Assembly (NCBI GenBank): GCA_020072585.1
Contig: JAIQGL010000006.1
Span: forward strand, 165,808-211,233
DNA from: Terriglobia bacterium
GTDB taxonomy: Bacteria > Acidobacteriota > Terriglobia > Terriglobales > Acidobacteriaceae
Direction: 5' to 3'
Length of the DNA: 45,426 nucleotides
The notes below the pieces were generated by a model, which did no database searches, had not been told where the DNA came from, and saw nothing but the letters and a program-made list of their open reading frames with translations. This document shows positions 1-45,426 of this stretch, piece by piece; position 1 is the stretch's first letter, and each line of letters opens with the position of its first letter. The translations under genes were made by a program, and so were the position numbers.

Positions 1-424
1 GGTAGGGATCCACTCTGATCCAGCGTGTAAGCTCCACATCCGGCGTAACAGTAACGGCAGTGGTAAACGCTCCATCGTCATACTTGGTGATTTCTAAAGC
101 GGTGGCCTCGCCTTCCGCGTTCCGGCCCGGCCTGATTGGAGTGAGCCGGATCCCCTTGGGCGCTTTAGGATTTTCCAGCTTGTACCGGGACTTTTCACCG
201 GCCTGCCACTCCGGACCCGCGCCGGAGCTATTACGCTCAAGCACGGTAGCAATGCCGTTGGGCGCGAAACGCAGCAGCGTTGGATTGGAGTGTCCGCCCG
301 TGGTCGATTGCCATGTCCCCACAATATTGAAATCGCAACTCTTCTGCTCTTCCTGGGCAGCAGCAATCGGGCATGCGCTCAGGAATAGAAGGACGAATGA
401 AATCGCAAAAACAAACTGTTTCAC
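1..424 (-). CDS. Partial secreted protein or lipoprotein of unknown function (3' end outside window)
   Basis: The minus-strand frame is open from a GTG at 424 to the left edge, giving 141 codons with no stop. A purine-rich AGGGGG lies about 5 nt upstream of this GTG and supports it. The N-terminus is a signal peptide: a hydrophobic stretch ending in L-S-A-C at residues 15-18, which fits a lipoprotein box; a signal peptidase I cut after the following A-A-A is the alternative. The mature part begins with I-V-G-T-W-Q-S-T, reminiscent of small secreted beta proteins that start with a G-x-W strand, but I do not recognise the family. It lies downstream of the Sco gene on the same strand, separated from it by a hairpin terminator. 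Confidence 0.65.
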   Translation of the reverse strand, partial: MKQFVFAISFVLLFLSACPIAAAQEEQKSCDFNIVGTWQSTTGGHSNPTLLRFAPNGIATVLERNSSGAGPEWQAGEKSRYKLENPKAPKGIRLTPIRPGRNAEGEATALEITKYDDGAFTTAVTVTPDVELTRWIRVDPY

Positions 425-467
425 AAAGACCCCCTGTGGAATTCAGGCTTGGCTGTCTTGCTTGAGA

Positions 468-498
468 AATACGAGCTGCCTTTACGGCAGCTCGTATT
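468..498 (-). terminator. Rho-independent-type terminator after the Sco gene
   Basis: A perfect 13-bp stem (468-480 with 486-498) closes a 5-nt loop, starting 9 nt past the Sco stop codon. On the minus strand it is followed by TTTCTC, a weak U-tract. It separates the oxidase/Sco operon from the gene at the left edge. Confidence 0.75.
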
Positions 499-506
499 CA
501 CTTCCG

Positions 507-1160
507 CTACCCGCGCCATGCTCCGCGGGCTTTGGCCTCTTTGGTCTCAAGATCAAGACGCGCTTGCTTTGCAAAATTCTCGCGCAGCCTGACCGCGTAT
601 GGTTTCGTTGCCTCAACCCAGGAGACGCATTCCACAATCTGCCGTGGTGTGGCGTGCGTGGGACACATCGTCCAGTGGTTGAGCGTGTCATTGATGATGC
701 GCACCATGCCGGTATGCTGGTCAGGATCGAAATCCAGCATGGGGTGGTCCCAGCGCAGCAGCTTGAAGCGAAGAGTGGTGAGATCGTACTCATTACCGGT
801 CAGGAAGAGCCAACCCGGCTTTGCTCCGTGTGACCGGGCATAGCTGCGCAAAACCGCGGGATCGTCTTCTTCCGGCTTGAGCGTGATCGAATACATGAAG
901 ACGTCGCGGCCTATGCGGTCTCCCAGAATCTCCTGCGCCTTGGCCAGATTGCCGGTGGACCGCGGACAGGACTTTGTGCATCCGGTGTAGATAAAGTTGA
1001 TGAGCGTCAACTTACCCTTGATCAGGTCATCATAAAATCTGACCTCTTTATTTTCATGGGTGCGGAGCACGGCGTTGGTGTAAAACTCCGGCCCCATGGA
1101 TGCTGCCGGCCGCGACTTGTCAGTCACATGGCAGGTCAGGAGATCTCGTCTGTTCATCAT
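507..1160 (-). CDS. SCO1/SenC-family copper chaperone / thiol-disulfide protein
   Basis: This 217-aa thioredoxin-fold protein carries the Sco copper motif C-T-K-S-C-P (C61, C65) and a histidine, H149, in D-P-D-Q-H, at the place of the third copper ligand. Sco proteins deliver copper to cuproenzymes or reduce their copper-site cysteines outside the cytoplasm. The start is one of two adjacent ATGs; the first overlaps the oxidase stop codon by 4 bp (ATGA), and AAAGGAG lies 8 nt upstream, so translation is coupled to the multicopper oxidase. The N-terminus has R-R but no clear hydrophobic signal segment, so its export route is unclear; a shortened Tat signal is possible. The context suggests it matures the neighbouring oxidase rather than cytochrome oxidase. 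Confidence 0.85.
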   Translation of the reverse strand: MMNRRDLLTCHVTDKSRPAASMGPEFYTNAVLRTHENKEVRFYDDLIKGKLTLINFIYTGCTKSCPRSTGNLAKAQEILGDRIGRDVFMYSITLKPEEDDPAVLRSYARSHGAKPGWLFLTGNEYDLTTLRFKLLRWDHPMLDFDPDQHTGMVRIINDTLNHWTMCPTHATPRQIVECVSWVEATKPYAVRLRENFAKQARLDLETKEAKARGAWRG

Positions 1161-3073
1161 GCCAGGACTCCTTTCTTGTTAAAGAGGTTGGAGAGGATGG
1201 GCGGATCCGGATTCGGCTGCGCCGAGGGGTTCGGATTGCCGAGTGAATCCACCGGCGATGTAACCAGAGACGTGGCAGTACCAACATCCCAGCGCACAAG
1301 CATGAAGTTGTCTTCATGCCCCAGGTTGTGGCAGTGAATCATGTATTTGCCGAACCAGTCGCGGAAGCGCAGGAAAATATGTACTTCCTCGCCCGGGCGA
1401 AGAGGATACACGTCCCTTCTGCCGCTTTCTTCCGGCGGAGGCGGCGCACCGTTACGCGAGAGAATTCTTCCTTCCTCCAGGTGAATATGCACGGGATGGA
1501 CCCACCCGGAAGCTGGCAGTCTGTTGCGAATGATCCAGGTTTCCGCTGTGCCTTGTTTTACGGTTGCATCGGCACGGTCGGCATCAAAGATCAGGCCATT
1601 GACCTTGAACTGGCCGCCGATCAGATCGAAGTTCCATATCCTGGTTGTTACCACTTCATTCAGATTGAGGTCAGGATACTGGCAGAGTGTGTCTGGAACC
1701 TGGCTGTTGTCCGGGAACAACGGGTCCCCGATTACGTCAAAGCGCATCATCGCCAGCCTGACATCCACATTTGGATCAGGCAACGGTTCCGGAGCGTTGT
1801 TGACGAACTGCGCTTGATTGTTCATGAGGTAAAGCGCATCGCCAATGTTGTTGCCGGAAAAGTCGATGATCACGTCATAGCGAGAGGAGACATGCAGTTC
1901 CAGGCTGGTCTTCTGGATCGGGTGCTCCAGCAGATTGCCGTCGGTAGCAATGAGCGTGAAGGGCCGCCCGTCACTCAATGAGAAAGTGTAGATGCGCGCC
2001 GGGCCGGTGTTTTGCAGACGGAAACGGTATTTGCGGCGTCTCACCTGGAAAAACGGTTGAATGGCGCCGTTCACGATGAATTTATCTCCAGCTGCAACCG
2101 CGTCTGGCGCCGTGGCGAACATCTGTCCATCCGCACAGAAGAGTTTGTCCGTGAATACCAACGGGATGTCATGCACGCCATAGGGCCCCGGCAGGCGCAG
2201 GGCGGTTGGACGCGGGTCGTTTTCTATACCCGTATCCACGTTGTCGTAGATCAGGTACATGCCATTGAGTCCTCTGAAATTATTGGTAGCGGTAAAGCTG
2301 TGGCGGTGATCGTGATACCAGAAAGTGCGCATCGCTTCCCGAATATCGCCGCGGTCATCCTGGTCGTGGTCGCCGCCTCCGGCAAACGCATCATAGCCGG
2401 CATAAATATTCGGATAGTGGTGATCCTTGAAGAATCCCGGCCCCCAGAAATCGCCGGCAAACCCGTCACTTTCAGATGCGGTGTGTCCATTGTGCAGGTG
2501 CGTGGTATGGGTGTTGCTTCCGTAGCCGGTGTGGTCAACGGGCAGTTCGTTATGGAAACGGACCAGGACCGGAACGCGGTATAAATTCAGAAATGTTGGC
2601 CCCGGTATCTGGCCGTTATAGCCCCAGACATAGGTTGGAGACATGTCAGGGTGATAGGTATGGAGGGCCGGCTTCAGATGCACGTCATACTTAACGACGG
2701 GAAGGAATTCCTCCCAGCGTTGATGGTCGGCGCGTGGAGCCTCGCCGCCGGCGATGTTGGCGGCCTTGGTCGGGGCCGGATTCATGAACAGGGTTGGTAT
2801 CGCCGGTTGCGGTATGGGCAGTGCCTGAACAAATGGCGTAGTCGCAGGACTATGCGTCGGCCGGGTTGCGCATACGGTTGGCTCCGGCGGCACCGGATCG
2901 TCAAACATTGCCGGAACTGCAAGACTCTTTTTTGAGGTCAGCATGGTTACTACGCCGGCCGCCGCTCCCATTTTGAGCGCCGTCCGTCTGGTTAGCCCGC
3001 CGCTGTTTGTGGACTCAATGTCCTTCTGCCTGCGCGTTTTGGATTTTGCTGCAGGTTCACGCCGCATCTTCAT
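1157..3073 (-). CDS. Tat-exported multicopper oxidase (CotA/bilirubin-oxidase type)
   Basis: This 638-aa protein has all four copper-binding histidine motifs: T-H-L-H-N-G-H (residues 191-197), W-Y-H-D-H (252-256), H-P-V-H-I-H before the C-terminus, and H-C-H-N-L-G-H-E-D-N-F-M (580-591), which supplies the type 1 ligands C581, H586 and M591. A twin-arginine signal (T-R-R-T-A-L-K-M-G, about residues 28-36) precedes a hydrophobic stretch, so folded enzyme should leave through Tat. The ATG at 3073 is chosen because AAAGGAG sits 6 nt upstream; a longer frame to 3283 has no such site. The family oxidises phenols, bilirubin or metal ions with four-electron reduction of O2; the substrate here is unknown. 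It is transcribed with the Sco gene and lies downstream of an AraC-type regulator. Confidence 0.93.
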   Translation of the reverse strand: MKMRREPAAKSKTRRQKDIESTNSGGLTRRTALKMGAAAGVVTMLTSKKSLAVPAMFDDPVPPEPTVCATRPTHSPATTPFVQALPIPQPAIPTLFMNPAPTKAANIAGGEAPRADHQRWEEFLPVVKYDVHLKPALHTYHPDMSPTYVWGYNGQIPGPTFLNLYRVPVLVRFHNELPVDHTGYGSNTHTTHLHNGHTASESDGFAGDFWGPGFFKDHHYPNIYAGYDAFAGGGDHDQDDRGDIREAMRTFWYHDHRHSFTATNNFRGLNGMYLIYDNVDTGIENDPRPTALRLPGPYGVHDIPLVFTDKLFCADGQMFATAPDAVAAGDKFIVNGAIQPFFQVRRRKYRFRLQNTGPARIYTFSLSDGRPFTLIATDGNLLEHPIQKTSLELHVSSRYDVIIDFSGNNIGDALYLMNNQAQFVNNAPEPLPDPNVDVRLAMMRFDVIGDPLFPDNSQVPDTLCQYPDLNLNEVVTTRIWNFDLIGGQFKVNGLIFDADRADATVKQGTAETWIIRNRLPASGWVHPVHIHLEEGRILSRNGAPPPPEESGRRDVYPLRPGEEVHIFLRFRDWFGKYMIHCHNLGHEDNFMLVRWDVGTATSLVTSPVDSLGNPNPSAQPNPDPPILSNLFNKKGVLA

Positions 3074-3360
3074 AGAACTCCTTTCGGAAAGCGAGCAATC
3101 CAGGGGTTCGCGAAGGTGGAGTGTGTATCGTGAGTGCAGCAGGCACACATCTCCCTCGGCTTTTTGACTCCAGGATGCTCTCTGGTTAACTAAGCAAATG
3201 ATGCATTGACGGTCGGTCCTGGAGCCTGAATGGCGCCAGCCCGAAATTTGGTTTGCCCTGCCTCGCAAGGGTATCGGGCGCACCAGCGTGAATCAACATA
3301 CTCCTGAATGTTTGCCGCGAAATAGCAAACACTTAGCGGAATGCGATTTTACTTAGCCGT
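3074..3360 (-). promoter_or_regulatory. Upstream region of the oxidase operon with paired repeat motifs
   Basis: Between the AraC gene and the oxidase lie an inverted repeat GTTTGC-N9-GCAAAC (3310-3330) and two direct copies of ACTTAGCSG (3331 and 3351), exactly 20 bp apart, about two helical turns. Spaced direct repeats of this sort are typical AraC-family sites. I see no confident -35/-10 pair. That the adjacent regulator binds here is inference. Confidence 0.4.
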
Positions 3361-3798
3361 TTATGCCTCCTGTGGCCGCCGGTAGTCTTTCGGCGACTGG
3401 TGAAAGCGCCGCTGAAACGCGCGGACAAAACTGGAATGGTGGCGATAGCCGGCAAGGTAGGCAATCTCCTTGATCTCCATGTCAGTGGTGGAGAGCAGCT
3501 GGGCCGCATTGCGCAGCCTGTTCTCAGCCAGCAGACCGCTGATGTGAACACCTGTCTCTTGCTTGAACAACCGCTGAAGATGCGCGGGGCTCAGACGTAC
3601 CTCGCGCGCCAGTTCACTCACTGACTGGGGTGGGCCCGCTTCAATCTTCTCCAGGACTTTTCGCAGCCGCCTTTCACGAACCATTGGGATCAACAAAACC
3701 GGGCTCATGGCCGGACACTTTATGAGGTCGTCTTGAGCCGATGCGGTTTTTTCCACACCGGCCCCTTCCAGCCGGGCTCGGCCGTTTGATGCAGGCAT
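3361..3798 (-). CDS. AraC-family transcriptional regulator (DNA-binding domain only)
   Basis: This 145-aa protein is mostly an AraC-type double helix-turn-helix: S-V-S-E-L-A-R-E-V-R-L-S-P-A-H-L-Q-R-L-F-K for the first and the family signature I-A-Y-L-A-G-Y-R-H-H-S-S-F-V-R-A-F for the second, ending in S-P-K-D-Y-R-R. About 45 N-terminal residues show no recognisable effector domain, so it is shorter than the usual ~280-aa members. The start at 3798 has GGAG 6 nt upstream; an upstream in-frame ATG at 3837 lacks a site. It is on the same strand as, and upstream of, the multicopper oxidase operon, with repeats in the gap, so control of that operon is the simplest guess. Confidence 0.88.
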   Translation of the reverse strand: MPASNGRARLEGAGVEKTASAQDDLIKCPAMSPVLLIPMVRERRLRKVLEKIEAGPPQSVSELAREVRLSPAHLQRLFKQETGVHISGLLAENRLRNAAQLLSTTDMEIKEIAYLAGYRHHSSFVRAFQRRFHQSPKDYRRPQEA

Positions 3799-4273
3799 CT
3801 CGTTCTCCTCGTATGTGAATTGCTTCTGTATACGCACAAGATTGCTACTGCTAGCCGCGCTTCTAGCTGTGGGGGCACTTGATGTGGTCCTGGTTTGTCT
3901 GAAAAACGCTCCAGGCTACCTGATAAGAAAGGATCCCGCCGGGCCGATGAACGAGGAACAGCGCACTGATTTCTTTCCAGCTCCCGGATAGCTGAAGAGA
4001 AGTCGTGCCATAGTCCCACAATGGACTGTAAAGGAAGGTTAATTTATGGAGTTTTCTGAAAGCAGAAATTCTGCTCAGACATTTAGTACTGCGCTTTATC
4101 GTAAGACGATCGCTGCACGTTGTATTTCTAAAAATGAGAGTTAACTGGGACGTCCAGCCTAATGAAATGAAAAACAGTCAAATCGGACCATCAGCGCAAC
4201 CAAGACGGTACTTTTCCGATTTCAGGAACATGCACTCCCCGGGCCAAATGTGCACGATTTTCACAGGGTCGGT
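3799..4273. other. Intergenic stretch without recognisable gene
   Basis: About 475 bp between the AraC gene and the downstream gene on the same strand. It is AT-richer around 4030-4200. I see no conserved coding frame, clear hairpin or repeat. The promoter of the AraC gene should lie in its left part. Confidence 0.5.
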
Positions 4274-4993
4274 CTAGCGTACAGTAAATGAGATTTCCGC
4301 TGGATAGCTGGATGCGACCTTCAGTGAACCTCTGCGGGAGATATCACGCGGAGCGGAGAGCCGCGCCAACTGCTGGCCAGTCTGGGCATCGACCAGGAAA
4401 AACATGAGCGTGGCATTGTGAGAGAGGCTGCTCCATAGGGGATCACCGCTGAAATCGGGGATTTCAACTGCAAACGTTCCGTCGTTTTCCACTTTCGCTT
4501 TGCCCACGGCAAAAGGCGAAATGGCTATTCCTGGGACACCAAAAAATTGCCCGGCCCAACCACACACATAAACAGCCGTCACCTGTAAGTCCTTGCCGGA
4601 GAACCTTGAAACATCGGCCCTGCCGCGCAACGCAGTGCTGGAGAGCTTCTGGCACTCGAAAGGCGCCTGCCGCGTACTGCTGGATAGATCGTCGGCTTTG
4701 ATGGTTGCAAACTGGCAGCCCGGCGCAAAAACAATGGCGCGGAAGCCCTTTGCCGATACACCTTCCACACCGGTTTTGACCACAATTTTTTCGTTGTCCG
4801 GCTTGGCCATGCTTGAAGAATGCTGCACCACCGGATCGCCATTCAGAAAATAGCGCACCTGCACGTCTTTCGGCGAGACCGGCGCTGCCACTGAGATGGT
4901 AAAGATGTCATCGCTTGAGCCGGTTTGGGCTGCAACACAAAGCGGAAGTGCCAGAAAGAGAGCGGTAATAAATTGGAGCGTACGCATGGTCAT
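4274..4993 (-). CDS. Secreted protein of unknown function
   Basis: This 239-aa protein opens with a classical signal peptide (hydrophobic core F-I-T-A-L-F-L-A-L-P-L, cleavage after C-V-A-A-Q or A-A-Q-T). The mature part has several beta-rich segments and two cysteines that could pair, G-C-Q-F-A-T and F-E-C-Q-K. The start at 4993 is supported by GAGG 5 nt upstream; a second ATG two codons later is also possible. I do not recognise a family. It follows the B3/B4-domain gene on the same strand with a ~98-bp gap, so it may be its own transcription unit. Confidence 0.7.
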   Translation of the reverse strand: MTMRTLQFITALFLALPLCVAAQTGSSDDIFTISVAAPVSPKDVQVRYFLNGDPVVQHSSSMAKPDNEKIVVKTGVEGVSAKGFRAIVFAPGCQFATIKADDLSSSTRQAPFECQKLSSTALRGRADVSRFSGKDLQVTAVYVCGWAGQFFGVPGIAISPFAVGKAKVENDGTFAVEIPDFSGDPLWSSLSHNATLMFFLVDAQTGQQLARLSAPRDISRRGSLKVASSYPAEISFTVR

Positions 4994-5091
4994 TCTTACC
5001 TCTTTACTTGGCCATTATCGCGCAAAGAGGCGCCGCAATTCGAAATTTTTATACTTAGCAACTTCAACAGGTCCTCATTCGACAGCTCAAA

Positions 5092-5754
5092 TCAGATCAC
5101 CACTGAGGATTCAATTCCCTGCCCTTCCCCGTATTTGCTGAGCAGATCACTCGCGCGGGCCATCCAGCGCTCAAGCCCCTCCCGCCCTGCGAATGAGAAC
5201 ACCACCATAAGGATTTTCCGCGTTTCCTGGCGGACCATGGCCCGCTCGGAGTCGCTGGTAGGGCTGCCAAAAGGACCTTGCACGTCGGCGAATACCGGGA
5301 GGTTTTCAATGTTGATCTCGTCTTTTCCGATCCCCTTGTAAGTTTCGCCGACCGCGCCGATGCGAAGCTCAATCGGCGGCGTGACTTTCTCCAGATCGTA
5401 TGAACCAAGCGGGCTGAATGATTCCAAAGATACAAGATTGTTGATGTCCACAATATTGTTGATCCGGTAAAGCTCTTTGCCGGTGAGTACGCGCCGCAAC
5501 AGCGCCTCTGCGGAACCGCGATAGCGCGAAGGATCTTTACCAAGAGTCTTGTAAGCGCTGCGCATGGCGGCGATTTGTGGAATCGAGTTGATCTGATCGG
5601 GCTTGATGGTGGAAGTCAGATGGGCGAGGTGCTGGTTGATCTCGTTCCAAAGGGCTTCGTTGTGCTTTGTGACGACAACATTGGCCGAGATATAGCCCAG
5701 CGCAAGATCGGGAAGAACAGATTTCAGCGCTGGTTGAATGGAGAGATCGATCAT
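5092..5754 (-). CDS. Stand-alone B3/B4 tRNA-binding-domain protein
   Basis: This 220-aa protein resembles the B3/B4 domain of the phenylalanyl-tRNA synthetase beta chain. Supporting segments are the central Y-K-T-L-G-K-D-P-S-R-Y-R-G-S-A-E-A-L-L-R-R (about 68-88), then L-Y-R-I-N-N-I-V-D-I-N-N-L-V-S (about 95-109), typical of this fold. Free-standing members are thought to clear misacylated tRNA or bind tRNA, but their role is poorly defined. No signal peptide, so cytoplasmic. No strong ribosome-binding site is visible before the ATG at 5754. It lies 102 bp downstream of nuoB on the same strand. Confidence 0.8.
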   Translation of the reverse strand: MIDLSIQPALKSVLPDLALGYISANVVVTKHNEALWNEINQHLAHLTSTIKPDQINSIPQIAAMRSAYKTLGKDPSRYRGSAEALLRRVLTGKELYRINNIVDINNLVSLESFSPLGSYDLEKVTPPIELRIGAVGETYKGIGKDEINIENLPVFADVQGPFGSPTSDSERAMVRQETRKILMVVFSFAGREGLERWMARASDLLSKYGEGQGIESSVVI

Positions 5755-5799
5755 CGCACAAAGCAGCTTATGTCTGGTTACAACACACCATAGGTATGC

Positions 5800-5856
5800 G
5801 GAATGAGCCTCAGCTTTGATGTGGCTATGGCTAAGTGCTGATGGCTGAGTGCCGAT
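5800..5856. repeat. Short imperfect repeat in the nuoB-B3/B4 gap
   Basis: The gap holds near-repeats of GGCTNAGTGC spaced about 13 bp apart (two copies near 5827-5853). I read it as a low-complexity intergenic repeat; no function is evident. Confidence 0.35.
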
Positions 5857-6453
5857 TTACGCCAAATTCAATGCCCGCTTGAACGTTCCACGCTCTTTCT
5901 GGATTTTTTCCTGCAGCAGCGTAATGGCATAGATCAGCTGCTCAGGACGCGGCGGGCAGCCGGGAACATAGATATCGACGGGGATGACCTGGTTCACGCC
6001 CTGGACCAGCGCATAATTGTTGAACACGCCGCCGGAGGTCGCGCACGCTCCCATGGAGATTACCCATTTGGGCTCGGGCATCTGCTCCCATAGCTGGCGG
6101 ATTACCGGCGCCATCTTTTGTGAGACGCGTCCGGCAATAATCATCAGATCAGACTGGCGTGGCGAAGGACGAAACACCTCGGCGCCGAAGCGCGCGACAT
6201 CGAAACGCGAAGCGCCCATGGCCATCATCTCAATGGCACAGCAGGCCAGGCCGAACGTCATGGGCCAGATGGAGCTCTTGCGCATCCAGTTGACCACGTT
6301 ATCGAGCGACGTAAGAATCACGCCCTGCGGCTGCTCATTGCCGAACAGCACATTTTTCAGATGCTGGGCATCGTCGGGATTGCCGGCCGTATTCTCATAG
6401 CGCTTGGTCAGCAGTTCGCGCTCGACATCGGGATTTACCAGGTGATCGCTCAT
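5857..6453 (-). CDS. nuoB: NADH-quinone oxidoreductase subunit B
   Basis: This 198-aa protein carries the four cysteines that hold cluster N2 of complex I: the adjacent pair C71-C72 in [11 protein letters not shown]137 in M-G-A-C-A-T-S-G-G and C166 in V-P-G-C-P-P-R-P. NuoB sits at the end of the hydrophilic arm and passes electrons to quinone. No other nuo gene is next to it: upstream is a divergent amidase, downstream a B3/B4-domain gene. Complex I genes normally form one long operon, so this is either a dispersed subunit or an extra copy. A TAAAAT box lies just before the start with weak AGAGAAG as the only ribosome-binding candidate. A ~40-residue N-terminal extension precedes the conserved core. 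Confidence 0.95.
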
Positions 6454-6558
6454 GACTTCTCTATTTTAAATGGATGCGCCCCCGGTTGGGAAGGACGGCC
6501 TTTTTTCAGGGCTACATGAACTTGCGAACCCAAAGTCGCGACCCCAGAGTCACTGCCG

Positions 6559-6571
6559 TATAATCGCCCGC
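6559..6571 (+). promoter_or_regulatory. -10 box directly before the amidase start (leaderless pattern)
   Basis: A perfect TATAAT at 6559-6564 lies 7 nt before the ATG at 6572, and no ribosome-binding site is present. Transcription would start at or next to the A of the start codon. A -35 element is not convincing. Confidence 0.5.
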
Positions 6572-8095
6572 ATGTCAGAGAAAGACGAGTCTGGTTGCTC
6601 CCGCAGAACGTTTGTTAAAAGCCTGTCCGCAACTGCGGTGACTTTAATGAGTGGTATTGGCAACGCGAGGCCCATGGAGAGCCACGCCGCAGGTATGGAG
6701 CCGGCATTAGATGCCACCTGGCTCAGCCTCAGCGAGGCTTCCCGTCTCGTTCGGGACAAGAAGATTTCTCCTGTTGACTTGACTCAAGGCTGTTTGAAGC
6801 GCATCGAACGACTCAACCCAAAGCTCAATGCATTTATAACCGTCACGGCTGAATCAGCTCTGGCGCAGGCGCGCGAAGCCGAAGCGGAAATCCAGCGCGG
6901 CCAATGGCGCGGACCGCTGCATGGTGTTCCCATAGCGCTCAAAGACCTGTTTGATACCGCCGGAGTCCGCACCACAGCAGCCAGTGGTCTATTCAAAGAC
7001 AGAATTCCCACGCAAGACGGCGAAATCGTCCGGCGGCTGAAAGGCGCAGGCGCCGTGCTACTGGGCAAGCTGAACATGCATGAGTTCGCTTACGGCGGCA
7101 GCTCGGTCATCAGCTATTTCGGCCCGGTGAGAAATCCGTGGTCGCTTGAGCACATGGCAGGAGGTTCATCTTCAGGCTCGGCCGTTGCCTTAGCTGCTGG
7201 GCTTTGCTATGGCTCGGTTGGCTCGGACACAGGCGGTTCCATTCGCCAGCCATCGGCGTATTGCGGGACCGTTGGATTGAAACCAACGTATGGACGCGTG
7301 AGCACCAGGGGCGTGATTCCTCTCTCCTGGCTCTATGATCATGTTGGGCCGATGACCCGCAGCGTGGCCGATGCGGCAGCCATGCTGCAAGTCCTGGCAG
7401 GCTACGATCCAGAAGATACCAACAGCGCGGATGCGCCTGTCCCTGACTATGCTGCGGCACTTCGTCAAGCTGGTTCCTTGCGCGTCGGCGTGCCTCGCGC
7501 CTATTTTTACGAGGGGCTGCACCCTGACGTTGAGAGCGCGATGAACGCCGCGCTTACAGTGATCGGGAAGCTGGCCTCAAGCGTGCGCGACATTGAAATG
7601 CCGGCCAGCAATGACACTACGATCTTGCGGGCAGAAGCCTACGCTTATCACGCTGAAAACGCCAAAAAGAGTCCGGAACTTTATCAGCCTGAGACGCTAA
7701 AAAGAATCCGCGCGGGCGAGGATGTGACCACGGCAACATACATTCAGGCCAGACGCCAGGTGGACCAATATCGGCGCGCCATCGGCAAAGTGTTTGAGAC
7801 GGTGGACCTCCTGATTACTCCCACTGCTCCGGTACCTCCGTTCACCATTTCCGAGCTTCTCGCTGACATGGACAATCTACGCACGAAAGAGATTCTGTCT
7901 TTGCGCAATACGCGGCCTTTCAATATTCTTGGGCTGCCTGCGATCTCCATTCCCTGTGGCTTCACGAAAACGGGACTGTCGATCGGCATGCAGATCAGCG
8001 GGGCGCCGTGGGCCGAAGCAAATGTTCTTAGACTGGCCCATGCCTACGAGCAGCAAACTGACTGGCACAGGAAGCATCCTGAAGTGGCAGCGTGA
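6572..8095 (+). CDS. Tat-exported amidase-signature hydrolase (GatA-like)
   Basis: This 507-aa protein has the amidase-signature Ser-cisSer-Lys triad: K124 in A-L-K-D-L-F, the serine-rich G-G-S-S-S-G-S (197-203) and the nucleophile S223 in D-T-G-G-S-I-R-Q-P-S. It resembles GatA, but the N-terminus carries a twin-arginine signal, S-R-R-T-F-V-K-S-L-S, with a short hydrophobic stretch, so it is probably an exported amidase rather than the Glu-tRNA amidotransferase subunit; no gatB or gatC is adjacent. The start at 6572 is preferred over an in-frame upstream ATG at 6470 because it places the Tat signal at the N-terminus and follows a perfect -10 box. The amide substrate is unknown. Confidence 0.9.
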   Translation: MSEKDESGCSRRTFVKSLSATAVTLMSGIGNARPMESHAAGMEPALDATWLSLSEASRLVRDKKISPVDLTQGCLKRIERLNPKLNAFITVTAESALAQAREAEAEIQRGQWRGPLHGVPIALKDLFDTAGVRTTAASGLFKDRIPTQDGEIVRRLKGAGAVLLGKLNMHEFAYGGSSVISYFGPVRNPWSLEHMAGGSSSGSAVALAAGLCYGSVGSDTGGSIRQPSAYCGTVGLKPTYGRVSTRGVIPLSWLYDHVGPMTRSVADAAAMLQVLAGYDPEDTNSADAPVPDYAAALRQAGSLRVGVPRAYFYEGLHPDVESAMNAALTVIGKLASSVRDIEMPASNDTTILRAEAYAYHAENAKKSPELYQPETLKRIRAGEDVTTATYIQARRQVDQYRRAIGKVFETVDLLITPTAPVPPFTISELLADMDNLRTKEILSLRNTRPFNILGLPAISIPCGFTKTGLSIGMQISGAPWAEANVLRLAHAYEQQTDWHRKHPEVAA

Positions 8096-8149
8096 CAATT
8101 TTTCGATTTTCAATTTCAAATTTTTAAATTTCAAACTTAAAATCTTTGC

Positions 8150-8911
8150 ATGGCCTCTCACGACTCCCGCATCCTTGACCAGTTCACCCGCCAGGCGGTT
8201 CCTTTTTCTCAGGCACAGGCCATTCGCGATGAAGAGGCGCTGAACCGCATTGTGCAATGGGCTGAGACTGGCCCGGATGACACAGTTTTGGATGTGGCCT
8301 GCGGCCCCGGTCTTCTGGTTTGTGCTTTTGCCCGTGTGGCCAGGCACGCCACCGGCGTTGACTTGACGCCGGCCATGCTGGAGCAGGCGCGCAGGCTCCA
8401 GCAGGAAAAAGGCCTCAACAACGTAACCTGGCAGCCCGGCAATGTTTATTCACTGCCCTTTCCGCAGTCACAGTTTTCCATTGTGAGTTCACGCTTCGCT
8501 TTCCATCATCTACAGGACCCGCTCGCCGCACTCACGGAAATGAAGCGCGCCTGCAAGCCGGGCGGCAGGATCGTGGTGGCGGACATGTCTCCTCTCCCAG
8601 GAAAAGCCACAGCGCTCAATGCCGCCGAACTGCTGCGCGACCCTTCCCACGTCCGCGCCTTGCCCGTCCATGAACTGCGGGAGCTGTTTGAGCAAGCCGG
8701 CCTCACCACGCCGCAAGTCACCAGCTATCGCATGGAAGGCGAGCTGGAAGAGTTGCTGGCCCGCTCCTTTCCTAATGAAGGTAACGCAGAGCGTCTCCGC
8801 AAGATCTTTGCCGATTCACTGGCGGACGATGCGCTTGATCTCAACACGCGCCGGGAGAATGGAAAAATCTATTACAGTTTTCCTGTGGCAGTGCTGGTAG
8901 GCAGAAAATAG
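8150..8911 (+). CDS. Class I SAM-dependent methyltransferase (UbiE-like)
   Basis: This 253-aa protein has the SAM-binding motif I V-L-D-V-A-C-G-P-G (46-54), an acidic residue ending the second strand (G-V-D-L-T-P), and the post-I segments of the Methyltransf_11/UbiE type (F-A-F-H-H-L-Q-D-P, G-G-R-I-V-V-A-D-M). Substrate unknown; a small cytoplasmic metabolite is the usual target. A TAAAAT box (8138-8143) lies exactly 6 nt before the ATG and there is no ribosome-binding site, suggesting a leaderless mRNA. The 54 bp between the amidase stop and this gene are extremely AT-rich. It converges with the permease gene, stop codons about 12 bp apart. Confidence 0.9.
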   Translation: MASHDSRILDQFTRQAVPFSQAQAIRDEEALNRIVQWAETGPDDTVLDVACGPGLLVCAFARVARHATGVDLTPAMLEQARRLQQEKGLNNVTWQPGNVYSLPFPQSQFSIVSSRFAFHHLQDPLAALTEMKRACKPGGRIVVADMSPLPGKATALNAAELLRDPSHVRALPVHELRELFEQAGLTTPQVTSYRMEGELEELLARSFPNEGNAERLRKIFADSLADDALDLNTRRENGKIYYSFPVAVLVGRK

Positions 8912-8923
8912 CGCAACACAAGA

Positions 8924-11311
8924 TCATTCATACCTCAAAGCCAAAAGAGGATCCACGCGCGTGGCCCGACGAGCGGGAATATAACTTGCCAGCATCATAG
9001 TCATCAGCAGTGATGCCGATACGCCAAAGAAAATCAGCGGATCATGCGCCTCAACGCCGAACAACATGCTGGACAGCGCGCTTGTCGCCAGATAAGAGCC
9101 AGCTGTTCCAAGTGCCAGCCCCAAAACTCCAATCCGGATGGCCTGGCGCAAAATCAGATACAGCACATCCGTCCTGACTGCACCCAGCGCGATGCGGATA
9201 CCAATCTCGCGCGTTCGCTGAACCACGCTATACGCAATCACACCATAGATGCCAATGGCCGCAAGGACCAGCGCCAACCCCGCAAATATCGCCAACAGCA
9301 GGCTGCTGAACCTCTGCGGCGTGATTGAATAATCAAGCGTGTCACTCATGGTGCTCATGCGATACACAGGATCGTCAGGAGCAATCTCTTTCACCGCACT
9401 GCGCACCGATGCAGCCAACAACTTTATTTCAGTCCGGCTACGCACGGCAAAGAAGGTCCAGGGCTGGACCTCAGCCTGCAAATAGCACAGATAAAGCTCC
9501 GGGCTGCCCGGCGCGCCCAGGTCCTGATGTTTTACATCACCAACAACGCCGACGATCTCATACAGTTTGTCATGGCTGTTCAGCCTGTGGCCCAACGGAT
9601 CTTCATTGGGAAAGAATTTTTTAGCGAACGATTGATTCACCACCGCCACAAAAGGCGCATCGCGGTTATCGTGCAATGAAAAGGTCCTTCCTTTGAAAAG
9701 TTTGATTCGCATCGCAAGAAAATAATCAGGGCTTACCGTACGGTACCCGGCATGAAGATTGGCGTTTGGATCAGGCGGCTGCCCTTCAATCTCAAAAGAA
9801 GATCTGGAGGTTGAGCCGCCAAATGGCAAATCGTTGGTTGCTCCAATCGATTCCACACCCGGTAATGCATTGAGCCGCTCGGCGATGCGCTCATACAACT
9901 CACTTCTCTGCGCAGAAGCAGGATATTTTGCCGGCGGCACGGAAAACCTGAAAGTAAGCAGGTTTTCCGCCCTGAACCCGGCATCCACGTGCTGAAGTTT
10001 CCATAATGTTTTCATGAGCAGCCCTCCGGCAACCAGCAACACCATGGCCAGTGCTACTTCCGCCACTACAAAAAAGCTGCGTAACTCAAAACGGCTGGAT
10101 ACCTGAGCGGCACCGCTTTCCTTCAGTGAATGATTCAGATCAATGCGTAGTGCGTTCAAAGCCGGCGCAATGCCAAACGCAATGCCGGTGGCAAGACAGG
10201 CCAAAGCGGAAAATGCCAGCACCCAGCGGTCAATATGCAGGTTGCGCAGGCGTGGCACCGAGCCATTGCTTGCGGAGATCACAAATTGGCCGGTGGAATA
10301 CGCCAGAATGATGCCCATAATCCCGCCGAAAATTGAAAGCAGAATACTCTCAGTAAGAAATTGCCGGATCAGGCGTGACCGGCTCCCACCCAGCGCACTG
10401 CGAATCGCGACTTCCTTGTGTCGCGCCGCAGAGCGAGCAAGCAACAGTCCGGCCACATTGGCACAGGCAATCAATAAGACCGCTATCACCGCAGCCCACA
10501 GCACCAGTACACTCCGCCTGGCGCCGCCAACAATTTCATCCTGCAAAGACACCAGATGGACACCACTTTGCTGCTGGTTATAGGCAACGCCCAGTCGTTC
10601 TGCAATCGCATTCATCTCCGTGCCGGCTTGCTGAAGAGTGACGTTCGCTTTCAACCGCCCAATCGCCTGCAGGAAATGACTCGACCGGCTTGTCTGCTTG
10701 AGATCAAAACCCGGCACGCACCATAGATCTGTGCCCTGCTGAAAGCCAAAGTCAGATGGCATGACGCCAACCACGGAATAAGCCTGGTCATCCAGCAGGA
10801 TGGACCGGCCAACAATATTCGGATCGCTCCCAAAATGACGCAGCCATGTGCCATAACTCAGAACTGCAACGCGTGGTTTTCCCGGCTGATCCTCACCAGG
10901 TAAAAAGGTCCGGCCTTTGAGCGGAGCGACCTTGAGAACATCAAAAAATCTGTCAGTAACAGAAAGCGAATACAGGCGAACAGGCGTTTTCTGCCCCCTG
11001 AGCACCAGGCTGTTGTATTCATAGGTGGCCATGTGTTCAAAACTCTGGCTCTGGTTTTGCCAGTCTACAAAGTTATAGGGCGAGATAACGCTCCGCGTAT
11101 CGCCACGGCGCGAGTCGGTCTCCCAGATTTGGACCAGCCGGTTCGATTCAGGATAAGGAAGCGGACGCAACAGGACTGTGTTCAGCACGCTGAACATCAC
11201 AGTGTTTGCACCCATTCCAAGGGCCAGGGTCAGGACTGCGGCAATCGCAAAACCGGGAGACTTGCGGAGTTGGCGCAGCGCGTAGCGGAGATCTTGCAGA
11301 AGGTTTTCCAT
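8924..11311 (-). CDS. ADOP-type macrolide-export-like ABC permease (MacB/FtsX family)
   Basis: This 795-aa membrane protein has the duplicated FtsX layout typical of Acidobacteria permeases. It begins [16 protein letters not shown], followed by a first transmembrane helix and [12 protein letters not shown] MacB-type periplasmic domain follows (about 50-240), then two FtsX membrane blocks (about 275-420 and 680-795), the second ending in [17 protein letters not shown]. There is no ATPase domain or adjacent ATPase gene, consistent with an orphan permease. The start at 11311 has GGAGAAGG just upstream. Function is probably export or envelope stress; the substrate is unknown. Confidence 0.92.
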
Positions 11312-11382
11312 CCATCCTTCTCCAAACAGAATAAACAGATCCAATGCTTGAACGCCGGGATCAACGATCCTTGCGGACTATT

Positions 11383-11398
11383 AGAACGTCGGCGTTCT
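11383..11398 (-). terminator. Small hairpin between glycosyltransferase and permease genes
   Basis: AGAACG-N4-CGTTCT forms a 6-bp stem about 20 nt past the glycosyltransferase stop codon on the minus strand. There is no T-tract of note, so it is a weak terminator candidate. Confidence 0.3.
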
Positions 11399-11418
11399 GC
11401 GTTGTAAACACTGTACCG

Positions 11419-13032
11419 CTAATCAAACTGTTTCAGCCTGGGCCAGATTTCCTGCAAGCTGGCTTTTGGCCCGCGGCAAAGAAGAATGTCAAAGACTTCA
11501 TCGCGGCGGGCATACGGATGTTCCACATGCCCCACGGATTCAACGCTTCTGAACAACCGGGGCTCATCGCGGCCGCCGCTACGCAGAATAATCATCGTGC
11601 TTCCGTCATATTTGCCCGGACCCCACATCCAGTAACTGTTATGCCTGCTGATGGCTTGAGGCAGTCCATACCGCGGACCATAAAAATCAACCGCCGCTGC
11701 CTCGCCCCAGCTGTTGGAAAAAATGGCCGTGCGGGCGCGCTCTTCCGCGGGAAGGCTGTTGTAAACACGCGCAACTTTCTCCACCATCTCCTGCCAGCCA
11801 AACTCGTCAGCAAACCACTGCGGCAGAGGACCGTTTTGCTGGTGTTCAATCTCCGGCGGCTGGAAGCCGATCGCTTTTTCGTAGCGTAGAAAACTCTCCG
11901 GCGAAAGTATCGGCAAGGAAAAGGGCGTCAGCAATGCGCCCACGGCAATCACCAGTCCCACGTAAATACTTCTGCCCCACGTTCCGATATGCCGCCCCTG
12001 AGTAATACGTTCCAGTCCAATCGCGCCCGCGGCGAACAACATGGGATAGATAGGGGCAACATAGTAGTTCTTGGCTTTAAGCGCGATGAAAGCAGTCAGC
12101 AATACGACATAAGTCCAGCCCAACGGACGAAAACGCGCTCCACCGCCAGCCTGTTCACTACCAGCCTGATCTTCATGACGCCGACCGTCTCTACCCATGA
12201 AGAGCCAGACCACGCCTCCGCTCCACAGCGGAAAAAGTATCGGATTCATGATCATGGCTTGGTCCATGATGAAAGCCGCCGGCCCACGCACCACGTCGCG
12301 GTTGGTCATGCGTATGTTGTGAATCAACTCCAGAAATGGAAAGTGGTTTCGGACCTGCCACAGCAGATTTGGCAGAGCAATCACCGCGCAGGCCAGCACT
12401 CCCAGCCATAGATAGCGGCTCTTCAGGAAGTGGCGATGCGGAGTGAGCACCACACCAACCAATAGCCCGAGCAGCAGAAAAGCGATGGAATATTTATTTT
12501 CAAAACCAAATCCAGCCAGAATGCCGAACCACAGCCAGTACCGCGCGTCTCCGCTATTGATGGCCCGAAGCACGAGCCATATGCAGCCCATCCAGATCAG
12601 ATGCTCAAAAACATTGTCAGTCAGCCACTCATGCCCAACCAGATAAATTGGGACCATCACCACGGCAAGCGCAGCCATGGCCTGGGCAAAGCGGCCGCCA
12701 CCCATCTCACGCGCCAGTTTACCGGTAAGCCACACCAGTGCTACGCCTGCCAGGATCGGCAGCAAGCGCACTCCCAGCGGCGAATCACCCAGCACATTCC
12801 GTGACACCCAGGCGATCCACACCGTTAGCGGTGGATGGTCGACATACCCCCATGCCATGTGGCGCGAACAGGCCAGGTAATACATCTCGTCGCGAAAAAT
12901 GCCGTAACGGGTAACCGTCAGCAGGTGCAGCAGCAGCTTGGCTGCGGCTATATAAAGGACGAGGGCCGGCCCGGAGGTGAACCTGCTGTGCGGTTGATCA
13001 GCTAAGGCCGAGCCGGTAGTTGCAGCGGTCAC
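11419..13032 (-). CDS. GT39-like membrane glycosyltransferase (ArnT/PMT superfamily)
   Basis: This ~537-aa polytopic protein starts with a transmembrane helix followed by the GT-C acidic loop R-Y-G-I-F-R-D-E-M-Y-Y-L-A-C, where the D-E pair is the expected catalytic/metal site, then W-G-Y-V-D-H-P-P-L. About ten hydrophobic segments run through residues 60-370 and a soluble domain ends the protein. Such enzymes transfer a sugar from a polyprenyl-phosphate donor to lipid or protein at the outer face of the inner membrane. I chose GTG 13032, which has GGGAGG 5 nt upstream; GTG 13056 is in frame too. Same strand as the permease; a shared transcript is possible but unproven. Confidence 0.85.
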   Translation of the reverse strand: MTAATTGSALADQPHSRFTSGPALVLYIAAAKLLLHLLTVTRYGIFRDEMYYLACSRHMAWGYVDHPPLTVWIAWVSRNVLGDSPLGVRLLPILAGVALVWLTGKLAREMGGGRFAQAMAALAVVMVPIYLVGHEWLTDNVFEHLIWMGCIWLVLRAINSGDARYWLWFGILAGFGFENKYSIAFLLLGLLVGVVLTPHRHFLKSRYLWLGVLACAVIALPNLLWQVRNHFPFLELIHNIRMTNRDVVRGPAAFIMDQAMIMNPILFPLWSGGVVWLFMGRDGRRHEDQAGSEQAGGGARFRPLGWTYVVLLTAFIALKAKNYYVAPIYPMLFAAGAIGLERITQGRHIGTWGRSIYVGLVIAVGALLTPFSLPILSPESFLRYEKAIGFQPPEIEHQQNGPLPQWFADEFGWQEMVEKVARVYNSLPAEERARTAIFSNSWGEAAAVDFYGPRYGLPQAISRHNSYWMWGPGKYDGSTMIILRSGGRDEPRLFRSVESVGHVEHPYARRDEVFDILLCRGPKASLQEIWPRLKQFD

Positions 13033-13079
13033 GCGAGCCTCCCTATTCGCGTCCACTCGCAGCGTTCACGGCCGAATTG

Positions 13080-13115
13080 GTTCATCTGCGTCAATCTGCG
13101 CGCATCTGCGGCTAA
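13080..13115. repeat. Three ~10-bp tandem units between genes
   Basis: TCTGCGTCAA, TCTGCGCGCA and TCTGCGGCTA follow each other at about 10-bp period in the gap between the dehydrogenase and glycosyltransferase genes. It looks like a dispersed low-complexity repeat; no function assigned. Confidence 0.4.
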
Positions 13116-13117
13116 GT

Positions 13118-14140
13118 TCAAGGGTTCAAGATCACTTTCCCGAACTGCTCGCTCTTTTCCAGGCGCTCATGCGCTGCCGCCGCTTCGCGCAGCGGGAAAC
13201 TTTTATCGACCACAGGTTTAATTTTGCCGGCGAAGATGTGTTTCATGACCTCATGAAAGTCGCCCATCGTCCCCATGAATGACCCCAGGAACGAAAGCTG
13301 GCGGGCAAAGAGAAACCTGATATCAAAGCTGGCTTCCGGGCCGGTGGTGGCGCCGCAAGTTACCAGCTTGCCGCCGGGCTTGAGCGACTTCATGCTCTCC
13401 GCCCACGTCGCTTTGCCCACGTGTTCAAAAACGATGTCGCACATCTGCCGGTTGGTAATCTTCTTCACTTCGTCTGCGATCTTCTGCTTGTAGTGGTTGA
13501 TTACATGATCAGCACCCAGGTCTTTGCACTGGTCCAGCTTGGCTTCATCTCCGGCCGTGGCGATGCAAAGCGCGCCAAACATCTTGCAAATCTGAATGGC
13601 AATCGTCCCAATGCCCGATCCGCCACCCAGCACCAGGACCGTGTCTCCCGGCTTGATGCCGCAACGGCTCACCAGCATATGCCAGGCCGTAAGTGCGACC
13701 AGCGGCAGCGAGGCGGCTTCATCGTAAGTGAGTTCCTCGGTAATGGGCAGAACGTTGACGCGGGGCACGGCGATGTACTCACAGTTGCCGCCATCATTCA
13801 AATATCCCAGCACGCTGAACTGCGGACAGAAATTCTGCTGCCCTTCCGTGCATTTTGGGCAGACACCGCAAAACGTCATGGGCGCCAGCAGCACGCGCTG
13901 TCCCGGCTCCAGATCGGTGATGTAGTCGCCCACGGCAATGATGTCGCCGGAGACGTCACTGCCGCAGATGTGCGGCAGTCTGATTCCCGGCAAGCCCTTG
14001 CGGATAAACAAATCCAGATGATTCAAGGCACAGGCCTTCACCTGCACCAGTACCTGGTCGTGGCGCAGGGTGGGATCGGGCACATCTTCATACTTCATCA
14101 CCTCAGGACCGCCAAATTCATGGAAACGGACAGCTTTCAT
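13118..14140 (-). CDS. Zinc-binding alcohol dehydrogenase / quinone-reductase-like MDR protein
   Basis: This 340-aa MDR protein has a GroES-like N-terminal domain with the structural-zinc cysteines C-G-V-C-P-K-C-T-E-G-Q-Q-N-F-C, and a Rossmann NAD(P)-binding domain with G-G-G-S-G-I-G-T-I-A. The C-terminal E-R-L-E-K-S-E-Q-F-G-K-V-I is typical of quinone reductase-like members. The usual catalytic-zinc C-x-x-G-H-E region reads C-A-L-N-H-L-D-L, so the catalytic zinc may be absent; it may act as a quinone or enoyl reductase. AGGAGAG sits 6 nt before the ATG. It is divergent from the VOC gene. Confidence 0.9.
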   Translation of the reverse strand: MKAVRFHEFGGPEVMKYEDVPDPTLRHDQVLVQVKACALNHLDLFIRKGLPGIRLPHICGSDVSGDIIAVGDYITDLEPGQRVLLAPMTFCGVCPKCTEGQQNFCPQFSVLGYLNDGGNCEYIAVPRVNVLPITEELTYDEAASLPLVALTAWHMLVSRCGIKPGDTVLVLGGGSGIGTIAIQICKMFGALCIATAGDEAKLDQCKDLGADHVINHYKQKIADEVKKITNRQMCDIVFEHVGKATWAESMKSLKPGGKLVTCGATTGPEASFDIRFLFARQLSFLGSFMGTMGDFHEVMKHIFAGKIKPVVDKSFPLREAAAAHERLEKSEQFGKVILNP

Positions 14141-14359
14141 CAGGGACTCTCCTCATGCGATGGGCAAACATGCGAGGTTATCACTGCCTTGTCCCGAGCG
14201 CTAGCGAGGGAACCCTACCCCAGCCAAAGGATTTCACGATGTGAATTTCTTCTCCAGAGCCGTGAAAAATGTCCGGCTCGCTCGGTATTCAGGTTTTAGA
14301 ATCTGGTTCTGACAAGTTGCGAAGATAGGGACCTCTCGCTTCGCTCGAGGGTTGCACAC

Positions 14360-14713
14360 ATGATCCTGGGTCTCCACGCCATCCTTTACTCGCCAGACGC
14401 CGAGAGGGTCCGGGCCTTTCTGCGCGATGTGCTCGGTCTGAAGTCAGTCGACGCCGGCCACGGCTGGCTGATCTTTGCCGCACCGCCCGCCGAGCTTGCC
14501 GCCCATCCTGTGGAGGAGGGCGAGAAGCCGCATCACGAACTTTATTTGATGTGTGATGACCTGAAGGCCACGATGAAAGAACTGGAGAGCAAAGGCGTGA
14601 AATGCGGCCCGGTCACGGAAGCCCGCTGGGGTTCGATTACTTCCATCCATCTGCCCGGCGGCGGCGGACTGGGACTGTACCAGCCCAAGCATCCGACGGC
14701 ACTCAAGCTCTAA
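14360..14713 (+). CDS. VOC-family (glyoxalase/bleomycin-resistance-like) protein
   Basis: This 117-aa protein has a single VOC module pair: a first beta-alpha-beta half, L-H-A-I-L-Y-S-P-D-A-E-R-V-R-A-F, and a second with H-H-E-L-Y-L-M-C-D-D-L followed by G-S-I-T-S-I-H-L-P-G-G-G-G-L-G-L-Y-Q-P. Candidate metal ligands are the first histidine, E/H near H-H-E-L and the histidine in S-I-H-L-P. The family covers glyoxalases, dioxygenases and drug-binding proteins, so no substrate can be named. No ribosome-binding site is visible before the ATG. Confidence 0.85.
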   Translation: MILGLHAILYSPDAERVRAFLRDVLGLKSVDAGHGWLIFAAPPAELAAHPVEEGEKPHHELYLMCDDLKATMKELESKGVKCGPVTEARWGSITSIHLPGGGGLGLYQPKHPTALKL

Positions 14714-15039
14714 AGCAGTTCCAGAGTTACCGTATCCTGCTCAGCATGCTCAATCCCCCCCGCGACGTGCCATCCTGAGCCGCGCACACAACACTCTTGC
14801 CCAATCCATGCTTACCGTGCGAAGGCGAAGGATCGGCTCCGCTGCTCTGAAGGATCTCCTATTCACTTTTTCAGTCATGGATAAGCGTCCGGTTCGAGTT
14901 TTCCAGCCGGGATCACTTTTCGAGGTACATCTATTCAGGAACCGCTCTAGAGCATCGGCAACGTTTGCTTATCCCCGCTGGAAAATCACCTCGTTTTGTT
15001 TACTCATCAATCAACTTTTTCGCCTACCCCACCCCCCGT

Positions 15040-15115
15040 AGAGACTTTTGTTGAAAACAAAAGCCAAACCCTAATTCGAAAGGACTGTCAAAGGCCTGTC
15101 AAAATTCTTTTTGGC
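15040..15115 (+). repeat. Dispersed hairpin plus 11-bp tandem repeat element, copy A
   Basis: CTTTTGTT-GAA-AACAAAAG (15044-15062) forms a perfect 8-bp stem. It is followed by CCAAACCCTAATTCGA and two 11-bp units, AAAGGACTGTC and AAAGGCCTGTC. The same order of parts recurs at 35686-35775. The loop sequence GAA and the CC-rich linker are shared. Confidence 0.7.
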
Positions 15116-15246
15116 CTCATTTCGCCCTGTCAATCGCGTTCAATTTTTTTGACCTCGCAAATGCGAAATATTACCAACTAATTAACACTGGTCAAACGCA
15201 AGCAGGGCCTATCTGACTGCTGAATACGGACGGCTGATTGCTAAAT

Positions 15247-15265
15247 TGTCAAAGACCGTTTGACA
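15247..15265. promoter_or_regulatory. Palindromic operator candidate upstream of the TIR gene
   Basis: TGTCAAA-N5-TTTGACA is a perfect inverted repeat with 7-bp arms, about 107 bp before the TIR start codon. The half-site TGTCAA recurs several more times in the 250 bp to its left. The protein that binds it is unknown. Confidence 0.45.
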
Positions 15266-15371
15266 TCCCGGCCTGGGCAGGATGAATCCTGTTTTCTGTC
15301 TGAGTTTATCGTTTTTTGTTCGCTTTTGTCAACTGGGCAAACGCAGCTCTTGTGCCATAATCGTGAGCACA

Positions 15372-16208
15372 ATGGACGTGTTCATAAGCTGGTCTGGCGA
15401 ACGTAGTGGTGCGGCGGCAAAGGCTTTGCGTGATTGGCTGCCGAAGATTATCAATGCGTTAAAGCCTTGGCTTTCATCTGCTGACATAGACAAGGGGACC
15501 AGATGGAGCGCTGATGTTGCAAGTCGATTGCAAGTGGCGAAAGCCGGCATCATCTGCCTTACACCCAGCAATATCCATTCAGACTGGATTCTTTTCGAAG
15601 CTGGCGCGCTTTCAAAGACACTACAAAATACATTTGTCTGCCCGTTATTGATCGGATTAGATCCAGCGGATGTTCAAGGACCACTCGCACAATTCCAGGC
15701 GACAAGAGCCGCGAAAGAAGACGTGTTGCGATTGTTGAAGACACTAAATTCCGCCCTCGCAGACAATGCACTTCCCGATGCCCATATTGAGGAAGCCTTC
15801 GAGGTATGGTGGCCCAAACTGGAGAGCCAAATAAAGTCTCTTCCACAGGAAACATCGAAATCAAAGCCACATCGGTCAGACCGTGAGCTCCTCGAAGAAG
15901 TCTTGGCACTTCTTCGTAACCAAAACCGGTCATCTGATGCGAGATCAACTGAAGCCATGTCTGATCGACAGAAGCGCAACCGAATTTCGTTAATCAATGC
16001 CGAATTGATGGAGGTCATACGTCCGGCTGTCGAACTGGGGGCTGATGTCTCCCTTCAGGACACGGGCAGTTCCCTAATCTGCGTCCTCCGCCCGGAAAAG
16101 GGTGACGGATACAAGATTGAGGTTCCAATCAACACCCCAGCGCCTGAGATTAGAGAACTGATAAAGTCTCAAATTCCTGTTGTTTCAAAACCTGCATCTG
16201 GCAGTTGA
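15372..16208 (+). CDS. TIR-domain protein (TIR_2-like), possible NADase / defence effector
   Basis: This 278-aa protein begins with a TIR domain (about 1-150): M-D-V-F-I-S-W-S-G-E, the W-S-A-D-V-A region, and S-D-W-I-L-F-E-A-G-A, in which E76 is at the position of the catalytic glutamate of NAD-cleaving TIRs. A lysine/serine-rich linker and a coiled, charged segment (about 165-215) lead to a ~60-residue C-terminal domain I do not recognise. Bacterial TIR proteins are often immune effectors that deplete NAD+. The start is set at the ATG beginning the TIR fold; an upstream frame from 15282 adds 30 unrelated residues. The gene is AT-richer than its neighbours and isolated, suggesting transfer. 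No partner (ThsA, cyclase, Argonaute) is next to it. Confidence 0.85.
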   Translation: MDVFISWSGERSGAAAKALRDWLPKIINALKPWLSSADIDKGTRWSADVASRLQVAKAGIICLTPSNIHSDWILFEAGALSKTLQNTFVCPLLIGLDPADVQGPLAQFQATRAAKEDVLRLLKTLNSALADNALPDAHIEEAFEVWWPKLESQIKSLPQETSKSKPHRSDRELLEEVLALLRNQNRSSDARSTEAMSDRQKRNRISLINAELMEVIRPAVELGADVSLQDTGSSLICVLRPEKGDGYKIEVPINTPAPEIRELIKSQIPVVSKPASGS

Positions 16209-16244
16209 AAGAACAAGCAACCGAATTAACCTTGCCCTCCACGT

Positions 16245-16256
16245 TACAATATCCCT
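16245..16256 (+). promoter_or_regulatory. -10 box directly before xdhC-like gene (leaderless pattern)
   Basis: TACAAT (16245-16250) is exactly 6 nt before a GTG start codon, and no ribosome-binding site precedes it. A -35 element is not obvious. Confidence 0.45.
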
Positions 16257-17084
16257 GTGGACATCTATGAAGAGATAACCCGGCTGCGGCGGGAAGGCCG
16301 TCGCGGAGCGCTGGCGACCATCATCAACGTGCGTGGCTCCATCCCCTCGTTTGAGTCAGCCAAGATGCTGGTGCGCGATGACGGCACCATCGTCGGCACC
16401 ATTGGCGGCGGCTGCGTGGAAGCCGAGGTATGGGAAGCCGCCCGCGAAGCTATGAAAACTGAAAAGCCGCAGACGCTGCACTTCGACCTGAACAACAATC
16501 CCAAATACGATACCGGGCTGGTCTGTGGCGGCACGCTGGAAGTTTTTGTCGAGCCGGTGCTGGCGGTCTCTACACTCTATATTTTCGGCGCCGGCCACGT
16601 GGCCTGGAGTCTCTATAAAGTCGCGCGCCTGGCCGGCTTTGACGTGGTGGTCACCGACGACCGCGAGAGCTACGCCAATCGCGAACGTTTTCCTGACGCC
16701 CGCGACATATACGCCGACGAATACGAGCGCGTGACCCAGCAGCTTGCACCGAATGATGCTTCTTACATCGTGATTGTGACCCGGGGCCATCGCGATGACA
16801 TGCGCGTGCTGCGCTGGGCAGCGGAGACGCCGGCCCGTTACATCGGCATGATCGGCTCGCAGCGGAAGACCATCGCCATCTACAAGGAGCTGGAAAAAGA
16901 AGGCATCGCCGCGGAGAAGCTGGCGCGGGTCTATGCGCCGGTGGGTATCGATATTGGCGCAATTACGCCGGAGGAAATTGCCGTGTCAATTGTGGCCGAG
17001 TTGATCGCCATCCGCCGCAACTCTCCAACGGCGCTGCCCCACATGAAGAGCGCCAAGGCAGCGGAGATTCTCAAGCAGTTGTAG
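16257..17084 (+). CDS. XdhC/CoxI-family molybdoenzyme maturation factor
   Basis: This 275-aa protein has the XdhC_CoxI N-terminal domain (I-N-V-R-G-S-I-P-S-F-E-S-A-K-M-L-V and G-T-I-G-G-G-C-V-E-A-E-V) and a C-terminal Rossmann domain (L-Y-I-F-G-A-G-H-V-A, later Y-I-G-M-I-G-S-Q-R-K). The family handles sulfuration and insertion of molybdenum cofactor in xanthine and CO dehydrogenases. The next gene encodes a MobA/MocA-like nucleotidyltransferase, a normal partnership. No molybdoenzyme lies in the window. The start is GTG, immediately after a -10-like box. Confidence 0.92.
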   Translation: MDIYEEITRLRREGRRGALATIINVRGSIPSFESAKMLVRDDGTIVGTIGGGCVEAEVWEAAREAMKTEKPQTLHFDLNNNPKYDTGLVCGGTLEVFVEPVLAVSTLYIFGAGHVAWSLYKVARLAGFDVVVTDDRESYANRERFPDARDIYADEYERVTQQLAPNDASYIVIVTRGHRDDMRVLRWAAETPARYIGMIGSQRKTIAIYKELEKEGIAAEKLARVYAPVGIDIGAITPEEIAVSIVAELIAIRRNSPTALPHMKSAKAAEILKQL

Positions 17085-17085
17085 T

Positions 17086-17097
17086 TATACTTACACC
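17086..17097 (+). promoter_or_regulatory. -10 box directly before the mocA-like gene (leaderless pattern)
   Basis: TATACT (17086-17091) is 6 nt before the ATG at 17098 within the 13-bp gap after xdhC; no ribosome-binding site is visible. It may be an internal promoter giving a leaderless mRNA. Confidence 0.4.
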
Positions 17098-17709
17098 ATG
17101 GCTCTTTCCCCATCGTTTGCCGGCGTCATTCTCTCCGCAGGGGCCTCGTCGCGCATGGGACGAGACAAAGCGCTGTTGCCCTGGCATGACGGCACATTTC
17201 TTTCCACGGCCATACGAGCCCTGCAAACGGCAACGGAGCTGGTGATCGTGGTGGCCGGCCCCAATGCGCCGAACCTGGAGCCCATCGTTGACGCCAATGC
17301 GGCGTTTCTGGCGGTGAATCCTGATCCGCAGCAAGGCCAGTTCAGTTCGCTGCAAGTGGGATTGCAGGATGTACTCAATCGCGGGCGTGATGCCGTCATT
17401 GTTACCCTGGTGGACCGTCCACCGGCCGATGCGGAGACCATCCAGATGCTGAAAGCGTCATTTCTTTTGAGTGACGAAGGGGTCTGGGCGGTGGTGCCCG
17501 AATACGGCGACAAACACGGCCATCCATTTGTGATTGGGCGCGAGATGATTGAGGCGTTTCTGCGCGCGCCCGTTCACAGCTCCGCCCGTGACGTGGAGCA
17601 CGCGAACCAGGAACACATCCGTTACGTTCCGGTGAACGATCCTCTGGTAATTGCCAATGTGGATACTCCGGATGACTTTGAACAACTGCGCGCGGGAACC
17701 ACGCCTTGA
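17098..17709 (+). CDS. MobA/MocA-like molybdenum cofactor nucleotidyltransferase
   Basis: This 203-aa GT-A-fold nucleotidyltransferase has the family signature L-S-A-G-A-S-S-R-M-G-R-D-K-A-L-L-P-W near the N-terminus, a D-R-P-P-A-D segment in the middle where metal is bound, and H-G-H-P-F-V-I after it. It likely adds CMP (or GMP) to molybdopterin, making the dinucleotide cofactor needed by xanthine-dehydrogenase-type enzymes. The upstream xdhC-like gene supports the MocA reading. Its stop overlaps the TTG start of the HAD phosphatase gene by 4 bp. Confidence 0.88.
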   Translation: MALSPSFAGVILSAGASSRMGRDKALLPWHDGTFLSTAIRALQTATELVIVVAGPNAPNLEPIVDANAAFLAVNPDPQQGQFSSLQVGLQDVLNRGRDAVIVTLVDRPPADAETIQMLKASFLLSDEGVWAVVPEYGDKHGHPFVIGREMIEAFLRAPVHSSARDVEHANQEHIRYVPVNDPLVIANVDTPDDFEQLRAGTTP

Positions 17710-18425
17710 CCACTGACATCAGATCATCCTCTGCCAGCCAGAAATTCGCGGACTCCATCCTGGCGTTGCGCCCGCATGTGGCCGTTTTTGATTGCGACGG
17801 CACGCTGTGGAGCGGCGACTCCGGGGCTGACTATTTTTATTGGGAAATGGAGCGCGGCATGATCGCTCCTGACGTCGTGCAACAGATCACGGCGCGCTAC
17901 CAGGACTACAAAGCCGGCAAGGTTGATGAAGAAACCATGTGCGGTGAAATGGTCACCATCAATGCAGGCGCCGCGATGCAGGCGCTGGAGGAGTCCGCCG
18001 AAGAGTTCTTCCCCGCCATGGTGGAGAAGCGCATCTTTCCGGAGATGCTGCGGCTCACGCGCGAGTTGAATGCAACGGGATGCGAGGTGTGGGCTGTCTC
18101 TTCCACCAATGACTGGGTGGTGCGCGAAGGCGTAAAGCGTTTTGGCATTCCCGGCGGGCGGGTGCTGGCTGCCGCAGTCCATCTTGAAGACGGCCGCGCC
18201 ACGGACCGTCTCATTCGCGTACCCAGCGGCCCCGGCAAAGCAGCAGCGATCCATGAAGTTCTCAGGAAGCAGGTGGATATCTGCTTTGGCAACTCGGTCC
18301 ATGACCTGGCCATGCTGGAAATCGCCCTCCACCCTTTTGCCGTGAATCCCAACCCGGACCTGGAAAAAATTGCGCAGGAAAGAAACTGGCAGGTGTATTG
18401 GCCCGCAGGGACGATGCGGAAATAA
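17706..18425 (+). CDS. HAD-superfamily (IB, phosphoserine-phosphatase-like) hydrolase
   Basis: This 239-aa protein has HAD motif I F-D-C-D-G-T-L-W, motif II W-A-V-S-S-T-N-D-W, and motif IV F-G-N-S-V-H-D-L-A-M-L, where the usual G-D-x-x-x-D has become G-N-S-V-H-D. A helical cap lies between motifs I and II, as in phosphoserine phosphatase. The substrate is unknown. It starts at TTG 17706, overlapping the stop of the nucleotidyltransferase gene by 4 bp, so translation is likely coupled. Confidence 0.87.
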   Translation: MTTDIRSSSASQKFADSILALRPHVAVFDCDGTLWSGDSGADYFYWEMERGMIAPDVVQQITARYQDYKAGKVDEETMCGEMVTINAGAAMQALEESAEEFFPAMVEKRIFPEMLRLTRELNATGCEVWAVSSTNDWVVREGVKRFGIPGGRVLAAAVHLEDGRATDRLIRVPSGPGKAAAIHEVLRKQVDICFGNSVHDLAMLEIALHPFAVNPNPDLEKIAQERNWQVYWPAGTMRK

Positions 18426-18462
18426 CGTGCCCCTTGTCCTTGGATGTGTGACCGGTCCTCAC

Positions 18463-18500
18463 GTATTCTTAGCTGCTTGACTTCAGTCAATGCCAAACGG
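18463..18500 (+). promoter_or_regulatory. Promoter/operator candidate before pcaB
   Basis: A TATTCT box (about 18463-18468) is followed by the perfect palindrome TTGACT-TC-AGTCAA (18477-18490), which sits between the presumed transcription start and the ribosome-binding site GGGGAGG. A regulator bound here would block transcription. Confidence 0.4.
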
Positions 18501-18509
18501 GGAGGTGGC

Positions 18510-19898
18510 ATGCCGGTGCGCTTGATGGAAAGCCTGGCGACAACCGGGCCGCTTGCCGAGCTTTTCTCTGACGATTCCGTACTCCGGGCGATGCTTGACT
18601 TTGAAGCGGCCCTGGCCCGCGTGGAAGGCAAGATGGGAATCATCCCGCGTGCAGCGGCCACAGCCATACAGCAGGCCGCGCGCGCCGCGCGGTTGGATGG
18701 CGCTGCCATCGCCAGCGAGTCACTGCCGAGCGGAACGCCGGCAATCCCCTTCTTACGCGCTTTCACCCAGAACATACGCGCCCAGAATCCGGCGGCGGCA
18801 GGATTTGTGCATTGGGGGGCCACCAGCCAGGACCTCTGCGACACAGCTCTCATCCTGCTGTTGCAAAAAGCCCAATCGATTGTTGAATCTGATCTGCAGC
18901 GGCTTGAAAGAGCGCTGCAGCGCTTGTCTAAGCGGCACCGGCGCACGGTAATGCTGGGGCGCACGTGGCTGCAGGCCGCGCCTCCGGTCACCTTTGGACT
19001 GAAATCCGCGGGCTGGTTCGGCGCCGTGCATCGTGGACATCAGCGTTTGACAGCGGCATTGGAAGATTGTCTGGTGCTGCAATTTGGAGGCGCCACTGGC
19101 ACGCTTGCCGCGCTGGGCAACCATGGTCCGCGCATCGCGCAGGCCCTGGCGGATGAACTGGAGCTTGCCTGTCCTGAAGCTCCATGGCATACGCAACGCG
19201 ACCGTCTGGCGGCGTTGGTATGCGCATGCGGCGTACTGGCTGGTTCACTGGGCAAGATGGCACGCGACATCGCACTGCTTGCGCAGAATGAAATTGCCGA
19301 GGTGGCCGAGCCTGGCCGCGCCGGACGCGGCGGCTCTTCCACCATGCCGCACAAACAAAACCCCGTTGGCTCTGCCCTGGCTTTAGCCGCAACGCAAAGA
19401 GTGCCTGGGCTGGTATCAAGCCTTTTGTCGGCGATGGTGCAGGAGCACGAACGCGCGGCGGGCGGATGGCAGGCGGAATGGTCCATTGTTTCCGGCGTCA
19501 TCCAGAATACAGGGCTGGCGGTCGCATGCATGGCTGAGGTGACAGAGGGGTTGGTGGTTGATCCAGAGCGCATGAAGGCCAATATCGCAGCGACGCATGG
19601 CGTCATCTTTGCGGAGCGCGCGTCTATCCTGCTGGGGAAAAAGATTGGCCGCGACAAGGCGCACAAACTTCTGGAAGAAGCCAGCCATAAGGCGGCTGGC
19701 GGCAAACGCAAACTAAGCGAAGTGCTGGCGGAAACACCGGAAATCGCACAGCATTTGAATGGCGCGGCGTTGCGCGAGCTGGAGAGACCTGAAAACTATC
19801 TGGGCGCGGCGGAAGAATTTCGCAGAGCGTTGCTGGCATCGGCCCGGCCAGGACGCTCCCCCCGCCAGAGGAGCCGGAAGAAGCCCAGCACTAACTAA
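18510..19898 (+). CDS. pcaB: 3-carboxy-cis,cis-muconate cycloisomerase
   Basis: This 462-aa member of the aspartase/fumarase superfamily shows the signature G-G-S-S-T-M-P-H-K-Q-N-P-V for the mobile catalytic loop, H-W-G-A-T-S-Q-D near residue 110, and Q-F-G-G-A-T-G-T-L-A-A in the middle. These PcaB-type features separate it from adenylosuccinate lyase. It converts 3-carboxymuconate to 4-carboxymuconolactone in the protocatechuate branch of the beta-ketoadipate pathway. The ATG at 18510 has GGGGAGG 5 nt upstream. The next gene, 22 bp downstream, encodes the following two steps. No protocatechuate dioxygenase (pcaGH) is in the window. Confidence 0.93.
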   Translation: MPVRLMESLATTGPLAELFSDDSVLRAMLDFEAALARVEGKMGIIPRAAATAIQQAARAARLDGAAIASESLPSGTPAIPFLRAFTQNIRAQNPAAAGFVHWGATSQDLCDTALILLLQKAQSIVESDLQRLERALQRLSKRHRRTVMLGRTWLQAAPPVTFGLKSAGWFGAVHRGHQRLTAALEDCLVLQFGGATGTLAALGNHGPRIAQALADELELACPEAPWHTQRDRLAALVCACGVLAGSLGKMARDIALLAQNEIAEVAEPGRAGRGGSSTMPHKQNPVGSALALAATQRVPGLVSSLLSAMVQEHERAAGGWQAEWSIVSGVIQNTGLAVACMAEVTEGLVVDPERMKANIAATHGVIFAERASILLGKKIGRDKAHKLLEEASHKAAGGKRKLSEVLAETPEIAQHLNGAALRELERPENYLGAAEEFRRALLASARPGRSPRQRSRKKPSTN

Positions 19899-19920
19899 GA
19901 ATAAAAAGAAGAGGTAGAGC

Positions 19921-21078
19921 TTGCCTTTTGCAACGGTCAACAACACGCGCCTTTTTTACCGGCTGGAAGGCCGGAGTGGATTACCTGTGCTGGTGCTTTC
20001 GCATTCGCTCGGATGTGACCACAGCATGTGGGCCCCGCAGATGCCGGACCTGCTCGATCACTTCCAGGTACTGCGGTATGACACGCGCGGCCACGGAGCA
20101 TCCGAGGTTCCAGCAGGAGACCTCACGCTCGATCAGTTCGGGCACGACGTGCTTGGGCTGGCGGACGCACTCGGCATCGAGAAATTCGCGTTTTGCGGCC
20201 TCTCCATGGGAGGAGCAGTGGGGCAGTGGCTGGCCATCAACGCGCCGCAGCGGATCACCCGGCTGGTGCTGGCAAACACCTCAGCCAAGCTCGGCACGCC
20301 AGATCTGTGGGACGCCCGCCGCAAAGCTGTGCTTGAAGGCGGCATGCAGGCGGTGATTGAAGCGGCGATGCAACGCTTCTTTTCTCCCGGCAGGCAAGAA
20401 GACGGCTGGCCCCAGTCAACCCGCGCCGTGGTTATGGGGACCGATCCCAGAGGATACGCCGCGTGTTGTGCCGCGTTACGTGACGCCGATTTGCGACCTG
20501 CGATCAGCAAAATATCAGTGCCCACCTTGGTTATTGGCAGTGACAGAGACCCCTCGATCCCATGGGAAGGTCACAGCTCAATTCTCGCGAGCGAGATTCC
20601 AGGAGCAAAGGCCGCCAAGATACAGACCGCGCATCTCTCCAACCTGGAGCAGCCGCGCGCATTCACGGCAGCGGTGCTGGACTTTCTGGTGGCGCGAGCG
20701 GCAAACACTGACCCCATGGAAGCAGGAATGAAGGTCCGGCGGCAGGTGCTGGGAGATGCCCATGTGGAGCGCTCTATGGCTGCAGCCACGGATTTCACCC
20801 GCGACTTTCAGGAGCTGATTACGCGCTATGCCTGGGGTGCGGTATGGACGCGCCCCGGTCTGGACCATTGCACGCGCCGCCTTCTGGTCCTGGCCATGAC
20901 CGCCGCGCTGGGCCGGTGGGAGGAATTTCGTCTTCACCTGCGTGCCGCCGTGGCCCACGGTCTTGAGGCGTGCGATGTAAAAGAAACGCTGCTGCAGGTG
21001 GCGGTCTATGCCGGCGTTCCTGCGGCCAACACTGCATTCCAGATCGCAAAAGAAGAGATGGATACGGCAGGTCAATAG
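19921..21078 (+). CDS. pcaL: Fused 3-oxoadipate enol-lactonase / 4-carboxymuconolactone decarboxylase
   Basis: This 385-aa protein is a fusion. Residues 1-255 are an alpha/beta-hydrolase (PcaD): oxyanion region H-S-L-G-C-D-H-S-M-W, nucleophile S95 in G-L-S-M-G-G, acid in G-S-D-R-D-P and histidine in T-A-H-L-S-N-L-E. Residues about 265-380 form a carboxymuconolactone decarboxylase domain (PcaC): R-R-Q-V-L-G-D-A-H-V then L-D-H-C-T-R-R-L and L-L-Q-V-A-V-Y-A-G-V-P-A-A-N. Together they carry 4-carboxymuconolactone to 3-oxoadipate. It starts at TTG 19921, with GAGG 6 nt upstream. Cotranscribed with pcaB. Confidence 0.94.
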   Translation: MPFATVNNTRLFYRLEGRSGLPVLVLSHSLGCDHSMWAPQMPDLLDHFQVLRYDTRGHGASEVPAGDLTLDQFGHDVLGLADALGIEKFAFCGLSMGGAVGQWLAINAPQRITRLVLANTSAKLGTPDLWDARRKAVLEGGMQAVIEAAMQRFFSPGRQEDGWPQSTRAVVMGTDPRGYAACCAALRDADLRPAISKISVPTLVIGSDRDPSIPWEGHSSILASEIPGAKAAKIQTAHLSNLEQPRAFTAAVLDFLVARAANTDPMEAGMKVRRQVLGDAHVERSMAAATDFTRDFQELITRYAWGAVWTRPGLDHCTRRLLVLAMTAALGRWEEFRLHLRAAVAHGLEACDVKETLLQVAVYAGVPAANTAFQIAKEEMDTAGQ

Positions 21079-21134
21079 GCGACGCAACGCACCGACCACG
21101 CGGGAGCGCGCCAGCGGTACAAAAACTCCGTTTC

Positions 21135-21236
21135 ATGAAATATTTATCCAAATATCTGCTTCCGATGTTGTTCTTTGCTTCTGCTCTCATTTATTCTGCG
21201 AACAGAAGTGCATTTCCTTATGTCCGTGTCCAATGA
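21135..21236 (+). CDS. Possible 33-aa hydrophobic leader peptide coupled to the first NRAMP gene
   Basis: An ATG at 21135 opens a 33-codon frame with a hydrophobic middle (L-L-P-M-L-F-F-A-S-A-L-I-Y). Its TGA overlaps the ATG of the NRAMP gene (ATGA, 4 bp). The NRAMP start lacks a ribosome-binding site of its own, so coupling through this small frame would explain how it is read. The small frame itself also lacks a good ribosome-binding site, so it may be chance. Confidence 0.35.
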   Translation: MKYLSKYLLPMLFFASALIYSANRSAFPYVRVQ

Positions 21237-22474
21237 AATGGCTCAAGCGCTGGAAGACCCAGACCCTGCTGCTGCTGGCAGTGATCGGGCCGGGATTTAT
21301 TACCGCGAACGTTGACAATGATGCCGGTGGCATCTACACATACTCGTTCGCCGGAGCGCAGTTTGGATACAAACCTCTCTTTACCATCATTCCCATGACC
21401 CTGGCGCTGATCGTGATCCAGGAGATGTCGGCCCGCATGGGCGCCATCACCGGCAAGGGCCTGAGCGACCTGATCCGCGAAGAGTTTGGCCTGCGCCTTA
21501 CCTTTGTAATGATGATTTTGCTGGTGGCGACGAACTTCGCCAACGTGATGGCCGAGTTCGCCGGCGTGGCCAGCTCCATGGAGCTGTTTCATGTCTCAAA
21601 ATACTTGAGTGTGCCTATTGCGGCCGCGGTGGTCTGGCTGATCGTGGTGAAGGGAAATTACAAGACGGTGGAGAAGGTTTTTCTTACCGCATCATTTTTC
21701 TACATTGCTTACATTATTGCGGGCGTGCTGGCGCGGCCCAACTGGAATGTGGCGGCATTGAGCACGCTGGAACCGCCCACAAAGGCGTCAGTTTTCCGGA
21801 TCCCCGGCTACACCTACATGATCATCGGAATCATGGGCGCTACCATCGCTCCATGGATGCAGTTTTATCTGCAGGCTTCTGTGGTGGAAAAAGGCGTTAC
21901 CGAGCGCGACTACAAGACCACCAGGATTGACATCCTGATTGGCTCCATATTCGCCGTGCTGGTAGCAGCATTCATCATCATTGCCTGCGCCGCCACGCTC
22001 AACAAGTACGGGCATCCGGTCATTGCTGACGCCGCCGATGCAGCGCGCGCGCTTGGTCCGCTTGCCGGCAAATATGCCTCACTCTTGTTTGGAGCGGGGC
22101 TGTTCAATGCCTCACTGTTCGCAGCTTCAATCCTGCCGCTTTCCACCGCGTACACCGTATGTGAAGGGCTGGGGTTCGAGTCCGGGCTCGACAAAAAATT
22201 CAGCGAAGCCTCGGTCTTTTACTGGCTCTATACCGCTCTGGTGGGCGCGGGCGCGGCCGTGATCCTGTTGCCCCGATTCCCGCTCCTGAAGATGCCTGTG
22301 CTCTCCCAGGTGTTCAACGGCATTCTGCTTCCCTTTGTCCTGATCTTCATGCTTCTTCTCATCAATAAGAGCAGACTGATGGGCAAGCATGTTAACTCCA
22401 GATTCTTTAACTGGGTCGCGTGGGGCACAGCCGGCGTGATGATCGTGCTGAGTATCCTTCTGGTATTCCAGTAA
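21233..22474 (+). CDS. NRAMP-like divalent metal transporter, paralogue 1, atypical metal site
   Basis: This ~413-aa protein has about eleven transmembrane segments and the NRAMP/SLC11 layout. TM1 reads G-P-G-F-I-T-A-N-V-D-N-D-A-G-G, so the canonical D-P-G-N has become D-A-G-G (D30). TM6 reads G-A-T-I-A-P-W-M-Q, where canonical proteins have M-P-H; the ligand methionine is alanine and the histidine is tryptophan. This points to a metal preference other than Mn2+/Fe2+; Mg2+-type NRAMP relatives are known to lack the methionine. The ATG at 21233 is chosen because the homologous paralogue aligns from its cytoplasmic N-terminus. A second copy follows 88 bp downstream. Confidence 0.9.
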   Translation: MKWLKRWKTQTLLLLAVIGPGFITANVDNDAGGIYTYSFAGAQFGYKPLFTIIPMTLALIVIQEMSARMGAITGKGLSDLIREEFGLRLTFVMMILLVATNFANVMAEFAGVASSMELFHVSKYLSVPIAAAVVWLIVVKGNYKTVEKVFLTASFFYIAYIIAGVLARPNWNVAALSTLEPPTKASVFRIPGYTYMIIGIMGATIAPWMQFYLQASVVEKGVTERDYKTTRIDILIGSIFAVLVAAFIIIACAATLNKYGHPVIADAADAARALGPLAGKYASLLFGAGLFNASLFAASILPLSTAYTVCEGLGFESGLDKKFSEASVFYWLYTALVGAGAAVILLPRFPLLKMPVLSQVFNGILLPFVLIFMLLLINKSRLMGKHVNSRFFNWVAWGTAGVMIVLSILLVFQ

Positions 22475-22522
22475 CCATCACGCGCAGGCGCAGAGTTGCT
22501 TTTTGGGACAATCATAAGAGAG

Positions 22523-22560
22523 CATTCGCAAAAAAATCATTCGCAGAAATCATTCGTAGA
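22523..22560 (+). repeat. Three CATTCGYA repeats before the second NRAMP gene
   Basis: CATTCGCA, CATTCGCA and CATTCGTA begin at 22523, 22538 and 22551, ending just before the ATG at 22563. They could be a binding site for a repressor or a small slippage duplication. Confidence 0.4.
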
Positions 22561-22562
22561 TC

Positions 22563-23855
22563 ATGAAGCTGAAAATATTCAAAAGAGACCTGAGTTTGCC
22601 TCGGCGGGTCGCCGGCTTCGGCGTCCTGAAATACCGGCTGCTGGCTTTTCTTGCCGTGTTTGGTCCCGGCTTCATTACCGCGAATGTTGACAATGATCCC
22701 GGTGGGATCCTCACGTATTCGCAGGCCGGCGCAAAATTCGGCTACGCGCTGCTGTGGACGCTGATCCCTACTACGATCGCCCTGATCGTCGTGCAGGAGA
22801 TGGCGGCCCGCATGGGTGCGGTTACAGGCAAGGGGCTGGCTGACCTGATCCGTGAAGAGTTTGGCCTGCGCGCCACGTTCTTTGTGATGGTTGTGCTGGG
22901 TGTGGCCGACTTCGGCAACATCATGGCTGAGTTTGCCGGTCTGGCATCCGGCATGGGAATCTTTGGTGTCAGCAAATATCTTGTGGTGCCACTCGGCGCG
23001 GCGATCGTCTGGTTTGTCGTGGTCCGCGGGACATACAAGCCGGTGGAGCGGATCCTGATCCTGTTCTCGCTGATCTACTTCACCTATCCTGTCTCCGCGC
23101 TGCTGGCGCACCCTGACTGGCATCAGGCGCTCAAGGACACGTTTGTTCCCCAGATCAGCAATCATGCCGATTACATCGTTCTGGTGGTAGGACTGGTGGG
23201 AACAACCATTACACCCTGGATGCAGTTTTACCTTCAGGCATCCATCGTGGAAAAGGGGATCGGCAAGCGGCAGTATGCGCTTTGCCGCTGGGACGTGGTC
23301 CTGGGCTGCATTGTCACTGATGTGATCGCCTTCTTCATCGTGGTAGCGTGCGCGGCAACGCTTTACACCAGCGGCAACCACAATATTAGCGACGCCGCCG
23401 ATGCCGCACTTGCCTTGAAACCGCTCGCCGGCAGATGGGCGTTTCTGCTGTTTGCCGTTGGCTTGGTAAACGCCGCGCTGCTCTCGGCCGCCATTCTGCC
23501 GCTGGCCACGGCCTACAACATCTGTGAAGGGCTGGGAGTGGAATCGGGCGTGAACAAAAAGTTCTCTGAAGCGCCAACGTTTTACTGGATCTATACCTTC
23601 CTGATTGCCGGCGGCGCCGGGTTCGTCCTGATTCCGCACCTGCCGCTGATCAAGCTGATTCTCTTCTCCCAGGTGGCAAACGGCGTCCTTCTGCCTTTTG
23701 TGCTCATCTTTATGCTGAAGCTGGTCAACAAGACGGAACTGATGGGAACTTATAAAAACTCACTGGCCGGAAACATCATTGCCTGGAGCACCAGCGCCAT
23801 CATGATCGGCCTGACGGTCGCTCTGATCTGGACACAGATCACAGGCGGCAGCTAA
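22563..23855 (+). CDS. NRAMP-like divalent metal transporter, paralogue 2, atypical metal site
   Basis: This 430-aa protein is clearly a tandem paralogue of the gene before it, sharing long blocks such as P-W-M-Q-F-Y-L-Q-A-S and I-T-A-N-V-D-N-D. Here TM1 has D-P-G-G and TM6 T-T-I-T-P-W, so the ligand methionine is threonine while the proline of the first motif is kept. It has a longer N-terminus (about 15 residues). No ribosome-binding site is visible; instead three copies of CATTCGYA lie in the 40 bp before the ATG. It overlaps the mutT gene tail to tail by 4 bp. The differing TM1/TM6 residues suggest the two transporters differ in metal preference. Confidence 0.9.
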   Translation: MKLKIFKRDLSLPRRVAGFGVLKYRLLAFLAVFGPGFITANVDNDPGGILTYSQAGAKFGYALLWTLIPTTIALIVVQEMAARMGAVTGKGLADLIREEFGLRATFFVMVVLGVADFGNIMAEFAGLASGMGIFGVSKYLVVPLGAAIVWFVVVRGTYKPVERILILFSLIYFTYPVSALLAHPDWHQALKDTFVPQISNHADYIVLVVGLVGTTITPWMQFYLQASIVEKGIGKRQYALCRWDVVLGCIVTDVIAFFIVVACAATLYTSGNHNISDAADAALALKPLAGRWAFLLFAVGLVNAALLSAAILPLATAYNICEGLGVESGVNKKFSEAPTFYWIYTFLIAGGAGFVLIPHLPLIKLILFSQVANGVLLPFVLIFMLKLVNKTELMGTYKNSLAGNIIAWSTSAIMIGLTVALIWTQITGGS

Positions 23856-24247
23856 AGCAGTTTCCCCGCGCTTAGGTCCTTCACCAGTCCGGTGTCCGCT
23901 TCCAGAAAGTCGTAGGTTGTAAGCTCTTTGTGATCAACCCAACGTATGTCGCGGAAAATGCGGTTTTGCATCTCCTGCTCAAAGTGATCGACACGGTAAA
24001 AGTGAAGTTCAATGCCATTTCCGCCGGCGTACGTGTGCCGGATGGCCACGATCTTGCGCCCAATTACGGCGTCAATGCCCAGTTCCTCTTCCAGTTCGCG
24101 ATGTAGCGCATCTTTCAGGTCTTCACCGCGCTCAACCTTGCCGCCGGGAAACTCCCACTTGAGCGGCATGGCCTGGTCTTCCGCCCGTTGGCAGATCAAG
24201 ATCGTGTTTTCGCGAATTATGATTGCAGCCACGACTTGTTTCATCAT
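23852..24247 (-). CDS. NUDIX hydrolase (MutT-like, 8-oxo-dGTP diphosphatase)
   Basis: This 131-aa protein has a complete Nudix box: G-G-K-V-E-R-G-E-D-L-K-D-A-L-H-R-E-L-E-E, then E-L-G-I, matching G-x5-E-x7-R-E-U-x-E-E-x-G-U. MutT-type enzymes remove oxidised dGTP from the nucleotide pool. Two ATGs are adjacent, the first at 24247, with AGGA just upstream. Its end overlaps the second NRAMP gene by 4 bp on the other strand. Confidence 0.9.
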   Translation of the reverse strand: MMKQVVAAIIIRENTILICQRAEDQAMPLKWEFPGGKVERGEDLKDALHRELEEELGIDAVIGRKIVAIRHTYAGGNGIELHFYRVDHFEQEMQNRIFRDIRWVDHKELTTYDFLEADTGLVKDLSAGKLL

Positions 24248-24319
24248 TCCTGTCGCTTTCGCTCCAAACCGCTTTGAATTTACTGGCCCCCGCTCACGTT
24301 CTTCTGCGCTGAATGCAGC

Positions 24320-24349
24320 GGGCTTCGGCGCGTGGGGCGGCCGAAGCCC
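24320..24349. terminator. Strong hairpin between the BtuF-like and mutT genes
   Basis: GGGCTTCGGC (24320-24329) pairs perfectly with GCCGAAGCCC (24340-24349) and the plus-strand copy is followed by TTATTTTATTT. Read on the minus strand it lies just past the BtuF-like stop but lacks a U-tract after it. It could stop plus-strand readthrough from the NRAMP operon, or work for both strands. Confidence 0.55.
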
Positions 24350-24354
24350 TTATT

Positions 24355-25197
24355 TTATTTGTGTGGCACAGGCTCTGATCTTATTTGTCTTAATTCATCT
24401 GGCCTTGCAAATATTTCCGGATGGATCGCCGCCGCCAGCGCATGCAGCCCCTGGATCAGCGTGCTGGCCGGCGTATTCAGAAACTCGTCATTGATGCAAT
24501 AGACGCGGCCGTTCTTTGCAGCTTTGGTATGTTCCCAGCCGCGCTTCGGGATGATCTTTTCCAGCGGCACGCGATCGCCTGCGCCGCACCATGCAGCAAC
24601 GATTACGTCAGGATCGGCGGCGATGATTTCTTCTTCTGTCGTCTGCTTGCCGGGCCGACCGAAGAAGCGCCCACCTGCTGCCTCTACCAGTTCCGCCACC
24701 CAGGTTTGTGAAAGGATCAGCGGCTTGCCCCACTCTTCGCAATACACCAGAGGTCGCGCCAATCCCATTGTCCTTTGCCACATGGCTTGAACTTCTTTTT
24801 CCATCTTCGCAACGAGTGTCGCACCTGGATGATCCTCACCCCTGCGCGGAAGGCAAAGGAGACCCGTAATCATCATGATGTCTTTGTAAATGTCATCTAG
24901 CGTCTTTGGCGCGAGCCCAAGAAAAGGTACGCCACACTTCATGATCTCCGCCACCGACTCAAGACGGTAGGGTACAGAGGCAATTACCAGGTCAGGCTTC
25001 GCCGCCATGATCTGATCGGCCTTCGCCGACCAGGAGTCTTCCACGATGATGCAGCCTATTTGCCGTACTTCGGGACAAACATCCACGCAGTACTTGGTGC
25101 ACGCTACCAGGCGCTCAAGCAACGCGAGGTCGCGGAGCGTTACTGTAACGCTCGGCTGAAGCGACACCACTCGCTGCGGAGTGAGGTTTTCTGGCAT
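24355..25197 (-). CDS. BtuF/FepB-fold metal- or cobalamin-binding protein without signal peptide
   Basis: This ~280-aa protein has the periplasmic-binding fold of BtuF: R-V-V-S-L-Q-P-S-V-T near the N-terminus, K-P-D-L-V-I-A-S-V (first domain) and A-D-P-D-V-I-V-A-A-W (second domain). Unlike transport BtuF, it starts directly at the fold with no signal peptide. It carries a cysteine group, C-T-K-Y-C-V-D-V-C plus C49 (C-x3-C-x3-C-x7-C), that could bind metal or a cluster. The start is the second of two adjacent ATGs (25197); a TATAAT ends 6 nt before it. No permease or ATPase gene is near. It is divergent from the NifU-like gene, so a link to iron or Fe-S chemistry is possible. Confidence 0.85.
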   Translation of the reverse strand: MPENLTPQRVVSLQPSVTVTLRDLALLERLVACTKYCVDVCPEVRQIGCIIVEDSWSAKADQIMAAKPDLVIASVPYRLESVAEIMKCGVPFLGLAPKTLDDIYKDIMMITGLLCLPRRGEDHPGATLVAKMEKEVQAMWQRTMGLARPLVYCEEWGKPLILSQTWVAELVEAAGGRFFGRPGKQTTEEEIIAADPDVIVAAWCGAGDRVPLEKIIPKRGWEHTKAAKNGRVYCINDEFLNTPASTLIQGLHALAAAIHPEIFARPDELRQIRSEPVPHK

Positions 25198-25209
25198 CAT
25201 TGGATTATA
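25198..25209 (-). promoter_or_regulatory. -10 box directly before the BtuF-like gene (leaderless pattern)
   Basis: On the minus strand a perfect TATAAT (25209-25204) is followed by 3 nt and two adjacent ATGs; the second ATG is at 6-nt spacing. No ribosome-binding site is seen. Confidence 0.5.
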
Positions 25210-25359
25210 TAAACAGTGAGGCGGCGAGGCTGGCTTGCACGCCGAGCCCAAAGCATCAGGGCTGATAAAGCAACAGGTCCTTCGCTGCGCTCAGGATTTC
25301 GGCAGCAGGCTTAAACGCCTGCTGAACGCCTCAAGTTTGGAGCAAAGTGACAGAAACTA

Positions 25360-25722
25360 ATGTCTTACTCAGAGAAAGTCCTTGAACATTTCGAGCATCC
25401 GCGCAACGTAGGCGATCTTCCGTCGCCGGACGCCGAGGTGCGTCTTGAACATCCTGTCTGCGGCGACATTATGAGCCTGGCAGTGAAACTTTCTGACGGA
25501 CGCATTGACCAGGTGCGCTACCGGACACGGGGCTGCGTGGCCTCCATCGCCGCAGGTTCGTGCCTGACGGAGATGATGCTGGGGAAGTCTCTGGCCGAAG
25601 CGTCCTCACTCCAACGTGAACACCTGCTGGAAGCGCTGGGCGGGTTGCCAAACGCCTCTGTTCACGCAACCCATCTGGCGATGGACGCGCTGGCCCAGGT
25701 TTTAAAAAAGTTGAAGGCTTAA
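25360..25722 (+). CDS. NifU/IscU-like Fe-S scaffold homologue, third cysteine replaced
   Basis: This 120-aa protein has the IscU/NifU-N fold: Y-S-E-K-V-L-E-H-F-E-H-P-R-N-V-G near the start, H-P-V-C-G-D (C34 and D36), then R-G-C-V-A-S (C59) and G-S-C-L-T (C68). The third cluster cysteine, normally in a H-C-S motif, is replaced: residues 100-105 read S-V-H-A-T-H, with A103 where the cysteine should be. It could still bind a metal or transfer a cluster, but is not a canonical scaffold. No other isc/suf gene is adjacent. The start is the ATG opening the conserved N-terminal motif; no ribosome-binding site is evident. Confidence 0.88.
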   Translation: MSYSEKVLEHFEHPRNVGDLPSPDAEVRLEHPVCGDIMSLAVKLSDGRIDQVRYRTRGCVASIAAGSCLTEMMLGKSLAEASSLQREHLLEALGGLPNASVHATHLAMDALAQVLKKLKA

Positions 25723-25989
25723 CCGCGAAATCGAGTCCCGGCAAGGCCCTGGACTGCCAGAGCATTTTGCACCATGCAAAACCGAAGTTACTCTACCTGG
25801 ACAGCAAAATCTTGTGCCGCAAATGGCAATCCAGACAGTACTTTAAAGATGGTTAATATATTTGCACTTAAGGCAACAGGCCTGCCCGTACCGGCCTTCA
25901 CAACATAAATGTGCTGCGCCGTTGCCGATTCGCAGTACAATAACTCCCCAAAAGAACGCCCCAGCCCAGGGGACGAGATAAGGACCGAT
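25723..25989. other. Intergenic region with hairpin and promoter candidate
   Basis: TTTTGCA-CCA-TGCAAAA (25765-25781) forms a perfect 7-bp hairpin 40 bp past the NifU-like stop, without a T-tract. A TACAAT box at 25936-25941 with a downstream ATAAGGA ribosome-binding site probably drives the next gene. No coding frame is convincing. Confidence 0.45.
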
Positions 25990-26865
25990 ATGCCGCTAGC
26001 AATGCTTCTGTTGCTGTACGTAAATACTTTTACGCCTCCGGCCTCCTCCGTGGACGGCGTGAAGATCGTTACCCGGCAGATCACAAGCGGCTTTACTGAT
26101 ACCAGAACAGAGTACCTTGCCGCGGACCGGTTCAGGAATGAGTGGCAGTCGCAAATGCGCGACGGCAACGGCCCGCCCATGGCCACCATTATTCTGCGGG
26201 GCGAACGGGACCGCGTCTTCATGCTCGACCTGGCCGCCCGTGAGTACATTACCTATGAGACGAATCCGCGCGGCACCACGGTTGGCATCAAGCCCCGGCC
26301 CATGGTGGATTCCGGCGGCACTTTGCAGATATGGATTGAGAACATTGATACCGGTGAGCGGAAAGAGCTTTTTGGACACATCGCCCGGCACATTATTACG
26401 CACGAAAAGCGCGTCGCCGGGCCCGGAGCATGCTCCAAATCGTCTGTGAGTGAGTCTGACGGCTGGTACATTGACGGTTCCGTGATGCCGCAATGGCATC
26501 AGCAGAAGAAGAACAACCTGGGCGTGGTGGTGGCGGAAGTCTCCGCTGGTTCCAGTGACATATGCTTCAACAAGATGGACAAGATTGACGTCCATAGGAG
26601 CGGAGTGGAAACCGGCTTTCCCGTCAAAATCACCACTACGTTGCAGAGCGAAGTGGCCCAGCCCGACGGAAGCTCGCGCACGCTCTTTTCCACGTGGGGT
26701 TCAGAAGTTGTAGAGCTCAAGGAGGGACCGCTTGAGCTGTCCTTGTTTGACGTGCCCAAAGATTTTCGCCTTGTGGCATCACTCAGGAGCTGGACTGCAC
26801 AACCGCCCCGGCAGCTCACGGGATGGGAGTGGTTCAAGGAAAAGATACAAGAGCTGTTTCGATAA
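25990..26865 (+). CDS. Secreted protein of unknown function
   Basis: This ~291-aa protein starts with a short hydrophobic segment (M-P-L-A-M-L-L-L-L-Y-V) consistent with a signal peptide, followed by a mature part rich in beta strands and polar residues. It has T-E-Y-L-A-A-D-R-F-R-N-E-W and a repeated pattern around D-R-V-F-M-L-D-L-A-A-R-E-Y, reminiscent of DUF4412-like secreted proteins that report on surface state, but I am not sure. ATAAGGA lies 5 nt before the ATG at 25990; an upstream in-frame ATG is not supported. Confidence 0.65.
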   Translation: MPLAMLLLLYVNTFTPPASSVDGVKIVTRQITSGFTDTRTEYLAADRFRNEWQSQMRDGNGPPMATIILRGERDRVFMLDLAAREYITYETNPRGTTVGIKPRPMVDSGGTLQIWIENIDTGERKELFGHIARHIITHEKRVAGPGACSKSSVSESDGWYIDGSVMPQWHQQKKNNLGVVVAEVSAGSSDICFNKMDKIDVHRSGVETGFPVKITTTLQSEVAQPDGSSRTLFSTWGSEVVELKEGPLELSLFDVPKDFRLVASLRSWTAQPPRQLTGWEWFKEKIQELFR

Positions 26866-26911
26866 GCGGGCGCTTTTTTGCCGGTCTAAACTTTTCTCCA
26901 CTATCAGGTCT

Positions 26912-28057
26912 TTAACCCCACACGCGGTGCGCCGTCTCTACCACCAGGCGCATCTTGGCCCACTGTTCATCTTCAGTCAGCAGATTGCCTTCCATGGTGG
27001 AAGCAAAGCCGCATTGTGGGCTGAGCGCAAGGTATTCCAGGGGAACATACCTTGCCGCATCCTGGATCCTGCGCATCAGGACGTCCCCATCCTCCAACTG
27101 GGGCCGTTTGGTGCTGATGAGGCCGAGCACAACCGTCTTACCGCTGGGGACGAAGCGCAGGGGCGCAAATGTTCCCGAGCGGTCGTCATCGTATTCCAGC
27201 AGGAAGCGGTCAACCTTGATGCCGCTGAAGAGTTTCTCGGCAATCGCGTCATAACCGCCTTCGGCATACCAATGGCTGCGATTGTTGCCGCGGCATAGAT
27301 GTATGGCCAGCGTCACGCCGGCACGGCGGGCAGCGTCAAGACAGGCATTGTCCGCGCGGATGGATTCATCCAGCAAGTCATTGGGTTGAACCCGCATTTC
27401 CTTGCGGATCCACTCACGCCATTTGGGATCAATGTAATAACTGTAACGCGGCGCATCAATCTGAATGTAGTTCACGCCCTCACGCGAGAGCTGCGCCAGA
27501 TCCGCTTTCATGATCTCCACAATGTCCCACAACAGCGCGGAATGGTCCTTGTACACACGGTCGGTCACTCCCCGCTTGAAAGCAATGGCGGGAAACTGCG
27601 TGGCGCTGGGCAGGGTCATCTTGATGGCGCCGGGGCTGTGCTGAAGGAGAAAGCTAAGCTCATGCCCGGTCAGCCTCCGCACCTGGCGAAGCCTGGCCGT
27701 CACGATCCCGGCCACACGGCTCACGCTGGAATCCTCTTTCTCCTTCACAGGCGTTTCTCTGGCGGGCGTTTCTCCGGTAGGCATTTCTCTGGCGGCCCAA
27801 GACCGCGGCGTGGCCTCGCCCATGTCAAAGCCTTCAACCACGTCAGTAAAGTCGCTCATGAAGTTGCGGCGGCGCAGTTCACCGTCAGTAAAAATATGGA
27901 AGCCCAGTTCTTTTTGGCGCGTCAGGACACGCTGAATGTGCTTGTCTTCCAGGGTACGCAGCTGTTGAGGATCAAAAGAGGGATTGCTCCGCGCTTCCAG
28001 CAACTCAGCCGGCCGGAGAAAGCTACCTATGTGCTCCGCACGATATTTAGTAGACAT
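26912..28057 (-). CDS. MetE-type (cobalamin-independent) methionine synthase C-terminal-domain protein
   Basis: This 381-aa protein matches the catalytic C-terminal domain of MetE: A-E-H-I-G-S-F-L-R-P near the start, Q-I-D-A-P-R-Y in the middle, zinc ligands H and C in I-H-L-C-R-G-N, a glutamate in L-L-E-Y-D-D, and C in S-P-Q-C-G-F-A-S. The N-terminal half of full MetE is absent, as in MetE-like methyltransferases that use other methyl donors. A low-complexity linker (A-R-E-M-P-T-G-E-T-P-A-R-E-T) is encoded by three 15-bp tandem repeats. No ribosome-binding site is apparent. Substrates are uncertain; the zinc thiol-methylation chemistry is well supported. Confidence 0.9.
   Translation of the reverse strand: MSTKYRAEHIGSFLRPAELLEARSNPSFDPQQLRTLEDKHIQRVLTRQKELGFHIFTDGELRRRNFMSDFTDVVEGFDMGEATPRSWAAREMPTGETPARETPVKEKEDSSVSRVAGIVTARLRQVRRLTGHELSFLLQHSPGAIKMTLPSATQFPAIAFKRGVTDRVYKDHSALLWDIVEIMKADLAQLSREGVNYIQIDAPRYSYYIDPKWREWIRKEMRVQPNDLLDESIRADNACLDAARRAGVTLAIHLCRGNNRSHWYAEGGYDAIAEKLFSGIKVDRFLLEYDDDRSGTFAPLRFVPSGKTVVLGLISTKRPQLEDGDVLMRRIQDAARYVPLEYLALSPQCGFASTMEGNLLTEDEQWAKMRLVVETAHRVWG
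27749..27793. repeat. Three in-frame 15-bp tandem repeats inside the MetE-like gene
   Basis: Units of the form RGGCRTTTCTCYGGY repeat three times at 15-bp period (27749, 27764, 27779). They encode a flexible acidic/basic linker between two conserved parts, so copy number can vary without breaking the frame. Confidence 0.65.
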
Positions 28058-28378
28058 GCGTCAGGAAAAAAATCCGGCCCTCAAGTCGTTCTGGTCGTGG
28101 ACTCATCCTACAAGAAGGAAACGAGCGCTGCCAAGCGCTTCCCAAAACGGGAACTTCAAGAAAGAAACGCATACTGCATTTCATATGCTGGTTGTGAAAT
28201 GCCGTAGCCCGGTTCAGCGTGGAAAAATCAGCAACTTTGCCTTGACATTTCCTGACCTGGGTGGAGAATTGCATCGCGCAAAAAAACCGCATAATTTTTT
28301 TGCTGCGCGCGCCGAACGAGTGTTCGTTCGTGATGAAATATCAACCTACAGAAAGAAGCTGCAAAAGGAGCTCCCCCA
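28058..28378 (+). promoter_or_regulatory. Upstream region of the TonB-receptor gene with operator-like palindrome
   Basis: About 320 bp. TTGACA (28242-28247) is 17 bp before AGAATT (28265-28270), a plausible promoter. Downstream, CGAACGA-GTGT-TCGTTCG (28313-28330) is a perfect 18-bp interrupted palindrome of the size used by TetR-like repressors. A7 and T7 runs face each other at 28280-28301. AAGGAG precedes the receptor ATG. No gene is recognised here. Confidence 0.45.
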
Positions 28379-31375
28379 ATGAAAACGGCCTTGCGGAAAA
28401 GCTGTATGTCCGGTCTGATGATTTTTCTTCTGCTTTCCGCAACATGGATAGCGGCAGGCGCCCAGACCACCACAGCCACGCTCTCCGGCGTGGTGCACGA
28501 TCCTACCGGCGCGGTGCTGCCCCAGGTGAAAATCACGCTCAGGAACAGCGCCAGAGGAACAACCCGCTCCACCGCAACCGACACAGAAGGCCGCTACAAC
28601 CTGAGCAATGTGGAGCCCGGAACGTATGAATTACGCGCGGAACGCAGCGGCTTCAGCACGGAGTTAAAGAGCGGCGTGGTATTGACCGTTGGCGGATCGT
28701 TGCAGGCTGACATAACACTGCGCATTGGCCCGGCAAGCGAGGTCATTACGGTGACTGACGAAGCCCCGCTGATCGAAACTTCAAAAGCCGAAGTAAGCAG
28801 CGTGATCAGCGAGCGGGCTATCCAGTCTCTGCCTAACATCGGACGCAACTTCGTCGATTTTGTGAAGCTTTCCAGCGGCGTGGCCCCGGGGCGCGAAAAC
28901 ACCGGCGGAGGCGCATTCAAAGAGCCGGATGCCGGCGTGGGCTCTGCTGCCGCGCCCCGGCTGACGTTTGGCGGGCAGTCTGAGCTGAACACCAAGGTCC
29001 TGGTGGATGGTGCGGACAACGTGCAGACCTTTACCGGGCTGCCGCGCATTACGCCTTCGCAGGAGGCCGCGCAGGAATTCCGCGTCGTGAACAACACGTT
29101 CGCGTCAGAGTACGGGGGAGCGCTGGGCGGATTCGTAAACATCGTCACCAAGTCCGGCAGCAACGCTCCTCACGGATCGATTTATTACTACGGGATGAAC
29201 AATGCGCTGAACGCGCAGCCTGCGCTGACCGGACCTGATCCGGTATTGCGGCAGAACCAATACGGCGCCACCTTCAGCGGCCCAATCCAAAAAGACCGCA
29301 CGTTCTGGTTCGCGAATTACGAAGGCCAGCGGCGGGCTGAATCCAATAAGTTCTCTTCGGTCATCCTGAACAACCTTGCGGCCATCAATGCCACAAAAGC
29401 GTTCTACGGACTGGCGCAGGAAACCAGCAACTCACTGCGCAGCAATGACTATGACGGCTTTCTGCTCAAGCTGGACCACAAGCTCAACGAAAAACATCAT
29501 CTGGCCTTCCGCTACAACCTGCTCAACTCTGAAACGCTGGGCTTTCTAGGCGGCGGCGGACGCGCATCACCGGCCTCAAGCACGGCGCGCAACAACAAGA
29601 CCTTTGACCAGTCATTCCTGGTAACGGAAACGGCGATGCCGCGATCGAACATCGTCAACGAAGCCAAGTTTCAGTGGGCGCGGCGCAGCTTTGATTTCTT
29701 CTCCGTGCTCAAGCAGCCGGACCTTGAGGTTTCTAACCTGCTGATCACCGGCAAGAGCACCTCTGATCCTGACTTCTATGAAGAAACCCGCTCACAGGTG
29801 GGTGACAGCCTCAGCATCAACGTGGGCCGCCACCAGATGAAGTTTGGCGCCGATTTTAACCACGTCAACGACGACTCGCAATGGGACCTCTTCTTCCCCG
29901 CGCGCATCATCTTTCCCAACCTGACGGCGTTCTTCAACCACACGCCCGCGGTTTTCTGGTTCCCCATGCTCAAAGGGCAGACGACGCATCCGGGGTTCAG
30001 CCTGCCGTTCACGCAGGATGTGCCTACGGCATGGCAGTCCGCCACGCTCACCAGTGACGCACACAATGCTTACGGCTTCTTTGCCCAGGACGAGTGGAAA
30101 GCCACGCAGCGCCTCACTCTTACCTACGGTCTGCGCTATGACTTTGAGACCTATCCTTCGCGCTTTGGGCTTACCAGTGACCTGAACAAGTTCCAACCGC
30201 GCCTGGGCGTGGCCTATGCGTATTCCAGCAAAGGCGTGGTCCGCGCGGGCTTCGGCATATTCGCTGACCGTCGCGTGTCCAGCGTTGGCCAGATTCTGGA
30301 TACAGCGGAGTGGCTCAACGTGGGCGACCAGCCCAACGCCAGGACGATTTTCCCCACCGTCTCTCCGCTGCGGGGCCGCTTCATCCAGCCGACCGTCGGC
30401 GGCCCGGGCGCAACCACAGCCACCAACAACTTTCTTGCCACTGGACAGGTTCCCGCGCTGGCAACTTTCCCCGTTGGATTCTCTGACAATCTTGATACCA
30501 ACCTGCGCACGCCGTATGCCGAGCAAGGCAGCCTGCAAATCTCGCAGGAGCTAGGCGGCGGCTTTGCGGTCTCCGGCAGCTATCTATACGTGCATGGGCT
30601 CAAGCTGGGCGCGCATACGCCAATCCTTGACGCCATACCCACGCCGGGCGCGGTCATCGCCGGCGAGCCGGGCAAACCAGTCATGGGGAACGGCACCCCC
30701 GGTGGCGCGGGCCTCAGACTCTTCCCCGAACTGGGCGATTTCTTCGTCAAGGTAAGCGGGGGCATGTCGATCTATCACGGCGGGACGTTTGAGGTGACCA
30801 AGCGCTTCTCCCACGGCTTTAGCCTGCACAGCAGTTACAGCTTCTCCAAGACCATCTCCAACAGTGACTCGGTCGCCAACCTGGCTGACGTGCCGGAAAC
30901 CAGCCTGGCGCTGGAGCGCGCGCTCAGCCGCCAGAACGTGCCACATCGTTACACGCTGAGCTTCATCAGTGAAATACCCAAAAGTGTGCGCGTACTGCAC
31001 GACTTCAAGTTCAGCTCGCTCATCTCGCTTGAGTCAGGCAAGCCTTACAACATTTTTGCCGGGTCAGACGCCAACCGTGACGGCAACCCGCTCTCTGACC
31101 GTCCGGGCAATCTGGGCCGCAACACGCTCAAGGGCCCCGGCTACGCCAGCTTTGATATGCGCGTTGGCCGCGCCTTCCAGTTGAAGGAGCACCTGCGCGC
31201 CGAGCTGAGTGGCGACATGTTCAACGCCCTCAACCGCACCAACATCAAAGACCTGAACACGCTTTACGGACAGACAGATCTCAGCCTGCCTCCCAACCCG
31301 GTGCTGGGATTCAACACGCCGCGCGACGCGTATAACCCATTCCAGTTCCAGTTCGGCGCGAAACTTAGTTTCTGA
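28379..31375 (+). CDS. TonB-dependent receptor with carboxypeptidase-like regulatory domain (Oar-like)
   Basis: This 998-aa outer-membrane protein has a signal peptide (cleavage near A-G-A-Q, about 30), a CarboxypepD_reg beta-sandwich (about 32-115: G-V-V-H-D-P-T-G-A-V-L-P-Q-V-K), a plug domain (about 120-250, with V-D-G-A-D-N-V) and a large 22-strand barrel ending in F-Q-F-G-A-K-L-S-F, with a C-terminal phenylalanine. This Oar-like form is the most expanded TonB family in Acidobacteria and imports unknown large molecules. AAGGAG is 6 nt upstream of the start. It stands alone with a strong terminator after it. Confidence 0.94.
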   Translation: MKTALRKSCMSGLMIFLLLSATWIAAGAQTTTATLSGVVHDPTGAVLPQVKITLRNSARGTTRSTATDTEGRYNLSNVEPGTYELRAERSGFSTELKSGVVLTVGGSLQADITLRIGPASEVITVTDEAPLIETSKAEVSSVISERAIQSLPNIGRNFVDFVKLSSGVAPGRENTGGGAFKEPDAGVGSAAAPRLTFGGQSELNTKVLVDGADNVQTFTGLPRITPSQEAAQEFRVVNNTFASEYGGALGGFVNIVTKSGSNAPHGSIYYYGMNNALNAQPALTGPDPVLRQNQYGATFSGPIQKDRTFWFANYEGQRRAESNKFSSVILNNLAAINATKAFYGLAQETSNSLRSNDYDGFLLKLDHKLNEKHHLAFRYNLLNSETLGFLGGGGRASPASSTARNNKTFDQSFLVTETAMPRSNIVNEAKFQWARRSFDFFSVLKQPDLEVSNLLITGKSTSDPDFYEETRSQVGDSLSINVGRHQMKFGADFNHVNDDSQWDLFFPARIIFPNLTAFFNHTPAVFWFPMLKGQTTHPGFSLPFTQDVPTAWQSATLTSDAHNAYGFFAQDEWKATQRLTLTYGLRYDFETYPSRFGLTSDLNKFQPRLGVAYAYSSKGVVRAGFGIFADRRVSSVGQILDTAEWLNVGDQPNARTIFPTVSPLRGRFIQPTVGGPGATTATNNFLATGQVPALATFPVGFSDNLDTNLRTPYAEQGSLQISQELGGGFAVSGSYLYVHGLKLGAHTPILDAIPTPGAVIAGEPGKPVMGNGTPGGAGLRLFPELGDFFVKVSGGMSIYHGGTFEVTKRFSHGFSLHSSYSFSKTISNSDSVANLADVPETSLALERALSRQNVPHRYTLSFISEIPKSVRVLHDFKFSSLISLESGKPYNIFAGSDANRDGNPLSDRPGNLGRNTLKGPGYASFDMRVGRAFQLKEHLRAELSGDMFNALNRTNIKDLNTLYGQTDLSLPPNPVLGFNTPRDAYNPFQFQFGAKLSF

Positions 31376-31407
31376 TTGCTCGGCTTCTAAGTTTTGCTGT
31401 ATAGGGA

Positions 31408-31446
31408 ACAACGGCCTGCGAGAGAGTCGCGGGCCGTTTGTTGTTT
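31408..31446 (+). terminator. Terminator after the TonB-receptor gene
   Basis: AACGGCC (31410-31416) pairs with GGCCGTT (31432-31438), extended inside by TGCG/CGCG-type pairs, and is followed by TTTGTTGTTT. Confidence 0.7.
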
Positions 31447-31454
31447 GGGAACAT

Positions 31455-31490
31455 TTTTCATCACCGAGATACGGAGAAGAGCGCGGAGCC
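31455..31490. repeat. Copy of a CGGAGAYRYGGAGAAGA-type repeat flanking the XRE pair (left)
   Basis: ACCGAGATACGGAGAAGAGC at 31461 resembles ACGCGGAGACGTGGAGAAGA at 32073, so the XRE pair lies between two similar short repeats. This may be coincidence of a dispersed motif or trace an insertion. Confidence 0.35.
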
Positions 31491-31535
31491 GGACGCCAAG
31501 CCTCGTTGTCTTAACTCATAAAAAATCCAAAAATA

Positions 31536-31572
31536 ACTTGTCCTATAGGACAAGTCGTGTTACATTACAGCC
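31536..31572 (+). promoter_or_regulatory. Promoter and 20-bp perfect palindromic operator of the XRE pair
   Basis: ACTTGTCCTATAGGACAAGT (31536-31555) is a perfect palindrome. It contains the -35 TTGTCC (31538-31543), which stands 17 bp before a -10 TACATT (31561-31566); the latter is 6 nt before the ATG. A protein bound to the palindrome would cover the -35 box, so autorepression by the first XRE protein is likely. Confidence 0.75.
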
Positions 31573-31788
31573 ATGTCGAAAGAGATTCGCAGCCGTTTCG
31601 GCAAGAAGATCCGGCAGCTACGCGTCAAGAAAGGCATGACGCAAATGCAACTGGCGGAGAGAGTGGGAATGGCAGCGGCCTTCTTGTCGCGCGTTGAAGC
31701 CGGCGAGAAAGAGCCTTGCCTGGGGACGATTGAAGCGCTGGCCCAGGGGCTGAATGTGCCATTGCGGCGGCTCTTCTGGGACCTCTAA
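31573..31788 (+). CDS. Small XRE-family regulator 1
   Basis: This 71-aa protein is one helix-turn-helix domain: F-G-K-K-I-R-Q-L-R-V-K-K-G-M-T-Q-M-Q-L-A-E-R-V, the recognition helix A-A-F-L-S-R-V-E-A-G-E-K-E-P, then L-A-Q-G-L-N-V-P-L-R-R-L-F. No effector domain. The start has no ribosome-binding site but stands 6 nt after a -10 box; with the -35 box it makes a complete leaderless promoter covered by a palindrome. A second XRE gene follows 44 bp downstream. Two small XRE proteins in series look like a controller-type or phage-like switch. Confidence 0.88.
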   Translation: MSKEIRSRFGKKIRQLRVKKGMTQMQLAERVGMAAAFLSRVEAGEKEPCLGTIEALAQGLNVPLRRLFWDL

Positions 31789-31832
31789 AAACATGCAGTA
31801 CAACTTAGACAAAAGAAAGGCAGGATATCCCT

Positions 31833-32045
31833 ATGAAACCTCAAGTGTTGTTTGGCAAGAAACTCAGCATGGTGCGCAAAAAACGCGGTATCTCCCAGGA
31901 AAAACTGGCGGATTTGGCGGGCATTCATCGCAACTATGTGGGACAGGTGGAACGAGGCGAACATAGTCCATCCCTCAATCTCATCGTGGATTTCGCACAT
32001 GCGCTGAAAGTAAAGCCGGTAGAGTTGTTTGAGCTGATTCGGTAA
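31833..32045 (+). CDS. Small XRE-family regulator 2
   Basis: This 70-aa protein is also a lone helix-turn-helix: F-G-K-K-L-S-M-V-R-K-K-R-G-I-S-Q-E-K-L-A-D-L, then N-Y-V-G-Q-V-E-R-G-E-H-S-P-S and L-K-V-K-P-V-E-L-F-E-L-I. The recognition helix (I-H-R-N-Y-V-G-Q-V-E) differs from that of the first gene, so it may read a different operator. AGGA lies about 7 nt upstream of the ATG. Likely cotranscribed with regulator 1. Confidence 0.87.
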   Translation: MKPQVLFGKKLSMVRKKRGISQEKLADLAGIHRNYVGQVERGEHSPSLNLIVDFAHALKVKPVELFELIR

Positions 32046-32069
32046 GGGGACGGGGCAACCACGGGTTTT

Positions 32070-32105
32070 TTCAACGCGGAGACGTGGAGAAGACACGCCG
32101 CCTTT
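32070..32105. repeat. Copy of the same repeat flanking the XRE pair (right)
   Basis: Right-hand copy, in direct orientation to the left one, about 25 bp past the second XRE stop codon. Confidence 0.35.
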
Positions 32106-32158
32106 GGTCGCAGCACATCGGAGATGCCTCCTCTGCGTGACTGATGGGCGAAGACGCC

Positions 32159-32542
32159 TTACGTTGCGTACTGCGCTTCGCCGGTGCCGAAAGACCAATT
32201 CTCCTTTGCCGTCTCCACCAGGTTGATGAACACATCTTCCTTGCGCAAGCCCGCTTCCTGGTGGAGCAGATCGGCAACCCGGCGATAAAGCGCCTTCCTG
32301 ACCTCCAATGTGCGTCCGGCGCTCAGGGCGATCTGGATAATAACCAGATCGCCCGTACGCTGGATGTTCAGGTATTGCGGATCGTAAATAAAATCTGCCG
32401 GGGCGTGTTCGGTAATGATGTGAAAGCGGTCCTGGGCAGGAATGGCGATGGTTTCAACCAGCGCGCGGTGAATTGCTTCAGAAACTTTTTGTTTGTGGGA
32501 TTCAGATTTGCCTGCGAGCAAAGAAATCCTTACTAGTGGCAT
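32159..32542 (-). CDS. Tautomerase-family protein 1
   Basis: This 127-aa protein begins M-P-L-V-R-I-S, so cleavage of the methionine exposes the catalytic Pro of the 4-oxalocrotonate tautomerase superfamily. Other features: D-R-F-H-I-I-T-E-H, the strand D-L-V-I-I-Q-I, and the C-terminal D-V-F-I-N-L-V-E-T-A-K-E-N-W-S-F-G. It is about twice the length of classical 4-OT, as in Tautomerase_2 proteins. GGAG lies 5 nt before this ATG; an in-frame TTG further upstream is unlikely. It follows a close paralogue on the same strand. Confidence 0.88.
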   Translation of the reverse strand: MPLVRISLLAGKSESHKQKVSEAIHRALVETIAIPAQDRFHIITEHAPADFIYDPQYLNIQRTGDLVIIQIALSAGRTLEVRKALYRRVADLLHQEAGLRKEDVFINLVETAKENWSFGTGEAQYAT

Positions 32543-32651
32543 ATGATCTCCTGCGAAGCCAGCTTCCAAGGGTTCATCGGGTAAAAAATATTAGGACGGG
32601 CGGAACGCGACCCAGTCATGCACATTCCGCGGCGATACGCCACCAACAGAA

Positions 32652-33035
32652 TCAGGTCGCGTATTGGGCTTCGCCGTTACCGAATGACCAATTCTCTTTC
32701 GAAACTTCCACCAGATTGATGAAGACATCCTGTTTTCGCACGCCGGCTTCCTGGTTCAGCAGTTCGGCAATGCGATGGTACAGTGCTTTTTTTAGCTCCG
32801 TGGTTCGACCGGCGTTCATTGTGATTTGAATGATGACCAGATCATCTGTTCGAGCAATATTGAGATATTGGGCGTCATAAATGAAATCGTTTTTTCCATG
32901 TTCGGTAATGATCTGAAACCGGTCCAGGGCGGGAACATGGATGGTCTCAACCATCGCGCGGTGCACTACATCTGAGATTGTATGTTTAAAGGATTCTGGC
33001 TTACCTCTAAGGAAAGAAATTCGTACCAGCGGCAT
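32652..33035 (-). CDS. Tautomerase-family protein 2
   Basis: This 127-aa protein matches the previous one in length and in most positions (M-P-L-V-R-I-S-F, D-R-F-Q-I-I-T-E-H, identical ending W-S-F-G-N/T-G-E-A-Q-Y-A-T). The two arose by tandem duplication, with enough divergence to suggest an old event. The conserved Pro1 is kept in both. Substrate unknown. Confidence 0.88.
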   Translation of the reverse strand: MPLVRISFLRGKPESFKHTISDVVHRAMVETIHVPALDRFQIITEHGKNDFIYDAQYLNIARTDDLVIIQITMNAGRTTELKKALYHRIAELLNQEAGVRKQDVFINLVEVSKENWSFGNGEAQYAT

Positions 33036-33251
33036 CTGCTCTCCTGTAAAACAGCTACTTCAAACAGATTCACTGGCCCAGAAAAAGATGCGCATCGGGA
33101 AGGCAAATTCGCCGTGCTCCCCTGCTCCAGGGAAACATATCCGGCGCGCCTCCGTCTAAAACACCGACTTCTGGGAACCTTTTCCGTGACCGCCAGTGTT
33201 CGATGATGGCTGTGCGTATTTTGTTCCTCCGACTGCCACAGGAGCTTGACC

Positions 33252-33407
33252 ATGATTGCCGCAAATGTGACGATCTTCACCTTCGTGGACGCGGCACTAC
33301 CTGCCCTGATTGTGCCCGGCGTGGTCATTGGTGTGGTGGCGGCCAACTACATTCCGGCACGATCGGCCACCAAGGTGGATCCTATGGTAGCTCTGCGGTA
33401 TGAGTAA
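33252..33407 (+). pseudogene. Collapsed ADOP permease relic (51 codons), possibly expressed
   Basis: A 51-codon frame runs from ATG 33252 to TAA 33407. Its first part (A-A-N-V-T-I-F-T-F-V-D-A-A-L) resembles the segment after TM1 of ADOP permeases, and its second part (V-A-A-N-Y-I-P-A-R-S-A-T-K-V-D-P, then A-L-R-Y-E) their extreme C-terminus. About 700 internal residues are missing, so this is an in-frame internal deletion. AGGAG lies 7 nt before the ATG. It could still yield a one-helix membrane peptide. Confidence 0.7.
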
Positions 33408-33634
33408 GCTTGAGTAAAGCAATAAAGGAACACGCCATGCGGTAATGCAGCTACAACTGCTTTCCGGTAGCGAAACGTAAAATCGAGCTGCCAGCCCACA
33501 TCGTCCCTCAGGTTTTCCTCCTTTATTCGCCAACACCAAAGACACTTGCTGCATGGGCACTCTCTCAATCACAATTTGCTCTTCCCCTCAAATTTTCTGC
33601 TGTGAAAGTCCTTTGGTTTGGTAAGGAGTACTTT
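33408..33634. other. Intergenic stretch upstream of the secreted-protein gene
   Basis: About 225 bp between the permease relic and the next gene; no clear promoter, hairpin or coding frame recognised. Confidence 0.4.
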
Positions 33635-35314
33635 ATGCGAAAGATTCTGTACGTCTCCACTACCCTCGCGTTTCTTGTGGTCATCTTGTGCTCAACTGGA
33701 AATGCGCAATCTCCCTCGGTGCGGCCCAATCCGCTGAAGCTGCGTGCACTCAACTGCGCATCTGATCTGGGCTTTTGCCGTGAAGTAAACCTTCATAACG
33801 AACCCAACGAGAAGTACATCGGGCATGACGAGCCGGCCATTAACTTCTATTCCAACGTTCCCGGCTCGGGCAACTCCGCCATTTATCTGCTCACGCTTCC
33901 ACTCGACCCGCCAACGCCTCCCGTGCAGAACGGCGGCGGCACATTTAATTTTCAGCTTCATGTGACATTCTGGATTGGAATGAACCTGTGTGACAGCGAG
34001 TCTTATCCGGAGTTCACCAAAAAGTGCGATCCTGACACGGACGACAATATCTTCGACAGCACTGATCCCAATTCACCTCGCTTTATCGGAAAACATCCTG
34101 GCACCGCTTTCATGGAACTCCAGTTTTATCCGCCGGGCTGGATCCTTTCCCCGCAATTGATTGATCCCACGAATTACTTTGCCGCGCTGAATATTTTCAG
34201 CCTGCAACAAACCGGCGCCACCGGCGCAATCAACAATCTGGATTGCGTAAACAACACGGGCGTGGAGAGTGGGAATTTTGCCGTGATCACAAAGAACGGC
34301 GTTCCTCTTACTCCTCCCAATCCGCTGGGCGTAAATTTTGGCCGCAACAACTTTGACATGAACAACGTGCTTTCCATGGCCCCGGGCGATCAGATCCTGG
34401 TGATTCTGCATGACACGCCGCATGGCCTTGAGGTTATTCTGAGCGACCTGACCAGCCATCACATCGGCTCCATGGTTGCCAGCGCCCGCAACGGTTTTGG
34501 CCAGGTGCTCTTCCAGCCCAGCTCGCCCACCTGCAACGTTGCTCCGTATGATTTCCATCCAATGTATTCCACGTCAAACCTGCATACACGCACGCCATGG
34601 TCAGGGGGCACGGACAATACCACTTTCTCGGATGAGCTTGGCCACTTTGAGTTTTGTGATCTTGCCGATCCCGTCACCTTGAACTGCCTGGTCCCGGGCA
34701 AACAGGACCGCATGACCGGTCTGGACGCCGACGACGGCTTCTGCTTCTCTCCCGGCGGGCCATTCCTGCCTGGACCTCCCTTCATCCAGGTGGGCGGCTG
34801 TGCGAATGACGATACTGATTTTGATGGGCTGTCCTATCTCCGAGATTGGCCGGGCACGCTGGCAAACGTCAGGAAAGACCGGCAACTTCACCCGCAGCCT
34901 ATCCGCTTCACCAGCCCATTGTTCATCGCTTCTGACGGCAGCTTGCGGAATTTTGATCGGGTCGCGTTTGAAACCGACATGCCGCTGTTCGATCCCAATT
35001 GCAACATCTTTAGCCCCACAGGCTGCACCGTGCCCGCGAAGGGAATGGCGTTTTATCCTTTCTATACCACCAGTGGAAGCGCCCCTGATGGCATCTGCCG
35101 CTGGCAGTTCGGCGGCGGACTGATTCCCGGCACCAAAAACAATTTTGGTGGAAACCCAACCGCCGCGTGGGGAGATCTGTTTAGTACCGTCTTCCAGACC
35201 GGTCCCGACAGCGCTCAAGAATTCATTACCGACTTCCGCAACGGACTGCCCAATAATCCTTGCCCTGTTCACATTGATTTCTTCGCAGCTCCGCTTGCGC
35301 AAGCTATGCAGTAG
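33635..35314 (+). CDS. Large secreted protein of unknown function
   Basis: This 559-aa protein starts with a signal peptide (F-L-V-V-I-L-C-S-T-G-N-A-Q, cut after N-A-Q) and has a mature part rich in Pro, Gly, Asn and Asp with about a dozen cysteines (F-C-R-E-V, M-N-L-C-D, K-K-C-D-P, L-D-C-V-N). It likely forms a compact disulfide-linked beta domain, for example a surface or matrix protein, but I do not recognise a family. AAGGAG is 6 nt before the ATG at 33635. It ends in a strong terminator. Confidence 0.75.
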   Translation: MRKILYVSTTLAFLVVILCSTGNAQSPSVRPNPLKLRALNCASDLGFCREVNLHNEPNEKYIGHDEPAINFYSNVPGSGNSAIYLLTLPLDPPTPPVQNGGGTFNFQLHVTFWIGMNLCDSESYPEFTKKCDPDTDDNIFDSTDPNSPRFIGKHPGTAFMELQFYPPGWILSPQLIDPTNYFAALNIFSLQQTGATGAINNLDCVNNTGVESGNFAVITKNGVPLTPPNPLGVNFGRNNFDMNNVLSMAPGDQILVILHDTPHGLEVILSDLTSHHIGSMVASARNGFGQVLFQPSSPTCNVAPYDFHPMYSTSNLHTRTPWSGGTDNTTFSDELGHFEFCDLADPVTLNCLVPGKQDRMTGLDADDGFCFSPGGPFLPGPPFIQVGGCANDDTDFDGLSYLRDWPGTLANVRKDRQLHPQPIRFTSPLFIASDGSLRNFDRVAFETDMPLFDPNCNIFSPTGCTVPAKGMAFYPFYTTSGSAPDGICRWQFGGGLIPGTKNNFGGNPTAAWGDLFSTVFQTGPDSAQEFITDFRNGLPNNPCPVHIDFFAAPLAQAMQ

Positions 35315-35349
35315 AGCTCATACACCTGAACAATTCTTTTTGAAACCAG

Positions 35350-35379
35350 GCAGGCCCTCTTCGGAGGGCCTGCTTTCTT
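35350..35379 (+). terminator. Strong terminator after the secreted-protein gene
   Basis: GCAGGCCCTC (35350-35359) and GAGGGCCTGC (35364-35373) form a perfect 10-bp stem with a TTCG loop, followed by TTTCTTG. Confidence 0.85.
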
Positions 35380-35556
35380 GTGCATCGGCTAATCCGTTCA
35401 GTGTTAACCGGGTTCTGTTTGCGCCATCCACGCTCCAGCGCCGGAGAGCGCGAACGAGCCAGGCTCGGGTGCGACAATCGTCGGCAGAGAGTTGCAAATC
35501 AAGACCCCACCCGGCATTTTCAACTTTCATTGCAAACAAAGGCGCTTTCACGATTC

Positions 35557-35622
35557 GACCCTTGCATGACCCTTGGGAGACGCTTGGGTGGCCCTTGCGT
35601 GACCCTTGGGTGACGCTTGCGT
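35557..35622. repeat. Six tandem 11-bp units, GACSCTTGSGT type
   Basis: GACCCTTGCAT, GACCCTTGGGA, GACGCTTGGGT, GGCCCTTGCGT, GACCCTTGGGT and GACGCTTGCGT follow without gaps. An 11-bp period is one helical turn, so equal sites would face the same side of the DNA. It is not a CRISPR: units are short and lack spacers. Confidence 0.8.
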
Positions 35623-35685
35623 GACGCAATCCCAAACCCAAATCGGCAGAGGGGTACAACATCCAAACAGCCCACCCCGAGGATA

Positions 35686-35775
35686 AGCATTTTTGTTGAA
35701 AATAAAGCTCCAACCCCAATTCGATAAGGCAGTCACAAGCCAGTCATAAAGCAGTCATAAGACTGTCGAAGGTCT
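35686..35775 (+). repeat. Dispersed hairpin plus 11-bp tandem repeat element, copy B
   Basis: TTTTTGTT-GAA-AATAAA is the hairpin counterpart of copy A, with a G-C pair replaced by G-T; as RNA from the plus strand this stays a G-U pair. Then follows CCAACCCCAATTCGA and four 11-bp units (AAGGCAGTCAC, AAGCCAGTCAT, AAAGCAGTCAT, AAGACTGTCGA). Confidence 0.7.
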
Positions 35776-36137
35776 TTTTCTTGCTGGTTTACTCTTGGTT
35801 TAGCTGAATGCTGATTTTCAATGACCAAAATACTTGCTCGCGCCCTAAGGCGTGGCTCATAAAATAGCACTCGCGCACAGGCGAATCAAGAGCGAATTAG
35901 ATCAGTAGTAGAGCGGCGGCGGGTACCGGAGTCGGTTGCATAGACCCGGGTTTCAGTCGTGAGCAAAGGAGGAAGCGGAAGAGCTTCTTTCTGAAATCCC
36001 GACACAACAAACAGCCGAAATTAAGAATTTTCTCATTCCAGGAACAGAACGAAACCGCCACCCGAATAGAAAATCTCGGCTCACGTCCTACAATGGCTCA
36101 GTTTTCGGGTACCCATGTATCGTGAAAGGAGCTGCAC

Positions 36138-36347
36138 ATGAAACGTGCTCTCACGCTATTGCTCTTCGGTGCGACACTGGCAAGCGGTGTAATCTCCGTT
36201 CAGGCCTTGAGCCTGAAACCAAAGGCCAGCCCAGTCTGCGGCAGCAGTTGTAGCCTCCATCCGCGCATATTCTGCGGAAGGGTATGTTCTTTTTGTGATG
36301 TGTCTCTGGGCGACGGCAATAATCAGGGCATTTGCACCGCGCCTTAA
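36138..36347 (+). CDS. Small cysteine-rich secreted peptide
   Basis: This 69-aa protein has a clear signal peptide (L-T-L-L-L-F-G-A-T-L-A-S-G-V, cleavage near V-Q-A) and a mature peptide of about 46 residues with six cysteines in the pattern C-x3-C-x7-C-x3-C-x2-C-x12-C. That density implies three disulfides or metal binding. GAAAGGAG with a 6-nt spacer precedes the ATG, so it is certainly translatable. It could be a toxin, inhibitor, or structural peptide; nothing in the sequence decides. Confidence 0.75.
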   Translation: MKRALTLLLFGATLASGVISVQALSLKPKASPVCGSSCSLHPRIFCGRVCSFCDVSLGDGNNQGICTAP

Positions 36348-36578
36348 ACGAATCCTTACCGCGGCTTGGGGACCCCGATTCACGTGATCCGATGATCGGG
36401 AAAAGGCTGAGCGGCTAGTTGCCAATTGCCAGTTGCTGTTCCTCAGATCAGTGTCATCCGTGAAAATCAGTGGTGGGTTCTGGCCTTGCACGACCAGGCA
36501 CTTGCTACACTAGAGCCAATGGCTACGGCAACCGAAGCCTCGATCTGTTCTTTTCTATCCCTCATCATAGCGTGGGTG

Positions 36579-36633
36579 CCCATCCTTTCGCAGAAGCTGG
36601 CTCTTGGTTTTTCAGCTTTGGCGAAAGGGTGGG
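36579..36633 (+). ncRNA. Large stem-loop, possible structured RNA or MITE-like repeat
   Basis: CCCATCCTTTCGC (36579-36591) pairs with GCGAAAGGGTGGG (36621-36633) with one G-U, and inside it AAGCTG (36594-36599) pairs with CAGCTT (36613-36618). This 19-bp two-part stem is far beyond chance. Whether it acts as RNA or is a dispersed DNA repeat cannot be told. Confidence 0.45.
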
Positions 36634-36763
36634 ATTCGATACTGCATCCTTCTCACATTTGCCAACGCGACACAAGTGTCGATGCACGACCTTGGTCGTG
36701 CCGTTAAGACCAAGAAAAATGAAATTCCTCGCGCCGTAGGCCCGCTCGCGTATCGCTAAATAA

Positions 36764-36800
36764 GGGAGTGCCGATGCAATGGCGCTCCCTTTCTTGTTTC
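36764..36800 (+). terminator. Terminator-like hairpin downstream of the stem-loop cluster
   Basis: GGGAGTGCC (36764-36772) pairs with GGCGCTCCC (36781-36789) with one G-U, followed by TTTCTTGTTT. No protein gene precedes it closely, so it may end a non-coding transcript. Confidence 0.6.
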
Positions 36801-37093
36801 CCCTTTCACCGGGAAATGCGTCGCTTAGCCGTATAAAAGCAGTCCCTTTTGGGAATTGTCATTTGAACTACAAGAAAATGGAACTGACAAGAAACCCCTT
36901 AGGCTCCCAATTGGCAGCGTGCAGCTTCGGACCCGGCAGGCATATTCCGCAAATTTGCAGAATCGGACTTTGGGAAAACAGAAAAGCTTGAGCCATCTAG
37001 TCTGAAGAGCGAATCATCAGGCCTATACTCGTCTACCCCCTTGAAAGGCCCGTAATGTGTGAACCTACGGCTTTGTCGCATTCGAAAGGAAAG

Positions 37094-37846
37094 ATGGCTA
37101 TGCGATGGAACTTGATTATCTTGTTGCTGTTGGTGCGGCTCCCTCTGAGTTATGCCCAACCTGATAGCGCCAACATTGGGGCGATAGTTGACAATGTTCA
37201 ATTTAATAAAGAAATGACTACGGCACTCGTCCGGGTGCTCAACCAATCGGGCAAGGACATTACAGGATTCGATATCTCGGTTGATGTCCGCTATCGTAAT
37301 GGTCGAACGAAACATTTTGAAAGGCTCGTGGAGTTGTTGCCCAAGATGGTCTTTCAGCAAATTGTGCACGATAGTCCCACACTCGGTGAAGGAGCATTAC
37401 GACCGGGAAACATTGAGGACGTGACAATTAACCTTGTTCCACCCACTGACAAAAACCTGGTGCTAAGCGCCGATATTAAAGTGGATATGGTGGTCTATCT
37501 GGATCTGAACGCTGAAGGGCAGAACCAGGAGGCCATAGGCCGTCTTATTGCTCTGCGCAAGGGACATGTAGATGCGGATATTAAAGCTGCGGAAATCATC
37601 AGCACGGCGGCAGCCGATACGGTTACACCGGATCCTAGAGGCATGGCCCTGCGTCAACTTCGTCAACTCCAGTCCGAACAAGAGAAGAGAAATGATGACA
37701 CCGGTGGATTTTCCATTGAACTACAGACCATCATCCATGACTTGGAGCGCGATCAGAATGTTGATTTGAAAAGCTACGCACGCCAGCGAAATAAGGACGC
37801 AGTAGTCAAATTGTCCCACACCAAGATTGGAGGGAGGGCGAACTAA
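37094..37846 (+). CDS. Secreted protein of unknown function, first gene of a pair
   Basis: This 250-aa protein has a signal peptide (N-L-I-I-L-L-L-L-V-R-L-P-L-S-Y-A-Q). The mature part starts with a beta-type domain (I-G-A-I-V-D-N-V-Q-F; L-V-R-V-L-N-Q-S-G-K-D-I-T-G-F) resembling a FxLYD-like fold, and ends in a highly charged helical tail. AAAGGA precedes the ATG at 37094. Its stop overlaps the next ATG (TAATG), so the pair is cotranslated. Confidence 0.72.
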   Translation: MAMRWNLIILLLLVRLPLSYAQPDSANIGAIVDNVQFNKEMTTALVRVLNQSGKDITGFDISVDVRYRNGRTKHFERLVELLPKMVFQQIVHDSPTLGEGALRPGNIEDVTINLVPPTDKNLVLSADIKVDMVVYLDLNAEGQNQEAIGRLIALRKGHVDADIKAAEIISTAAADTVTPDPRGMALRQLRQLQSEQEKRNDDTGGFSIELQTIIHDLERDQNVDLKSYARQRNKDAVVKLSHTKIGGRAN

Positions 37847-38979
37847 TGCGAATAGCGGTCTTTATTCTCATGCTTCTCGCCATTCCGGTCAATCTAATAG
37901 CTCAACAATGCAGCAAGGCTACGGCGGCTTTGGTTTCAGAGCAAAGCGAAAACAAGTTTAGCTGTAGTGGCCCTTTCGGCGGGAGTGGCATAGGTCAAGT
38001 CATAGTCACTGACAACTATTCTCTCAGTTGCGTAAACACCAATGATGGAACGGAATATTTCAAAGACGCGTCAACGGTAACTGGACATGGGGAATGCTCC
38101 GTCTGTACAGCATCGAATGGATGCCTCAATAACAAAAGATGCGATCCGGAAATGAAAATGATAATCAATCCTGCCACGGATGCTTCAGGGGCAGGGGCAA
38201 CAGGGAATAATCAGTTCTTTAACAATGCCACTGATCATTTCCTCTGTGACGGCATAAGATGCCTTGGCAGCACTACGGGCTGTGGCATTGGGAACCAATT
38301 TCAGGATTTCCATCAGTGTACCGGCATAGCTTGTACTGTGGGACCGCCGCCTCCACCAGGGCCATGCATCAATCCACCTAAGCCTGGCCTCGGCTTCAAA
38401 ACCAACCAGACCGACGATCCCACGGATGATACTGGATGCAGCCCGATCATCATTGATCTGACCGGCAACGGCTTTGAACTCACCGATGCCGCGCACGGAG
38501 TGACGTTCGATATCGCCGCCACCGGCATACCAATGCGCATAGCCTGGACCGCGAACGCCAACAACGCTTTTCTGGTGCTTGACCGCGATGGCAGCGGCAC
38601 AATCACCAGCGGCGCCGAGTTATTTGGCAACTTCACGTCGCAACCTTCCTCACCGCATCCCAACGGCTTCCTGGCGCTCGCTGAATATGACAAGCCGGAA
38701 AATGGAGGCAACGGCGACCGCGTGATTGACTCCCATGACGCAATCTATTCTCAGTTGCGTCTCTGGGTCGATGCCAACCATGACGGCTTTTCCCAACCCG
38801 GGGAGCTGCATACTCTTCCGGAGATGAGCGTCTTTTCCATCAGTCTGGATTACTCGCTCTCTAGACGGACCGACGAGTTCGGCAACGTCTTCCGCTACAA
38901 AGCAAGACTAAATCAAAGGCAGCACGGAGAATCCGACGTTGGGAAGAAGGCATATGATGTATTTTTTGTAAGCCAGTAA
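37846..38979 (+). CDS. Secreted cysteine-rich protein with C-terminal EF-hand/RTX-like calcium domain
   Basis: This 377-aa protein has a signal peptide, a cysteine-rich N-terminal part (about 20-170, 16 cysteines), a poly-proline hinge (P-P-P-P-P-G-P, 167-173) and a C-terminal domain (198-377) of the type found at the ends of RTX-like exoproteins: I-I-I-D-L-T-G-N-G-F-E-L-T, then D-R-D-G-S-G-T-I (246-253) and D-A-N-H-D-G-F-S-Q-P-G-E (309-320), which fits a canonical EF-hand loop. Calcium binding is likely. The stop/start overlap couples it to the upstream secreted protein; they may form a surface complex. Confidence 0.8.
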   Translation: MRIAVFILMLLAIPVNLIAQQCSKATAALVSEQSENKFSCSGPFGGSGIGQVIVTDNYSLSCVNTNDGTEYFKDASTVTGHGECSVCTASNGCLNNKRCDPEMKMIINPATDASGAGATGNNQFFNNATDHFLCDGIRCLGSTTGCGIGNQFQDFHQCTGIACTVGPPPPPGPCINPPKPGLGFKTNQTDDPTDDTGCSPIIIDLTGNGFELTDAAHGVTFDIAATGIPMRIAWTANANNAFLVLDRDGSGTITSGAELFGNFTSQPSSPHPNGFLALAEYDKPENGGNGDRVIDSHDAIYSQLRLWVDANHDGFSQPGELHTLPEMSVFSISLDYSLSRRTDEFGNVFRYKARLNQRQHGESDVGKKAYDVFFVSQ

Positions 38980-38994
38980 GTAAGCTCCATCGCG

Positions 38995-39024
38995 GGCGCA
39001 GCCTCTCAAGCTGCGCCTTTCAAT
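38995..39024. terminator. Shared terminator between convergent genes
   Basis: GGCGCAGC (38995-39002) pairs with GCTGCGCC (39010-39017), followed by TTTCAATTTG. It lies between the end of the calcium-domain gene and the end of the HD gene. Confidence 0.75.
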
Positions 39025-39595
39025 TTGCTTGCATCGCCCCCGCCAGCCCCAACTCCGCCGCAATCCCTTTCATCGCCTCAATGCAAAACGCGATGTGCTC
39101 TTCCAGATCAACGCCCAGATCGGCGGCGCCGTTGATAATATCGTCGCGGTTCACGCTGCGGGCGAAGGCCTTGTCCTTCATTTTCTTGCGCACGGACTTG
39201 GCTTCCACCTCCGCCAGCGACTTGTTCGGCTTGACCAGCGCGGACGCGGTGATGAAGCCGGCAATCTCGTCGCAGGCGTAGAGCGTCTTTTCCATCTGGC
39301 TTTCGCGCTTCACGCCGCTGTAGTCGGCGTGGGAGAGGATGGCGCGGCGCACCTCTTCCGGATAACCCCGCTCTTCCAGAATCTTGTTCCCCACAAACGG
39401 GTGCTCCGCCGGCGTCGGATATTTTTCATAATCGAAGTCGTGCAGCAGTCCGGTGATGCCCCATTTGTTTTCGTCCTCGCCGAACTTCCGGGCATAGGCG
39501 CGCATGCACGCTTCCACGGCCAGCATGTGTTTGCGCAGGCTTTCTGATTGGGTGTATTCGCAAAGCAGGCTCCAGGCCTGGTCTCGATCCATCAT
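39020..39595 (-). CDS. HD-domain metal-dependent phosphohydrolase
   Basis: This 191-aa protein has the HD metal-site residues: H23 in R-K-H-M-L-A-V-E, the pair H52-D53 in L-L-H-D-F-D-Y, H89 in A-I-L-S-H-A-D, and D109 in A-C-D-E-I-A-G. It is a small cytoplasmic hydrolase of nucleotides or phosphorylated metabolites; the family is broad. Two ATGs are adjacent (39595/39592) without a ribosome-binding site. Upstream, a TAGGGT-like -10 stands 6 nt before an 8-codon mini-frame (39615-39592) whose TGA overlaps the first ATG, a possible coupled leader. Confidence 0.87.
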   Translation of the reverse strand: MMDRDQAWSLLCEYTQSESLRKHMLAVEACMRAYARKFGEDENKWGITGLLHDFDYEKYPTPAEHPFVGNKILEERGYPEEVRRAILSHADYSGVKRESQMEKTLYACDEIAGFITASALVKPNKSLAEVEAKSVRKKMKDKAFARSVNRDDIINGAADLGVDLEEHIAFCIEAMKGIAAELGLAGAMQAN

Positions 39596-39619
39596 GGTCT
39601 CAGTCCATTTGTCATGGTT

Positions 39620-39738
39620 TTACCCTATGTTTTATACCTGTTTTCTCTATTTATTCCCCTATTTTCTATCATTGATTCCGGTTTTTGCCTAAGTTTATTC
39701 TTGACATTCCAGAGTTCATCATTGAAACTAGGGTGAGT
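39620..39738. promoter_or_regulatory. Divergent promoter region between HD and zinc-ribbon XRE genes
   Basis: This AT-rich gap holds a perfect -35 TTGACA (39701-39706) pointing right, with a weak -10 GAAACT 17 bp later, and three related motifs around ACCCTATGTTTTA, ACCTGTTTTCTCTA and CCCCTATTTTCTA (39622, 39636, 39656). These may be regulator sites for one or both genes. Confidence 0.4.
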
Positions 39739-39800
39739 TGAGGGCTCCTTGCAGTAAGGTTTCTGGAGAAACTGCCTGCTCTGGCACTCCGAAATCATCC

Positions 39801-40337
39801 ATGGCTACAGCATTGGCTCCGGTAGATTCCCGGGAAGTGGTACGTTGCGACCATTGTCATCTCGTCCAATTCCGGACCACCAACAATCTTTGCAGAAAAT
39901 GCCGCACCTCGCTGGACGAGGATGAGCCCGAACCGATCCTGGAAATCCAGGTCCCAGTGGAGGCCCCCGCGAACGGCAACCATTCCCATCTACAGGTTGC
40001 TTCAGCCATCCGTATGCTAAGACAAAAGTCCGGACTGAGCCAGCGCCAGCTTGCCCTGCGCATGCAGGTGCCACGCACCTATGTCTCAAAAATCGAAAAT
40101 GAAAAAGCCATGCCCACGCTTTCTTCCCTCCAGCGGCTGGCTACGGCGCTGGAAGTTTCCATGGCCGACCTGCTGAAAGGCTCCAGCCGCACCCTGGAAG
40201 ATGATATCGCCGACCTGATGCATGATGAGTTCATCGCCGAGGTGGTGCAGTACCTGGACAAGCTGGATTCCATGCAGCGCTCCAGTCTGATGGCCCAGGT
40301 GCGCGACCTGAGCATCCGCCCGCGCCGCAGCGCGTAA
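39801..40337 (+). CDS. XRE-family regulator with N-terminal zinc ribbon
   Basis: This 178-aa protein (from ATG 39801) starts with a zinc ribbon, C-D-H-C (17-20) and C-R-K-C, then a Glu/Pro linker, a XRE helix-turn-helix (I-R-M-L-R-Q-K-S-G-L-S-Q-R-Q-L-A, V-P-R-T-Y-V-S-K-I-E) and a C-terminal helical tail. A TTG at 39738 gives 21 more residues and stands just after the -10 box, so the true start is uncertain. Zinc ribbon plus XRE is unusual and suggests a redox- or metal-sensing regulator. A terminator follows. Confidence 0.87.
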   Translation: MATALAPVDSREVVRCDHCHLVQFRTTNNLCRKCRTSLDEDEPEPILEIQVPVEAPANGNHSHLQVASAIRMLRQKSGLSQRQLALRMQVPRTYVSKIENEKAMPTLSSLQRLATALEVSMADLLKGSSRTLEDDIADLMHDEFIAEVVQYLDKLDSMQRSSLMAQVRDLSIRPRRSA

Positions 40338-40364
40338 GATTCTCTTTCTCCTGTCAACTGAAAC

Positions 40365-40401
40365 ACAGCCGGGGACATCAAGTTCTCCGGCTGTTTTTCT
40401 T
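40365..40401 (+). terminator. Terminator after the zinc-ribbon XRE gene
   Basis: ACAGCCGG (40365-40372) pairs with CCGGCTGT (40387-40394), followed by TTTTTCTTTTG. Confidence 0.8.
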
Positions 40402-40529
40402 TTGCAGTTGGCTTTTGGCCTTTAGCCATTGGCGCATCGACAGACTTTAGCTGAGCCAATGGCTGATTGCTCCCCCTAGCAACTCCATCCAGCTTCTCAG
40501 ACTCCAACTGAGAGTATGCCTGGAGACCT

Positions 40530-40682
40530 ATGATTACGATCCTGATTGTTATTCTGGTGCTGATGTTGATTGGCGTCCTGCCGGCCTGGCCGCACAGCCG
40601 TAACTGGGGTTATCGCCCAAGCGGCGGGCTGGGACTGGTTCTTGTGATCCTTCTGATTCTCTTCTTGCTGGGGTATTTATGA
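40530..40682 (+). CDS. DUF3309-type small membrane protein
   Basis: This 50-aa protein has two hydrophobic helices joined by a conserved polar turn, L-P-A-W-P-H-S-R-N-W-G-Y-R-P-S-G-G, diagnostic of DUF3309. Function unknown. GGAG stands 4 nt before the ATG. Its TGA overlaps the start of the next gene (ATGA), so the two are coupled. Confidence 0.85.
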   Translation: MITILIVILVLMLIGVLPAWPHSRNWGYRPSGGLGLVLVILLILFLLGYL

Positions 40683-40698
40683 ATGGGGTATTTATGAA
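40669..40698. repeat. Perfect 15-bp tandem duplication across the gene junction
   Basis: TGGGGTATTTATGAA occurs twice in a row (40669-40683, 40684-40698). It duplicates the end of DUF3309 and the start codon of the next gene, giving the lipoprotein two in-frame ATGs 15 bp apart. Confidence 0.9.
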
Positions 40699-41101
40699 AA
40701 TGACCGCTCCCGCCGCTCTTTTGATCTCATGGGTGCTGGTATCAGGCTGCACCCAGCAGGACACGGAAAAAACCAAACAGCAGGCAGCCAAGGCCACCGA
40801 GCAGATCAAAGAAGGAAGCAAGGTTGCCGCGGTTGAGCTGAAGAAAGATGCCAAGGAAGCGGCGAAACAGACCAAGGCCATAGCGGAAGGCGTGAAGCAG
40901 GGCCTGCAAACGCCGGACAAGCCTGTGAATGTGAACTCGGCTTCCAGGGTGCAGCTCCAGACGTTGCCGGGTGTGGACGAGGTAACTGCCGATCGCATCA
41001 TCAAGGGCCGCCCGTATCACACGCGCGATGAACTGGGCGCCAAGGGCGTGGTTTCGCCGGATGAGTTCAACGCCATCAAGGACAGGATTGCGGTGAAATA
41101 G
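40679..41101 (+). CDS. Lipoprotein with helix-hairpin-helix (ComEA-like) domain
   Basis: This 140-aa protein has a lipoprotein signal (L-V-S-G-C near residue 24), a Lys/Ala/Glu-rich coiled segment (about 28-80) and a C-terminal helix-hairpin-helix region: N-V-N-S-A-S-R-V-Q-L-Q-T-L-P-G-V, then D-R-I-I-K-G-R-P-Y, as in ComEA-type DNA-binding proteins. It may bind DNA at the cell envelope. The start is 40679 or, 15 bp later, 40694; the duplication made the first. It is coupled to DUF3309. Confidence 0.82.
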   Translation: MNGVFMKMTAPAALLISWVLVSGCTQQDTEKTKQQAAKATEQIKEGSKVAAVELKKDAKEAAKQTKAIAEGVKQGLQTPDKPVNVNSASRVQLQTLPGVDEVTADRIIKGRPYHTRDELGAKGVVSPDEFNAIKDRIAVK

Positions 41102-41119
41102 TTTTGCGGTTGAGGAGCC

Positions 41120-41647
41120 CTACTTCGTCGGCTCCATCTGTAACGCATCATTGAAACGGTTGAAATAGTTGAACAGCCCAATCGCGGCCAGCAGCTCTAC
41201 AACTTCGCCCTCGTCAAAGTGCCGCCGCAGCTCGCTCCAGAGCTGGTCATCCACGGTATGCGCGTCGCGGGTAACGCGTTCGGCCAGCCGCAGCGCGGCT
41301 TTTTCTTTTTCCGTGAAGTCGTCGCGTTGCTCAAAGTTGGCCAGGTCCTTGATCTGATCGTCCGTCCAGCCATGCCGTCTTGCCAAGACGGTGTGTGACG
41401 CCAGTCAATACTCGCAACGGTTGATCTGCGTGGTGCGGACGATGATCAGCTCTTTCAGCTTTGCCGGGACCGTCCCGGTTTCCATCACGGCGCGGAAATG
41501 CGCCACCATGGTCCGCATGATCTCGGGCCGGTGCGCAACCGTGCGAAACATGTTGGGGATATTGCCGCGCACTTTCATGAAGTGGTCATAAACTTCAGCC
41601 ACTTCCGGCGGGGCCGCTGCTCGATCAACGCGTGAGATTCTGGGCAT
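41120..41647 (-). CDS. AhpD/CMD-family protein, candidate selenoprotein (in-frame TGA = Sec)
   Basis: The frame runs from ATG 41647 to 41120 with one in-frame TGA at 41407-41405. Upstream: M-P-R-I-S-R-V-D-R-A-A, L-K-E-L-I-I-V-R-T, then N-R-C-E-Y; downstream: L-A-S-H-T-V-L-A-R-R-H-G-W-T, ending F-N-Y-F-N-R-F-N-D-A-L. Both parts are normal AhpD-like carboxymuconolactone-decarboxylase-family sequence, and TGA stands at the second cysteine of C-x-x-C. Read as selenocysteine it gives 175 aa with C-E-Y-U. A hairpin 13 nt later fits a SECIS. Such proteins reduce peroxides or act on redox substrates. Alternative: a pseudogene by one nonsense change. It follows the RsbV-like gene on the same strand. 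Confidence 0.7.
41375..41391 (-). promoter_or_regulatory. Candidate bacterial SECIS hairpin
   Basis: On the minus strand CCGTCTT-GGC-AAGACGG forms a perfect 7-bp stem with loop GGC. 13 nt separate the TGA from the stem and 20 nt from the loop, inside the range of bacterial SECIS elements (about 16-37 nt), and the loop starts with G as required. It lies in coding sequence, as expected for bacteria. Confidence 0.6.
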
Positions 41648-41660
41648 GGGATACCGTCGG

Positions 41661-41689
41661 CAGACGAGCGGGAGCCCGCCTGCCGTCTG
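41661..41689 (-). terminator. Hairpin between RsbV-like and AhpD-like genes
   Basis: CAGACG (41661-41666) pairs with CGTCTG (41684-41689), with an inner CGGG/CCCG stem. It lacks a U-tract, so it may be a weak terminator or processing site. Confidence 0.4.
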
Positions 41690-41694
41690 GCTGT

Positions 41695-42042
41695 TTACTT
41701 GGTGAATGATTGAATGGCTGCTGCTTCATCGTCCTTGATGTCAAAGACGGTATAGAGCTTGGTGATCTGCAGCAGGTCATGGACTTTCTTGGTAAGGTTC
41801 AGCAGTTTCAGTTCGCCGCCTTCACGCCGCACGGCGGTAAATGCGCTCACCAATTCGCCAATGCCCGAGCTGTCGATATACGTAACATCGCCCAGGTTCA
41901 GCAGGATCTTTTTCTGCCCTTTGCCCACCAGGTCGCGGATGCTGTCACGCAGTACCACGCTGCCCTCTCCCAGGGTGATGCGGCCGCTCATGTCCACAAC
42001 GGTGACGCCGTCCACTTGCCGATTGCTTGCTTTCATGCTCAC
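41695..42042 (-). CDS. STAS-domain anti-sigma-factor antagonist (RsbV/SpoIIAA-like)
   Basis: This 115-aa protein is one STAS domain with the phosphorylatable motif Y-I-D-S-S-G-I-G-E-L. In partner switching, dephosphorylated antagonist binds the kinase and frees a sigma factor or other target. It begins at GTG 42042, overlapping the stop of the RsbW-like gene by 4 bp; GGAGG lies 9 nt upstream. Partner of the adjacent kinase and of the phosphatase two genes upstream. Confidence 0.93.
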   Translation of the reverse strand: MSMKASNRQVDGVTVVDMSGRITLGEGSVVLRDSIRDLVGKGQKKILLNLGDVTYIDSSGIGELVSAFTAVRREGGELKLLNLTKKVHDLLQITKLYTVFDIKDDEAAAIQSFTK

Positions 42043-42485
42043 TGTGCTTCCTCCTCCTTGGCATTTGCCGCGTTGCGGCCGGTATGCTTGATCAATGTGA
42101 CTTCTGTCCCCGGGTTCGTGTTCCGGATCTTCACTTCGTCCATGAAAGCACGAATCAGAAAAATCCCACGCCCTGAGCCCTTCATCAGGTTTTCCGGGGC
42201 CAGCGGATCAGGCAGGGAGTCCGGGTCCAGTCCCTTGCCTTGATCTGTGATAGTGATGACCAGGGCATCGCGTGTGGTTTCATACGCCACCATAAATCTT
42301 TTTCCCGGATCATAAGCATTGCCGTGCAGTACCGCGTTCACGGCCGCCTCGCGCACTGCCATGGCCACCTGGTACTGCTCGTCTTCGGCCAGTCCCGCGC
42401 GGGCAGCAACCTCTGACGCTTTTTGCTCAGCCTGATTGACGCTTTCCAGGGTTGATTCCAACGTGTAAGAGACCCGATTTGTCAT
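42039..42485 (-). CDS. GHKL-type serine kinase / anti-sigma factor (RsbW/SpoIIAB-like)
   Basis: This ~148-aa protein has the GHKL ATP-binding motifs of RsbW: N-box R-E-A-A-V-N-A-V-L-H-G-N, G1 D-Q-G-K-G-L-D, and G2 K-G-S-G-R-G-I-F-L. It phosphorylates the STAS partner. The start is ATG 42485; a GTG at 42497 is in frame. No sigma-factor gene is adjacent, so it may control something else. Confidence 0.92.
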   Translation of the reverse strand: MTNRVSYTLESTLESVNQAEQKASEVAARAGLAEDEQYQVAMAVREAAVNAVLHGNAYDPGKRFMVAYETTRDALVITITDQGKGLDPDSLPDPLAPENLMKGSGRGIFLIRAFMDEVKIRNTNPGTEVTLIKHTGRNAANAKEEEAQ

Positions 42486-42656
42486 GGGGCGGTTCACTAA
42501 AGTGTTTGTTTTTTACGCGGCCTGGGCGAACACACTTCTGGGTAGAATCTTTAAGTGTGCCTATGCGGGTGGCGAGTTGTCAAACGCAGAATTGCTAAAA
42601 ATCAGCGGCCAACCTTCCTTTTAGCCGCGCTTAGGTAGATAGACGCCAATGATCAT

Positions 42657-43655
42657 TCAGCTTTGCGCTACTCCTTCTGGGACGAACTGCAGGACCATCA
42701 ACGCCTGATCGTCCAGCCGGGGCGATCCCGCGCGGAACGCCAGGACTTCCTTCAGGCACTTCTCCACCAGTTCGTGCGACGCCAGTTCACGGCAGCCCGC
42801 CAGCAGCTTTTCCAATGCAGCCACGCCATATTCTGCGCCGTCAGGGCTTTCAGCTTCAGAAATTCCATCCGTATAGATCACCAGGCTGTCCCCCGGAACA
42901 GCGCGCAAGGATGTGGTGGAAAACTTCTGGTCACAGAACAACCCTACCGGGACGGTGGCCGCTTCAATGGCTTTCACCCCGTGCTGCCCCGCGTGAAACG
43001 GTGCTGGATGGCCGCCATTGCAGATTTCCACGTTGCCGAACTCGTCCGCCTTGCCCACGATCAGCGTTGCGTACTGTGTAGGCAGCGTGCTCTCGCAGAA
43101 CAGCCGGTTGGCGCGCTCCACCAGTTGCTCCAGCGGGAGTCCCATGGGAATCAGCACACGAAACATGGCATGCAGATTGGACATAAGCATGGCTGCGGCA
43201 ACGCCTTTGCCGGAAACATCACCCACCATGAAATAAAGATCTTTGCCATTCTGGACCAGGTCACAATAATCGCCGCTTACCTGACCTGCCGGCTCATAAT
43301 GGTAGGCCACCTTCCATCCGGCGGCTGAAAAGCCCTTTTTGGGCAGCAGACCGGCCTGGATTCTGGCTGCCAGATGCAAATCCTGCTCCAGGGCGCGCTG
43401 TTCAGAGGGCTTAAGGCAGTCCAGGCAGATTGCGGTGAGCGGGTCGGCAAACAGGCGCTCTGCTTCCACTGAGGTCTTGCACACTTCGCAAATGCCGTAA
43501 TTGCCGTGGTCCACGCGTTCCAGCGCGCGGTCCACCTGTTCCAGTAGCTGGAGCAGGTTCGCGGTTTCGCTCCGGGCGACCGCGGTTTCCAGTTTTTGCC
43601 GCCGAACCACCAGTTGGTCGCGCAGCATGTGCAGGTCTGTTACCTGAATACCCAT
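42657..43655 (-). CDS. PP2C-type phosphatase (RsbU/SpoIIE-like) fused to a DksA/TraR zinc finger
   Basis: This 332-aa protein has an N-terminal helical DksA/TraR-like region (1-50), a four-cysteine zinc finger (C56, C59, C77, C80) and a PP2C-type SpoIIE domain from about 115: V-S-G-D-Y-C-D (126-132), V-G-D-V-S-G-K-G (144-151), and D-G-I-S-E-A-E near the C-terminus. RsbU-type enzymes dephosphorylate RsbV; the zinc finger replaces the usual sensor. AGGAGC precedes ATG 43655; an upstream in-frame ATG is unlikely. It heads the partner-switching gene cluster. Confidence 0.92.
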   Translation of the reverse strand: MGIQVTDLHMLRDQLVVRRQKLETAVARSETANLLQLLEQVDRALERVDHGNYGICEVCKTSVEAERLFADPLTAICLDCLKPSEQRALEQDLHLAARIQAGLLPKKGFSAAGWKVAYHYEPAGQVSGDYCDLVQNGKDLYFMVGDVSGKGVAAAMLMSNLHAMFRVLIPMGLPLEQLVERANRLFCESTLPTQYATLIVGKADEFGNVEICNGGHPAPFHAGQHGVKAIEAATVPVGLFCDQKFSTTSLRAVPGDSLVIYTDGISEAESPDGAEYGVAALEKLLAGCRELASHELVEKCLKEVLAFRAGSPRLDDQALMVLQFVPEGVAQS

Positions 43656-43851
43656 AAAAGCTCCTGTTCTAAGGATCATTTTGGCACAATGAAGATTCAG
43701 ATTATTCGCTCTTAGTCTTCGTACGGAAACAGATTAGCTGGGCTCTCCGCCGGGCGCTATCCGTGTTTTGCTATGAAACAAATGCCGGCAAAAACAAGAT
43801 TTGCTCTGGCCACGGCAAACCACATTGGGTATTCTGCATTCATAGGCAATC

Positions 43852-45099
43852 ATGAGGGAAGAAATCGCACTTTCGAGCATTCTTGGCGCGTCTGTCTATG
43901 ACAGCTCCGGCGCATTTGCCGGAAGTGTGCGCGAAGTCGCCATCTTTCCCCAGGAAGATCCCAACCGGATTTCTGATTTCATCGTAAAAACGCGGGAAGG
44001 CGACCGCCTTTTGCCCGCGCGCCAGGTGCACACCGTGATTGGGTCATCCATCCAGATCAACGGCTCTGCGCTGGACTGGGTAGCGCTTTCCAGCTCTGAA
44101 GGCATGTTGCTGCTGGAGCGTGACCTGCTTGACCAGCAGATCATTGATGTCTCAGGCCGCAAAGTCGTCCGCGTGAATGACGTGGATCTTCTCCGTGAGC
44201 AGGTGAATGGCGTTCTTAAGCTGAAAGTCGGCCGGGTCGATATCGGTCTGCGTGGCGCCATCCGCCGTCTGCTCAAGGGCCTTGCTCCCAGCCGCGCCAT
44301 TGAAGCTTTGGCCACCCGCATGCCGGAGAAGTCCATTCCCTGGGAAGCTGTTGACCTGATTGAGACCGATCCTGCGCGCCGCGTGCGGCTCCGTCTGGCT
44401 TACGACCGGCTCTCCAAGCTGCATCCGGCGGATATTGCCGACATTCTGGAAGAACTTGCTCCGGCCGAGCGCGAAGCCGTCTTCGGATCGCTGAATGAAG
44501 AAGTGGCCGCCGAGGCTCTGGAAGAGATTGATCCCAAGATGCAGGTCGAGCTCATGCGGTCCATCGATTCTGACAAGGCCGCTGACATCGTGGAAGAAAT
44601 GGACCCCGATGCCGCCGCCGACCTGCTGGGCGATCTGCCCCAGGAAACCTCAGAAGAGATTCTGGAAGAGATGGAGCCGGAAGAGCGGCAGGAAGTCTCG
44701 GAGCTGCTGGCCTTCCATGAGAACACCGCCGCCGGACGCATGACCACCGACTACATTGCCCTCTCCTCGGAGCACACCGTGGGCGATGCCATTGACCGCC
44801 TGCGCTCGTTTGAAGGCCCGGTGGAAACCGTCAGCACCATTTATCTTGTTGACGCTCATGAAAAGCTCGTCGGCTCCGTTCCCCTGGTCTCACTCGTTCT
44901 CGCTTCCGGAGGCACCCGCCTGGGCACGCTCACCCCGGATCACGTGATCTCCTGTGAAGCCGGCGCGTCAGAAAAAGACGTGGCTGAGATGTTCGACAAG
45001 TACAACCTGCTCACCCTGCCTGTGGTCGACGCAGAACAGCGCCTCACGGGCATCATCACCGCCGATGACATTATCAGTCTGCTAAGAGACAGGCTTTAG
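43852..45099 (+). CDS. MgtE_N-CBS protein with PRC-barrel-like N-terminus, no channel domain
   Basis: This 415-aa protein has PRC-barrel-like repeats (about 1-120), an MgtE intracellular N domain (about 180-290: L-H-P-A-D-I-A-D-I-L-E-E-L, then D-P-D-A-A-A-D-L-L-G-D-L) and two CBS domains (about 300-415, ending G-I-I-T-A-D-D-I-I-S-L). The five-helix MgtE Mg2+ channel is missing. It looks like a cytoplasmic regulatory subunit; such proteins are often found near NRAMP-like transporters in Acidobacteria, but the ones in this window are 20 kb away. A partner may lie right of the window. Confidence 0.88.
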   Translation: MREEIALSSILGASVYDSSGAFAGSVREVAIFPQEDPNRISDFIVKTREGDRLLPARQVHTVIGSSIQINGSALDWVALSSSEGMLLLERDLLDQQIIDVSGRKVVRVNDVDLLREQVNGVLKLKVGRVDIGLRGAIRRLLKGLAPSRAIEALATRMPEKSIPWEAVDLIETDPARRVRLRLAYDRLSKLHPADIADILEELAPAEREAVFGSLNEEVAAEALEEIDPKMQVELMRSIDSDKAADIVEEMDPDAAADLLGDLPQETSEEILEEMEPEERQEVSELLAFHENTAAGRMTTDYIALSSEHTVGDAIDRLRSFEGPVETVSTIYLVDAHEKLVGSVPLVSLVLASGGTRLGTLTPDHVISCEAGASEKDVAEMFDKYNLLTLPVVDAEQRLTGIITADDIISLLRDRL

Positions 45100-45426
45100 G
45101 GTCGATCTGATTGCCCTTTAGTCCGGAAGATGGCCACGGCATTATCCGATTTCAGGGAATCATAGCGGCTCAGCGGTAGCTATTCACTTATAGCAGTTTT
45201 AGTGTTAGCGTAAACCTTTCTGACTCGTCATCCCGTCTATGACGACAACGGCCGGTGTCAAGTCTAAAAAAGACAGACGGGGACATTGCGCTGGAAACGC
45301 AGTCAAGGGCGCCCGCTTTCGGCGTTCATCTTGACCCTTGATGGCGTTTCCAGCGCCCCAGAATCGAGCCGGGTTGGAAGCGAAGCGTCTTTGCTTTTGA
45401 GCTGAGCTTCCAACCTTAGCGGCAAG
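45100..45426. other. Non-coding end of window with two long inverted repeats
   Basis: GCGCTGGAAACGC (45288-45300) pairs with GCGTTTCCAGCGC (45344-45356), with an inner TCAAGGG/CCCTTGA stem; then GGTTGGAAGC (45372-45381) pairs with GCTTCCAACC (45406-45415). GGGGACATT lies just before the first. No gene is seen. It may be a structured RNA, a REP-like element or a mobile-element end cut by the window edge. Confidence 0.6.

Follow-up and report, generated by a model that had tools for sequence, protein, structure and literature searches.

Results

Organization of the locus

The stretch of DNA analysed here (the window) comprises 45,426 nucleotides from a member of the Terriglobia, and on its minus strand, at positions 41120..41647 with the stop codon included, lies an AhpD/CMD-family gene interrupted by a single in-frame TGA. 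When the frame was re-read on the minus strand from 41647 to 41120, it ran for 80 codons to the TGA (41407..41405) and for a further 94 codons to the stop; coordinates and codon counts agree with the preliminary description of this locus, in which the strand was not given. Read as selenocysteine (Sec), the UGA (41405..41407) is codon 81 of a 175-residue product and falls in the sequence N-R-C-E-Y-U-L-A-S-H. The claim that it stands at the second cysteine of a C-E-Y-C motif is borne out, since position 81 of C78-E-Y-U81 is the second cysteine position of C-x-Y-C and aligns with the Cys of homologues. With the TGA read as Cys, the product matches the Pfam CMD model PF02627 (E 1.3e-20; 73.6 against a cut-off of 23) and NCBIfam TIGR01926 (peroxidase-related; 92.2 bits, above the curated cut-off of 81.8). 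The gene start, an ATG at 41647, was set by alignment alone, and no clear ribosome-binding site was seen before it on inspection by eye. Plasmid records gave no match at E 1e-20.

Past the UGA lies a bacterial SECIS-type hairpin (41375..41391, minus strand), in which a 7-bp stem encloses a GGC loop (41382..41384) that starts 20 nt past the UGA. Upstream of the selenoprotein gene, and also on the minus strand, are genes resembling those of Rsb partner-switching systems. A STAS-domain (RsbV-type) gene at 41695..42042 is separated from it by 47 nt and is overlapped by a HATPase_c_2 gene for an RsbW-type anti-sigma kinase (42039..42497). Farther upstream, at 42657..43679, a SpoIIE-type (RsbU-type) phosphatase and an N-terminal DksA/TraR-type zinc finger are encoded as one protein. 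The weak terminator-like site between the RsbU- and RsbW-type genes is no more than would be expected by chance.

Conservation of the TGA among homologues

In a family sample of 300 genomes, 202 matched the gene at E <= 1e-15, among the matches listed. The high-scoring orthologue group among these comprised about 90 genomes, 30 with the TGA and 60 without a stop; the matches in TGA genomes G090 and G078 are partial, as is one further match, in G237. Lower-scoring family matches are paralogues, several of which likewise carry one TGA. We read 50 family loci singly, namely those of all 30 TGA genomes and of 20 Cys genomes (8 top matches and 12 picked by hand), and codon 81 was TGA in 30, TGC in 18 and TGT in 2, a proportion that reflects the chosen sample. 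With the top 80 of 173 named loci added, there were 130 loci, including duplicates of the same genomes, with 43 TGA, 79 TGC and 8 TGT at this codon and 99 distinct proteins (30 U, 69 C). Candidatus Angelobacter sp. Gp1-AA117 was the nearest record with a Candidatus genus name (79%) among the best 80 of the 173 named loci. Its match lies at coordinates identical to those in genome G134, which is assigned to the genus of the source genome, and the window is thus probably from Candidatus Angelobacter. Across the phylum, 28 of 396 sampled genomes matched at E <= 1e-45. Thirteen of these matches fall inside the family (5 with TGA, 8 with none) and 15 outside it (14 with TGA, 1 with none); in all 14 outside-family TGA homologues the TGA is at codon 81 and there is no further stop.

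The window gene itself has no other lesion. The preliminary description had looked to related strains for further stops or frameshifts, and one of the 30 family UGA homologues, that of G078, is indeed found as two overlapping pieces and appears frameshifted.

Active site and selection across the UGA

The AlphaFold model, built from 46 rows with Cys in place of Sec, has a mean pLDDT of 94.3, and its top matches among solved structures are 2PRR (TM 0.88), PA0269 and the debrominase Bmp8. The accessible part of the PA0269 study (PMC3141380) gives a relay of Glu36, Cys48, Tyr50, Cys51 and His55 and reports weak H2O2 reduction. The spacing of Glu66, Cys78, Tyr80, Sec81 and His85 equals that of the PA0269 residues 36/48/50/51/55, and all five AhpD-type relay residues are present. 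Cys78, Tyr80 and His85 occur in each of the 30 family UGA rows and Glu66 in 29 of them; Cys is also found at position 78 in all 14 outside-family UGA homologues. Among the 69 distinct Cys rows, position 78 is Thr in 51 and Cys in 18, and the large TxYC branch that these Thr-containing forms make up may have a different way of working. Thr in place of the first active-site cysteine is seen in L169 as well, a Cys form from outside the family. Sec without its partner Cys78 was not seen in the loci read, a pattern that would fit a selenenylsulfide cycle.

The UGA might instead be a true stop, yielding an 80-residue protein with or without a second protein that starts at the TTG at 41386. Such an arrangement is what the mechanical ORF list presents, where the gene appears as separate ORFs of 80 and 88 aa. 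According to the available portion of PMC1088965, misannotation of such selenoprotein genes is almost universal; the present gene is cut in two by the ORF list. Termination at codon 81 would split the relay set, parting Cys78 from position 81 and His85, whereas in the Cys homologues listed the frame is open over the whole match. When the window gene was compared with 27 UGA homologues (L057 and L058 left out; one comparison without a valid dS), dN was well below dS both before and after the TGA; the dN/dS values with L022, for example, were 0.031/0.869 before it and 0.064/0.704 after. The codons past the TGA are under purifying selection. The likeness of selection on the two sides, the split relay set and the open frame of the Cys homologues listed make a true stop very improbable.

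A co-varying hairpin downstream of the UGA

The hairpin, CCGUCUU-GGC-AAGACGG (41391..41375), was correctly described at the outset as a 7-bp stem with a GGC loop, the hairpin starting 13 nt past the TGA. In the bSECIS model, as given in the part of PMC13188914 available, a stem of 4-16 bp carries a loop of 3-9 nt with a G in loop positions 1-2, lies 16-37 nt from the UGA and has a minimum free energy of <= -7.5 kcal/mol. The window hairpin agrees with the loop, stem and spacing rules (3-nt GGC, 7 bp, 20 nt). Its energy is -7.4 kcal/mol for the 17-nt stem and -11 for 37 nt. The folding check proposed in the preliminary description was thus favourable for loop, stem and spacing, and for covariation in relatives, and marginal on the energy rule for the 17-nt stem. 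Fold z-scores were 0.02 for 81 nt, -0.91 for 37 nt and -3.53 for the 17-nt stem. In synonymous-codon shuffles, 12% of the sequences carried some hairpin of at least 7 bp in an allowed place (loops of 3-14 nt), and 0.02% had 7 pairs at exactly the place of the hairpin. A scan of the window with Rfam gave no match at gathering thresholds. We set aside the single-sequence fold as proof of a SECIS element: the z-scores are not decisive, and for several UGA homologues, L022 and L026 among them, the optimal fold lacks the stem. Taken singly, the hairpin of the window gene is modest evidence.

It is conservation across homologues that raises the hairpin far above chance. All 7 pairs are formed in 28 of the 30 family UGA loci, with 6 in one and 2 in another (L041); outside the family, the stem is complete in 13 of the 14 UGA loci and one pair short in the other, so that 6 or 7 of the 7 pairs are present in 43 of all 44 UGA loci. 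The GGC loop is kept in 29 of the 30 family UGA loci and is GTT in L058. By comparison, Cys loci show 0-4 pairs (20 family loci read) or 0-5 (69 distinct), and the lone Cys locus outside the family shows 2. Pairing amounts to 97.7% of cells over the 44 UGA loci, and there are 56 two-sided compensatory cells, with two-sided changes at 6 of the 7 pairs; relatedness inflates such covariation counts, and slid controls that retained it were 35-55% paired. None of 500 shuffles reached the observed percentage paired, two-sided cells or covariation score. Two other measures were reached more often: how many pairs change on both sides, in 38 of 500 shuffles, and how many pair types occur, in 124 of 500. 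Pairing is 22.9% in the 20 Cys loci, no better than shuffles. Synonymous variation follows the same division, being 0.13 in stem codons against 0.35 elsewhere in UGA rows (5 codons, 27 rows; L031, L057 and L058 left out) and 0.51 against 0.34 in Cys rows (3 codons, 69 rows).

The exceptional UGA copy at L041:1735-1785 (minus strand, genome G032) has lost the usual stem (2 of 7 pairs), yet selB and tRNA-Sec are both present in that genome. This copy may use another hairpin, or may be changing.

These comparisons also bear on the view that the gene is dead, a Cys codon (TGC or TGT) having turned to TGA in the strain or in the assembly. The TGA is one base from either codon and the assembly behind the window is a draft in 74 contigs, but the conservation of TGA at this codon by 30 genomes of the family and by 14 of 15 homologues from outside it, the purifying selection past the TGA and the restriction of the co-varying hairpin to TGA copies leave a pseudogene or sequencing error with a negligible probability.

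Selenocysteine machinery and its co-occurrence with the UGA form

The source genome (G000), in which the window is C23:165808-211233, is a draft of 6.9 Mb in 74 contigs, 96.8% complete. The search for selA, selB, selD and selC that had been suggested found all four: selA (542.7 bits), selB (385.2 bits), selD (371.5 bits) and tRNA-Sec (73.9 bits; anticodon tca by ARAGORN). A second tRNA-Sec model match above the cut-off (47.5 bits, on contig C3) is a tRNA-Ser by ARAGORN, and 5 of 14 control genomes also gave matches over the cut-off of this model; we therefore relied on the 73.9-bit match alone.

Five further UGA-containing selenoprotein candidates are present in this genome, namely selD itself, three formate-dehydrogenase (FDH)-type genes and an AhpD-like paralogue. 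The FDH-type genes have their in-frame TGA in the contexts RTUHAP, RVUHGP and RIUHSS, at the place occupied by Sec in formate dehydrogenases, and all are under the cut-off of TIGR01591, the sole FDH model searched. One of them (L155, G000:C1:311901-313784) is about 16 kb from tRNA-Sec; the others are L157 (G000:C48) and L158 (G000:C66). The paralogue (L071:1432-1947, plus strand, G000:C33) has its in-frame TGA in ECPF-U-ID (CPFU), followed by a 6-bp hairpin with a GGG loop, and scores 91.4 bits against NF053654, the YciW-related (seleno)protein model, under the cut-off of 310.

Within the family, machinery searches covered 80 of the 90 orthologue genomes (30 of 30 UGA, 50 of 60 Cys). A selB match above the cut-off was found in 28 of 30 UGA-form and 13 of 50 Cys-form genomes (p 1.7e-9, kinship ignored), and tRNA-Sec in 24 of 30 and 12 of 50, respectively (p 1.7e-6). 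Under stricter filters, the tRNA-Sec search found nothing at E 1e-11 in six of the 30 UGA genomes. Of the two UGA genomes lacking a selB match above the cut-off, G211 (81% complete) has a partial SelB-like match, and G029 has tRNA-Sec; the sole G029 match in the selB search looks, by its length, like EF-Tu. The UGA might instead be read through without Sec, a near-cognate tRNA inserting Trp or Cys. Although compatible with the DNA data alone, this is exceedingly unlikely, since the UGA form goes with selB and tRNA-Sec and the loop, stem and spacing of the hairpin agree with the SECIS model.

Discussion

A probable selenium-dependent AhpD-like protein

By computation we show the in-frame UGA and its co-varying hairpin, the presence of the decoding machinery, selection on the gene and a matching active site. 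With this evidence it is highly probable that the UGA is decoded as Sec via SelB, tRNA-Sec and the hairpin; the product would work by selenol chemistry. The earlier proposal of a C-E-Y-U selenoprotein of 175 aa is strongly supported by the sel machinery, the conservation of the TGA and the co-varying hairpin. Judged from sequence, the apparently truncated gene of a soil acidobacterium almost certainly encodes a complete selenium-containing protein of antioxidant type.

The gene product is predicted to be an AhpD-like (TIGR01926) thiol/selenol oxidoreductase. SelB and tRNA-Sec would decode the in-frame UGA as Sec under the direction of the GGC-loop hairpin downstream. The Sec would occupy the second CxxC position, where PA0269 has Cys51 and Mycobacterium tuberculosis AhpD has Cys133, and together with Glu66, Cys78, Tyr80 and His85 it would complete the proton relay of AhpD. 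The most likely reaction is an attack of the Sec selenolate on a peroxide or a disulfide. Cys78 would then resolve Sec as a selenenylsulfide, which a cellular thiol reductant would reduce. What we infer goes further, to the insertion of Sec itself and to the chemistry, substrate and physiological role of the protein.

The rsb neighbourhood

Twenty-nine UGA loci have 600 nt or more of upstream sequence, and in 24 of them an RsbV match ends no more than 240 nt from the selenoprotein gene; it is about 960 nt away in L025 and L031 and absent in L033, L041 and L058. RsbV lies beside 2 of the 69 Cys loci, 50 of which have at least 600 nt upstream (2 of 50). The RsbU-type phosphatase was matched in 3 of 30 UGA loci, with about 1.5 kb upstream covered, and its linkage to the selenoprotein gene is not established. 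We rejected the Rsb linkage as a general feature, as no match lies beside any of the 15 outside-family homologues (about 1.4 kb upstream); the linkage is therefore a property of the clade. Moreover, the UGA rows are essentially one clade, and so it possibly reflects shared ancestry and not function.

In the tree, the two Cys loci with rsb genes upstream (L040 and L042) cluster with the UGA clade. Reversion is hinted at by the tree (2 changes) and by the retention of rsbW-rsbV upstream of these two among the three nested Cys copies. Nevertheless, the branches that nest the three copies are under the star level and a single UGA clade was not rejected (p-AU 0.188), and the claim that they are reversions was dropped.

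The arrangement in this one family invites the speculation that the Sec-AhpD provides the redox component of a partner-switching circuit, in which the Sec-Cys pair might sense peroxide or be the first output of the regulon, with RsbW and RsbV relaying the signal. We regard this as improbable; if true, a sigma-factor-type stress switch would have an input that depends on selenium. Our literature search found no link of selenocysteine or a selenoprotein to an anti-sigma factor antagonist or to partner switching, papers on the Leptospira transcriptome and on C. difficile sigma-V being judged unrelated. The rsbW-rsbV neighbourhood is a testable functional lead.

Comparison with known systems

As the preliminary description noted, AhpD-like selenoproteins have been reported; those of the CxxU type have been in print since 2005: the accessible portion of PMC1088965 reports 27 AhpD-like CXXU sequences and SECIS-like hairpins downstream of them. 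Further AhpD-like selenoproteins, for example from Alkaliphilus metalliredigenes, are listed in the part of PMC1794560 available, which puts the acidobacterial tally at 4 selenoproteins from 3 families, not named there. As far as their available text goes, the reviews PMC9312934 and PMC13188914 (2026) include the AhpD-like CxxU selenoprotein, the latter under TIGR01926, and PMC12013277 describes 3 known selenoprotein genes in the acidobacterium Occallatibacter riparius. We found no report of the present acidobacterial AhpD-like UGA group in a literature search that had most subscription journals outside its scope.

The selenoprotein gene is real and is a further member of the already recognised AhpD-like CxxU kind. 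It adds a well-supported selenoprotein group to the Acidobacteriota, and it offers a natural comparison within one orthologue family, in which the SECIS stem is kept by compensatory changes with UGA and is missing with Cys.

Two related NCBIfam models, for proteins that NCBI terms (seleno)proteins, have the superfamily in common with our protein, which belongs to neither of them: it scores 85.9 bits against an equivalog cut-off of 310 for NF053654 and 43.4 bits against 175 for NF041238 (AhpD_rel_CFYUT, AhpD-related CFYUT (seleno)protein). The Cys-type AhpD-like proteins PA0269 (2O4D/2IJC/7XW1) and 2PRR have the same fold and active-site spacing, but carry Cys where Sec stands here, and the PA0269 alignment spans query residues 40-173 only. 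M. tuberculosis AhpD (1LW1) is a weak fold match (E 0.095); its relay, in the source text available, is Glu-Cys-His-Cys-His, the middle His of which is replaced here by Tyr80. The AhpD-like selenoprotein of COG2128/TIGR01926, in the accessible parts of PMC1088965, PMC1794560, PMC9312934 and PMC13188914, shares the family model and the CxxU motif. The published examples seen in these parts are from the Sargasso Sea and Alkaliphilus metalliredigenes, whereas the present genes form an acidobacterial orthologue group, which differs from them in a conserved GGC-loop element of its own and, within a single family, in having rsbW-rsbV upstream.
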